Shown piece by piece: positions 1 through 64,000 of a stretch of 64,000 nt of DNA. Every line of letters begins with the position of its first letter. The first letter of the stretch is position 1. The position numbers and the translations under genes are program-made. Source of the stretch: Rhizopus arrhizus (Eukaryota; Mucoromycota; Mucoromycetes; Mucorales; Rhizopodaceae); the NCBI GenBank assembly GCA_024220505.1, contig JAKZZE010000010.1:1116001-1180000 (forward strand). The letters are read 5' to 3'. The notes below the pieces were generated by a model. It ran no database searches. It saw only the letters and a program-made list of their open reading frames with translations, and was not told where the DNA came from.

Positions 1-1466
1 GGGGCTGTGTTTTGATGCCATATGCGTAAAATTGTTTCCAGTGAGTAGGGTATTTTTGGGCGGCAAAAGCCAAGTTTCAGTAATAAGAGAACCGAGGAAG
101 ATTGGGCAAGATGGAGTATGGTGACATGACCTGTTTTGCTAGGCCTGTGGCATTGAAGAGAGTAGTGATTGGACTCATATGGAGGCTGTATCATCCATAG
201 GAGCCGTAGTTTGGTTCATGTCCTTAGTTTCTTCAAGGATGTTCATGTGGCCATCATCGGAAAAGAATATGTCTATATCTTGCTGTCTGTTTATTGTTCG
301 TGCTGGCAGAGTTTCTTGTAAGAGCTGTTTGCTGATCCAGCCCTTCGAATAAAGTATCGGGCAACGGCAAAATTTGACTGGGGCTCGAATGTATTGTAGA
401 GCTCTTTCAATGCGGTTACAGTGATGCGTAAAGCAAGGTTTTCTCGCTCTGCAGGGTGCGGTCAGCATATTTTGGATCACGAAGCACTTGGGGATCATAA
501 GGATTAAAGTCCTCTTTGATGGTTACTTTGAAGCGTTGTAGTTGTTGTCGTAGTTCGTCTTCGTAACCATTGTGGATCAAAAGGGCGACAATGTTACGAT
601 CAGGGTAATGTATGTCAATGATGCGGTTATTATTAATATCCAATTTGCGCAAACGGAAGCATATCTGCCCAATAGGTACTCTAGTCTTCGTAAGCAAGTG
701 GATATATTTAAATCCTTGGTTGGTAGAGGGTGGCTGTAACAGACGTGTGGCAGCTTCTTGTCGTTGTAGGCGTCGTTGTTGTCGTTGGGCGGTCAGTTGG
801 TCTTTAATTTGCTGAAGTCTTTCATATTGGTGCCATGGAGTTGATTGTAAAAGTGTTGTTGTGGTATTGCGAAGAAGAGGGAAATCTGATGGGTTTAAGG
901 GATTTGTAGTATTCGAGGTAGCATTCTGTTGATTTAGTTGTTCCTGGAGATGTGCTGTCTGAGCTCGAAGTCGTTCAATTTCAGTTCTTGCGGAAGCTAA
1001 TTCTTTTGTTAATAGTTGGATCATGTTAAGGAGAGACTGCAATCATTTTGGTTGCTGTTGGTTTGTGTCACTTGGGATGACATAGCACCTTGGAAAGATC
1101 CAGAAAATTCAGGATTCATTGATGTTTGTGTGTTTGCAGGAGTAGACTGCGTAGAATTACAATGTTTAACATAGTTTTGGCTCGGAAGCTACTGCCGCAA
1201 CCATGCAACGGAAAATAGTTGTGGAGGCTCAGATTTAGTAGAACCGTTTTGGTGGAAAGTACCCTTTTTCTCGCAATTAGGACATCTCAGAGATTTGCGA
1301 TGGGACTCGAAATGAGAATAAGTAATTTTTCATCCTGTGATAGGATATTATTAATATTAGACAGTTTAGTGTTGCTATTATTATCAGATATAGCAGAGTC
1401 TGGAGGCATAATTAACGTTCTTTAATGTTTTATTGTTGTTCGTAGTGTGTGTAACGTATAAATTCG
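1..1466 (-). mobile_element. LINE-A, 5' part (ORF1 and start of ORF2), copy 1
   Basis: Matches 17632-19114 of the full-length LINE-A. It holds the start of the endonuclease ORF (about 1-180) and the complete ORF1 region (about 180-1415), all on the minus strand. ORF1 is broken by several single-base deletions relative to copy 2, for example in the C-terminal coding region and around the zinc-ribbon cysteines. Different indels break the ORF1 end in the two copies, so neither gives the whole protein. The 5' end is set by the target-site repeat found in copy 2, equivalent here to 1467-1480. Confidence 0.9.
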
Positions 1467-2161
1467 CGCCAATTATATTTTTTATAGCCGCCAATTTGAT
1501 GTAGTTATTATGCATTGAATTAAATGTCATTTTATTGCTCACAATCATTTCATGTAGTTTGAGTGAATGGTTTTTTTTATTAGTAATAGAATAACTCCGG
1601 TTTAATAATACATTTTGCCCAGATCATTAAATATGGAACATTTTTTTCCCACTCTCGGTAAAAACTTTTCCAAAGACATAGCTTTGAAACAAACAAATGC
1701 ATAATCATTCGCTTTCCATTGGTTATCAATGCACCCCCTTTCCCCTTTAATTTCAAGAACTGACATCACAGAAATCAAATAGGAACAGCTTGCTGTGAAG
1801 ATACAGATTGGTTGTGCAACTGGGCGTTAAATAAATGAAGCTTATCGGTTCTTCCGAATATTGTACCAGTATATATCTTTTTTAAAAAAAGCACGAGAAC
1901 TGAACGTATTGAATGTTAAAAGGATTTTCATTTCTCCGCAATAGAAATCTTCGTTTCAAGGTTAATTTATATTGAGAAAAAAACCAAAAATCAAATGGTA
2001 ATGTATCTGACCGAAATCCGGATCAAAAGCAGCCAACTTCAAACTCAGGACATAAATAAATGGTCGGAATTTTTATTTTTTTTTTTTTTTTAATTATTTT
2101 TATTTTTATTTTCATTTTTTTTTATTTTTTTTTTTTTTCATTTTTTTTTTTTACTTGTTTT
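1467..2161. other. Non-coding spacer, T-rich (copy 1)
   Basis: No gene seen. The stretch between the LINE 5' end and the chimeric fragment is AT-rich. About 2069-2152 is almost pure T broken by single A or C bases. The same spacer is at 19129-19810 in copy 2. Confidence 0.7.
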
Positions 2162-2445
2162 TAATGGCAAACCTTATAACCACATGGACAAGGTCTAAAA
2201 TTCCTATCAGCAATGTCTAATTCCTCCATACAAAGAGGACATTCAAGATCTTCTTCATCAGAACTGTACATTTTTCTTTTTAATTTATTGTAGAGAAAAG
2301 AGGGAAAAAAACATTTTTTCGAAGGAAAAAAGTGCTTCCATCATTTTCTACTCCGATAAACAACACGTCACTCATTTATTGGCAATATCTCACCTTGATT
2401 TCCTTCATCCGTTTCACTTTCAAAATTCAAGAGCGACGGTGATAC
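2162..2445 (-). pseudogene. Chimeric fragment of NOT4 exon 1 and F-box gene, copy 1
   Basis: Bases 2162-2364 are the reverse complement of the NOT4 locus from just upstream of its start through exon 1 into intron 1 (about 29105-29305), differing at about two positions. Bases 2370-2445 are the reverse complement of 27424-27499, inside the F-box gene, and match at all 76 positions. Order and relative orientation are kept, but the roughly 1.6 kb that separates the two at the source is missing. The NOT4 part still encodes the first half of the RING finger but has no second half, so it cannot make a working ligase. Confidence 0.9.
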
Positions 2446-2832
2446 AGTGCGGCTGGTAGATACTATCGATTACAAAAAAAGTAATTGTCAGTCATAGAAA
2501 AATGAAATTGGTTGCAAAAATCAACGAGAATAAATTGATATGCTAATGTACACTTTGTCTGATTTGATAATCACATTAATGACATGCCTTTGTACAACTA
2601 AAGACAATGGTTTTACCGCAAATGCTTAAAGGCACCTAATTTGTTATTCGAAACTTGAAGATATGGCAGAATTATTCAGGCTTTGTCAACTTTTTCCGAT
2701 CGTCTAATATAATAAAAAAACATATAAAAGAAGGCAGTTCTTCATATACCTGCATTTACTTTTTAATTATTTGCATAATCTCTTTTGCTTTAATACATCA
2801 ATCATCCTAATACAAAAGTAATTTGATCCAAT
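2446..2832 (+). promoter_or_regulatory. Upstream region of PDR transporter (copy 1) with TATA box
   Basis: The 390 nt before the transporter start holds a canonical TATAAAAG at 2723-2730, about 100 nt upstream of the ATG. An AT-rich leader and A-rich start context follow. The same box is at 20375-20382 in copy 2. No regulator site could be recognised. The region begins directly at the edge of the NOT4/F-box insertion, so the distal promoter may have been replaced by it. Confidence 0.6.
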
Positions 2833-5800
2833 ATGGATATGCCACTGCAACCAATGCTCTCGGTACACGCTGACCGAGATGAAGAATTTAGACAAACACA
2901 TAATTCATCAGACGAATCAACCATCGAAGAAGTACATCAAAAAGAAGAAACCAACAGTGAAAAAGAATTCTCTAGTCAAAACCATCGCGGTGACTTTGGT
3001 GAAGTCAGTGGAAATGCAGTGAACATTCAAAATGCCATGTCCAACTACGAAGAACTTCGCAGAGAATTAACAACTCAGTCTCGTATGTCACGTATCAAAA
3101 CCACTCATGCCTCGGATGCTGTTGACGTTGCCGAAAAGGGAGATGTCAAGGACTTTGATCTTACCGAATTTTTGAGTGAACAAAATGATCAATCCGCTAA
3201 TGCCGGTATGTATCCCAAACATATGGGCTTGATCTGGAAGAATTTGGTTGTTCAAGGTGTTGGTGCTGATGCAAAGGTGATTCCAACAAATTGGACTTGG
3301 ATCAGAGATACCATAAAGTTCTGGAAATGGGGCAAGCAAGCTGGTAATGATTTCACTATCTTGAAGGGCAACGATGGCTTCTGTAAGGATGGTGAAATGT
3401 TGCTTGTTCTCGGTCGTCCTGGTGCGGGTTGTACAACCTTACTTCGTGTCTTGGCAAACATGCGTGCCTCTTATACAAGCATTGAGGGCACTGTGTCCTA
3501 TGGTGGTATTGAAGCCCAGGAATTTTCCAAGTATTACCGTGGTGAGGTTTGTTATAACGAAGAAGAAGATCTTCATTATCCTACCTTGACCACCAAGCAA
3601 ACTTTGAGCTTTGCCTTGAAGAACAAGACTCCCGGTAAACGTCTTGAAGGTGAAACTAAAAAGGAATTTATCAACAAAATTCTTTACATGCTTGGAAACA
3701 TGCTTGGTTTAACAAAGCAAATGAACACCATGGTCGGTAATGCCTTTGTTCGTGGTCTTTCTGGTGGTGAACGTAAGCGTCTTTCGATTGCTGAACAAAT
3801 GACAACACGTAGTTCTATCAACTGTTGGGATTGTTCTACTCGTGGTCTTGATGCCTCCTCTGCTCTTGATTATGTTCGTTCTCTTCGTATCATGACTGAT
3901 ATCTTACATAAGACTACTGTTTCCACTCTTTATCAAGCATCTGACAGTATTTTCCATCTTTTTGATAAGGTCATGGTTCTTGATGAAGGCCGTTGTATCT
4001 ACTTTGGTCCTACTGCTACTGCCAAGCCTTACTTTGAGGAAATGGGTTTCTACTGTCCTGATCGTAAATCTACCCCTGATTTCTTGACTGGTCTCTGTAA
4101 TATGAATGAACGTGAATACCGTGAGGGTTATAAGAACAAGGTCCCTGTCAACTCGGTTCAATTCGAAAAGGCTTACAAAGAATCTGCTGTTTACAGTGAA
4201 ATGATGCGTGAACGCGATGAATACGAACAAAAAATTAATCAGGATCGTCCTGATGAAAAGTTCCGTCAAGCTTTCGCTGAAGCTCATCAAAAGCATGCTC
4301 CTGTCCGCTCTCCTTATGTCGCTACCTATTATCAACAAGTCAAATCCCTTACCCTCCGTCAATTCCAACTTATCTGGGGTGATAAGGGTGCTTTGATCTC
4401 TCGTTATGGTGGTGTTGTTGTCAAGGGTCTTATCATGGCTTCCGTGTTTTTCAAGATGCCTCAAGATGTTACAGGTGCTTTCTCTCGTGGTGGTTCTTTC
4501 TTGTTCTCACTCTTATTCAATGCTTTAATTGCTCAGGCTGAACTTTCTGCTTTCATGCAAGGTCGTCGTGTATTGGAAAAGCATAAACACTTTGCTCTTT
4601 ACCGTCCTTCTGCTTTCTATATCTCTCAAGTCATTGTCGATGTGCCTCTCGCTATCGTTCAGGTTTTAATCTTTGAAATCTGTGTGTACTTTATGATGGG
4701 TCTCGTACTTGATGCTGGAAAGGTAAATATAAAGCACCTTATTTTTTTTATAGTTTATTAACAAATTTTTCATCTAGTTCTTTACTTTCTTTATTATCTT
4801 GGTTGTGACTAACTTGTGTATGAATGGTTTCTTCCGTTTCTGGGGTGCTGTCTCACCAAACTTCTTCACTGCCTCTCAACTTTCATCTATTTTGTTGATT
4901 GCCGCATTGGTCTACTCTGGTTATCAGATTCCTTATATCAAGATGCACCCTTGGTTAATGTGGATCTACTGGATCAATCCCCTTGCTTACGCCTACAAAG
5001 CCTTGATCTCAAATGAATTGACTGGCATGGAATTCTCTTGTGAAGGCGTTGGATCTATTCCTTACGGCGCCTCATACACCAATGATGCTTACAAGACCTG
5101 TAGTCTTGCTGGTGCTACCCCTGGTGCCAATTCTGTTCTTGGTGATAGTTACCTCCACTATGGTTATGGTTTCGAAACCTGGCAGCGTTGGATTGACTTT
5201 GTTGCTGTCATTCTCTTTTTCATCTTCTTTACTGCTTTGACTGCTCTCGCTATGGAATATGTTGATCTTCAAAAGGAAGGTTCTATTACCAAGGTTTATA
5301 AAGAAGGCAAAGCACCTAAGGAAATGGATGAATCCAAGGCCATGGAACAAGTTGTTCTTGAACAAGATGAAGAAATGGAAGCTGTTACTACCGGTACTAC
5401 CTTCTCTTGGCATCACATTGACTATACTGTCCCCGTTAAGGGCGGTCAACTCAAACTTTTGAATGATATTGGTGGTATTGTCAAGCCTGGTCATCTCACT
5501 GCCTGATGGGTTCCTCTGGTGCTGGTAAGACTACACTTTTGGATGTTTTGGCTCAAAGAAAGGACGATGGTAAGATTGAAGGCCGTATTTACTTGAACGG
5601 TGAACCTCTTGGCCCTGACTTTGAACGTACGACTGGTTACTGTGAAACAAATGGATGTCCATAACCCTAATGCTACTGTTCGTGAAGCCCTCAAGTTCTC
5701 TGCTTACCTTCGTCAACCTGCTGAAGTTCCCAAGGAAGAAAAAGATGCCTATGTTGAACAGATCATTCGTTTGATGGAAATGGAAAAGATTGCTGATGCT

Positions 5801-7284
5801 CTTGTTGGTGATCTTGAAGCTGGTGTTGGTATCTCTGTTGAAGAACGCAAACGTTTGACGATTGCTACTGAACTGGTGGGTAAGCCCAAGCTTCTTTTTC
5901 TTGATGAACCTACATCTGGTCTTGACGCCCAAAGTTCTTACAACATTGTCGCTTCATTCGTAAACTTGCTGATGCTGGTTGGCCAGTTCTCTGTACCATC
6001 CATCAACCTTCTGCTACTTCTTTTCGAGCACTTTGATCACTTGGTTCTCTTGGTCCGTGGTGGTAAGGACTGCCTACTTTGGTGAAATTGGTAAAGATGC
6101 TTCTACAATGATCAGCTATTTTGAAAGAAATGGTGGTCCCAAGTGCTCTCCTAGTGCTAACCCTGCTGAATATATTCTTGAATGTGTTGGTGCTGGTACT
6201 GCTGGCAAGGCTACCAAGGATTGGTCTGAAGTCTGGAAATCTTCCCCTGAAGCCAAGGCCTTGGAAGACGAACTTGAGCAAATTCACCAAACGATCGATC
6301 CCAATCGCAAAAACAACGCTAGCCCATACTCACTTTCTTTCTTCCAACAATTCTGGCTTGTCTACAAGCGTATGAATGTCTCTTGGTGGCGTTGTCCTAC
6401 CTATAACATGGGTCGTCTCTTTAACGTCTGCTTCATTGGTCTTCTTTCTGGTTTCTCTTTCTGGAAGTTGGGTAACACACCTTCTGATATGCAAAATCGT
6501 ATGTTCTCTGTCTTTACCACTCTTTTGATGAGTAACGCTTTGATTATTTTGGCTCAACCTCGTTTCATGCAAGAACGTACCTGGTTCCGTCGTGAATATG
6601 CCTCTCGCTACTATGGCTGGGCACCGTTTGCATTATCCTGTCTCCTTGTAGAAATTCCTTATCTCATCTTCTTCTCCACCATCTTCTTGTTCTGTTTCTA
6701 CTGGACTGCTGGTCTTATGAACACCTCCGATCGTGTTGGTTTCTTCTACATCCACTTTATTGTTTTCTTGTTCTACTCTGTTTCACTCGGTTTCACTATT
6801 GCTGCATTCTCAAGTACTCCTCCTATGGCTGCTGTCATCAATCCTTTCTTTACTTCCATTTTGATCTTGTTTGCCGGTATTATGCAACCTCCTTCTGCTA
6901 TGCCCAAGTTCTGGAGCTCATGGATGTATTGGGTTGACCCTTATCATTATTTGATCGAAGGTCTTGTTGTCAACGTCATGGACAGTATCCCTGTGGTATG
7001 CGATGCTTCTGAATTTGTAAAGATCCCTATTCCCGATGGTACAACTTGTGGTAATACATGGCTGACTTCTTCAATGCTGGTGGTAATGGTTATGTTGAAG
7101 ATAATAATGCAACTGGCTCATGTAACTACTGTAACTACAAATATGGTAATGAATTCTATGAAGAAAGAATTGGTTGGAACTTTAGCATAGATGGCGCGAT
7201 TTCGGTATCCTTTGTGCATACTGTGTCTTTAATATCTTTGCCTTCATGTTCTTTGTATTCTTATTCAGAAAGGCCAAGCGATAA
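2833..7284 (+). pseudogene. PDR-type ABC transporter, copy 1, frameshifted
   Basis: Same gene as 20485-24938, with one intron at 4723-4777. The first half is open and nearly identical to copy 2 (one Thr/Ser change near residue 89). The second half has at least eight single-base indels: losses near 5503, 5950, 7055 and 7186, gains near 5646, 6017 and 6068, and a gain/loss pair near 5556-5563. Two further coding substitutions lie near 6855-6870. As written it would stop just before the second Walker A. The indels fit either pseudogene decay or uncorrected long-read errors; the lack of accompanying substitutions favours errors. Confidence 0.85.
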
Positions 7285-7485
7285 ACTCTTTAAATATTAT
7301 AGAATTCCCTCTTTTATACTGTACATTATTACATACATTGAAAATAAAATAATTAATTAGACAATAATTAATTGAATGTAAAGTGAAATGAGCTTTTCTG
7401 TTGATATTCAAATTCAAATGAAACACATTAGATGATATGAAGAAGATTTTATAATTTTAATAGTCTTATATGAAGATATGTTTAA

Positions 7486-8959
7486 CTAGAACTCTGTCTT
7501 TTTTCCAGCATACGCCTTTTTTACGGGTAATTGATGTGGTTGTTTTTGCGGTTGCGGTTGCAGTTTGCTGCTGCTGCTGTTGTTGTATTTGTTGTATTTG
7601 TTGTTGTTGTTGTTGTTGCTGTATATCTTGTGATTGTTGTGTGTTGTCTAGTATGCTTACAGCATCATCGCCAGCAGCACCTATTGAGTTTTTCCTTGCT
7701 TTTTTTACTTCAATGGATTTCCTTCCTTTTTTCTCTTCAGCCACTCTTTTCTTTTCTTGTTTTTCTTCCTCCTTTGCGCCCTCAAATCTATAAATACATA
7801 AAAATATGAGTATTGTTTTTTATGCAATAAATAAAGATGTTTTTTTCTTACCTTCATTTGCCTTTTTTATTGCTGCAGACGCATTTTGCTCAAATTCACT
7901 TGCGGCCTTAAAATCAAGCATTTGGACTCTCTGTTGTCTCTGGAAGCCTCTAGGTACACTTGCTGAAGTTCGGCTACCACTAGGAGTACGCTGAATAGGT
8001 TTACCAGCAGATCTTGGTTTTGGCTTTGTGATAAACAAACTAGATCCGCCTGCAGGAGCAGCTCTTGGTGGAGGTGGTCGAATAGGTCTGGGGAAGCTAC
8101 CAGAGGTAGGTGTGGTTGGGGGTGAAGCAAAGCTGCTGAATGGATTGGGAACATTAGAAGTGGGAGAAGTGAGAATACGCTTCCCCATTCCTGTTATATC
8201 TGCCATACTAGGTCTCTTTTGAGCCGTCATGATGGGTACATCTGCTCCTTGTTCTGCGCGTTCTTCTCTCTCTGCTAGTGCGGCTAGTTGGTCTCCTGGA
8301 CTGATTGCGTGAATACGATCTTCTACATTTTCTGTTAACATACAGTGTCGTGTAGTTGTTGGTTGCCATTGTGTAAAATCAGGCGAGACATTAGATGGCA
8401 CAGGACGTACTTTAGGATCCAATATCATATATTCTGGGGAGTGAAAGCTAATACCATGTTGCTTGACTGTTATAAAAAATTAGATATGAAATTAGGTTAG
8501 TGTTTTTTTATTTATTTATTTACTGAATGACTTGAGTTTGTTCAAGACTGAATCAGAATGATCCCAATGTTTAATATTGTCAATGTTCAATCTTTGTGTT
8601 TCAGGATATGTTTCAAGGATATTAGCCATGATATTTACAAAATCATCGTCGTCAGTATTTGCTATTTTACAGATCTAACAGCATATTGGTAAACAAAAGG
8701 GATCTCAGTAATAAAACTTTTTTCTTCTCAAACCTCTACAAAACTATTTTTCACGGCAGTCAAATCTCTATGCTTAAAGTGCAAGGATGACAATAAAAGG
8801 TCTAATTTGGTTCGTTTATCTAATTCTGTAAAAGAAGCTGCAGCCATTTCAATCACATCGTCTGAAAGTCTTCCAGCAACATGAGCGCTGTCCCAACCAG
8901 TCTTTGGTTCTTTGAAATGACAGATTTATGAAGTCCACTGGCTTTTGTTCATAAGCCGT
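7486..8959 (-). pseudogene. NELF-A-like gene, copy 1, start codon lost
   Basis: Same gene as 25140-26714. The start codon is ACG instead of ATG (base 8958). Exon 1 has single-base losses near 8910 and 8930. Exon 4 has one near 7776, and the glutamine tract is about 100 nt shorter, which throws the C-terminus out of frame. Exon 3 (7852-8466) is intact. Five substitutions between 8830 and 8960 are all transitions. A LINE-2 poly-A tail lies 16 nt upstream of the former start, so the promoter is displaced. Probably non-functional if the sequence is correct. Confidence 0.8.
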
Positions 8960-8975
8960 TTTATAAATAAATGAG

Positions 8976-11098
8976 TTTTTTTTTTTTTTTTTTTATGTAT
9001 GAGGAGTTTATTCTTGTGTCGCCTTTAGACGTACACTGTAAGAAAGCATTTAAATAGATAGAATAAAAGTATAAATTAATGTGATATCTGATATTGTCTT
9101 GGAATTCTTTCTGATAAAGATTTTCTTGATGCATTCTGCGGAGGAGCATAGTAGCTCTAGCAGCTGCTTCATTTGGTCAAAAGGGCGATCCATCAAAAAC
9201 AAGTTTCCAATGAGTTCGCCAGAGGCACAGTACACCACAGGCGATGCTTGGAAACAATCAAGTTGCCAGTGCGGACGCACTATGGCTGAGATTGCGTGAG
9301 GTCGAGAGATTTCATCAAAAGTCAGACGTGGGGTCTGTTCTAAGAAATGAGTTGAAAGTGTATCCCACATAGGCTGTTTAAGTGGACAAGACCAGAAGAA
9401 ATGTCATCAGATTCGATTGCGCCACACAGCATACATCTTTCATCAGTAATAGTGTTTGGCATGATTTTGTGCAATCGGGATCGTGTTGGCGGCTTGGAAT
9501 GATAGAGTCGCCAAGAATGGTTCGTGCTGGATGCGGAATTGAGGTGTGCCAAAACTGTGTCCAGGATGACTTGCTGGTTCGAGGGTAATGAGAAGGTAAA
9601 CTAGCTAGCGGCAGCTTGTCAATATGACGGAACCATTTTGCTGATATATTTTCAATTGGTGTGCCATCTGGTAGAGGTGAGCTAAGTAGAGAATGAAATT
9701 CCGGTTCAGGGGGAGGGAAACCCAAAGAGAAGATAGCAAGACCAGGTGAGAGATCAGAAGTACTTCTGAGAGCTGTAAAAAAGTTTTCTTCCTTAACGTG
9801 ACATAGTGAGAGAAGGTCAAAATATGTCTCAGATCGATTATGTTGTTTTCTCGATAGAAAGGAGGTGATTGGGGTAAGCTTTCCATCTACATTGCTAAAT
9901 CTATATAAGTCTTTAACCAAATTTGATTTCCAATAGTTGCAAGTGTGATAAGGATCATTGGTAAGCAGTAATGGGCATATACGGCTCAAAGGGATCTCTG
10001 AAGCTGAGCTAGCGTTCAGTGCCGTCCAATCGATCTCAAAATCTATTTGATCAATAGTGTTGAATAAGGAGTTAAAACAACCAAGTCTGTGTAGATCGGT
10101 GGTGCATCACTCAGGAAATAGTAGAGATAAAAATGGTGATGGCGCAAACGACAAGGCACAGAGAGTGTATTTCATGAAGCTGGTAGCAAAAGATTCTGGA
10201 GTGGGTGCTAGATCGGATGAGAGGATCAGTGGAATAAGCCATCGTATCTGCAAGGCAGAATATTGCGTCGACGGGTCCATTATAGCGATACCACCCTCTT
10301 TACGTGGTCGCTGGCAGTCTTGGAATTTCACATGCGGAAAGTTCTTCTGTTTCAAAATGATATAATCACCGTACGTATCCGCTGAAAGAAATTTTGAGGA
10401 GGTGACAAAACCCTTATACTATGCCAAACACGACTAAGGAGGAGTGAGTTGGCAACCATGCTGCGACCTAGTATGGACAACCGTCGCTGTGAGAGGATGG
10501 TAGCATGTTTCTCGATTTTTACAATAAGGCTATCTAAATAACTAGACAGTTGTTGAGCACTACTTGTGAGAGGATATCTAAGGTAAGTGGTAGCTGAAGA
10601 TGCCCGTTTGTCATGCCACTTGATGATTCCGTTAGCAAAGAGCGTTTGTCTCCAATCATGGTGGTCTTCCCCTGAAAGGGAGACAGTTATAGTCTTGCCA
10701 CGATTCAAACGAGCGTTGGAAGCTTTGCCGTATAGAGATACTAAATATAATAGTGTCTGCAACTCTGTAGATCGTGTAAGGAAGACCAGGACATCGTCTG
10801 CATAGGCTAATGCCTTCAATGGTGGCGATGATATTGGCAGGGAGGTAAAATTAGGATGTTGCTGTCTAAGGAATGTAAATCCCGAGATAAGTGGAGAGAA
10901 CCATATAGCACGTAGCAATGGTTCTATTGCCAAATTGAAAAGTAGGGGAGAAAGGAAGTCTCCTTGGCGTAAGCCTCTATCCTGCGAAATCGGTGCCGTA
11001 AGGAACCCATTAACGTTTATACAAAGAGAAGTCCCAAAAAACAGAGAGATAATACTGACAACCAATGGTTGTGTCGTATCCCAACATACTTTAAACAT
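8976..11098 (-). mobile_element. LINE-2, L1-like retrotransposon, 5'-truncated and decayed
   Basis: Minus-strand fragments read as the second half of an L1-type reverse transcriptase protein. Bases 11098-10352 hold the palm with GLRQGDFLSPLLF and the catalytic AYADDVLVF box. Bases 10355-10107 and 9989-9050 hold the thumb/connection region and a C-terminal zinc-binding region with a CMLCG motif, typical of the zf-RVT domain. At least three frameshifts separate the pieces. No endonuclease or ORF1 is present, so the element is 5'-truncated within the RT. The T-run at 8976-8994 is its 3' poly-A tail on the minus strand. Confidence 0.88.
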
Positions 11099-12729
11099 GA
11101 TTCATATTCAATTTATAAGAAATCAGAGTAGTGAATGCTTTACAAAGATTTATTACAGTCTTTTCTCTATTATTCGGTCATAACTAATTCCACTCGTTTA
11201 ACTCAATACAAGTTGTTTTAATATAGCTCCTGATGCAATGAGACATAAATGAAAAATAGATCTACTTAAATAATTATAAACAGTCCACTTGCATAACCAG
11301 AAACAAGTCTTTATACTAAAGTCTATTCATGCTAGATCTACAGCTATAATTAATTAAAGTATCTTGAAAAGGATTTAATTGAATCTACATGAAAAGGATA
11401 TAAATACCAGATACAATAATATTAAATAAAAATATAACTTTTTAAGTCTCGTTGAATTTTATAGTCTTTTTTAATTCTTACGAGATAACACAGGCAGTTT
11501 CCGATCTATTGGAAGTTGAACAAGATGGTGCCGTTGAAATCAGTGAAAACGATACCATCCGAGCAATGCTACAGCGAGAGTTATTCTCTTGTCAAACATT
11601 ATGATATTAACTATAAGATCAGGTGTGTGGTATTTCCGTAGGTTTTGAGAAAAAAATACTTTTATAAAAATTAATGAGAAAGAACTTCAAGGTCTCTTTA
11701 TTCAGAAAAATAAAGTTGAGCCTTTTCTACTGTTAAAATTAAGTGATATTTATACATTTTGATGTCTTGTGTTTTCAGTAATAGATAAATTGATATCCAA
11801 CTGAACATTTCCAATCCTGGTTATCCGGTAAGCTGTATTCTTGGATGTTTGACAATTGAACCACTCGAATGCATCTATAGGCCAGGTGTGTTACATAATC
11901 TATGGCATTTCCTCGTGAAACATCTTACTTTAATATGATAAAATATCATTGCAATTCGGATGTTCTTTGTACAGAAAATGTGTAATCATGTAAAGGAGTT
12001 TATAACAGTTGTAAAGTCACACTTAAAGTTGTTTAGAACCTTTTTTATTATTCCATGTAATATGATTCGATAAAAGTGGTTATATCCATTAGTTCTCACA
12101 TAACTGCTTTTATCCCGGGAACTAGTTTTAAACATATGAGTCTCCTAACTGAGTAATCCGGTGGCGGAATTATACACTCTTCACTGTCTGTGTATTCTTC
12201 TCACTGTATACCTTTTATTGTCATACAGCTGCAATTAAATGATAAAATATGAAAAAATATTGCAAGTACATGTTAAAGGCTTTCGTACTTAATTTAAGTT
12301 AGCTACTCTTACATCAAGATCGTTAGATCTTGTTATATTGTTTCATACATCATTGTAAACGCTTAAAATAATATTTTCAACTCTGTGTGATTATCAATTG
12401 TTGTCTTTCATATTTTGATCTTGCGCGTCGGAATATGAAGTGAAAATTTTTTTTTTTTGCAGTGTCAAAATACTTATTGTAATTTATATATATGGTTTGT
12501 TATATTAATGAATCAGCCCCAAATACAACAAGGTGCAACCATCTAGTATCATATTTATATCATACTAGTGGTTTTAGATAAAATATACAGTGATAAGGCG
12601 TGATTTAATGATAAAAGTAATGTACAAATACGACATGTTGGTTTGTGTAGGTTTGTGTAGTTCTTCCTAGTCGAGACACTTACCAAAATATTCAACAGAA
12701 TGAGAAATAAAACCTTTGAAGTCACTCAA
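11099..12729. other. Gene-free AT-rich stretch
   Basis: No open frame with recognisable coding content on either strand. A short perfect tandem repeat, GGTTTGTGTA twice, lies at about 12641-12660. I see no terminal repeats that clearly belong to the transposase gene next to it. It may be old transposon debris. Confidence 0.5.
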
Positions 12730-13937
12730 TTATAGACTATCGCAGGCTTCGCTAATTCTGGTCATCAGTGTCTCTTTTTCAAAAAACTTATTCCGCTTCA
12801 CTTTACTCTTGACGACCGACCAGAACTGCTCAATGAGGTTTAACTCTGGTGAATATGGAGGAAGATATACAAATCGATATCCTGAGTTAGTATACTTGCC
12901 TATATCAGATGAGCTATGAATAGGAGCATTATCCATAACAAGGTAATGTCCTTTCATTTCTAGATACTTGTCCATTTCATCAAGAGTAGCCTTTAAAAAG
13001 CTCAGATAATGCCCTGCCACTGTTTCCCTGCTATAAGCATCAATCTCATGTCCAAGCTTTCTCTTTTTAATACGCTTTGGAACTCTCAAACTAACATTAA
13101 TTAAGCCAGTGGCAGAGATTGCACTTAAAATTGATGTTGCGTTTGCTGTGGTTGTAGGCACTGTAACTATTGCAGGAGTTCCTTTCCTTGACCAAGCTAT
13201 ACTTCGTTTCAAATTAACATGAAAGGCTGATTCATCAAGAAAGACACAATTTTTTACAAAGCCCAAGTCAGTATGCTGCCACTTTTGGACCCAATCGTAC
13301 CTTTGTCGAATTTTTTCGTCACTGATTCTTTCCACAGGGTGAAACTGTGTTTGCTTAATGGATAAATTACATTGAGTTATCATGAAGTTATAAACAGTGC
13401 TACGAGAAACATTAAGATCTAAAAATTTTTGCCTTAAACTTTCTGCCAATTCAGTCAAAACAGCGGAAGCATTCTCATCAATGTAATTTAAAAAAAAATT
13501 GCTTATGCTCCTCCCCAAGAATTCGATGTCGATCTGTCTTTTGCTTTATCTCGAAAATGCTTTCGGGATCTTCGTAATAATGTTTGACCCATATCTGGAG
13601 TGCACGAACATGAATGCCTAACTGTCTCGCGGCAGCAGAAGCATTCAGATATTTACTAAAAAAATAAGTTAAAAAAATCTAGTTTTCTCATAATCAGAGT
13701 AAAACGTATAGCGTCGCTTATTGCATAACTCCATGTTAACATCTTCACCATTTGTCTCGTCCGCGGTTCGACGCATTACAGGATTAAATCTTTCTGAATA
13801 TTTGTTCTGTAAAATTGAGTACGAGAACTTATTGTTTCGATAGCAAACAGTTCCTCGTCAACAGCAAGATCCATAAACTCAACTCCGTGCTCATCAACAT
13901 GTCCTTGACCATCTTCGTAAAGAAATTGCATACTCAT
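12730..13937 (-). mobile_element. IS630/Tc1-mariner-type transposase gene, frameshifted
   Basis: The main ORF (13518-12730) has the DDE_3 catalytic pattern: DESAFH (first Asp), DNAPIH (second Asp) and NLIEQFWSVVKSKVKR (third acidic residue, Glu). Upstream, 13655-13490 encodes a helix-turn-helix region (SAAARQLGIHVRALQIW) that joins the DDE frame if one T is removed from the nine-base T run (minus strand) near 13490. An N-terminal segment starts at 13937 and also needs one frame change near 13815. A possible short intron ends near 13660. Terminal inverted repeats were not found. Only a few single-base changes separate it from an intact gene. Confidence 0.85.
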
Positions 13938-14311
13938 TTTGAATATCTGCAAAACAAATTGTAATCAGGAAAAGGAGAGCAAAAGAGAGCAAGAAACTTA
14001 TCAGCTCTTAATAAAAAAATAAAAATGCCAAAGAAAAATTACTAAGCGACATGTAAAAATAATTGGCGACCTCATTTCTGGCCCAAGTGGCATCACTGTT
14101 GGAACGGCAACTTTACTTTTCAAAATGACTGTCTATTAATTAAACTATGGTTAAGCGCTATGAATTAAACCTAGCAGCATCTTTTCCTCTTATTATGTTT
14201 TATTTCATACAGTATTTGATCGATAATTTGTTTTTGCATTTACCGATAAAATTACATCTTGTCTTTCGGACAATTATATTTTTATTAACCGTCAACCATT
14301 TCTTTTATAGT
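13938..14311. other. Gene-free stretch left of LINE-A
   Basis: No gene recognised. AATTGGCGAC at 14061-14070 has its inverted partner at 14310-14319, the second of which overlaps the LINE-A target-site repeat. An open frame from 14147 has no recognisable content. Confidence 0.4.
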
Positions 14312-14325
14312 CGCCAATTATATTT
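14312..14325. repeat. Target-site duplication of LINE-A, 3' side
   Basis: CGCCAATTATATTT occurs here and at 19115-19128, immediately outside the two ends of LINE-A. Removing the element and one copy restores a locus in which TTTATAG(T/C)CGCCAATT is repeated in tandem, which supports the placement. Confidence 0.65.
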
Positions 14326-14514
14326 GTTTAAGCATGATATTTTATTTATTTATGGTCCATTTGAGCGCTAAAATATACAACAAATAAGTGTCCGCCCGGA
14401 CCAGTTCAATCCGTTTGGAAGTGAGTGCTAAGAAAAAAAAACCCCTTCTGGTTCAAGGGTAAAAAATGAGAAAGGCAAGTAGGGTGTATAGAGAGACATT
14501 TGAAGTTAGTTAAA

Positions 14515-17500
14515 TTATCTCAGCCATTCAATTAGTTTTTGGCCATGAGGTGTCTTGCATGGGATGGTTGTATCGTGTTGTAGTTGATCTAATCCATGGA
14601 GGATAGAACATGTAACGGGCCATCGCCAGGTCCAGGACAAAGCAATACTAGAGGGAACAAATGCGCGTGTCGGAAGCATATTCAAAAGGAAAGATATAGG
14701 GTCGGCTATTGTTTCAGGCATACAGAGTCGGCGATGCGTATTGAAGCAACTGATGGCGTGTCGTCCTGAGGCAACTGATGGCGTGTCGTCTTGAGAGGTT
14801 ATTGCTGGGATGACGGGGGTAGGATTTGGGGGCCCCATCCGGTAACCAACCAAGGCGCCATCGTATACATCGACTTCTTTCTTCATGAGTCATTGGTAGC
14901 CACAAGATGGGGTCGAGAGTGATTGTTGGTCGACAGCTGGATAGCAGTTTGGAGTTCTTACCTTGGATCTGTTTTTCAAGGTTAGAGTGGAGGAAATTCT
15001 TTTTATCGCTCTAAAGCCTCTTGCATCTAAGTCGGCTATCGTCGGCGGCATCAATCTCCACAGAGCAGTTTTTGATAGTCGACACCATTGATGGCCTCTT
15101 GTGTACTGTATGTGTGGCGTTAAGAGATATAGTAGTGTGTCCTCAGGCAAAGATAATGAACGAAAGAGGAATTGGGCTTGCAGGATAGCTATCCTTTCTT
15201 TCATTGTGAGTAACTTAGCCAAATGCAGCATCACCTTGATGGATGTTTTTCCAGATGCGCCATAGATCTTACGTATGCATTTGTTTTGTGCCTCTTCTAG
15301 AGTTTTTAGCTGAGTACGATTGAAGCAGTTAATAGCTATGCCGTATTCCATTTGTGGTCGAACTATTTGAACATAAAACCGAGAGCATAGGAGCTTGGAG
15401 AATCCTGAAGGATTTACCCCAATAGAAGATAGAGCATTCATCGTAGACATGGATTTGAGAATATTGTTTTGAACAAGCTTCTCCGGATCAAGGTGACCAC
15501 CTGGTTTGAAGGGTATTCCTAGGTGGTTAAAAGTTGTCGCTTGCGGTATAACTTGATCATAGATCGCATATACTATTGTTTGTGGTTGGTTGTCCAAGAT
15601 GACACATTTTGAAGGATTCCACTGGTATCCCATTTGCATACTGTGTTCTTCGCATTTTAGTAGTAGGTCAACCATTGTTGAGCTATTGGCTATTAAAACC
15701 ACATCATCCGCATAAAGTAAGCAGTTCAAGAGTGGTGCTAACTGTAATGGCGATGTATCCTCCTTTATGGTTTGAGGGCGTAGATATACCGGAAGTTGAT
15801 TTATATATACCGAGTAAAGGTAGGGCGAGAGGATGGATCCTTGGAGTACTCCAGTCTTTGGATAGAAACGCCTAGAAGTTGCGTTTGAGACAAGTACTTC
15901 TATCTGAACTTCGTCAAACAAGTTGCGTAGAAGACCTAGGATTGGAGGCGATATACAATGCTGTAATATCTTCCATATATAGTTTCTGTCAACAGTATCA
16001 TAGGCGGATTTTATATCCAGAATGGCCAGAACGGGCTTGCTATGATAATGTGAACGCAGTATATGGCAGATCTCTGCAAGGCAAAGTGTTTGGTCTAACG
16101 CACCACGGGATTCTCTAAAGCCGCTTTGTGCAATGTCAAGCGAGGGTCCGTTAGTTTGCAAATTATATTGTATGCAACGTTCCAAGATCTTTCTAAAGAT
16201 AGAAGTTAGGCTGATAGGTCGGTAATTACTCGGTTCGTCAGTGGAGCCTTTTTTATATATCGGGACAACTTGAGCAACACGCCAAGATTGTGAAGTATAA
16301 GACCACATCCAATACAAACGGAAGAGCGAAAGAAGAAGCGGTGTCAGTAGACGTTGTATTGGTTGGAGCATTTCATTCCGTAGGTGATCCACACCAGGTG
16401 CTTTCTTTGTTAGTAAGTTTCTAATGGCTTCTTGGATATCCTCTGCAGTAATTGGGCATTCTATCTCAAAGGGTAAAATTGGATTATAAATATTGTTTCT
16501 TTGAACTTCCCTTAGCAATTGTCCCGAAAAAACATTCTCTAGATGTGAAGCCATTATGTCTGCAGCATGCTGAGGGCCTTGTGGTGTAGAGAAAGCTGGT
16601 CGTAGGGTACGATGTTTACGGATACGACTAAGTTTAGAAATAGCTTTTGTGTACTCACCGTTTGCCATCTGATAACAGAACCTACGCCAGTTTTCTGGAC
16701 GTCGTTGGTGAATGAGGCGCCTTAGCGTTGCACGTGCTTGTTGATGTTGTAACCAGAAATGGAGTTTATTCAGACCGTATGCTTTACGCCATTTTCTATA
16801 GTAGTATTCTCTAGCCTCGTATACTTGTCTCATTTCTGCTGTCCAAAAGTCCTTCAATGGATCGGTTTGTTGGAATATGCGTCCACAAATGCTATCCAGT
16901 GACATATATATTGCTTGGCAAATGTCATCATTTAGTTTTTTCAATAAAATCTCTTGCTGACTGTTGATCTTGAGGCTGTTGGTTATTGTTCTCGATCGAC
17001 ATTGATATATTGTTGGCTACATTTTGGAAACTTTGGATATATTGATTCCTTGTTTTGGCTTCTTGCAGCTTTGTGAGCCTCCGAGTGATATGTGGTTGTT
17101 GGCTATGGACTTCTGGTAATATGCTGGGATGAAATGAAAAAGATATCATCTTGTGTGCAGAATCCAAAGAAAGATCTTCCCATATTGTTAAGGAAGGGTT
17201 ACATAGCTCAGTATCACTCATGAAGAAGTCTATGATGCTGCTACCTTGGTGTGCTATAAAGGTGGGGTTTCCATATGCAAGGCATTGGTTCCATAATATG
17301 AAATTATGTTCTTGCAACCATCTATATATCATGTTGCCTCTGGGGTTTATAGAGCTATCTCCAGTATAAGATCCCATTCTTGCATTAAAATCGCCACATA
17401 GGATGGTTTGCTTGACATCGGGTGCGGTACGTGGTAAGGAATCCAGGATTTGACTAACAACTTGATTGTCAAGTGAGGGCGGGAGATAAACACAATGAAC

Positions 17501-17815
17501 GAGAGTGTCTGCGATAATGAAGGAGAGTTTGTATTGTGAAACCGACATGTTGTCGCTCGGTAGATGATGAACATGATATGGGCAGGTTGGATTAATAAGG
17601 AGACTGATACCTTGATGGCCCTTAGTGGCTAGGGGCTGTGTTTTGATGCCATATGCGTAAAATTGTTTCCAGTGAGTAGGGTATTTGTTGGGCGGCAAAA
17701 GCCAAGTTTCAGTAATAAGAAGAACCGAGGAAGATTGGGCAAGATGGAGTATTGGTGACATGACCTGTTTTGCTAGGCCTGTGGCATTGAAGAGAGTAAT
17801 AGTGATTGGACTCAT
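14515..17815 (-). CDS. LINE-A ORF2: endonuclease and reverse transcriptase (frameshifted)
   Basis: The first part (17815-16928, 295 aa) is an APE-type endonuclease: TETW, LCGDFNARMG and the IIDFFMSD box are visible. The second part (16944-14890, about 684 aa) is a reverse transcriptase with ILDIKSAYDTVDR, GVLQGSILSPYLYS and the catalytic LLYADDVVLIA. The two join if one A is dropped from a six-A run near 16940, so either an indel or frameshifting at the A run occurs there. A further frame (14886-14515) carries a C-terminal block (PISFLLNMLPTRAF) that I associate with fungal LINE proteins. A 20-nt direct repeat near 14750-14790 may explain the frame change before it. ORF2 begins with an ATGA overlap with the inferred end of ORF1. 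Confidence 0.85.
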
Positions 17816-19057
17816 ATGGAGGCTGTATCATCCATAGGAGCCGTAGTTTGGTTCATGTCCTTAGTTTCTTCAAGGATGTTCATGTGGCCATCATCGGAAA
17901 AGAATATGTCTATATCTTGCTGTCTGTTTATTGTTCGTGCTGGCAGAGTTTCTTGTAAGAGCTGTTTGCTGATCCAGCCCTTCGAATAAAAGTATCGGGC
18001 AACGGCAAAATTTGACTGGGGCTCGAATGTATTGTAGAGCTCTTTCAATGCGGTTACAGTGATGCGTAAAAGCAAGGTTTTCTCGCTCTGCAGGGGTGCG
18101 GTCAGCATATTTTGGATCACGAAGCACTTGGGGATCATAAGGATTAAAGTCCTCTTTGATGGTTACTTTGAAGCGTTGTAGTTGTTGTCGTAGTTCGTCT
18201 TCGTAACCATTGTGGATCAAAAGGGCGACAATGTTACGATCAGGGTAATGTATGTCAATGATGCGGTTATTATTAATATCCAATTTGCGCAAACGGAAGC
18301 ATATCTGCCCAATAGGTACTCTAGTCTTCGTAAGCAAGTGGATATATTTAAATCCTTGGTTGGTAGAGGGTGGCTGTAACAGACGTGTGGCAGCTTCTTG
18401 TCGTTGTAGGCGTCGTTGTTGTCGTTGGGCGGTCAGTTGGTCTTTAATTTGCTGAAGTCTTTCATATTGGTGCCATGGAGTTGATTGTAAAAGTGTTGTT
18501 GTGGTATTGCGAAGAAGAGGGAAATCTGATGGGTTTAAGGGATTTGTAGTATTCGAGGTAGCATTCTGTTGATTTAGTTGTTCCTGGAGATGTGCTGTCT
18601 GAGCTCGAAGTCGTTCAATTTCAGTTCTTGCGGAAGCTAATTCTTTTGTTAATAGTTGGATCATGTTAAGGAGAGACTGCAAATCATTTTGGTTGCTGTT
18701 GGTTTGTGTCACTTGGGATGACATAGCACCTTGGAAAGATCCAGAAAATTCAGGATTCATTGATGTTTGTGTGTTTGCAGGAGTAGACTGCGTAGAATTA
18801 ACAATGTTCAACATAGTTTTGGCTCGGAAGCTACTGCCGCAACCAGTGCAACGGAAAATAAGTTGTGGAGGCTCAGATTTAGTAGAACCGTTTTGGTGGA
18901 AAGTACCCTTTTTCTCGCAATTAGGACATCTCAGAGATTTGCGATGGGACTCGAAATGAGAAAGTAAGTAATTAATTTCATCCTGTGATAGGATATTATT
19001 AATATTAGACAGTTTAGTGTTGCTATTATTATCAGATATAGCAGAGTCTGGAGGCAT
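17812..19057 (-). CDS. LINE-A ORF1: zinc-ribbon and coiled-coil nucleic-acid-binding protein
   Basis: The longest open part is 388 aa (19057-17891). Residues about 35-85 form a C4 zinc ribbon: CPNC, then CTGC about 27 residues later. Residues about 125-165 form a coiled coil of heptads (ASARTEIERLRAQTAHLQEQ). A Q/R-rich stretch and a basic globular C-terminal half follow. This fits a LINE ORF1 RNA-binding role, but the ribbon replaces the usual CCHC knuckle or RRM. One extra A near 17988 shifts the end out of frame. The corrected frame ends at 17812, where TGA overlaps the ATG of ORF2. Confidence 0.8.
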
Positions 19058-19114
19058 AATTAACGTTCTTTAATGTTTTATTGTTGTTCGTAGTGTGTGT
19101 AACGTATAAATTCG

Positions 19115-19128
19115 CGCCAATTATATTT
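19115..19128. repeat. Target-site duplication of LINE-A, 5' side
   Basis: Second copy of the 14-nt repeat described at 14312-14325. It is followed directly by TTTATAGCCGCCAATT, which repeats the motif found to the left of the other copy. Confidence 0.65.
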
Positions 19129-19810
19129 TTTATAGCCGCCAATTTGATGTAGTTATTATGCATTGAATTAAATGTCATTTTATTGCTCACAATCATTTCA
19201 TGTAGTTTGAGTGAATGGTTTTTTATTTAGTAATAGAATAACTCCGGTTTAATAATACATTTTGCCCAGATCATTAAATATGGAACATTTTTTTCCCACT
19301 CTCGGTAAAAACTTTTCCAAAGACATAGCTTTGAAACAAACAAATGCATAATCATTCGCTTTCCATTGGTTATCAATGCACCCCCTTTCCCCTTTAATTT
19401 CAAGAACTGACATCACAGAAATCAAATAGGAACAGCTTGCTGTGAAGATACAGATTGGTTGTGCAACTGGGCGTTAAATAAATGAAGCTTATCGGTTCTT
19501 CCGAATATTGTACCAGTATATATCTTTTTTAAAAAAAGCACGAGAACTGAACGTATTGAATGTTAAAAGGATTTTCATTTCTCCGCAATAGAAATCTTCG
19601 TTTCAAGGTTAATTTATATTGAGAAAAAAACCAAAAATCAAATGGTAATGTATCTGACCGAAATCCGGATCAAAAGCAGCCAACTTCAAACTCAGGACAT
19701 AAATAAATGGTCGGAATTTTTATTTTTTTTTTTTTTTTAATTATTTTTATTTTTATTTTCATTTTTTTTTATTTTTTTATTTTTTTCATTTTTTTTTTTT
19801 TACTTGTTTT
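19129..19810. other. Non-coding spacer, T-rich (copy 2)
   Basis: Equivalent to 1481-2161. No gene seen. The stretch 19720-19800 is almost pure T. Confidence 0.7.
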
Positions 19811-20095
19811 TAATGGCAAACCTTATAACCACATGGACAAGGTCTAAAATTCCTATCAGCAATGTCTAATTCCTCCATACAAAGAGGACATTCAAGATCT
19901 TCTTCATCAGAACTGTACATTTTTCTTTTTAATTTATTGTAGAGAAAAAGAGGGAAAAAAACATTTTTTCGAAGGAAAAAAGTGCTTCCATCATTTTCTA
20001 CTCCGATAAACAACACGTCACTCATTTATTGGCAATATCTCACCTTGATTTCCTTCATCCGTTTCACTTTCAAAATTCAAGAGCGACGGTGATAC
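19811..20095 (-). pseudogene. Chimeric fragment of NOT4 exon 1 and F-box gene, copy 2
   Basis: Same chimera as 2162-2445. It has an open frame of 71 codons on the minus strand that includes the NOT4 leader read in frame and the first RING half (CPLCMEELD), ending shortly after the lost splice donor. The donor at the exon 1 boundary is still GT, but there is no downstream exon. Presence in both copies shows the rearrangement predates the 9-kb duplication. Confidence 0.9.
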
Positions 20096-20484
20096 AGTGC
20101 GGCTGGTAGATACTATCGATTACAAAAAAAGTAATTGTCAGTCATAGAAAAATGAAATTGGTTGCAAAAAATCAACGAGAATAAATTGATATGCTAATGT
20201 ACACTTTGTCTGATTTGATAATCACATTAATGACATGCCTTTGTACAACTAAAGACAATGGTTTTACCGCAAATGCTTAAAGGCACCTAATTTGTTATTC
20301 GAAACTTGAAGATATGGCAGAATTATTCAGGCTTTGTCAACTTTTTCCGATCGTCTAATAATAATAAAAAAACATATAAAAGAAGGCAGTTCTTCATATA
20401 CCTGCATTTACTTTTTAATTATTTGCATAATCTCTTTTGCTTTAATACATCAATCATCCTAATACAAAAGTAATTTGATCCAAT
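20096..20484 (+). promoter_or_regulatory. Promoter region of the intact PDR transporter
   Basis: TATAAAAG at 20375-20382, about 103 nt before the ATG at 20485, in a 390-nt AT-rich upstream region that starts at the edge of the F-box/NOT4 chimera. No pleiotropic-drug-response element could be identified with confidence. Confidence 0.6.
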
Positions 20485-23400
20485 ATGGATATGCCACTGC
20501 AACCAATGCTCTCGGTACACGCTGACCGAGATGAAGAATTTAGACAAACACATAATTCATCAGACGAATCAACCATCGAAGAAGTACATCAAAAAGAAGA
20601 AACCAACAGTGAAAAAGAATTCTCTAGTCAAAACCATCGCGGTGACTTTGGTGAAGTCAGTGGAAATGCAGTGAACATTCAAAATGCCATGTCCAACTAC
20701 GAAGAACTTCGCAGAGAATTAACAACTCAGTCTCGTATGTCACGTATCAAATCCACTCATGCCTCGGATGCTGTTGACGTTGCCGAAAAGGGAGATGTCA
20801 AGGACTTTGATCTTACCGAATTTTTGAGTGAACAAAATGATCAATCCGCTAATGCCGGTATGTATCCCAAACATATGGGCTTGATCTGGAAGAATTTGGT
20901 TGTTCAAGGTGTTGGTGCTGATGCAAAGGTGATTCCAACAAATTGGACTTGGATCAGAGATACCATAAAGTTCTGGAAATGGGGCAAGCAAGCTGGTAAT
21001 GATTTCACTATCTTGAAGGGCAACGATGGCTTCTGTAAGGATGGTGAAATGTTGCTTGTTCTCGGTCGTCCTGGTGCGGGTTGTACAACCTTACTTCGTG
21101 TCTTGGCAAACATGCGTGCCTCTTATACAAGCATTGAGGGCACTGTGTCCTATGGTGGTATTGAAGCCCAGGAATTTTCCAAGTATTACCGTGGTGAGGT
21201 TTGTTATAACGAAGAAGAAGATCTTCATTATCCTACCTTGACCACCAAGCAAACTTTGAGCTTTGCCTTGAAGAACAAGACTCCCGGTAAACGTCTTGAA
21301 GGTGAAACTAAAAAGGAATTTATCAACAAAATTCTTTACATGCTTGGAAACATGCTTGGTTTAACAAAGCAAATGAACACCATGGTCGGTAATGCCTTTG
21401 TTCGTGGTCTTTCTGGTGGTGAACGTAAGCGTCTTTCGATTGCTGAACAAATGACAACACGTAGTTCTATCAACTGTTGGGATTGTTCTACTCGTGGTCT
21501 TGATGCCTCCTCTGCTCTTGATTATGTTCGTTCTCTTCGTATCATGACTGATATCTTACATAAGACTACTGTTTCCACTCTTTATCAAGCATCTGACAGT
21601 ATTTTCCATCTTTTTGATAAGGTCATGGTTCTTGATGAAGGCCGTTGTATCTACTTTGGTCCTACTGCTACTGCCAAGCCTTACTTTGAGGAAATGGGTT
21701 TCTACTGTCCTGATCGTAAATCTACCCCTGATTTCTTGACTGGTCTCTGTAATATGAATGAACGTGAATACCGTGAGGGTTATAAGAACAAGGTCCCTGT
21801 CAACTCGGTTCAATTCGAAAAGGCTTACAAAGAATCTGCTGTTTACAGTGAAATGATGCGTGAACGCGATGAATACGAACAAAAAATTAATCAGGATCGT
21901 CCTGATGAAAAGTTCCGTCAAGCTTTCGCTGAAGCTCATCAAAAGCATGCTCCTGTCCGCTCTCCTTATGTCGCTACCTATTATCAACAAGTCAAATCCC
22001 TTACCCTCCGTCAATTCCAACTTATCTGGGGTGATAAGGGTGCTTTGATCTCTCGTTATGGTGGTGTTGTTGTCAAGGGTCTTATCATGGCTTCCGTGTT
22101 TTTCAAGATGCCTCAAGATGTTACAGGTGCTTTCTCTCGTGGTGGTTCTTTCTTGTTCTCACTCTTATTCAATGCTTTAATTGCTCAGGCTGAACTTTCT
22201 GCTTTCATGCAAGGTCGTCGTGTATTGGAAAAGCATAAACACTTTGCTCTTTACCGTCCTTCTGCTTTCTATATCTCTCAAGTCATTGTCGATGTGCCTC
22301 TCGCTATCGTTCAGGTTTTAATCTTTGAAATCTGTGTGTACTTTATGATGGGTCTCGTACTTGATGCTGGAAAGGTAAATATAAAGCACCTTATTTTTTT
22401 TTATAGTTTATTAACAAATTTTTCATCTAGTTCTTTACTTTCTTTATTATCTTGGTTGTGACTAACTTGTGTATGAATGGTTTCTTCCGTTTCTGGGGTG
22501 CTGTCTCACCAAACTTCTTCACTGCCTCTCAACTTTCATCTATTTTGTTGATTGCCGCATTGGTCTACTCTGGTTATCAGATTCCTTATATCAAGATGCA
22601 CCCTTGGTTAATGTGGATCTACTGGATCAATCCCCTTGCTTACGCCTACAAAGCCTTGATCTCAAATGAATTGACTGGCATGGAATTCTCTTGTGAAGGC
22701 GTTGGATCTATTCCTTACGGCGCCTCATACACCAATGATGCTTACAAGACCTGTAGTCTTGCTGGTGCTACCCCTGGTGCCAATTCTGTTCTTGGTGATA
22801 GTTACCTCCACTATGGTTATGGTTTCGAAACCTGGCAGCGTTGGATTGACTTTGTTGCTGTCATTCTCTTTTTCATCTTCTTTACTGCTTTGACTGCTCT
22901 CGCTATGGAATATGTTGATCTTCAAAAGGAAGGTTCTATTACCAAGGTTTATAAAGAAGGCAAAGCACCTAAGGAAATGGATGAATCCAAGGCCATGGAA
23001 CAAGTTGTTCTTGAACAAGATGAAGAAATGGAAGCTGTTACTACCGGTACTACCTTCTCTTGGCATCACATTGACTATACTGTCCCCGTTAAGGGCGGTC
23101 AACTCAAACTTTTGAATGATATTGGTGGTATTGTCAAGCCTGGTCATCTCACTGCCTTGATGGGTTCCTCTGGTGCTGGTAAGACTACACTTTTGGATGT
23201 TTTGGCTCAAAGAAAGACGATTGGTAAGATTGAAGGCCGTATTTACTTGAACGGTGAACCTCTTGGCCCTGACTTTGAACGTACGACTGGTTACTGTGAA
23301 CAAATGGATGTCCATAACCCTAATGCTACTGTTCGTGAAGCCCTCAAGTTCTCTGCTTACCTTCGTCAACCTGCTGAAGTTCCCAAGGAAGAAAAAGATG

Positions 23401-24938
23401 CCTATGTTGAACAGATCATTCGTTTGATGGAAATGGAAAAGATTGCTGATGCTCTTGTTGGTGATCTTGAAGCTGGTGTTGGTATCTCTGTTGAAGAACG
23501 CAAACGTTTGACGATTGCTACTGAACTGGTGGGTAAGCCCAAGCTTCTTTTTCTTGATGAACCTACATCTGGTCTTGACGCCCAAAGTTCTTACAACATT
23601 GTTCGCTTCATTCGTAAACTTGCTGATGCTGGTTGGCCAGTTCTCTGTACCATCCATCAACCTTCTGCTACTCTTTTCGAGCACTTTGATCACTTGGTTC
23701 TCTTGGTCCGTGGTGGTAAGACTGCCTACTTTGGTGAAATTGGTAAAGATGCTTCTACAATGATCAGCTATTTTGAAAGAAATGGTGGTCCCAAGTGCTC
23801 TCCTAGTGCTAACCCTGCTGAATATATTCTTGAATGTGTTGGTGCTGGTACTGCTGGCAAGGCTACCAAGGATTGGTCTGAAGTCTGGAAATCTTCCCCT
23901 GAAGCCAAGGCCTTGGAAGACGAACTTGAGCAAATTCACCAAACGATCGATCCCAATCGCAAAAACAACGCTAGCCCATACTCACTTTCTTTCTTCCAAC
24001 AATTCTGGCTTGTCTACAAGCGTATGAATGTCTCTTGGTGGCGTTGTCCTACCTATAACATGGGTCGTCTCTTTAACGTCTGCTTCATTGGTCTTCTTTC
24101 TGGTTTCTCTTTCTGGAAGTTGGGTAACACACCTTCTGATATGCAAAATCGTATGTTCTCTGTCTTTACCACTCTTTTGATGAGTAACGCTTTGATTATT
24201 TTGGCTCAACCTCGTTTCATGCAAGAACGTACCTGGTTCCGTCGTGAATATGCCTCTCGCTACTATGGCTGGGCACCGTTTGCATTATCCTGTCTCCTTG
24301 TAGAAATTCCTTATCTCATCTTCTTCTCCACCATCTTCTTGTTCTGTTTCTACTGGACTGCTGGTCTTATGAACACCTCCGATCGTGTTGGTTTCTTCTA
24401 CATCCACTTTATTGTTTTCTTGTTCTACTCTGTTTCACTCGGTTTCACTATTGCTGCATTCTCAAGTACTCCTCCTATGGCTGCTGTCATCAATCCTTTC
24501 TTTTCTTCCATTTTGTTCTTGTTTGCCGGTATTATGCAACCTCCTTCTGCTATGCCCAAGTTCTGGAGCTCATGGATGTATTGGGTTGACCCTTATCATT
24601 ATTTGATCGAAGGTCTTGTTGTCAACGTCATGGACAGTATCCCTGTGGTATGCGATGCTTCTGAATTTGTAAAGATCCCTATTCCCGATGGTACAACTTG
24701 TGGTAATTACATGGCTGACTTCTTCAATGCTGGTGGTAATGGTTATGTTGAAGATAATAATGCAACTGGCTCATGTAACTACTGTAACTACAAATATGGT
24801 AATGAATTCTATGAAGAAAGAATTGGTTGGAACTTTAGCAATAGATGGCGCGATTTCGGTATCCTTTGTGCATACTGTGTCTTTAATATCTTTGCCTTCA
24901 TGTTCTTTGTATTCTTATTCAGAAAGGCCAAGCGATAA
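20485..24938 (+). CDS. PDR-type (ABCG) full-size ABC transporter
   Basis: Two exons, 20485-22374 and 22431-24938, encode 1465 aa, the usual length of fungal pleiotropic-drug-resistance pumps. The layout is (NBD-TMD)x2. NBD1 has the family's altered Walker A, GRPGAGCTT, near residue 193 (Cys replaces Lys), a good signature LSGGERKR near 308, and NCWDCSTRGLD in place of a normal Walker B. NBD2 near residue 874 has a normal Walker [10 protein letters not shown], a degenerate signature [10 protein letters not shown], and a normal Walker [13 protein letters not shown], near 1000. This complementary degeneracy is normal for the family. About six helices follow each NBD. Expected role: ATP-driven efflux of lipophilic compounds or lipids at the plasma membrane; the substrate cannot be told from sequence. 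Confidence 0.97.
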
Positions 24939-25139
24939 ACTCTTTAAATATTATAGAGTTCTCTCTTTTATACTGTGTATTATTACATACATTGAAAATA
25001 AAAATAATTAATTAGACAATAATTAATTGAATATAAAGTGAAATGAGCTTTTCTATTGATATTCAAATTCAAATGGACACATTAGACGATATGAAGAAGA
25101 TTTTATAATTTTAATAGTCTTATATGAAGATATGTTTAA

Positions 25140-26714
25140 CTAGAACTCTGTCTTTTTTCCAGCATACGCCTTTTTTACGGGTAATTGAGGTGGTTGTTTT
25201 TGCGGTTGCGGTTGCGGTTGCTGCTGTTGTTGTATTTGCTGTTGTTGTATTTGCTGTTGTTGTTGCTGTAGATGAAGCTGTTGTAATTGTTGTGGTTGTT
25301 GCTGTTGTTGTGGCTGCTGCTGCTGTTGTTGTATTTGTTGTATTTGTTGTTGTTGTTGTTGTTGTTGTTGCTGTATATCTTGTGATTGTTGTGTGTTGTC
25401 TAGTATGCTTACAGCATCATCGCCAGCAGCACCTATTGAGTTTTTCCTTGCTTTTTTTACTTCAATGGATTTCCTTCCTTTTTTCTCTTCAGCCACTCTT
25501 TTCTTTTCTTGTTTTTCTTCCTCCTTTTGCGCCCTCAAATCTATAAATACATAAAAATATGAGTATTGTTTTTTATGCAATAAATAAAGATGTTTTTTTC
25601 TTACCTTCATTTGCCTTTTTTATTGCTGCAGACGCATTTTGCTCAAATTCACTTGCGGCCTTAAAATCAAGCATTTGGACTCTCTGTTGTCTCTGGAAGC
25701 CTCTAGGTACACTTGCTGAAGTTCGGCTACCACTAGGAGTACGCTGAATAGGTTTACCAGCAGATCTTGGTTTTGGCTTTGTGATAAACAAACTAGATCC
25801 GCCTGCAGGAGCAGCTCTTGGTGGAGGTGGTCGAATAGGTCTGGGGAAGCTACCAGAGGTAGGTGTGGTTGGGGGTGAAGCAAAGCTGCTGAATGGATTG
25901 GGAACATTAGAAGTGGGAGAAGTGAGAATACGCTTCCCCATTCCTGTTATATCTGCCATACTAGGTCTCTTTTGAGCCGTCATGATGGGTACATCTGCTC
26001 CTTGTTCTGCGCGTTCTTCTCTCTCTGCTAGTGCGGCTAGTTGGTCTCCTGGACTGATTGCGTGAATACGATCTTCTACATTTTCTGTTAACATACAGTG
26101 TCGTGTAGTTGTTGGTTGCCATTGTGTAAAATCAGGCGAGACATTAGATGGCACAGGACGTACTTTAGGATCCAATATCATATATTCTGGGGAGTGAAAG
26201 CTAATACCATGTTGCTTGACTGTTATAAAAAATTAGATATGAAATTAGGTTAGTGTTTTTTTATTTATTTATTTACTGAATGACTTGAGTTTGTTCAAGA
26301 CTGAATCAGAATGATCCCAATGTTTAATATTGTCAATGTTCAATCTTTGTGTTTCAGGATATGTTTCAAGGATATTAGCCATGATATTTACAAAATCATC
26401 GTCGTCAGTATTTGCTATTTTACAGATCTAACAGCATATTGGTAAACAAAAGGGATCTCAGTAATAAAACTTTTTTCTTCTCAAACCTCTACAAAACTAT
26501 TTTTCACGGCAGTCAAATCTCTATGCTTAAAGTGCAAGGATGACAATAAAAGGTCTAATTTGGTTCGTTTATCTAATTCTGTAAAAGAAGTTGCAGCCAT
26601 TTCAATCACATCGTCTGAAAGTTTTCCAGCAACATGAGCACTGTCCCAACCAGTCTTTGGTTCTTTTGAAATGACAGATTTTATGAAGTCCACTGGTTTT
26701 TGTTCATAAGCCAT
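25140..26714 (-). CDS. NELFA: NELF-A-like protein (negative elongation factor subunit A)
   Basis: Four exons on the minus strand: 26714-26487, 26427-26277, 26219-25605 and 25540-25140; 464 aa, all junctions in frame. The N-terminal helical domain (residues about 10-130) aligns by eye with metazoan NELF-A: KLDLLLSSLHF matches KLKLLLGTLHL, and VNIMANILETYPETQRLN matches the human block VADILKSFPDTGSLN. A proline-rich middle carries a QMLDF motif at the place of human VKLLDI, followed by a lysine-rich helix and a long Gln tract (CAA/CAG) up to a basic C-terminus. NELF-A binds NELF-C and RNA polymerase II to hold promoter-proximal pauses. It runs convergent to the ABC gene, 200 bp away. The family call is from remembered homology and not from a search. 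Confidence 0.8.
25205..25375 (-). repeat. Polyglutamine-coding triplet repeat
   Basis: About 170 nt of CAA/CAG-type codons (minus strand), with Ile, Pro and Leu interruptions, near the C-terminus of the NELF-A-like gene. The copy 1 tract at 7551-7622 is only about 72 nt. Confidence 0.85.
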
Positions 26715-26729
26715 TTTATAAATAAATGA

Positions 26730-26732
<3 letters not shown>

Positions 26733-26763
<31 letters not shown>
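26733..26763. repeat. A31 homopolymer at edge of duplication
   Basis: Thirty-one A residues between the NELF-A start codon and the F-box stop codon. This marks the right edge of copy 2. Confidence 0.85.
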
Positions 26764-26765
<2 letters not shown>

Positions 26766-26806
26766 TCACAAAAATCATATTTTATAGACGCGTCACGTAA
26801 AATTAT

Positions 26807-28192
26807 TTATTTGTAACCTTTGATAAAGCATAAATGTACATCAGATACATCGTCAATAATACGAGCATAATTGTTTTCTATTGCTTCCTGACGTGTGTAA
26901 AGATATGATTGATATTCTTCAAAAGTAGTATATGTAATAGATTCGCACTCTTGTAAATACACATCTCGTAAATTGCTACTATCTTCGGTAGGAGGTTGTG
27001 TTGTGAATGCAATACTATAGATCATAACATCGACCAAGTGAGGATGATAATTAATGAGATTAGGTATAAAATCACTAGATAACAGTAGTCTTGATGTGGA
27101 TATGTAAAGTGATTTTAATTCTGGCATGCATATGGCAAAATACGACCAAACATGTGAAGGGGCATGACAAGGAAACCTCTCAAACTCTCTTGAAATTGGG
27201 TAATGCTTTCTAAATGCAATTGAGAGGACGCGCATTTTTTGAAGGCTAGTGATTGCCATCACACAACGTGCAACCTGTTCAGGGTAATAATCGTGTATAA
27301 CAATAGCTAATTTTTCTAAAAGAGGCGAAGATTGAGCGATTTGTTCCAGTGTACAGCAGTTGATAGAGTCCGTGAGTGCTAATTGGGTTAAATGACATGC
27401 AGCTGTGATGTATATGTGTTGATGTATCACCGTCGCTCTTGAATTTTGAAAGTGAAACGGATGAAGGAAATCAAGGTGAGATATTGCCAATAAATGAGTA
27501 ATGTTTGTTTTAACTCGTGCTTTGGGTTCAATCAAGACTTGTCGAAAAAGAAACCGTCTTAAATTAGGATGAAGTAATTCAATTATGACTTTTAATGTAT
27601 CTTCTTTAATTGTACAGTCTACTAGAGCTAAAGAAGTAAGTTTTGGCTTGTATTGGTAGATGGCAGCGAAATCATCAAAGGTGTCTTGGCAATGGCTGAT
27701 AAAGAGCTCCTTCAAGTGAGGACAGTATTTGAAGAAATACCTCAATCCATAATGTTCTGTTCTAGGTGATGGGTGAAAGTCGATACGTAATGCTCTTAGA
27801 TTAGGCACAAGTTGAGCCATCAGACTTGAGTTGACTAAATCAAAATGGGGACCGGTTGTCAAGTTTCTGTATAAAGAACATATATGGTCACCAAGGACAA
27901 AACTAGATGATAACGCAGTAGGTGTAGAAAGTAAATCTGTAGCCATTTGAATAGCTTCTCCCTTCTTTACGTCGTACTCTCGGGGTAAAATGAATTCTTT
28001 GTGTTTCCAAAGAAAGGGTGCACAGAGTTTATACAGACGTTGACAGGATAAAGCAATATATTTCAAATGTACATAATTGTGTTCAGGGTAGCACCAACCA
28101 AGAAAATCTGCCTCATCGTATGGCTTTATAGAGGATAGATGAATGATATGTTCAATTATTTCGCTTGGCAAACTTAAGAGACAGGACTTCAT
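26807..28192 (-). CDS. F-box protein with leucine-rich-repeat-like body
   Basis: Single exon, 461 aa. The N-terminus (LSLPSEIIEHIIHLSS, then YIALSCQRLYKLCAPFLWKH, residues about 5-65) is an F-box, which binds Skp1 in SCF ubiquitin ligases. The remaining 400 residues form irregular leucine-rich repeats (for example LKELFISHC, LTSLALVDCTI, LKSLYISTSRLL) that would recognise a substrate. This is a common type in Mucoromycota, where F-box/LRR families are large. The target is unknown. It ends 93 bp from the NELF-A start on the same strand. Bases 27424-27499 of this gene were copied into the chimeric fragments at 2370-2445 and about 20020-20095. Confidence 0.9.
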   Translation of the reverse strand: MKSCLLSLPSEIIEHIIHLSSIKPYDEADFLGWCYPEHNYVHLKYIALSCQRLYKLCAPFLWKHKEFILPREYDVKKGEAIQMATDLLSTPTALSSSFVLGDHICSLYRNLTTGPHFDLVNSSLMAQLVPNLRALRIDFHPSPRTEHYGLRYFFKYCPHLKELFISHCQDTFDDFAAIYQYKPKLTSLALVDCTIKEDTLKVIIELLHPNLRRFLFRQVLIEPKARVKTNITHLLAISHLDFLHPFHFQNSRATVIHQHIYITAACHLTQLALTDSINCCTLEQIAQSSPLLEKLAIVIHDYYPEQVARCVMAITSLQKMRVLSIAFRKHYPISREFERFPCHAPSHVWSYFAICMPELKSLYISTSRLLLSSDFIPNLINYHPHLVDVMIYSIAFTTQPPTEDSSNLRDVYLQECESITYTTFEEYQSYLYTRQEAIENNYARIIDDVSDVHLCFIKGYK

Positions 28193-29199
28193 TTTAAAAA
28201 AAAAAGAAAAAGAAAAAGAGAAAGAAAAAGAAAAAGAGAGAAAGCGATAAATGCCATATTATATTTTATACAAAATAAACACATGATCATTATTATTTAT
28301 ATAATATCTGTATTTACAGGTTGATCAAAAAGCACTTATTTTATATGCAGTATATCAAAAAAAGTAATTTGTAAAGCAAAGAAGGGGGATATTGTCAAGA
28401 TAAATAACATATTACAGTATTCTTGATCGATTGTAGTTAAAAACCATATCAGAACTTCAAAGATATACCAACTGAATAAAGTATAGTCATACAGAAAAGA
28501 TGATTATTAGCAACAAAAAAAAATATTAATATAATCCAAGGTTCATAGACATCAAAAAAGAGAAGTGAAATTTGAAACACTTTTAAACGTAGTTATAAAG
28601 CCAGAATCATGCATTGTCCACTTATTCTTGCTCTGAAATCACTTGTTCAACACAAGACACTTTTTATGTCATGAATTCATAAACTTGTTTTTCTTTATTG
28701 CTTTACGTATTAGGCCTCCTTTTTTTTGCCTTTGTGGGCAAGGATTGCTTTAGGCTTAGAGCGATAACATATGCATTCTCCCAGTAGCCTTGATATACAT
28801 CATGTATCTTTGTATACTAAGCCTCTGGTTAACTTCTATAAGAGTGCGACGAAATCTTTAGGAATACATTGACTATTGCAAGCATTATTCAACCAGGTCA
28901 AAGTAAAGGAACATAATATCAACAACAATAAAAGCGACTATTCTGTGGTAACTAAAACAATTTCCTTCTTTTAGGAATATTTGATATTTGGTCATAAGAT
29001 TTTGTAGTAGCTCTCCAATATCTAACATTTGGCTTTTCCTATATTTGGTCATAATCCTTCTGATGTGCAAACTGATAAATAAAAGGCTTCATTTAATATA
29101 AACGCGTTGTTTATCGGAGTAGAAAATGATGGAAGCACTTTTTTGCTTCGAAAAAATGTTTTTTTCCCTCTTTTTCTCTACAATAAATTAAAAAGAAAA
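28193..29199. other. Divergent intergenic region between F-box gene and NOT4
   Basis: About 1 kb with purine-rich simple sequence (AAAGA type) at 28196-28245. No gene recognised. It must hold both promoters. Most of it is the part that is missing between the two halves of the chimeric fragment. Reading upstream from the NOT4 ATG the frame stays open for about 31 codons but lacks an ATG. Confidence 0.6.
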
Positions 29200-31088
29200 A
29201 TGTACAGTTCTGATGAAGAAGATCTTGAATGTCCTCTTTGTATGGAGGAATTAGACATTGCTGATAGGAATTTTAGACCTTGTCCATGTGGTTATAAGGT
29301 TTGACATTAAAAATAAAACAAGAAAGGAATGTAATGAAGTAAAAAAAAAAAGATTTGTAGATTCTGTTGGCATCATATTAGAGAGAATCTTAACGGGAGA
29401 TGTCCTGCTTGGTAAATGGATTTAGGCCTGTGAAATGGGCACTGTTACCTAACATTCTCCTTTTTTAGTCGAAGAGAATATTCTGAACAAATAGCAGAAT
29501 TTGAACCTATTAGTGCTGATGAGTAAAGAGAGAGCTTTCTTTGTTATTATTTCTTAAACTAAACCTCTTTATTATATAAATAGAATTCAAAGAATTAGGA
29601 GGGAGAAGAAAGAAAAGGAACGTCAACAAAAAGATATGGAAGCAGCTAATCGTCGTCACTTGGCTAACATGAGAGTTGTTCAGAAAAATCTTGTTTATAT
29701 TATTGGCCTTCATCCAAAATTAGCTACAGAAGAGGTAAAGTACCAATGAATATTTCTTCCCTCTTTCTTATTTGACTAATAAATGGAGCTTTTGTAGATA
29801 ATTAGATCAAACGACTATTTTGGACAGTTTGGCAAAATTGCAAAGATTGTAATCAACAAGAGACAAATTGCGCCTACCTCGCATGCTAATGGTGCGACTT
29901 CTATGCAACCTAGTGCTGCTGTTTATGTAACTTATGTTAGAAAAGATGACGCTGCTAAGGCTATTCATGCAGTGGATGGTAGTGTCATGGCTGGAAGGAT
30001 TTTGAGGTAAAGCAACAAATATAGGCTATCTATTCGTGTTTTAATATAATATAGAGCCTCTTATGGTACAACTAAATATTGTACTTATTATCTTCGTAAT
30101 ATGGCATGTCCAAATCCAAACTGTTTATATTTACATGAACCAGGTGAAGATGCAGATACTATATCAAAAGAAGAACTTGCTACTGGGTAAACATAAAAAA
30201 GCGTGTATAAAATACCATTTTTTAACGTAGAAATATAGTAAACATCGCATGAGGGATCAAATGTCTTATGACAATAATGATAGTGATGAAGACGACGAAG
30301 ATTATCCTAGATCATCACAATACAGCTCACCCACCATATCTACTTCCGACTTTCCCCCTGTCTCTTCTGTCATCAAAAAGGCATCAACTGTAGCGGATGA
30401 AGAGCGCTCAGCACTTCCTGCTACAGCCTCTTGGGGAAAATCAAGTACACCCGGTACACCTACTACCAAGAGCAGTGCCCTGCCTGATCGCACTTTGACA
30501 TCCGACGCCTTTGGTCCTCCTTTATCGGTTGCTGTTGCCCAGCAACAACAGCTGCAGCAAAAGCAACACGTGTCTCCTACTGTGTTGAAACGTAAATTAG
30601 AGAAAAAGAAGCGTAAGGAATTGCTTCAAAAGCAAAGAAAAGAAGAAGAAAAGGGACAGTTACAGCAGCAGCAAGTAGCCAGTCCATCTGAGACACAACT
30701 CGCTCAAGAGGCGCAGGAAGAAGAAGAGGATGAAGACGAACATTATCTATTTAATGATCTTGTTCAATTTGTATTGGGTGATGCGTTTGAAGAAATGTGT
30801 GTACCAAAGTTGACAAAAGAAGAAAAAGAGCCTATTGGTGTATCTGGGTTACATGAAACGTCATTTGATGATGACAGCAATAACACACCAACGACACCAC
30901 CTTTAAGCTTAGAACAGTTATCTATAAAAGACGATATGTCACCGTTTGAATTTCTTATACAATCTATCCCGACACCAAAATATACAGGCACGTTTAATCC
31001 ATTTTCTCATCAAATTTTAAGAAGCAATACTGCTTTATTTGGCTCTCCTGTACGCAAACATTCAAGATTTGGTTTTGCTCAATTTTAA
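29200..31088 (+). CDS. NOT4: CCR4-NOT subunit 4, RING E3 ubiquitin ligase
   Basis: Seven exons: 29200-29298, 29353-29411, 29469-29522, 29584-29734, 29798-30006, 30055-30186 and 30239-31088; 517 aa. The C4C4 RING is at residues about 11-55 (CPLCMEELD, CPCGYKICRFCW, GRCPAC). A basic coiled linker (RIRREKKEKERQQKD) leads to RVVQKNLVYIIGL, where an RRM (about 100-190) begins. A CCCH finger (CTYYLRNMACPNPNCLYLH) follows directly. The C-terminal half is low-complexity, rich in Q, E and S. In known homologues this protein is the ubiquitin ligase of the CCR4-NOT deadenylase complex and acts on stalled ribosomes. Exon 1 was copied into the chimeric fragments to the left. Confidence 0.96.
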
Positions 31089-31134
31089 TTCCTTTTTTTT
31101 TGTTTTTATTTTATACTTTCAATAATAAAAAATT

Positions 31135-31897
31135 ATGGATAATAGCATCAGTATCTTTGTTTGCGGTTGTTGTTCTTTTGGTAATAAAGGAAAGCGTATT
31201 GCCATTTATTTGGCTAGTTTCTTGGTACAGATATTGGCTAATGTGAAAGACATGAATTAACAACATTAAACAGTTTACCTTTGGTTGGTGGACGTTTATT
31301 GACGGTTTAACGGCACTGTCAACTTTACCCGACAGAAAAATATCTCCAGGTATTGAAGACTGGATACCTGGGATAGTTACAACTTTTGGAATGATTATGT
31401 ACGTGAAAAAAGGGACTTTTTTTTTTCCAGCATATATCCTTAGTTTCAATTATAGGGTTAACTTGATTGATAAAGAGACACTCCAAGGGGACGTATATGA
31501 TGAATATGTTACATGGAGAGCAAGATTATTTTTATTTTTGGTATCTCAACAAATAAAAAAAAAGGGTAAAAATTAAAAAAAAAATTATTTAGGGATTTAC
31601 GATGATGGCGGGTGGAATATCGGGTTCTGTGGTAATATATACATGTAGATCATAAGAAAATGCGATTAATACATATAAAAAAGGCTGTCTTAGTGACCAA
31701 ATATGTATATGAAGAAGGAATAGATTTACCCAACATGTATCTTGGAATAGCAGATGTTGTTCAATGCGTACTAATTATGTTGAGGTAAAATTGATAGATC
31801 AATACACGAATTGATATTAAAATAAGCAACATACAGCACGGCCGTTTTATGGATTGCACAAAATACCACCGAACAAAAATACCATTACATTATTTAA
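31135..31897 (+). CDS. VPS68: VPS68/TMEM50 (UPF0220) family membrane protein
   Basis: Six exons: 31135-31224, 31274-31398, 31456-31540, 31593-31631, 31684-31784 and 31837-31897; 166 aa, the family's usual size. Visible hallmarks are FTFGWWTFIDGL in the first membrane segment, VYDEYVTWRARLFLFLGF at the second loop and third helix, and a final helix LGIADVVQCVLIMLSTAVLW. Four membrane helices are expected. Yeast Vps68 works with Vps55 in late endosome to vacuole trafficking. It starts only 46 bp after the NOT4 stop and ends 38 bp from the convergent TRP5 stop. No single exon is long enough to show as a clear ORF. Confidence 0.9.
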
Positions 31898-31935
31898 GCT
31901 TCTTTATTACAATAAAACGATTATATACACTTGTT

Positions 31936-34214
31936 TTAAAAACGCAAATCCCAATCAATCTTGGGACCCAGCTTGGGTAATACTTCAACTACTGTGTGCA
32001 TGTCCTTGTCGCCTCTACCAGAAAGACAGATCACAATGTCCTTATCCTTTGGGAGCTCTTTGGCTAATTCGATAGCAGCGTAGACAGCATGAGAGGATTC
32101 TAAAGCAGGGATGATACCTTCCAATTGAGTCAATTTTCTAAACCCAATCAAACATTGAGCATCGTCTGCCACGCGATATTCAGCTCTTCCACAATCCTTC
32201 AAGAAAGCATGTTCAGGGCCAACACCAGGGTAATCTAAACCGGCACTAACAGAGTGTGTTTCAATGATTTGACCTTTCGTGTCTTGCAAGAGATAAGTAC
32301 GAGTACCATGAAGAACACCAGGTGTTCCCATAGATAAAGTAGCAGAGTGCTTTTCTGTATGAACACCATCACCACCGGCTTCAACACCAACTATGCGAAC
32401 AGACTCTTCTTCAACAAAAGGATGGAACATACCGATCGCATTAGAACCACCACCCACACAGGCAACCACAGCATCAGGCAGCTTGCCGGCCTTTTCAAGC
32501 ATTTGACGTTTTGTTTCTTTACCAATCACAGATTGGAATTCACGAACGATCATAGGGAATGGATGAGGACCAATGGCTGAACCAACAAGATAATGTGTGG
32601 TGGATACATTAGCAACCCAATCACGCATGGCTTCATTGATGGCATCTTTCAATGTTCTAGAGCCATCCTTGACAGGAATAACAGTAGCACCTAACATTCT
32701 CATACGGAACACATTCAAGGCTTGACGACGACAATCCTCTTCGCCCATGTAGACACAACATTCCAAACCAAATTTGGCACATACAGTAGCAGTAGCCACA
32801 CCATGTTGTCCAGCACCAGTTTCGGCAATGATACGCTTCTTACCAAGTCGCTTGGCTAACAAAATTTGACCTACAGCGTTATTGATCTTGTGAGAACCTG
32901 TATGATTCAAATCTTCACGCTTTAACCAGATGCGAGCACCACCTGTTTCCTCAGTCAATCGGCTGGCGAGCTGGAGTTGAGAAGGACGAGAGATATAGTC
33001 GTAATAAGATTCAAATTCGGCTTTGAAAGCAGGATCATTGATGGCATCGATAAAGCATGTTTCAAGTTGGGTAAGACAGTCCACAAGGGCTTCAGGCACA
33101 TAGGCACCACCAAAGTTACCAAATCGAGTTTGCATTTGATAAAAATTCTTGATGTCGTCGGGTGAGAAAGGTCCACGACCAGCAGCATCATTCACTTCCA
33201 AATCAGCTTGACCAGCTTCACTGGCGGCATAGGTTTCGATAGGCTGTTTACGTCCACTGACTTCAGCAACATATTGTTGGAGAACTTCAGAAGTATTTTG
33301 TTTGTTTTCAAGAGCTTCTCTAGTCAAAGTAATCAAACGAGATCCAATGACAACACCTTCAGCATGGGCACCTACTTGAAGAAAGTGTTCACGAGTAGAC
33401 ACACCAAAGCCAACAGCCAATGGAACGGAGGTATATTTCTTAATACGGGCAATAATTTCAGGTAATTCTGTGTTGACACTATCTCTGGCACCAGTAACGC
33501 CCATACGTGAGATGACGTAAATAAAAGAATCTGCAATGGTGGCCAAGAGTTCAATACGCTTCTCGGTAGTGGAAGGTGCGATCAAGGGGACATAGGCAAG
33601 ACCATACTTGTAACAAATGCTACGGAAGCTGTGTGATTCTTCAGGTGGTAAGTCAACCATGATATATCCATTCACACCTGCTTCCTTACAGTCTTGTATC
33701 ATCTTTTCTTCTCCATAAGCAAGGATAGGGTTATAATATCCCATAAAGACAACAGGAATCTTTAAACCCTTAGCACGAGCATCACGAACCATTTGAAGAC
33801 ACATGGGAATATCTGTGCCATGTTTGAGTGATTGCTAATGTTCGAGAAATGTCAAAAATTGATCGCAATAAACTCATAAAAAAATACTTACTGTGCTTGC
33901 ATATTGAATGGTAGGTCCATCAGCCAAAGGATCGGTAAAGGGAATACCTTAAGTCTCATATAAGTTTCGATGTTTTTTCTTTGTTTATTATCCTCTTTGT
34001 TTATTACCTAGTTCAACAACATCAGCACCACCTCTTTCCAAAGCTAATAAGTTTTCTACAGTTTCAGCAGGTGAAGGATATCCAGCAGTTATGAAATTAA
34101 CAAATGCGGGTCGGTCTAAAAAAATAGAATCGTAAGTCAATGCCATCAATGATAATATCTATGTTTACTTTGTTCTTTTGCAGTTTTAAACGCGTTGCGA
34201 AGTCCAGCAGACAT
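31936..34214 (-). CDS. TRP5: Tryptophan synthase, fused alpha-beta
   Basis: Four exons: 34214-34169, 34115-34008, 33947-33892 and 33834-31936; 702 aa, close to yeast Trp5. The alpha part (residues 1-260) has [24 protein letters not shown] with the catalytic Asp, and GYYNPIL. A short linker leads to the beta part with the PLP lysine in [13 protein letters not shown], the glycine-rich [12 protein letters not shown] that holds the cofactor phosphate, and a C-terminal CLSGRGDKD. It makes tryptophan from indole-3-glycerol phosphate and serine, channelling indole between the sites. The three short 5' exons are easily missed if only the large exon is annotated. Confidence 0.97.
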
Positions 34215-34345
34215 AATTATAAAATGTGTTTGATAAAATTGTCTAAATAGAAAAAAAAAACTCAGCTATTTATGGTGAAAATAAAAAATCTGACGGAGAC
34301 CAATTTAATTGGAAAAATGAATGAGTCAGGATTATCGTACACCAC
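34215..34345. promoter_or_regulatory. TRP5 upstream region
   Basis: AT-rich sequence ahead of the TRP5 start. A GCN4-like TGAGTCA lies at about 34322-34328, roughly 110 bp upstream of the start, which would suit control by general amino acid starvation. The match is the consensus TGA(C/G)TCA. Confidence 0.45.
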
Positions 34346-34428
34346 TAAGTCCTGTAGACCGAAAGATAAATAGTCTTAAGTCCTGTAGACCGAAAGATAA
34401 ATAGTCTTAAGTCCTGTAGACCGAAAAA
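34346..34428. repeat. 31-bp tandem repeat, about 2.6 units
   Basis: The unit beginning TAAGTCCTGTAGACCGAAAG starts at 34346, 34377 and 34408. The first two units are identical over 31 bp; the third matches for about 19 bp and then diverges. Located between TRP5 and the SPFH gene. Confidence 0.9.
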
Positions 34429-34672
34429 GCGAAGCTGTTTAATTCCTGTATACCATTTTTTGCTAGCATACATTAAACATCGTGCTGTGGACACAAATAC
34501 ATAACGAAATTATACCCAAGTCACTCTAGTAGAGATGAGATACACAAGGGAGGGAGGGAGATTATCACCTTTTTTAGGTAGATAAAGGCTTGCTTTATTT
34601 GATTGGACAAGTACAGAAAGCTGCATAAATTATGCAAAATATAAAAATAAAAGATGATTAAATGAGATATAT

Positions 34673-35960
34673 TTATTGTAAAGCGCGTTGGCTGGCAATA
34701 TTTAAGAAATTTTGTGCTTGAAGTGCATTGACTGAGGTTACTTGACCTTGGCCATCTTTAATAAAAGCAGCATTATCAGTCGAAGGAGGTAAAAAGACAA
34801 CACTAGTATTATGGGCTTTTGAAAGATTTGTTAAAGTATCAAGATATCGTATCTGCATTGCTGATGAAGTACTAAGAATATCAGCAGCCTCCCTCATCAA
34901 TTTGGCAGCATCTACTTCGGCCCTAGCTGTTATTACTTTGGATTGCCCTGTACGCTTCGCTTGTGCTGCTGCCGAAAGAGACTCTTGAAGTTCTTTTGAA
35001 AAACTAAAGTCTTTAATCAGAATGGATTCAATCTAACAGCTTTGTATAAGTCTAATATTCTTTGTTATTATTATCATTTTACCTTGACGCCCCACTCAGC
35101 AGCTACACTACCAGTAATTGCTTGAACTTCTTGTGCTATCGATTCACGATTCTCAACACATTCTTGTAGTACTTTACCACCCAAAATATGACGAAGCGTT
35201 GTTTGAGTTCTATAAAAAAAATCCCCATTCAGTTCTCTAGGCATTACTTCTTTTAACTCCATTTCTGTATTACCTTTCTATCAATGCTTTTTTGACATCT
35301 CTAACACCAAATTGGGCTTGATATGGATCAATGATATGCCAATAAAGAACAGAATCAATTAATACAGTGACATTATCCTTTGTCATGATGTATTGTCGTG
35401 GAATATCTGCAATTTGTATTTTTACATCTACTCTTTGTATGCGTTCTGTTACTGGATTGATCTGTAATATGAAAATAAGGTCAAAAAATAAATATCATCA
35501 TTTATGAATTCTAATCAACCTTGACAAGGCCTGGATCAACACATTTGTAAAACTTTCCAAAACGAGATATGAGACCTACATGCCCTTGTTTGATAGGTTT
35601 ATATGGATTAGGACAGCAAACACAGCAAGGGATCTAAAAAGCACGTTAGCATCTTTTTAAATTTTACTCAAAAACATTACTGATCCTAATGCGCCAATAA
35701 CAGAACCTATTCCATTCATCATATTACCGTACCACCCCTATTCTAACTTTGTAAGCGAAATTCATCAACAGATATTCATATGATCTTACGTGTTTAATAG
35801 TACTGATATCAAGCTCTAATGCAAAGCTTGGTTGTACACCATTTGTTGCAAAATCACCTTTAACTTGCTTGATTGTATGAGATGGTTCACCAGCAACACT
35901 TGGACTTGCTTTAGCATCATAACCGCTACGAATCAATGGAGAAGAATCTTGAATACTCAT
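34673..35960 (-). CDS. Stomatin-like SPFH/band-7 protein A
   Basis: Six exons: 35960-35790, 35737-35681, 35633-35520, 35461-35274, 35209-35083 and 35032-34673; 338 aa. A short cytosolic head precedes a Cys-rich membrane-edge motif (IPCCVCCPNPY) rather than a clear transmembrane hairpin, so palmitoylation is plausible. The SPFH core runs from about 90 to 260 (HVGLISRFGKFYKCVDPGL; VLIDSVLYWHIIDPY; WGVKIESILIKDFSFS) and ends in an Ala-rich helix (AAAQAKRTGQ). Such proteins form oligomeric rings in cholesterol- or ergosterol-rich membranes and modulate channels. The exact partner is unknown. Exon 3 uses an atypical donor, GTTGAT. Confidence 0.92.
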
Positions 35961-36498
35961 TTTTTAAATAAAGAATAAAAGAAGTCAATAAATTTTTTGA
36001 TTTGTTAAATATCAAAAAAAAGAAAGAAAAAAAAAAGGTAATGAGGAAAAACACAAGAAAGGCTTTGTTTAAAATAACGTTCTTATGACTTGAGTTCTTT
36101 TATGCACTGCACAATGGTAACAAGAAAAATATAGCAACTGCTGAGCACAGCTGAAAATCAATTTTGGTGTAATTTGCTAAATTTGTGAGAAAATGTTACG
36201 AGACGTGTTACAAAAACAGAAAATAGAATGAAGTTTAAAGAAATAAGAGATGCTGCTTAGCCCAAATGCCATTTTCAGTGCTCAGCAGTTGATCCACAAA
36301 GGAAAATCAAGAACAATAAGTTCACATTTGATATGTTTAGCAAAATATAGAATGATTTCGTTTGTGTAATTTTTGTGTTTTTTTATTTTTTTTTTCTTTA
36401 TTTTGAAATTCAAGATATAATAACTTTATCTTTTTCATTTTTCTTCTTCTTTTTTTTTTTTTTCCTTCTATCAACTTGATTCTTAATACTTGAATAAT
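35961..36498. promoter_or_regulatory. Divergent promoter of the two SPFH genes
   Basis: 538 bp separate the two ATGs. The sequence is AT-rich with a pyrimidine-rich tract (about 36368-36468) just before gene B. Shared by the paralogue pair, so it may coordinate them. Confidence 0.6.
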
Positions 36499-37816
36499 AT
36501 GAACTCTCAAAGCCACTATAATAAAGCAGGTAGAGTTGATTGTCTTGTTTATCAGATTTTAATTAAATAATATGATTAGATGATATAGTCGGAATAGCAG
36601 TACGTGGTGTGCAGCCTTCTTATGCCAGAGAGCTTGATATCAGTAAAGACATTCCTCACGTAAATGCTAACTTATGTCTTTATTGTGATTTGAAATCGTC
36701 TAAAACATAATTATCGTAGGGGTTTTACGAAACAATGATGACTTGTATAGGAAATACAATTGGATTCTTTGGATCAGTAAGAAAAAGAAATATTTCTGGG
36801 CTTTTGTTTATGTATTTACTCTAATGCATATAGTTCCCATGCATTGTCTGCTGCCCAAATCCATATCAACAAGTCCAGCAAGGTTTGCTTTTGCTTTTTA
36901 CGATTAAATTTTATCAAATTCAACTTTTTGATTAGGTAACGTTGGTCTTGTAGAAAAGTTTGGTAAATTCTACAAGTGCATCGATCCTGGGTTGGCAAAG
37001 GTAGATACACTAATGTAACAATGAATATAGACATATTGATCTTTACATATCACAGGTCAACCCAGTCACGGAAGATATAAAACGAATCGATATCACTATT
37101 CAAGTAACAGATATTCCTAAACAAGATGTCATTACAAAAGCAAGTAGATTTTCAATGTTTTATTCATATTTTGTTAACATGAAAGGGAATGCGTAGGATA
37201 ATGTTAGTATATCTATCGAATCAGTATTATATTGGCATATAGTTGACCCATATCAGGCAGTATATGGTGTTGATAACGTTGATCATGCATTGGTTGAAAG
37301 GTATATCCCTGTGATAGATAAAGTCTAAATGAAAGATTGAATACTTAAATTTATTCAAGAGCAAGTACTTCTTTACGAGATGTCTGCGGTGAACACACTG
37401 TACAAGATCTTATTGAAAACAGGAGCGCCATTTCAAGTGAACTACACAGGATCATTGGACCTATTGCAAAATCCTGGGGAGTCAAAGTAATAAAACTACT
37501 TTTTATTTGGAAAGGCGTATTGACTTTCTGTTACTAGATTGAATCAACACTAGTTAAAGATATCACACTTTCCAAACAACTTCAGGAATCTCTTTCCTCG
37601 GCAGCTCAAGCCAAAAGATTAGGCGAATCTCGTGTGATTAGTTCTAAAGCTGATGTGGAAGCAGCTAAACTTATGCGTGATGCTGCAGATATCCTAAATA
37701 CACCAGCAGCAATCCAAATTCGTTATTTGGAAACATTACAGGCAATGAGTCGAAATAGCAGTGGACCAAAAACCTTATTTGTCCCTCTTCCTGCTCCAAC
37801 TACAGGTGGACATTAA
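36499..37816 (+). CDS. Stomatin-like SPFH/band-7 protein B
   Basis: Nine exons: 36499-36529, 36580-36659, 36720-36776, 36834-36882, 36936-37000, 37056-37139, 37197-37300, 37360-37486 and 37538-37816; 291 aa. It is collinear with protein A: FPCIVCCPNPYQ, NVGLVEKFGKFYKCIDPGL, VLYWHIVDPYQAVYGV and WGVKIESTLVKDITLS. It has a shorter N-terminus and C-terminus. The intron after residue 121 starts with GC (GCAAGT), a GC-AG intron. Several intron positions are shared with gene A, so the pair arose by inverted duplication and then diverged well below the identity seen in the 9-kb repeat. Confidence 0.92.
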
Positions 37817-38009
37817 CACTGACCATTTTTAAAATAAAAAAGTATATCACAAGTATTATGTGTCCATCATCAATGAAAAAAAAATAGTGTCTTATGTTTC
37901 ATTCCTTTTGTCTATTTTTTAATGTGTGTAATCAAATATCAAGTATACGAACGTGTGAATATGTGCACACATATGTTGATGTAAGTATGGAATAAACAAT
38001 CTCTTTCTT

Positions 38010-38918
38010 TTAGCCAATCTTTCCTTGGTGAGCTCCCTAGCTCATTTTTAAAATGCTATTAATGTTGCCTTCCATATAGAAAGCAGTTTCGAGCAAAACA
38101 TCATCTTTATCACCCAAAATTTCCTTAAAGAAACCTATAGTATCTTGAAGCATGCTAGGGTGTGCCCTATAACCAGCAAAGACATGAGCAACAGCGAAAG
38201 GTTGAGACAAGAAACATTGACTTTTAAGGGTACTTTCGATAGCGAGTTGTTTTCTTCAGACAATTCGTACATGGCTAAAACGGTAATGGTGTCTTGTAAA
38301 GGCTTGCTGTTTTGAAGAATTTGTTGAACTTCAGTAGCGACCTTATGATGCTCATCACCAGTAATATGAGCAATCAAGATACAAAACTTGGGGTCAAGAG
38401 AGTCGACAGCAGAGTAAATATTCAATTGAGCAATAGAACAAGAAAAAATAAATAAAAAGCACGTAGATAGCCTTTTATTGATATTTCTTATGCCTTCTAT
38501 ACCATCCATAACAATAGTGCGAACAGTATTTCACCAACTTGTTGAGTAGCTTTCAGACCAAGCCGTTTGCCAGAGAGAGCTTGGACTTCAAGAGTTTTCA
38601 AGATGATTCGCAAATTTTCTTATCCAAATGGACATTGACAACAGCACCAATAATAAAATTACAATAAATTCTATTAGTGTTACTTTTTCCAAAACAGTCA
38701 GTTGATGTACTACAGAAGTTCTACCAACTTTAACTGAATAGTTGCACGTTGTACAGTTGAAATGGCGGCTCTACATTTTTATGTCTTTACTGTTTATATA
38801 TCTTTATACTCTTATGACCAAATTACTTTGTAGCAGCTTCGGAAGCAATATTGGCATTAACCTTCTGAGAGCGAAGGGAATTACGAGGACTTAAGGCAAG
38901 AGCACGAATGAATGACAT
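38010..38918 (-). pseudogene. ATP2: ATP synthase beta subunit pseudogene, internally deleted
   Basis: Minus-strand pieces follow mitochondrial F1-beta in order. MSFIRALALSPRNSLRSQ resembles a presequence (from 38918). IIGAVVNVHLDK and MDGIEGI correspond to the N-terminal barrel. The reading then jumps to IYSAVDSLDPK, EVQQILQNSKPLQDTI, MYELSEEN, LSQPFAVAHVF and a degraded C-terminus. The nucleotide-binding domain with its P-loop (roughly 300 residues) is absent. Several frameshifts and stops are present, so no product is expected. Confidence 0.85.
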
Positions 38919-39051
38919 GTTTCTTACGATAGGGGAAGGTGTTTTTGTTTTGAAATTCAAAATCTACTTTTACCCTGAAGAAATGCCACTGTCAAAGATT
39001 ACTTTAAGAGTCCAAATACCGAATAATAGTTTTTATTTACACAAAAAGAAT

Positions 39052-40584
39052 CTAAATGCCATCATTGGCATGTCTTCCCCATCGTAAAACTTCCATTGTA
39101 AATTTACTTGGTTCAATCTTATCTTCCTTCATTTGGTTGTATGTCTCCTTGACCATTTCCCAGTTACCTGCCTTGGCCCATGCTCGCATCACGATGGTAT
39201 ATAGCACAACATTAAGTTCAATTCCACCTTTCTTTAGCTCCTCAAGTATACCTTGGCATGACATTGGATCGGGAATAAAAGCATGAGCAAGCATGAGTGT
39301 TGCATATGTAACCAGTGTGGGTTGAATATGTCGTGCCTTCATATCTGAATAGACCTGAGCAACCATAGAAAGATCATTGTGTCGCAGAAAAGCACGCATA
39401 AATGAAGTGTATGTAAAGACATTGGCTCCCAAAAAGTAGGGCGATTCAGTTGGTATTGGGTTTAATAATGATTCCTTGTATTCATTGTAATAGCTCTTGA
39501 TCGTTTCGATGCTTGCGCTTGAAATGACCGCGTTCAACAAGACATTTCGTGTATGATTCGTCGGTTTTAGTTTGTGTGGTGACTGTAAATTGAAGAACTC
39601 GTTAAACAATTTAACAGCATATTCATTGTCATTTTGTTTAACATGCATTCCCATCAGTGTCGTTGCTACAATTTCATTCACATCTACTCGTTGATTTTGC
39701 ATCAATTCAAACACTCTCCATGCTTCATCTATGCGACTTTCTTGCCCCAAACCGTGTAAAATGATAGCAAATGTGTAAACGTCTGCTTTTAACCCAGCCT
39801 CTAGTAAGTTTCCCCAAAACTTCAAAGCAGATGCCATATCAAGTTGTTTGACAGAGTTATACATCAAGACATTATAAGTCACTAAGGATGGCTTAATCCT
39901 CTTTTTCAACATAAGGCGGAACATGTCTTCAGCTTTAGAAATATCAGCACAGCGCATGAATCCATCAATTAAACTGGTATAAATATAAGAATCTGGTGCA
40001 ACTCTATTTCGAAGCATACGATCAAGCCATTTTCGTGCCCGTATCATATCTGACTGTTTACAATATCCGTTGATGATCATAGCATATGTCTGAACGGTAG
40101 GCATGATTCGTTGGCTTTCCATCTCACGCAAATAAAAAATGGCCTTGTTTACTCGATCTTCCATTATAGCGTAAATAATTCGCTTGTTGTACTCTTCTAC
40201 TGTCTTTGGTCTGTCTTTTTTACGCTTCATCATATGCCCGTTCACGACGATCTCCTTCCCGTCCTTTGATTTTCGTTTTATGGGAATAAATATTTTTTTG
40301 CCACGACTTTTCCGAGAAGGATCTTGTTTGCCATCGATGAGGCCAATGGATGCATCATTTTTGGTATCTAGGTTGTCTTCAAGACATGGAATTGCTTGTG
40401 TAGTATAAAGCTTGCTTCTGTACCTGAATGGTGTAGTTTCATTACTGTATTTAAATGTTGTCAATAGACGATGGCGGTTTGAAAAGCATCTTGAAGGAAT
40501 GTCGGTAGATATTGGTCTGGAGATGATTGCTCGCAAAACATCGACTATAACAGACCTTGGAGATGAAAGATGTCTAATCAACAT
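39052..40584 (-). CDS. Mitochondrial pentatricopeptide-repeat protein
   Basis: Single exon, 510 aa from the ATG at 40584. The first 60 residues are rich in Arg and Ser with few acids, as in a mitochondrial presequence. A basic linker (GKKIFIPIKRKSKDGK) follows. From about residue 160 to the end there are about ten 35-residue PPR motifs (for example TYAMIINGYCKQSDMIRARK, YTSLIDGFMRCADISKAEDM, TYATLMLAHAF). PPR proteins bind specific RNA stretches in mitochondria and control processing, stability or translation. The RNA target cannot be read safely here. A T-rich tract and TATAAAA lie 35-40 bp upstream. Confidence 0.93.
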   Translation of the reverse strand: MLIRHLSSPRSVIVDVLRAIISRPISTDIPSRCFSNRHRLLTTFKYSNETTPFRYRSKLYTTQAIPCLEDNLDTKNDASIGLIDGKQDPSRKSRGKKIFIPIKRKSKDGKEIVVNGHMMKRKKDRPKTVEEYNKRIIYAIMEDRVNKAIFYLREMESQRIMPTVQTYAMIINGYCKQSDMIRARKWLDRMLRNRVAPDSYIYTSLIDGFMRCADISKAEDMFRLMLKKRIKPSLVTYNVLMYNSVKQLDMASALKFWGNLLEAGLKADVYTFAIILHGLGQESRIDEAWRVFELMQNQRVDVNEIVATTLMGMHVKQNDNEYAVKLFNEFFNLQSPHKLKPTNHTRNVLLNAVISSASIETIKSYYNEYKESLLNPIPTESPYFLGANVFTYTSFMRAFLRHNDLSMVAQVYSDMKARHIQPTLVTYATLMLAHAFIPDPMSCQGILEELKKGGIELNVVLYTIVMRAWAKAGNWEMVKETYNQMKEDKIEPSKFTMEVLRWGRHANDGI

Positions 40585-41619
40585 TCTATTTTGCTTTTCC
40601 AATCAGGAAATTTTCAATTTATAAAACGTTTTTTTTATTTTTTAATTTTTTTTTTTGCAGCCCTGTCAAATACAAAAAAAAATTATGGAGTTGAAAAAAA
40701 TATTTCTGGCGTGTTATATGACTGCTATTCAAATTATTTGATGACATCAAATTTTAATTGAAGCATATGATTGGTACATTTACTTTTATCAACTCAATGA
40801 TTAAATATACAGCTTTTTTTGATTGTAAATGTGTTCAGTTATTAGACGTTTTATTTAAAGAGAAGGCAAAGTGAATATGAGCTCATCGCTAGCAGTAATG
40901 ATCAACAAAGACAATTGGGAACATACAGCGCCGCCTGTGCCAGTTTGCGGAAATCAAAATTAAGTTAAATCAGTTTGTTCTCTCAATGATATTTGTAATT
41001 CTTATAAAATTGGTAACCCAAAATAATTCAGAAGCTATAGAGCTTTTTAGATAGAAGAAAGATGTCCTTTATCAAATGTTGTCAATTGGTTATATTTATA
41101 TATTCTTAAAGGGGCTTAATCATCATTTCTTTGTCTTGAAATGCAGAATAATCGGGACTTCTTTTGGCTTGGGTTTTGGGTTGGGATCGATGCTTTAAAG
41201 GTTCGGTAACGCATTCTATATTTGGAAGGTGTATCCTATTGTATTTCCATTGGGTCATCTCTACATTTAGTTTCTGTTTCTTTGTTCACAGAAATGATAC
41301 TTTATTGTGTAAGAATGAAAAAAAGAGTCTGTTCAATACAAACAACGATTTAGAACATAACAATGTGGTTTAGGGTCCGAGATAGTACGATATGAATTGT
41401 GTGGGTTGTTTATTGTACATAGCACTTTGTGCTATAGATGCTAACAGTCGGATAGCAATTTAACACGACATCAAAAAAATCGCAAAAATCATTTTGACTT
41501 TCCGCAAGTTAGCACAAGTAGCACTGTATGATGGTTCCACATGAAAACGTTAGAATGCAAAAGCTTATAACCTTTTTTTCTTTTTCTTTTTGCTTCTTTT
41601 ATTATTGTTTAAAATAAAA
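40585..41619. other. Intergenic, no supported gene
   Basis: About 1 kb, AT-rich. Near 41150-41195 a Gly-rich reading (GTSFGLGFGLGS) resembles the glycine motif of MIC10-type proteins, but flanking coding sequence and start are missing, so it is not called. Confidence 0.5.
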
Positions 41620-41915
41620 ATGTCTGGAAAGGAACTTGAATTTTGGCAAGATAAACTTTTGGGGAAAATTGTCCTTAAAGATGACAAAGTAACTACACTT
41701 GCTGAAGGCGAGGTAAAATTATGCTAACCATTGCATTAAAAATATTCATTTTAATTTTTTTTTTTTTAAAAAAAAAGTACGTCCACATAAAGGACTTGCC
41801 GAAGCCCAACCGAGTCCTTTCTCCTGGCAGTATTGCGACTAGGGATTACAGAAAAGAGCGGCTTAATGTCCATGTAGATGACGACATGAGAGTGACTGGG
41901 CTTAATTATGGCTAA
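41620..41915 (+). CDS. Small cytosolic protein of the I78 peptidase-inhibitor type
   Basis: Two exons, 41620-41712 and 41778-41915, encode 76 aa. The C-terminal half (LSPGSIATRDYRKERLNVHV, ending in VTGLNYG) fits the I78 inhibitor fold: a Pro-Gly reactive-loop stretch, then D-[FY]-R-x-[DE]-R-[LV]-x-V-x-[VL]-D. The N-terminal part (ELEFWQDKLLGK) replaces the usual FxGK region. No signal peptide is visible, so it would act inside the cell, possibly against vacuolar or cytosolic serine proteases. A T12 run precedes the splice acceptor. Confidence 0.75.
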
Positions 41916-42094
41916 ACGTACAAAAATGAGACAGTGACGTGAAGATTGACAATCCTCAAATAAACACAATAAGCAAAGAGCATTCGCTTACACTGCGTGC
42001 TTTTTTGAAAAGACACAATGTCTCGATGGCCTTATTAGAGTGAAGCCCTACGTAGGATGGAGGCTACAGTGTCCTTTTTTTTTTTTTACAAGTT

Positions 42095-44115
42095 TTATTC
42101 AGTGATCCAGTATGTGCTTCGTTTAAACCATTTGTTTAGCAAGATATCGTAATCTTTCAAGATGAAGCTGCATACAATAGACATGAATTGTGATATACAA
42201 GCATAATTACTCTGATACGCTTCTTTCACCAGGGACTCTCGTTTTCCAGCTTTTTCTATCAGTGATTCTAATTTTGAGTCCCAAGTTTCTGATGAGCGTC
42301 ATGGTTAGTAAAGTATATAGTTCATTTTTCTATCATTACCTAAAACCTTGGCATCAGTCAATAGTTTGATTAAAGTCTTTATGTACAATTGATTCTGTTC
42401 ATCATTCCTAATAATAAAGATAAACACAGATGGCTTGGATCATTCGAGTTCTGCTTACGGTATATTGTTACGTGAAGAGTCAAATCTCATCTTGGACAGT
42501 TTCGAGCTCCAGTTGACGATCGTCTTTACAAAATATTAGGTTCCTTGTTCTTCACGCCCCCCAAAATATATTTACCTGTGATGTTCGGTGGATCGAATCC
42601 CGATTTGAATTTCCGGCGTGCTGCTTGTTCATTTGAATAGGAGGCACTGGACATCCCAATTTTCGCATCAGGGTATCATTGATCTGATTCAAAGTCTGTC
42701 TGAGTAACTTGAGCTCACTCATGACCGCGTTCATGTTTAATTCTACATTTTTGCGCGCATTCATCTTTTCTAAAACGGCAATTAATAATTCCGATGCGGC
42801 TATCTTTGCTTCAATATATGGTAAGCGAACACTTGTTTGGTACCTAAAGCTGTAGGGTGAGTCCTCGTTTTAGGACAAGTGAAAAAAAAAGGGGTTACCA
42901 CAAGTCCATGGGAGTATGTAAATTGTTTGTGATATGACCACCATACATCATACTTTCCAAAAGCCGATTCATCAAGTCAAACTTGTGGTTTTTATAAACA
43001 CAGTGATTGCCTGTGGTAGGCATCGAGGCCGCGGGACCAGCGAGAAAGGTAGTAGGATCATTTTTACAAACAGAAAGGTCAGGCAAGGGAGGAGGCTTTG
43101 AGGTTTCACTGTTGGACATGATGGAGGACGTGGACCATTTCCGACTTCGGGTTCTTCGCAAGAGAGACACCGGTCGTTTCTTTGTCTTTTCTTCTTTTTG
43201 ATGTTTACTGCCAGTATCAGAAAGGGTCCTGCTGGTCGAAACAGAAGCTTTGGGGTGTATCTCTTTACCTATGTCTTGGCTGATTGAATCAGCGTTTCCG
43301 CAAAGTGTATCAGACGTGGCATCTTCTTGCTCGCTGCTGGATTGCTCGTTGACAACTAAAGTTTCTTCTGGTATACTGAGGATGGTTGTAGGATCGTTTA
43401 TGGACGGTTCATAACATGAGCTGTCGTCCAAGATGATTTCGATTGTTTCATATTCATTTCTGTTTGTGTTCAAGTCTTTTTCAGACAATGGATTTAGGAG
43501 CGTGTCACGAGATTCATTAGTTGTACCACAATTAATTTCATTTGAATTAAATGTGTTGCTAGTGCTACTACTTTCGCTTTCAGACAAGGCAAATGACCCA
43601 GAACTTGACGTATTTTCTGGTCGGTTGTAGATTTCATTTGTCTTTACAAGTTCGGAAGGTAACTGTGTTGTCTGTCTGGTTTCTTCTTCGACAACAATGA
43701 TCCCTGGTGGCTTATGAGCACCATGCGTAGATTCCTTACTCAAGAGAGCAGCGTCTACGTCGGCTTTGATTTTTTCAAATGAATACTTGGGCTGCTTTTT
43801 ATAGGATTTGAGAGATAGGACAGTTGCTAGTTTTCGGTTGAAAGAAGGTGATGGGATGTCAACCTTGCGTGTTGTGTTGACAGGTACTTCAGAAGTAGTT
43901 GTAAGAGTTGACGTACTTCTTTTACGCTGCTTTTCTGAATAAGAATTAGGTTCTGTTTATGTTTTCTGCAGAGAAAACTTACTGTCTGGTTGTAAATGAG
44001 ATGTATTTTTATATTTCTTAGATGAAAGAGGGGTACTTGTAGATGATTTAGGCTTAAAAAAAGAAGGTAAGATGGGAGTGCTAGTAGAAGGCTTGGGTTG
44101 TATGGTGCTTGTCAT
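42095..44115 (-). CDS. Protein of unknown function, 595 aa, disordered with helical C-terminus
   Basis: Six exons: 44115-43983, 43952-42899, 42849-42576, 42523-42459, 42407-42340 and 42288-42095. All junctions close in frame. The first 350 residues are Ser/Thr/Lys- and acid-rich with no obvious fold. A basic patch, KKRPVSLLRRTRSRKW, may be a nuclear signal. From about 385 the protein is helical: RLPYIEAKIAASELLIAVLE, then ELKLLRQTLNQINDTLMRK, then a domain with LYIKTLIKLLTDAKVLETWD and QFMSIVCSFILKDYDILLNK. I do not recognise the family. The long low-complexity exon followed by short exons is why its C-terminus is easily overlooked. Confidence 0.7.
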
Positions 44116-45735
44116 TTGAAAAGAGTACTAATCTATTTAAAGAATATTTTATGTGAATGAGGGAACTAGGATATTAAAGATGGCAGTAAAGTTGTAATGC
44201 AATGATAAAAAGATGTATAATTCATAATTATAAAAGTTTAGTTTTATGATTTATCGGAGATGTTTCCATGCCATTTTTAGAATATAAAATTTAATTCGAT
44301 ACAGAATACTTTTCAGGGATTCATGCTAGGCTATGGACCTTTCGGAGTTCTTGGTGTACAAACTCGGGCGTAGTTTTATATAAATTGTATTATAATTTCC
44401 ACAGAGATGCACATACTCTCTCCTGACAGGACAAGATCTGGTCAGTACCTTGATGAGAGACGAATAGAAAATGAAGGATGCATAAAGTTATAAACCAAAC
44501 TTTTGAGTACTCTTCATTAGAATGATTTTATTTCTTATTGTTACTTTGACCTCATCAAAGGATGAATCTAAAAATAGTCCTTTAGAGATTCTCCAATAAA
44601 GTATTATTCAGATTGTTAATTTCGAGTGAAACCATCATTTTTAATAAAAGCAAGGTTCAACAAAGCTAAATGGCGTTAAGCTCAACAAGGAGCTTTTTTT
44701 TATTTTATTGACACAACAAGTAAAATACTCCCCTTTTCATATCCTATAAACGATTCATGCGAATAAAAACTTGTAGGATTCACTCTAAACTTTTTTTTTT
44801 TTTTTTTGTGAGCTGTCTAGAAATCACAAGAACTTTTCATCTCTATTTTGTAAAGAGAGTTCTTCTTTATTAAGGAATTGAATACAAAAAGAACCAGAAC
44901 AGTCTATCGGTTCATGGCACAAAGAGGGGTGGAAGGGGACACTGCATTTGTTGATCACACATGGATTGAGAGTTGCATATTCTCAAAGAAATCAACTTGT
45001 GTGATACAGTGTCCTCTAGACAATTTTCGTTTCAAAAGCAAACAGAATAGTCTCAAGCATCTTCCTTTATTCTCTCTTTTGGTTATTGAACAATACCCTC
45101 TGAATACTTTATAAATTTATTTTATACTAGCAACGTGTCCAATTTGAAGGAAAAAGAAATACTTCATTCTTATTGTGTCACCCAATATCCGTGCTTCTTT
45201 TGAAAATGACCGCCTGGGGTATAGTGAGCTGTGTAACGAAATGGTTTTTTAGATTCAAAAAGTTAAATTCATCGTGTAAGCATTTTAGAACGTTTTTTTT
45301 TTTATAATAAAACTGATAGATAGAATGCTGTGATGGATGTTATTGTTGACTGTTTAGAGAAAGAGAACATGTGATTTGTTAAAGAACTAGAGTTTTTATT
45401 CATTTAACAAAAAAAGGGATAAATTGTTTTCCCTTTGAGCATTTACAGAAAACAAAAGGCTTTCAACTTGCATTGTAAAATTTAATAAAAAGATATACAG
45501 TTTATTCTCCTTTTTGTCAGTTTATAAAAAGAATTCTTTTCTATTTCTTTTGCTTTTATTTACAATAAATGAAAAAAAAAAAATTTCCTTCTTGACCCTT
45601 TTTTATATCCCTTGTTAAACATGGGCGTTTAAAGTATCTGTCAACTTACTGATCAAGCTTGCTTATTTTCGTTTTGAAGACCAAGATAAGGAACATACGC
45701 AATTTTTGAAGTGAGATGTTCAATCTGTGACGCTA

Positions 45736-45767
<32 letters not shown>

Positions 45768-46089
45768 TAGAAAGATCAAGAGCAATCATCGATTGAGTTT
45801 GATACCAAGTCAATGTTGGTATTCTTAATCTTGTTTACATTTCGAGATTCATGGTTGAAGCTTTTAATTGTACTTTTTATCCGATTTGAATAGTTTATTG
45901 TAAATAATTTTATTTTATTTGATAAAATAAATTATGTTGAAAAAAAAAAAAGAAAGGAGGGGGGGTTATTTGTTAAAAGGATGCTATTATAATAAATAAT
46001 ATGATTATCTTCTTTTATAAATATACTTTACACAAAGAAAAAAGATAACAAAGCAAAAAAAAAAAGAAAGAAAATATAAACAAAATAAT
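44116..46089. other. Long intergenic region
   Basis: Nearly 2 kb, AT-rich, with T/A homopolymers near 44790, 45290 and 45735-45760. A 78-codon frame at 44878-45114 (containing FVDHTWIESCIF) has no ATG context or homologue I can name. No gene is called. Confidence 0.5.
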
Positions 46090-47064
46090 TTAAATTAGCC
46101 ATGGACGGAAAAAGGATTTACAAAGAGTGTCTTGTTGATAATAATTGGGAATCGGATTAAGTTGTTCATTGTCAAGATCAAATAAGAGTTGATGAGGTAA
46201 TAAACTTTCAGCATTAGAAGGAAGTAAAGCATCTTCACTATCATACATAAATGGACGTTTATATTGTTCAGTCATTAGACCAGAAGTACTACTTGTAAAA
46301 GGAGTGGATGAATACCAATTGGGTTGAAATATTTTTTCACTATTCATCACAGGAAAGAACTTTTCTTTTCCGAAAAGCATGGGTGTAGTAGCCGCAGCAT
46401 GTTCTTCATCATCACCAGGAAGACTGAAATGTCTAAAGGTACAACGAGCACCATAAGGACAAGAACCAGTCTTGTGAAAAGTACGACATTTCTGTGTCTT
46501 GTATTTCGGGTGTCGTTCAATCTCTCTTAAATCTTGTGCACCGTGAGCATACTGACATTTAGTTCCGTATCTACACTGACCAGTCTCTTCCCAGTTACGA
46601 CAAAGTTCAGTTTTATAAAGATTCTTTTGTTTCTTTTCATTTTCAATCATCTTTTTGTTCTTTTTAGTATTCTTTGTATATTCAATCAGTGAATCATTAT
46701 CAGAATCCATTTCTTCTTTTTTCATATTGGCTAAGCAAAGGAAAAAAAAAAAAGTCAGATTTTATTGGTTTGTTCCAGAAAAAAAAAAACTTTTTATAAA
46801 TCCCCCTCCTCCTATCCCCCCCCCTTCCCTCCCCTGCTTCCCCTTTTTTTTTATTTTATATTACTTACAGTTCACTTCACGCTTCTTTAAATGTTTTTGA
46901 GCTTGATGATGAGATGATTTTGTAGAATTAGTTGAATCACTTTCTTCTTCAGAAAAGCTTTCAGAAGTAGAAATAGTAGGCTTGATTAATTTGCTGTTAT
47001 CCAAATAAAAGTTGTAACTGCGATTGTTTTCTTGTAAAGTAATATCAAGTGGAAATAAAGACAT
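46090..47064 (-). CDS. Tristetraprolin-type tandem CCCH zinc-finger protein
   Basis: Two exons, 47064-46869 and 46730-46090, encode 278 aa. Two C-x8-C-x5-C-x3-H fingers, each with the TTP lead-in, are at residues about 109-128 (YKTELC before [20 protein letters not shown]) and 147-166 (YKTQKC before [20 protein letters not shown]), separated by 18 residues as in the ZFP36/Cth1 family. The acid/Ser-rich N-terminus and disordered C-terminus are typical. The family binds AU-rich elements in 3' UTRs and recruits deadenylases such as CCR4-NOT. Yeast relatives respond to iron shortage; whether this one does is unknown. Confidence 0.94.
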
Positions 47065-47816
47065 AGATGCTGTTGAAGCTTAATAATAAAGAAGGAGAAA
47101 GAAAAAGAGAAAAAGAAAGTGTCAAAATAAGCTGTCCTTTTTATATACTTTTTTTTTTTTTTTTTTTTTTCCCCGACATTAAAAAAATTTATCATTCAGT
47201 CACTCCACTTCCCTAATTCTTCGTTCACAGCCGGCGTCCATTTTGATTTGTGGGATTATTTCTCTTTTTGGTTTGAAAAGATGCGCTTTTAATTTTACAC
47301 ACCGACAACTAGGCTTGATTGGGTTCACTCAATGAGATGTGTTCTTTTGTAAACATGTGACCGGATATTGAATTGATGGCTCAAGTTACACTCAATTTCA
47401 TTCTTACTGATTGGTTTATCCCCTTCTTTTCATGCACTTTTTCCCTTTTTTTTTTTTTATTCCCCCCTTCTTTTAAGAAAAACAAAAACCATCTTTGTCA
47501 ATTCACGAGCATAAACCACATCATTACAAAAAAACGTCAACCGCAGTGATTTTTTTTTATGCAAAAAAAAAAAACTGCGCAAGAAAAAAAAAAAAGAATC
47601 AGTGCGTATGTCAAACTCAGCCACTGCAAAAATAAATATGTTTAGTTTTTTTTTGTTTTTTTTGGGGGGAAGGGAATCATTCGATAAAGGTCACACCACG
47701 TCATTTTCTTTCTCTCTCTCTTTCTCTCCCCCTTTTTTTTTCTTTGCTTGTCTGTCAATTGCTCCTCTTATAATAAATGGCATGTTAAACCTTTTTTTTT
47801 AAAAAAAAAAAAAATC
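47065..47816. other. Intergenic with many homopolymers
   Basis: About 750 bp with T- and A-runs (47150-47170, 47565-47600, 47790-47814) and a CT-rich tract at 47709-47742. No gene seen. It probably carries the promoter of the CCCH gene and its 5' UTR. Confidence 0.6.
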
Positions 47817-48545
47817 TTATTTTATTGGGATTGTTTCTTGCTCATGCCACCCAGGTGCATTCAATAAAAGTGATTCCATTTGTATTTGTCCACTTCCACT
47901 GACGATAGCAGATGCTGTTACCTGACAACTACCACCTTGAGGTCCTCTTGACATCTCATCCGATAACCAAAAGTAGATCAAGACTTGAAATCTTTCTTTA
48001 TCTAATCGGGTTGTTTCCGACTTGTACACATCTTCCCATACCAACTCCTTTTCATGATCTAATCCGAATTCTTCCAATACTTTTTTACCTCCTCCACTTT
48101 GAAAATAATTTGATAATTGCTTGATGGATTCTTTACGTACGAGTTCTGTTGCTTTATGTGTACCCACTTTACTCAATAACCACTCAGTCGCAGTCGCATT
48201 CAACTGAGGAGGTGTCAGATAGTTCCACCAATTTTTAGCTTTTCTATAAATGCGCCATCCCACCAAGGAACTCACGCCTCCGACAGCAATCCAAACAACC
48301 GGTCCGAATACTGAACTCAAGAGACCCGCAGCACCTATCGCTCCATAAACCAATCGACGATTCTTTTTGTTGGTCGTTGCAAGGACCAGTCGAGGTAAAG
48401 TCCAGAAGGAGAGTGGACGTGATCGGTGAATCATCTGTTGTTTGGAAACACAAGGACGAGTCACGGTTGAACAGAGCGATGGTCTGGGTAACAGTGATCT
48501 GCTGACGATTGTTCTCTGCTGCTGATAATATTTGAATGAATGCAT
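47817..48545 (-). CDS. Predicted mitochondrial membrane protein of unknown function
   Basis: Single exon, 242 aa. The N-terminus has many Arg/Ser and few acidic residues up to about residue 60, as in a presequence. A hydrophobic segment at about 66-98 (AIGAAGLLSSVFGPVVWIAV and on to LVGWRIYR) would cross the inner membrane once or as a hairpin. The remaining 140 residues are soluble and mixed (LNATATEWLLSKVGTHKATE, ELVWEDVYKS, a Gly-rich turn). I recognise no catalytic motif; it recalls fungal mitochondrial proteins of unknown role. Confidence 0.7.
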   Translation of the reverse strand: MHSFKYYQQQRTIVSRSLLPRPSLCSTVTRPCVSKQQMIHRSRPLSFWTLPRLVLATTNKKNRRLVYGAIGAAGLLSSVFGPVVWIAVGGVSSLVGWRIYRKAKNWWNYLTPPQLNATATEWLLSKVGTHKATELVRKESIKQLSNYFQSGGGKKVLEEFGLDHEKELVWEDVYKSETTRLDKERFQVLIYFWLSDEMSRGPQGGSCQVTASAIVSGSGQIQMESLLLNAPGWHEQETIPIK

Positions 48546-48614
48546 ATAAAAAAAGAGAGAGAGGTGAAAATAGTTTTATTTTGTAGTAAAAGAGAGAATA
48601 AAATGACATCATCA

Positions 48615-49330
48615 TTACAAACGCTGCATAATCTTTTCATACTCTTTCTTGATTTCATCTATTGATTTTCCAAGGGGTTTCCATCGAATCCCAAGTCCTG
48701 TTTCTTGACTTGTTTTAGGAATCAAATGAAAATGAACATGAGGAACTGCTTGATGGGCAAGTTTACCATTATTCTATAAAGGAAATGATAAATCATGTAC
48801 TGTAATCATCCTTTTACTTACTTGTAATACATTGTATTCTGAACATCCAATCGCTTTCATCATCTTTTTTGCACTAGGCATCATCTCTGCTAAATATTCA
48901 TCAGGTACTTGATGCATGAATTCTGCATGATCTAATCAATCGTTATTTATTTGATGACGTCTACATCCTATTACATTTTGGAATCACCAACTAATTCAAC
49001 CCGTCAATCTCTCTCTTTCTTTTTTATTTCTTTTCTCTTTACCACATGTCCTTCACTAAGAGGGTCAATATCCATAAATCCAAAACTATAAAAAAATATT
49101 TATAAACAGTCCAAACTATAAAATATTCAATACCTTTTCTCAGTCTCAATCAACTTGAATGAAGGAATCTCATTTCTATCTTTCTTTTTAACTCTTTTTT
49201 TTTTTAAAATACAATCTTTCTATTACTTTATAATTTTACAAAAAATACAATCATTTGAAAGGTGTTTATGATTCACAGACATAAAACGTCTTGTATGATT
49301 CAGTGTGGTTCTAACTACAGCTATCGTCAT
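48615..49330 (-). CDS. HIT-family nucleotide hydrolase (HINT-like), with micro-exon
   Basis: Six exons: 49330-49227, 49175-49134, 49085-49043, 48990-48975, 48931-48822 and 48773-48615; 157 aa. Exon 4 is only 16 nt and restores GHVLVIPKYHAEF, a highly conserved stretch. Hallmarks are NDCIFCKIIK near residue 27, FGFMDIDPLSEGH, and the catalytic triad PHVHFHLIPK near 113. The first 26 residues (TIAVVRTTLNHTRRFMS) look like a mitochondrial presequence; an internal Met at residue 17 could give a cytosolic form. Expected activity: hydrolysis of purine nucleoside phosphoramidates. Confidence 0.9.
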
Positions 49331-49343
49331 TCGAAACAAACAC

Positions 49344-49347
<4 letters not shown>

Positions 49348-49386
<39 letters not shown>
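49348..49386. repeat. A39 homopolymer
   Basis: Thirty-nine consecutive A, between the HIT gene start and the stop of the next gene. One of the longest homopolymers in the window. Confidence 0.9.
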
Positions 49387-49387
<1 letters not shown>

Positions 49388-49413
49388 ATGGCCTTCTATT
49401 GATTTATTTAAAC

Positions 49414-50397
49414 TCAGGTAGCTTGATTTCTGACAAAATCACTGATTGCTGGTGGTAAAGAAGAGGTCAAGCCTTGTAGACTGATAGGGATTGAGGCATT
49501 GTTATAGAATCCTGTACTGTTGATACCCATTAATCCCAATACAGATGAGCCTAGTGTGTCTAGTACTTTTTGTTGTGTTGCAGACTAGAATAATGATAAG
49601 AAATAGGTGTGTGAAGAGTGAATATCATCTTACATTCATTGGACAATCAAAATCAACTGTATCTGAGTAAGGTATCTGTATCGATAGACCAATAATATCT
49701 ATCGTCGCTTCCACTCTATAATCCAACATAATCCTTTCTTGTCTATTTCCATCCAGACCACAATCTGACATTAATTTAAACACAATCGCTTGATCTTGTT
49801 GACTGGCTATGTCAATCATGATTGTGAATGGAAATTGAATGTTGGTGATTGCGTTGGATGATATATGTAAATCATTCAATCTACCACTTCCAATCGATGT
49901 ATTATCGTATCCATGATAAAACGCCTATATTTTATAAGTTCCCTCTATTATTATTATTATTATTTTTTTACCTGCGCTTTCAAGGATGAGAAAGTGACAC
50001 TTTCAATATTAGGATTCGTCACAGAAAATCCTAAATCAAATCTTAAACTGATGATCGTTTCATTCATTCCAAATGATGGTGTCCCTTGAATGCCAGTAAA
50101 GTCTACTTTTGGTACCTTAAACTGGGAGGCTAAGATGCCAGTGATAATCACTAGAATACCAATAAAGATGAACAAGATACAACTAAACCATCTACACCAT
50201 CGAGGACAACACCTACAACATCCACAACATAGCCTGTCGCAGCAAGTCATCGGTGGCTCACTGTACACGACGTGTTTCTCTGTCATCATTGGCGTCATCT
50301 CCCTTTGATAACCTTCATTGGTTGCCGGTCGAATGTGCTGGTTGACGTTGTACATCTGATCATAATAAACTTGCTGTTGTGGATAATAATGGGTCAT
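49414..50397 (-). CDS. Membrane-anchored LEA2-type protein with Cys-rich motif
   Basis: Three exons: 50397-49972, 49924-49634 and 49584-49414; 295 aa. The cytosolic N-terminus is rich in Tyr/Gln/Pro. A Cys cluster (CCDRLCCGCCRCCPRWC, residues about 51-67) sits just before one membrane helix (ILFIFIGILVIITGILA) and is likely palmitoylated. The outer part (about 95-260) has the LEA2 features: ISLRFDLGFSVTNPNIESVT and INTFP-like INIQFPFTIMID-type strands. Related fungal proteins sit at the vacuole or plasma membrane; their role is poorly defined. A 22-residue upstream extension (ATG at 50463) is open, but 50397 fits better. Confidence 0.75.
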
Positions 50398-51040
50398 CGA
50401 TAAAGAAAAGAAGAAAAGGAAGTGAAAGTTATTTTTAATTAAAAATAATGCATCCCGAAACATGCCAGTGGAGTATGCTCATTTTGCATGCATCTCTCTC
50501 TCTCTCTGTGTGTGTACCGTCTGGATGGACCTTTTTTGAAATCATCCAAACAGTAAAACTTAATATTTAAAATATATCAAAATCCAGGAGTATCTCTCTC
50601 TCTCTCTCACTTAAAATTGCTTGATGCTCTAAACAACCGATTCTATTCTTTTTTGTTTATTCTCGTTTAAAATTGAGTAATGTATTTCACTATTGAAAAT
50701 ATAAAATCAAGTATCAACTGCAATTTTCGGAAACAATACGGCCACAATAAATAGTCTATTTAAGGATCTTTATTTCATTGGTTTTATATATGAATTTATT
50801 GACAATAGAGATACTGAATTCAAATTCAGTTCATGTGGAATAATAAGCCATCCAATCAGAAGAGAAGAAGAGAGAGAAAGAAAGAAAGGCAACCTGTTAT
50901 TTTTTTTTTCCTCTTTCATATCTCAACTTGTTTATATAACAGCAAGTAAAAAAAAAACAAAAGCGTTCTAGTTTAAAAAATAGAATAAAATCAGACCTTC
51001 ATACACAAATTACACAGACTTCTTTTATTGTTTAAATAAT
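50398..51040. other. Intergenic with microsatellites
   Basis: CT/TG simple repeats at 50493-50514 and 50595-50610, and AG-rich sequence at 50863-50888. No gene seen. Confidence 0.6.
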
Positions 51041-51998
<958 letters not shown>

Positions 51999-52243
51999 TG
52001 TAAGAGTGGGGAGGAGGTTTTTTTTTTTTTACAGAGAAAAGGAACAAAAAAAAAAAATGAAACTGTAAATGCCTAATAAAAAAAAATCAAGGTGTCCCCA
52101 ATCCTATAAAATGGTTTAAAAAAAAAAAAGAGAAAGCTGACGTCAGAGACGGAGTATTAACTACCTTTTAAGGTATTCAGTGACTTTGGCTGCTGGTTCC
52201 TTGTCAAAAATTTTTAAACTTTTTGCCCTTGTTTCTCCTCACC
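51999..52243. promoter_or_regulatory. Divergent promoter of NDUFS8 and MRPS5
   Basis: 245 bp separate the start codons of two nuclear genes for mitochondrial proteins on opposite strands. It contains T- and A-runs. Co-regulation is plausible, but no named site was found. Confidence 0.6.
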
Positions 52244-53084
52244 ATGTTGACCATTTGTCGCTCTTTTGCAAAACTTTCTGTTGTCCCAGCAACAGGTAAA
52301 AATTGAAAAAGAAAAAAAAAAAAGAATTTGACATGCAAACCATAATAATCACAAAAAATACATAGCCCGTGCTTATGCTACAGTTGGAGAAAAAAAGTTT
52401 CGACACTCAGCAATTCACAAAGACAATCTTCCTGATCTCAGTAAATTGGATAACATCCTCGACTTTCCTTCCGAGAAACCCGATACGTTAGACCAAAAGA
52501 AGACTTTTACACCTCACCGTCCTACTGAAGTTGTACTCAACACAGTTGCTGATATCATCGATACACCCCTCAGCTCCATTGAGCAGCGTGACTTGATGAA
52601 GAAGGCACTTGTGGTTAAGCGAGTTGTAAATATGAACGGCAAAGGTAAACAACCTTCCATGTATGCTTTGGTTGTCGTTGGCAATGGAAACGGTTTGGCT
52701 GGCTATGGTGAAGGTAAAGACGAAGAGGCCACTCGAGCTATTCGCAAGGCCACTAACCGTGCCATCAAGAATTTGAGATACTTTGAACGTTATGATGATC
52801 GCACACTGTCCATGGATCTCACTCACAAATTCCACGCTACTACACTAGAGCTCCGTGCTAGACCTCCAGGATTCGGTATTCGTACAAACCACTATGTGCA
52901 CGAGATTTGTAAATGTGTCGGTATTCAAGATATCAGTGCTAAAGTCAGAGGATCAACAACACCCATGAACGTCATCAAAGCTACATTTGAAGCATTATCA
53001 AACACAAAGCAACCTGAAGATATCGCAAAGATGAGAGGAAAGAAATTGGCTGATGTTCAGCATGTGTATTTTGGTGGTAATTAG
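52244..53084 (+). CDS. MRPS5: Mitochondrial small-subunit ribosomal protein uS5m
   Basis: Two exons, 52244-52295 and 52366-53084; 256 aa. The S5 N-terminal RNA-binding domain (VKRVVNMNGKGKQPSMYALV then GNGNGLAGYGEGKDEE) and the C-terminal domain (RARPPGFGIRTNHYVHEIC, VGIQDISAKVRGSTTPMNVI) are both complete. The short first exon gives a presequence start (MLTICRSFAKLSVVPATARA). It is a core protein of the mitochondrial 37S/28S subunit near the decoding site. Confidence 0.96.
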
Positions 53085-53150
53085 AACTTAAACTTGTACA
53101 ATAATAAAAGAGAGAGAGAGAAGGAGAGAGAGAAAAAGATCGTTTTTATT

Positions 53151-55441
53151 TTACATTTCCATTACTGTATCTTGATTTTCTTCACTGTCTATCAAGAACA
53201 GATCATTCATGCTCGGAATTGGGTTATATTGCATCTGTTGTTCTTGATAGTTAACAGGGGATGAAAGCTCTTCGTTGCCCTGCTGTTCACTGAATGGATA
53301 AGAAACCAGTGGTCCATTCTGTAGATCCAAATAAGCTAAACCAGGCCAACCGATAGATGGTTGCTGTTGTGAATAAGAATATCTGTTTGCCATCTGCTGC
53401 ATCGGATAAGCAGCGTTTCCTGCCATCCAGCCAGTTTGATTTTCTAAAAACGTCATGGAAACCGGTCGAGCCCTTCGATTGCTTCCGGATGTATTTGAAT
53501 TGTCGTGAAAGCAGGCTGACATCGGTCGCCTTCGGAGAGAATGAATTGGAGTATTAAAAAATTTGAGGGTCTCTAGTGAAGGAGAGTGTCTTGATAATGA
53601 TTGCGTCATGTTCAACGTCAACATATGTTTTCTGCGTGCCACGTCTTTTGCAGCCGAGTCCTCTGTATGAAGCAGCTCATATTGATGTACAGTACCAGCA
53701 GCGGTCAAACAGTGAATCACATGTTGAACCCCCCGGATAGGTAGTATGAAGACATCCAAAGGAAATCGCTGCTGTAATGTCTCTACAATATTGGTGATGC
53801 TAGCAGCAGCATTATAGCACAGATTTCGATGGGGATAAGGTATAAAATCGTGCTCGTTTATATCCAACGTTCTCTCTATGTAATTTCGATGTAAGAGGAT
53901 CACACAAAACTGGTATGTCATGTATAAGAATCCGATATAAGGATCCTGTAGCATTTGACTTTCCCCAAAGGAGCCTTGAGGATCTTGAGATATTTCGTAA
54001 AAGAAATTTTCCAGGTGAGTATGAATAGAGAACAGCCATGATTGTTCTTCTATTGTCTGCTCTTTTGTCCGCTGGTTACCTTGAACTTGTTGTCTGACCG
54101 TAAAACGTCGTACGACAGAATAAGTAACTGACAAAATCTTACACAGCTGAATAAAAGCATTTTGGTTCATGATCGCATCCTCAAGGACAGAGGTTTCTTC
54201 TGCTGTTGCAGACGGATAGCTTGTGGTACATTTTGAAGCATCAAAATAAGTGGCGCGTCCTTGCTCGATGCTCATCAAAAGATCATAGGTAAACGCTACC
54301 CAAAAAGTTCTTTTGCCAACCTCTGCTTCAATGCTGTCACCATCCGCATCAGACAGGCCTAAATCAAAGCACATTCTAGCGGCTATTCCCAAATAAGCAT
54401 AGGATCTGTGAAAGTAACCGACTTTTTGAAAATACTCTTGGTATTTGACCAATAGGATGAGTGCCTGAATGGTCGAAACTCTTGGAATATTAAAAAAATC
54501 ATCCAATGATCCAAGTGCTTTTTGATAGTAGGTATATCCAGGTGGTATCAGTTTGTTGTAATCTGCACGATCTATCGTCCATCTTGATGCAACAGCACAT
54601 ATAGCATATAAAAGCAAGCGAGAAGGTGGGTTTCCTGTACCTTGAAGTTGTTTTATAAAAGAAGGCTTGTGAATCATTGGAATGTATTTATGTACATGGT
54701 CAAAGTAGATCTCAATCAGTGGTTCCATTTCGGATATTGTCTTTTTGTCTGCACCAAGATGTTCTTTGATAGGGGTCTCTAAAGGGAAAAAGTTGGAAGA
54801 AAAAGAAGTAGCAGCCGATGAACGTGGGGAATCAGAGACCGAGGAGATATCAGGTTGGGTATCGTAATAGTAAGATCGAATACTTTTATTATTAGGTGGT
54901 ATTCTATCCACTCGAGTGTATAAATCATTCACATAAATTGCTTGTCCGATTTCATTAATAGTGAATCGATCTATTTGGGAGTTGAGATAATCTGTGGTAT
55001 AAGGTGCCGATATAGAGACTAGATGTGTATCAGCATATATCTTTTAAATGTACTTTATATTCCTCACCTTCTGTCACTAAATCAACCGAGTCTTCATTCT
55101 TTAAAGATCCTTCAAAAAGCTTCCCAATGACTGGTGTAGCAACTGATTTTAAAGCGTTTTCTACTCTTTGAAGTCTGTTTTCTACACTTTCTATGTATGT
55201 CTTTGGTGGTCCCTTTTTTGGTGTTTTTACAAATATACACTCAATGTTTCCTTTTAAACATCGTGCACAAGGTTGTCTGCCATCACATTTAACCTATTAT
55301 ATAAAATAACCTTTAAATGCTTTTCGTCATAAAAATAACAAAATGAAAAGAAACCTTTCTCTTTCTACAGTCATCACAAGCTCGACTGGTTTTCATTCTC
55401 CTTGTAAGAGATTTGCTCTTTAAAGAAAAGATGCCACTCAT
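53151..55441 (-). CDS. Zn2Cys6 fungal-specific transcription factor
   Basis: Three exons, 55441-55355, 55293-55068 and 55018-53151; 726 aa. The binuclear cluster is split by the first intron: C-x2-C-x6-C-x5-C-x2-C-x6-C from ACDDCRKRK to CARCLKGNIEC, residues about 22-49. A short coiled coil (YIESVENRLQRVENALKS) serves as dimer interface. The fungal_trans middle domain (about 195-420) begins LIEIYFDHVHKYIPMIHKPS and contains the typical GIAARMCFDLGL and KRTFWVAFTYDLLMS. The tail is Gln/Pro/Asn-rich, likely activating. The regulated pathway cannot be inferred from neighbours. Confidence 0.95.
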
Positions 55442-55528
55442 TTTACAAAGCAAATAAAAATTACACACGCACAAAAAAAAAAGAGAGAAAGAGAGCTATT
55501 GTTTATAGTAACACCTCAAATTGAGTTT

Positions 55529-56897
55529 TTATTTTTCTTCCTTTTGCTTGATTTCTATTCCACTATTAGTGGCAATAATACGCATAACATCCGTAAGAGA
55601 CACAACACCTATCGCTCTTTCTCTTTCATCTACTACCCATACACGATGCGATTTAGTAGCTAACAATTTAGCGACAGTAAAGCCTAATGTTGTGTCCAGA
55701 CGGACATCAAAAACTGGTATTCTATCCTATGTGCAATCGATTTTAGTTGTTTTATTGTGTATCACTCTTACAAATAAGACTTACCTGGCCATCTTCAATG
55801 CCTTGCTGAGTACGAACGAGACTGACAAATTGAAAACAAGTCTTCCACAAGAGTTGATGTCGATAACTTTTCATAACAAACTATAACAAAATAAGTCTTG
55901 GTGAATCTGTTTTGTTGTCATATTACCTTAACATCTGTCATGCTAATATTTCCAACAATCACACCCATATGGCTTAATACTGCAACAGAGGATATATCAT
56001 GCTTACTCATAAGTGAAAGTGCATCAAGAACAGGTGAATCTGCATTAACAGAGATTACATCAGATATACCAAGACCTAATTGGCGCAACTAATCTATACG
56101 TTTAATATAGCACACACTCACAGTTCTATTGCTTACAGTCTTATTCATGATGCACTCAACATCAGGAAAATGATGCTGATTTGTATAAAAGTACTTTGCT
56201 ACTGTTGATTGAGATAGTATACCCTTAATAGACCCATCAGGATTTAACACACATACTTTATAGACAAAAAATTTAATAAGCTGTGTATAAACATAATACA
56301 GCTTACCTCTGTGAATACCATAGGAAAACTCTTCTACAGCAGATAATAAAGTAGCCTCAGGTAGAATTGAATAGAATGGGTTTTTTTGTGATAAATCTAG
56401 AAAGAAAAAAAAAATTATGTCATTCAATCATTTACCAATTCTATTTCTCTCTCTTACCACTTGCCAACTTTACTGGAATCTCTTTCCCTTCAGATGCTCT
56501 TTTAATAATATCTTTTATTTCCAAGTTGATATCTTCTTTTGTATCATCATTTGGTTTTATTTTTCGAAGTACTAATAAAATATAGGCAATAACATCACCA
56601 TAATCAAACATGCCAACATAAGATCTTGGATGAATAATAGCAGTCTCAGGAGCTATATGCTTCACTTTGGTATCATAAACAGGTGCAGAACTTACGTTGC
56701 TCTTTATAAGTATATCACAAGCTTCCTCAACTGGTAAAGAGCCTTCACTAATTTATGAATAATATTATGCAATTGTATACATACAACACATACAATCATT
56801 ACATTGTTATCACCTTTTGATCTTTAATTAATGAAGATGCTTTTATAAGTGTCCAATCATGATTGTCAGTTGTTATCCCTTCTCTGTGAGCAGACAT
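55529..56897 (-). CDS. Four-CBS-domain protein (SDS23/AMPK-gamma-like)
   Basis: Seven exons: 56897-56803, 56747-56458, 56396-56307, 56255-56137, 56088-55927, 55880-55785 and 55726-55529; 349 aa. Four CBS repeats can be traced, each ending in a D-based turn: [46 protein letters not shown] and [18 protein letters not shown] pairs (Bateman modules) bind adenine nucleotides. The overall plan matches Sds23-like proteins of fungi, which act in stress and cell-cycle control through phosphatase regulation, but the SNF4 group is a possible alternative. Exon 1 uses a GTAATG donor; the nearer GTGATA would give a stop. Confidence 0.85.
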
Positions 56898-57564
56898 TTT
56901 GATACTTAAAGAATAAGAAAGAAAAAAAAAAAGAAAAAGAAAAATGCTTTTTTCCATTCATGCAAAAAAAAGAATAAAAATAAAAAAGTCGGCATTTAAA
57001 TTATGTGATTTATTCTCACTTTTATTATAGGGTTGAGGATGAATGGGATAAATACAAACGATATTTACAGAAAGAAAGAAAAAAAAAAAAAAGGAATAAA
57101 AAAAAAATACAAAAAAGATATACACAAGCTTTGGTTTTTGCTATTGTTGGTCAGTTATTAAAGTGATTTATAATAAATAAATTTAAATACCAATTGACTA
57201 TCCAAAGTTAAATAGTTCTATATTCAAATATCGTTCTGTTTAGGGAAACTACCACAAGAATAGAACATAGCCTGTCATCAGCTTTGTAAAACAACAAGTA
57301 GCTTGTGCCAATTGACAAGCCTCATTTTTTTTTTTTCGTCAACTTATTTTTTATTTACATTGGGTGAATAAATGGCGCCTAATCTATACACTCTCGCTCT
57401 GACAAAGATTTTTTCACATGCTGTACCAATAAATCCCTTTAGTCATCTATAATTTACTATTTACATTCAAAGCCTTTAGTAATCTCCTTTAAATTCTCTC
57501 CTATATTAACGTATTTATTCTGCAATTCTTCTACCTTTTTGTTGATGTTGCTTTTATTCTAAAC
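56898..57564. other. Divergent intergenic region
   Basis: About 670 bp, A-rich near 56920-56990 and 57070-57120. No gene seen. Holds the promoters of the CBS gene and the nitronate monooxygenase gene. Confidence 0.6.
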
Positions 57565-58660
57565 ATGGTTATTAAAACAAAACTTACAGAATTACTTGGT
57601 ATTAAACACCCTATTGTTCAAGGTAAAGATGTGTGGAAAAAAAACATAATTTGTTTATATATTAAATTTAAAAGGTGGTATGCAATATGTTGGTTATGCC
57701 GAAATGGCCTCTGCTGTATCTAATGCTGGTGCCTTGGGTATGCTCACTGCCTTAACCCAACCTACTCCTGATGCATTACGTGCCGAGATTCGTCGATGTC
57801 GTACAATGACCAAATACCCCTTTGGTGTCAACTTGACATTCTTGCCTGCCATTGTACCTCCTCCTTATGAAGAATATGCCAAGGCTATTATTGAGGAAGG
57901 TGTAAAGGTAGTTGAGACGGCTGGAAATAATCGTAAGTTGATTATTTTTATTTTATTTTCTTTACTAACTTGTAAAAAAAAAGCTGGTAAATATATCAAG
58001 ATGTTTAAAGCAGCTGGTGTTATTGTACTTCACAAATGTACAGCCATTCGTCACGCCATAGCAGCTCACCGTTTAGGTGTTGATGTGATCTCAATGGATG
58101 GATTTGAATGTGCTGGACATCCAGGTGAAGATGATATCACGGCTGTTATCTTATTAGCCAAGGCAGCTAAAAAACTCAACCTGCCTTATATTGCCTCTGG
58201 AGGTTTTGCTGACGGTCGAGGTTTAGCTGCTGCTTTAGCATTAGGGGCTGAGGGTGTCAACATGGGTACTCGATTTATGTGTACCACTGAAGCACCCATT
58301 CATCACAATATCAAGGAAGCCATTGTCAAGGCAGACGAACGCTCTACTGCTCTCGTCTTCCGTCCCTTCCGAAACACAACACGTATCTTTAAAAACTCAG
58401 TGGCTGTCGAGGTCAACAAGCGTGAAGAGAACCCAGAGGTTGTATTTGAGGATGTTCAAGAGTTGGTATCGGGTGCTCGAGGCAAACAAGTTTATACAAC
58501 GGGTGATCCTGAATTTGGTGTTTGGACTGTTGGACAAGTGATTGGTCTTATTGATGACATCCCTACCTGTCAAGACTTGGTCACAAGAATTGTGAATGAT
58601 GCTGAATCTCTTATCAAAGAACGTCTGAATAAGATGATTGTATCTGAAAGTAAATTATAA
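57565..58660 (+). CDS. Nitronate monooxygenase (2-nitropropane dioxygenase-like)
   Basis: Three exons, 57565-57622, 57675-57932 and 57984-58660; 330 aa. It is a TIM-barrel FMN enzyme: LGIKHPIVQGGMQYVGYAEM at the N-terminus, VSNAGALGML, FGVNLTFLP, then VISMDGFECAGHPGEDD holding the probable catalytic His, IASGGFADGRGLAAALALGA for phosphate binding, and GVNMGTRFMCTTEAP. It oxidises alkyl nitronates such as propionate-3-nitronate, a toxic metabolite. The second intron is 51 nt and stays open in frame, so an unspliced reading would insert 17 residues; family alignment favours splicing. Confidence 0.94.
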
Positions 58661-59033
58661 GCTTTTTTTTAGATGGCCTTAAACACATACACACACATAA
58701 ATGTTTATAGTCATGTGATATAAAATGACTCATCACACACAATAAAACTTTCAATTTCTCACTTTATCCGCTCTTTTTTATAAACTACAAGAAAAATAAA
58801 CTCTAAAACAAGCAATCAACTGTATGGCCAGCATGTAGAACCACTAGCCCAGTTCATCTCCCTCTCTTTTCCTCTTCCTCCATCTTTTTCTTGGTCGATC
58901 CACAGTAAGATTTACCCTATCTCTATTTAAATGTCCGATAACAAATGAAAAAGATTTTTTACTTGATAAGCCCAGGGACAGTTTTTTTTTTTTTTTTTTT
59001 TTTCTTTCTCTTTTTTGAATTAAACAAAAGGCC
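58661..59033. other. Intergenic with long T-run
   Basis: 373 bp between two genes on the plus strand. It includes a T21 run at about 58982-59003 just ahead of GGC1. No gene seen. Confidence 0.6.
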
Positions 59034-60134
59034 ATGTCACCTCCTATCAGCGGTAACAGCTCTGAATCTGGTAAAGCTCGTTTCCTCGGAAGTGCCAGTT
59101 CTGGTATTCTTGAATTGATTATTTTCCACCCTGTTGATACTGTGGCAAAGCGTTTGATGAGTAACCAAAACAAGGTACAGCTATCACTCTTTGACACCTG
59201 TAAAAACGACATATTAACATGATGACATAGATTTGGGAATCCACTCGTACATTTGCAGAAAACAAATCATTTGTTGATCAGGTTGTTTTCAAGGTACACT
59301 TGCATATAAATTAATCATGCTCTTAAATACTGAATGATCTATAGGAAGCAGCCAATGCTGGATTTGTCAAAAAGTACGCTTCTCTTTTCCCAGGTCTTGG
59401 ATTTGCAGCTGGATACAAGGTCGCTCAAAGAGTATACAAATTTGGTGGGCAACCCTTTGTGAAAGATTACTTCAACAAGCACCACAGAGATTTATTTGTT
59501 GGTGCATTTGGAGAAAAGACTGGAAAGACAATTATGCACGCCACTGCTGGTAGTGTGGTTGGTATTGGTGAAATTGCCTTGCTTCCATTGGATGTTCTCA
59601 AGATCAAGAGACAAACCAACCCTGAAGCTTTCCGTGGACGTGGTTTCTTGCGTATCGTAAAGGATGAAGGTATGGGTCTTTATCGTGGTGCTGGCTGGAC
59701 AGCAGCCCGTAATGCACCTGGTTCCTTTGCTCTTTTTGGTGGTTCTGCCTTTGTGAAGGAATACTTGTTTGGATTGAGTGATTATAGTAATGCCACCTTC
59801 TTCCAAAACTTCTGTGCATCTATTGGTGGTGCTGTTGCTTCCATTACTGTTGCTGCTCCCTTGGATGTTGTCAAGACTCGTATCCAAAACCGTAACTTTG
59901 AAAACCCTGAACCTGGATTGAAGATTATCAAGGATCTTATCAAGAATGAAGGCTTTGGTGGTTTCTTCAAGGGATTAACCCCCAAGATTTTGGTTGTAAG
60001 CTTAAATAAGAAGCAAATCATAGCACGTTCATTTTTATTGATATATTGTTGTATAGGTTGGCCCCAAGTTAATCTTCAGTTTCACTGTTGCTCAACAATT
60101 GATTCCCGTCTTCCACAAAATGCTCGATGCTTAA
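59034..60134 (+). CDS. GGC1: Mitochondrial GTP/GDP carrier
   Basis: Four exons, 59034-59174, 59231-59293, 59345-59995 and 60057-60134; 310 aa. Three carrier repeats show P-x-[DE]-x2-[KR]: HPVDTVAKR, LPLDVLKIK and APLDVVKTR. Specific similarity to yeast Ggc1/Yhm1 runs through the whole protein, for example FPGLGFAAGYKVAQRVYKFG, IKRQTNPEAFRGRGF, GWTAARNAPGSFALFGG, KTRIQNRNFENPE and GLTPKILVVGPKLIFSF. It exchanges matrix GDP for cytosolic GTP across the inner membrane, and its loss in yeast disturbs iron homeostasis. Confidence 0.96.
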
Positions 60135-60874
60135 AGACTGTACAAATAAAAATAATAAAAAGTATTGTATGGACCACTTGTAAATTATTTATAACAAAGG
60201 ATTTGAAAAAGATTTTATAATATGGATCAAAACGATGTTTAATTTTATATTTTGAATGAATGTTTGCCACAAGCAATTATGTTTATTACATAGTCCAGTA
60301 AAAAGTATGGAACAATGTATAATGCAAGGGCTCGTGCGTTATAAAAATACTGTTTGGGTGTACATAAATTGTTAAAAATAGTCCTTTGTTATGTAATGAT
60401 TATTGATTTCTTCCCCTTCTTTCTCCTTTCCCCCTTTTTCATCTCGCCCGAAGGCTACCGACAGGGGGTAAGGATAAAAAAAATAGACGACACGTGTAAC
60501 ATAGCAAACATTTTTTCTATTGCCTTGGCAACAGCATGAAAAAGGCCTAAAAGGATCAATTTTAACTCAATTACTCCACAGTGATTAAGACAATAAAAAA
60601 TAATGTATTTTGTTTTGCCACAGGGAGATTAATAAGGAGATATAAACCTTTTTTTTTTTTGTTTGTAGCATAAAATGATGCGAAAATAGGCACCAAGATT
60701 TGTGTTACTTGAATGAGAGCCAATAAGATTAACAGAATTCAATCTAAATATGGAAGTCGATCAGTCGTTTAGTGATTTAATAAAAAAAAAGCCTTTATAT
60801 AAATTCATAAAGTTGTAAACTTTACTTCCCTATCTTTTTTCATTCATACTTTTTTTTTTTTTCCCCCTCAAAAA
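60135..60874. other. Intergenic, no supported gene
   Basis: About 740 bp, with a pyrimidine-rich block at 60409-60446 and a T-run at 60650-60660. A 61-codon frame at 60354 has no recognisable content. Confidence 0.6.
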
Positions 60875-61519
60875 ATGAACAATTCATCAAAAACCCTCAA
60901 GTGGACCTCAAAACGCGTCCAAACAGCACGTATTCAAAAATGTCAATCAAATAAACCCATCCGATCGTTATATAAAATGACACAAAAAAAATCAAGCAAA
61001 AAACCCACAATGACTCCATCAGTTGCTGACAATATCAAGGCGCTTCAAGACGAGTTGGAATTCACGTGTGATTCTTTGGCAACTATTAATATTCTTTATG
61101 AGAGTCTTTATCAGGCCTACAAACTAAGTGAACCAGAATTGGAAAAAACAAAATCAGCCACGCGCCTCTGCGAAAAGGAAAAGGAGCTTTTAACTGAGTA
61201 TGACGATTTAGGTTTGCAGATCAGTCACTTCAACAGTAAATTTACTGAATTGGAAAATCGAATTGCTGCCCTGAAAGAATCCGAAGAAGAGGTCTATGAT
61301 ATACCTAGTTCACTGGCATCCCCTTGCTCATCAATTGAAACAAGTATGTCTGAAATGACACCAAGATCTGATTATATTCAATCTGATTACATTCCATCTG
61401 ATTTCTTACTTGACACAAATTGCTATATACCTTGTAACGATTATCCAAAATCATATTATCAACCTCATTCATACAATTCATACTGTGATCAGATATATCC
61501 CTTATATCCACTTATTTAA
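60875..61519 (+). CDS. Hypothetical coiled-coil protein
   Basis: Single exon, 214 aa, starting just after a T/C-rich leader (60849-60868), which is a fungal promoter-like feature. The N-terminal 50 residues are strongly basic (Lys/Arg/Ser). Residues about 50-140 form coiled coil (VADNIKALQDELEFTCDSLA; LQISHFNSKFTELENRIAAL). The last 60 residues are rich in Ser, Tyr, Asn and Pro with a SDYIQSDYIPSDF repeat. I know no family. A later Met at residue 35 could be the true start. Confidence 0.6.
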   Translation: MNNSSKTLKWTSKRVQTARIQKCQSNKPIRSLYKMTQKKSSKKPTMTPSVADNIKALQDELEFTCDSLATINILYESLYQAYKLSEPELEKTKSATRLCEKEKELLTEYDDLGLQISHFNSKFTELENRIAALKESEEEVYDIPSSLASPCSSIETSMSEMTPRSDYIQSDYIPSDFLLDTNCYIPCNDYPKSYYQPHSYNSYCDQIYPLYPLI

Positions 61520-62422
61520 AAATGACATCAACCCCAACAATTCCTTCTCTCTTTTTCTTCTCATTGTATGCCTTAACCTCATTATGATATAGTATGCAAC
61601 TTTTATGAAAGCATCATCTTTTCAATTATCTTGTTATGCACTATGCCTCTCCCTTTTTTACTGCAAACTTTCTGTAAACCTTTTTCTTTCTTTTGTAATA
61701 TTCCCTTTTCCTATTTTGTAAATACATCAATAAAGCTTACGAATACTAACATTTTTGTAAACGTAAACGGAATTGCCGGATTCTATCCACTACTGTCACA
61801 CAAAATATTGGCGTAATTTGTTACACGCGTTGTTAACGAAACTTCCCTCCTTCTCTTAGTATAGTAACTCCGATATACAAACACCGCTTAATTTATTTTG
61901 ATTGGATATAGTAAAGTATCTTTAGAAGAGCACTTCCGACTTTACCAATCACAATCACGCGTTTTACTATTCTTATTATGCGTGTTTTACGTGTAACGGA
62001 ATGATAAGAAATTGTAAAAAAGCAATACTTCTTTAAGAATTTGTATGTTATAAAGGAATCTATTTTTTTCGTATTCAAGCATTTAAGCGCTTTTATGCTT
62101 GCATGAATAAAAAAAAATTGTATTGTAACTTAATATAGAAAAAAGCTAGTGTTTTTAGCCTTATGCATGATGATACAATACCAGCTAATGGCGACACTGC
62201 ATGGTTCGAAAATGGTAATTAGCCGTCATTTCCGAATGTCCCGCCGATGGATGAAGCAATTGTGGCGTACAAAGGAAAAAAAAAAAAAAAAAAAACATTT
62301 TCACAAATGTATTTTTAATTATTCAGGATAAAAGGGCGGTATTTATGTATCTAATTCCCCTTTTTTCATTTTTTATACGCGTTCATTCAATCCTTGAATT
62401 GTCACGTAGATTGAGCGGTTAG
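61520..62422. other. AT-rich, no supported gene
   Basis: Only short frames without coding signature. Homopolymer A at 62277-62295. A short frame at 62164 reads HDDTIPANGDTAWFENG before a GT, which might be a 5' exon, but no partner exon closes in frame. Confidence 0.4.
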
Positions 62423-62560
62423 TTTGAATTAGATGAATACGTTGATGAGATATTAAAAAAGGCATTTCTACAAAACAAATCCTATCTCCCTCATGTTACA
62501 TCATTGACTATTTTTGGAAAAAGGACATATGTTATTAGAGATAATCGCTTGGGACATTAA
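62423..62560 (+). other. Possible exon or gene remnant
   Basis: 46 codons after an AG acceptor-like site, ending in TAA: ELDEYVDEILKKAFLQNKSY and then VTSLTIFGKRTYVIRDN. Composition is protein-like, and the LPHVTSLTIFG part recalls LRR/F-box proteins, but no start codon or upstream exon was found. May be a relic. Confidence 0.25.
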
Positions 62561-64000
62561 AAAGTACGAAAAAAAAAATTTAATTTGGAGGCATATTAAA
62601 AAAAAAATTTGCTTATTGTAACAAAATGAAAATGCTTAAATAATTTGTGAAGGCAAAGTTCAAAAGTTTACTTTTCATTTTTGTACTACTTTAAATAAAC
62701 AGTCACTTGGCTTAGTGTGCACATATCACTGATAAGCCATTGCTTTTGTTCAATGAATAAAGACTGATACAGCACTTAGATTTTAGTAAATGGATTGTTT
62801 GAAGAATAACACCATTTTCCTTTTTATAATTGTAGTAACTTATACCAATCAAACTACTATTTCCTCCTATTTTTAAACAACATACATTTAAAAAGAAGGC
62901 TTTGTATCAATTGGTTCTTTACAATAAAAAAAACAATTTATACTTTCTTATTTCCCCCTTTTACTTTAAAGGGGTTACGCCAGAGTGATTAAGATATCAG
63001 GTTTATATAAAAGATTTAGGTTTAATTTTATTATTTGTAACGCCAGTGAGTAGAAATAAATGTGATGGTTCATATTTTGAACATCATTTTCTATAGACTA
63101 CAGTTACAGTAATAACTCATTTTTAAAAAGAACTCGTGACTCAATCTGATTTCTTACAGTGAACAATAAGGCTTATCGGCATGTCTAAACTCTATTTAAG
63201 GGGAAAAGAAAGGAAAGCAAAAGAAAAGAAGGTGGCTTGAAGCAGGTATAAAGGTTTAAATGTACAAGATATCATTTACAAGTAATTAGCCTTTATGATA
63301 TTGAATGATTGATTACTTATTATTTAATACACTCGAATCAGTTTAGAACCATTGTTGTTTAAGGAGAATGTTTATTATATATAAATTAATAAAGATATTT
63401 AATTGCCTTTGTGCCAATTGTTTATCATTGTACAAATATTAAAGTTTTCAATTTATAAGTCATATTCCTTGGTTTAGCTCAATTTCTCTTGTGTGAAATT
63501 ATAGAAGCAACAATAATAATTACTCATTCGTGAATATCGATAGAATTTAATAAATACTCTACTAAATGTGAATTACTGTAATCTCTCTTTTTTTTTCGTT
63601 CTTCTTTTTATGAAGCACCAAGAAAAAGATAAAGATGTTTCACAAATAACATTGATTTCTGGTTTTTTTTTTTAAAGTACACAATCTTGGATCTAATTTT
63701 CTAATTTCCCTCATTTTGCGTTGTTTAATAAAAAAGATAAGAGATATTCACAGCAAAAAATAATTTATTTTACGCATGCCAATGCTTTCAACACATTAAG
63801 CAGTGATAAGAATTGAATTAATGCATTTTTATGCCAAGAAATTCAAATTTTCAAACATGTACAGTCAAATTGGTTTAAGAACCACATCTACAGCTAATTA
63901 AAGAAGCATAATGACCATTGGATAAAGCAGCAGTATTCTAGATCGAGTTTACTTTTTGATTTCAATGCTACCATTTGTTCTGTGTAGCTATGCATGTGAG
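62561..64000. other. AT-rich end of window, no gene seen
   Basis: About 1.4 kb with no frame of interest on either strand. GTTACGCCAGAGTGA at about 62975 and GTAACGCCAGTGAGT at about 63037 are an imperfect direct repeat. No tRNA fold was found. Confidence 0.5.

Follow-up and report, generated by a model that had tools for sequence, protein, structure and literature searches.

The NELF-A locus and its surroundings

NELF-A is a subunit of NELF, the complex which, in animals, makes RNA polymerase pause soon after initiation. A gene encoding a protein with the N-terminal domain of NELF-A is located in the window, as the whole 64,000-nucleotide stretch of Rhizopus arrhizus DNA is called here (Table 1). 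The organism belongs to the Mucorales, in the Mucoromycota, according to the taxonomy look-up. The initial annotation had placed four exons and a 464-residue product at this site, and its coordinates and gene model are correct, as the splice model is free of stops and agrees with a deposited R. arrhizus protein, G6F37_010508 (432 aa). Residues 1-396 and the last 15 residues are the same in both proteins, and the differences are confined to the Gln tract and one adjoining residue. The donor of intron 1, GTTTGA, is unusual; nevertheless, the identity with G6F37_010508 outside the Gln tract supports the exon model, this intron included.

Table 1. Features at the NELF-A locus and genes for the partner subunits (positions are those of the window)
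Feature	Position	Strand	Remarks
NELF-A gene, four exons, 464 aa	25140..26714	-	Stop-free splice model; deposited protein identical over first 396 residues
Exon 1	26487..26714	-	First part of NELF-A_N domain, with Trp23 (human W24)
Intron 1, 59 bp	26428..26486	-	GT..AG
Exon 2	26277..26427	-	Remainder of NELF-A_N domain (DDDDFV...LNIDN); Phe88 where human has W89
Intron 2, 57 bp	26220..26276	-	
Exon 3	25605..26219	-	PTTTRHCML after the domain (cf. vertebrate PPVKHFQL), Pro-rich linker, PRGFQRQQRVQMLDF motif, start of basic helix
Intron 3, 64 bp	25541..25604	-	
Exon 4, stop included	25140..25540	-	Remainder of basic helix, Gln tract, C-terminus
Second NELF-A copy, broken	7486..8959 (approximate, from alignments)	-	
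PDR/CDR-type ABC transporter gene, right copy	20485-24938		Adjoins NELF-A; Pfam
ABC transporter gene, left copy	2833-7190		Adjoins broken NELF-A; more reading-frame pieces than right copy
Transposon genes within the repeat	12730-17815		DDE transposase, reverse transcriptase, endonuclease-reverse transcriptase
Gene for 461-aa protein	26807-28192	-	Weak leucine-rich-repeat match; just upstream of NELF-A
Tryptophan synthase, fused	31936-33804		Alpha- and beta-type domains in one reading frame
NELF-B gene (L011), six exons, 574 aa	Elsewhere in genome		Stop-free; COBRA1 6.4e-39, PDB 5.7e-41
NELF-C gene (L012), nine exons, 566 aa	Elsewhere in genome		Stop-free; TH1 4.8e-85, PDB 4.5e-60

Units of about 17.6 kb, roughly 99% identical, are repeated in tandem here, and the gene lies at the right-hand edge of the array. 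This repeat occupies positions 1-26732 of the window and continues leftward of it, from C2:1101106 in contig coordinates; it stops 18 bp upstream of the start codon, beside a poly-A run. There are three copies of NELF-A, and the one at the right end is the copy with an intact frame. The other two, one of which lies to the left of the window, are broken. They share an altered start codon and the loss of one base in exon 1, and one of them bears two more single-base deletions. Since gaps are the only differences between the two broken copies around the gene, some of these may be sequencing errors.

Identity of the N-terminal domain

The NELF-A_N profile (PF23553) matches the 464-residue product with 56.6 bits against a curated cut-off of 27 (E 3.6e-15), a match far beyond chance, and for this product no profile match to another family was found to be better. 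The predicted N-terminal fold is helical, as in 5L3X and 6GML, and the fold search returns NELF-A. This agrees with the helical lobe that had been expected from comparison with the human protein; however, 16 of the 25 rows in the alignment of the structure model are vertebrate NELF-A, and the model is hence not independent evidence. An earlier structure model, made from six fungal sequences, was discarded with a mean pLDDT of 47. Thus, the profile, sequence and fold searches all give NELF-A for the N-terminal domain, as first annotated, and no other convincing family.

The reverse search was run indirectly, via the NELF-A_N Pfam model. It finds the locus, as one of three places in the genome, every one of which is under the cut-off of 27; the locus itself reaches 24.7 bits. 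The score falls below the cut-off because a single exon carries just part of the domain. With a mixed fungal-human profile, vertebrate NELF-A and the fungal proteins appear in one list (best 120 of 536 matches, mostly vertebrates). All the motifs that had been quoted as signs of NELF-A are present, and two of them, KLDLLLSSLHF and VNIMANILETYPETQRLN, lie inside the significant domain, while the likeness of the third, QMLDF, to the vertebrate KLLD is weak.

Three protein searches, each limited to scoring the approximately 8000 candidates with the most words in common, yielded at least 11 fungal or fungal-like relatives (P0001-P0010 and P0036). P0001 is the same gene from another R. arrhizus isolate. 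The NELF-A_N domain is annotated (precomputed) in nine of the 11; the remaining two, P0003 and P0010, are short models. Apart from the nameless P0009, the relatives come from Rhizopus (three), Sporodiniella, Absidia, Halteromyces, Phascolomyces and Umbelopsis (three), and a taxonomy look-up with one species per genus assigns these genera to the Mucorales or the Umbelopsidales. The Phascolomyces protein, P0005, carries the UniRef label 'NELF-A N-terminal dom...'; it is of the same family and the same phylum, and the label is silent on a fungal NELF complex.

Partner subunits and associated factors

A genome lacking NELF-B and NELF-C would have spoken against the identification; full-length genes for both are present (Table 1). 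The option of a NELF-A-only derivative, which the initial annotation had also raised, is not favoured for this reason. Matches to the Spt5-NGN domain (3.6e-20) and the Spt4 domain (5.6e-9) were also obtained in the genome, each of them reading across one stop, presumably an intron.

The RRM and the C-terminal part of human NELF-E match 20 places in the genome when E values up to 10 are allowed. The top one (2.7e-10) is most similar to yeast NAM8 (1.1e-32), with NELF-E further down the same list (1.2e-11), and the second-best place has two RRMs. With this human query, and with the top two of the 20 places checked back, NELF-E was not found. HEXIM and 7SK gave no match in the genome; the control genomes gave none either, so their absence is not established.

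Residues at the subunit and nucleic-acid contacts

The human structure described in the available text of PMC4940160 was the reference for the contact residues. Two tryptophans of human NELF-A insert into NELF-C. The first, W24, is Trp in all eight fungal proteins that cover this position, this gene included. The second, W89, is Trp in seven of nine; the product of this gene and the R. microsporus protein have Phe, which, judged from the residues, is a conservative change. The basic surface is different. Among the nine residues of patches 1-4 of NELF-C, R. arrhizus has one Lys/Arg (K315, replaced by Arg), one His and five other residues, while two positions fall within a deletion, a count that belongs to one pairwise alignment of R. 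arrhizus alone. Outside these patches, K494 of patch 5 is replaced by Arg. On NELF-A, R65/R66 are partly basic across the fungal proteins, and patch 4 (K146, K161, K168 and R175) is basic at one of four positions in R. arrhizus, in a region where the alignment is uncertain. To judge from these alignments, part of the contact between the subunits seems to be preserved, unlike the nucleic-acid surface.

The tail beyond the domain

The segment following the domain, when taken alone, aligns with its vertebrate counterpart over 17 columns at HFxL, better than 199 of 200 column shuffles; this test compared eight fungal with 15 vertebrate proteins, and the boundaries were set after the alignment had been seen. 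When a longer segment is used, the local profile alignment stops at residue 129. By a simple score, the expected place for the HFxL block is top in two of six vertebrate proteins, and 179-1132 of 2000 shuffles are equal to it. The extended region, which wraps NELF-C in the human protein (residues 111-182), is of low confidence in the structure model.

Further along, the QMLDF motif takes the form QM(L/I)D(F/I) in all 11 fungal proteins. The block around it, P(K/R)GFxxxxx(V/I)QM(L/I)D, aligns with the vertebrate KERGVKLLDIS over 12 columns (11 fungal and 15 vertebrate proteins), and shuffles are equal in 5 of 200 for the segment past the crystallised region and in 8 of 200 for the whole remainder. 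The LLD-like place comes first in five of five proteins by a simple score, yet 154-373 of 1000 shuffles are equal; in a further test of this kind it is first in five of six, with 421-820 of 2000 equal. The two blocks in order are equalled by 271-721 of 2000 shuffles. When the whole-tail profiles were compared, no alignment was found at the LLD motif, and the best alignment lay elsewhere (8 of 60 shuffles equal). Of the 17 vertebrate proteins selected for this comparison, the cutting pattern excluded four; among the 13 that were used, two do not contain the LLD form that was searched. The likeness of the fungal and vertebrate tails at these two blocks is suggestive only. The HDAg-like domain of NELF-A is reported only in animals and Capsaspora in the portion consulted of PMC11482795; if the LLD-like match is right, the origin of this region would be older than such a distribution.

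When nine fungal proteins are aligned, nothing in them corresponds to the vertebrate C-terminal block around TANKVTRPEKALILGFMAGS, and it had been suggested that a long Gln tract replaces the tentacle region there. The longest run of Gln is 10 residues here and 9 in G6F37_010508, and the richest 40 residues hold 32 and 26 Gln, respectively. Elsewhere, the richest 40 residues hold 17 Gln in R. microsporus and 6-8 in the remaining eight fungal proteins long enough to include this part, P0010 stopping short of it. The NELF-A proteins of two sharks (P0084 and P0096) have 23 and 21 Gln per 40 residues, just before the retained vertebrate block. Since the long tract is limited to Rhizopus and the block-bearing shark proteins are also rich in Gln, the fungal tail does differ, but the Gln run is no stand-in for the tentacle. 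The suggestion is wrong as a general rule and was rejected; the eight other fungal proteins show no such tract.

The length of the tract also varies between copies of the gene, the two broken ones included. In G6F37_010508 it is 32 residues shorter (window 25140-25400), about the length seen in the broken copies, and the first 396 residues of that protein are those of the intact copy despite its short tract.

A proposed core NELF in the Mucoromycota

It is proposed, with a probability of about 0.72, that the gene encodes a true NELF-A, vertically inherited in the Mucoromycota and acting together with NELF-B and NELF-C as a three-subunit core NELF. Going by the human structures, NELF-A would clasp the NELF-C horseshoe while NELF-B would bind the opposite face of NELF-C. 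With DSIF bound to Pol II in early elongation, the core would then dock close to the secondary channel of the polymerase and slow it down until release by a Cdk9-type kinase. The human NELF-AC lobe can block this channel, as stated in the cited section of PMC11881899, and the fungal core may do so along with DSIF, only more weakly than human NELF. As NELF-E was not found and most of the basic patch residues of NELF-C are lost, the core would be expected to touch nascent RNA directly only to a small extent and to give weaker or more dispersed pausing than is seen in animals. These losses, the lack of matches to NELF-E, HEXIM and 7SK in the searches above and the weak similarity past residue 130 of NELF-A count against the proposal. 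Species with NELF-B and NELF-C/D have higher pausing indexes than those without any NELF, according to the part of PMC11482795 that was available.

A true NELF-A/B/C complex may instead have its main job in the Mucoromycota away from promoter-proximal pausing, for example in the ending of short transcripts, the blocking of TFIIS or an extranuclear role. The loss of eight of the nine basic NELF-C patch residues and the undetected NELF-E speak for such a role, and mammalian NELFB has a cytoplasmic, pausing-independent function, as described in the excerpt of PMC10591015. On the other hand, no core subunit has been lost, the two anchor positions hold one Trp and one Phe, and this, together with the Spt5 and Spt4 matches, fits a role at Pol II; no sequence feature was found that points elsewhere. 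A role other than pausing is accordingly considered unlikely. Far less credible is an animal origin of the gene, through contamination or a recent transfer, which could be argued from NELF being called metazoan-specific in the text available of PMC11881899. The introns are short, a near-identical Rhizopus protein has been deposited, and five other fungal proteins show 26-64% identity against about 20% for vertebrates. The 1.9-Mb contig also bears the fused tryptophan synthase, which we take to be of the fungal type. An animal origin is, thus, hardly to be believed.

Returning to the core NELF of vertical descent, one may go a step further and suppose that the common ancestor of fungi and animals had NELF-A, -B and -C, including the C-terminal Pol II-binding motif of NELF-A, which would then not be an addition on the animal side. 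The Mucoromycota would have kept regulated pausing with no NELF-E, HEXIM or 7SK, and the yeasts would have lost NELF. This wider scenario is tentative, and we doubt it more than we credit it.

Relation to known NELF proteins and meaning

Compared with human NELF-A (PDB 5L3X and 6GML), the fungal protein is alike in the sequence and predicted fold of the N-terminal domain and in the Trp at W24. The order of a putative HFxL-like segment, a putative basic-hydrophobic LLD-like motif and then a basic helix also appears to be the same. It is unlike the human protein in the missing C-terminal block, the Phe at W89 in Rhizopus, the partly basic R65/R66 and, in R. arrhizus, the long Gln tract. Homologues of NELF-A and NELF-C have been noted in Dictyostelium and Chlorella in the section seen of PMC4940160; these are likewise core subunits outside animals and divergent outside the crystallised core, but they are not from fungi, and the likeness is drawn from the published description.

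NELF-B and NELF-C/D are widely distributed in eukaryotes, as given in the consulted portion of PMC11482795. Core NELF outside animals and the domain label in Mucorales are, therefore, already known, and the mould adds to this known kind, with a wider message. No description of NELF in the Mucoromycota was found in searches of the open-licence literature. The occurrence of NELF-A, -B and -C in one culturable mould genome contradicts the terms 'metazoan-specific' (PMC11881899) and 'absent in fungi' (PMC8524862), as far as the accessible statements of these sources go. In addition, this joint occurrence makes the animals-plus-Capsaspora claim for the HDAg-like domain, as worded in the part seen of PMC11482795, testable. 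A core NELF with NELF-E undetected, in a fungus amenable to culture and modification, is a natural experiment on the effect of the core alone on pausing.
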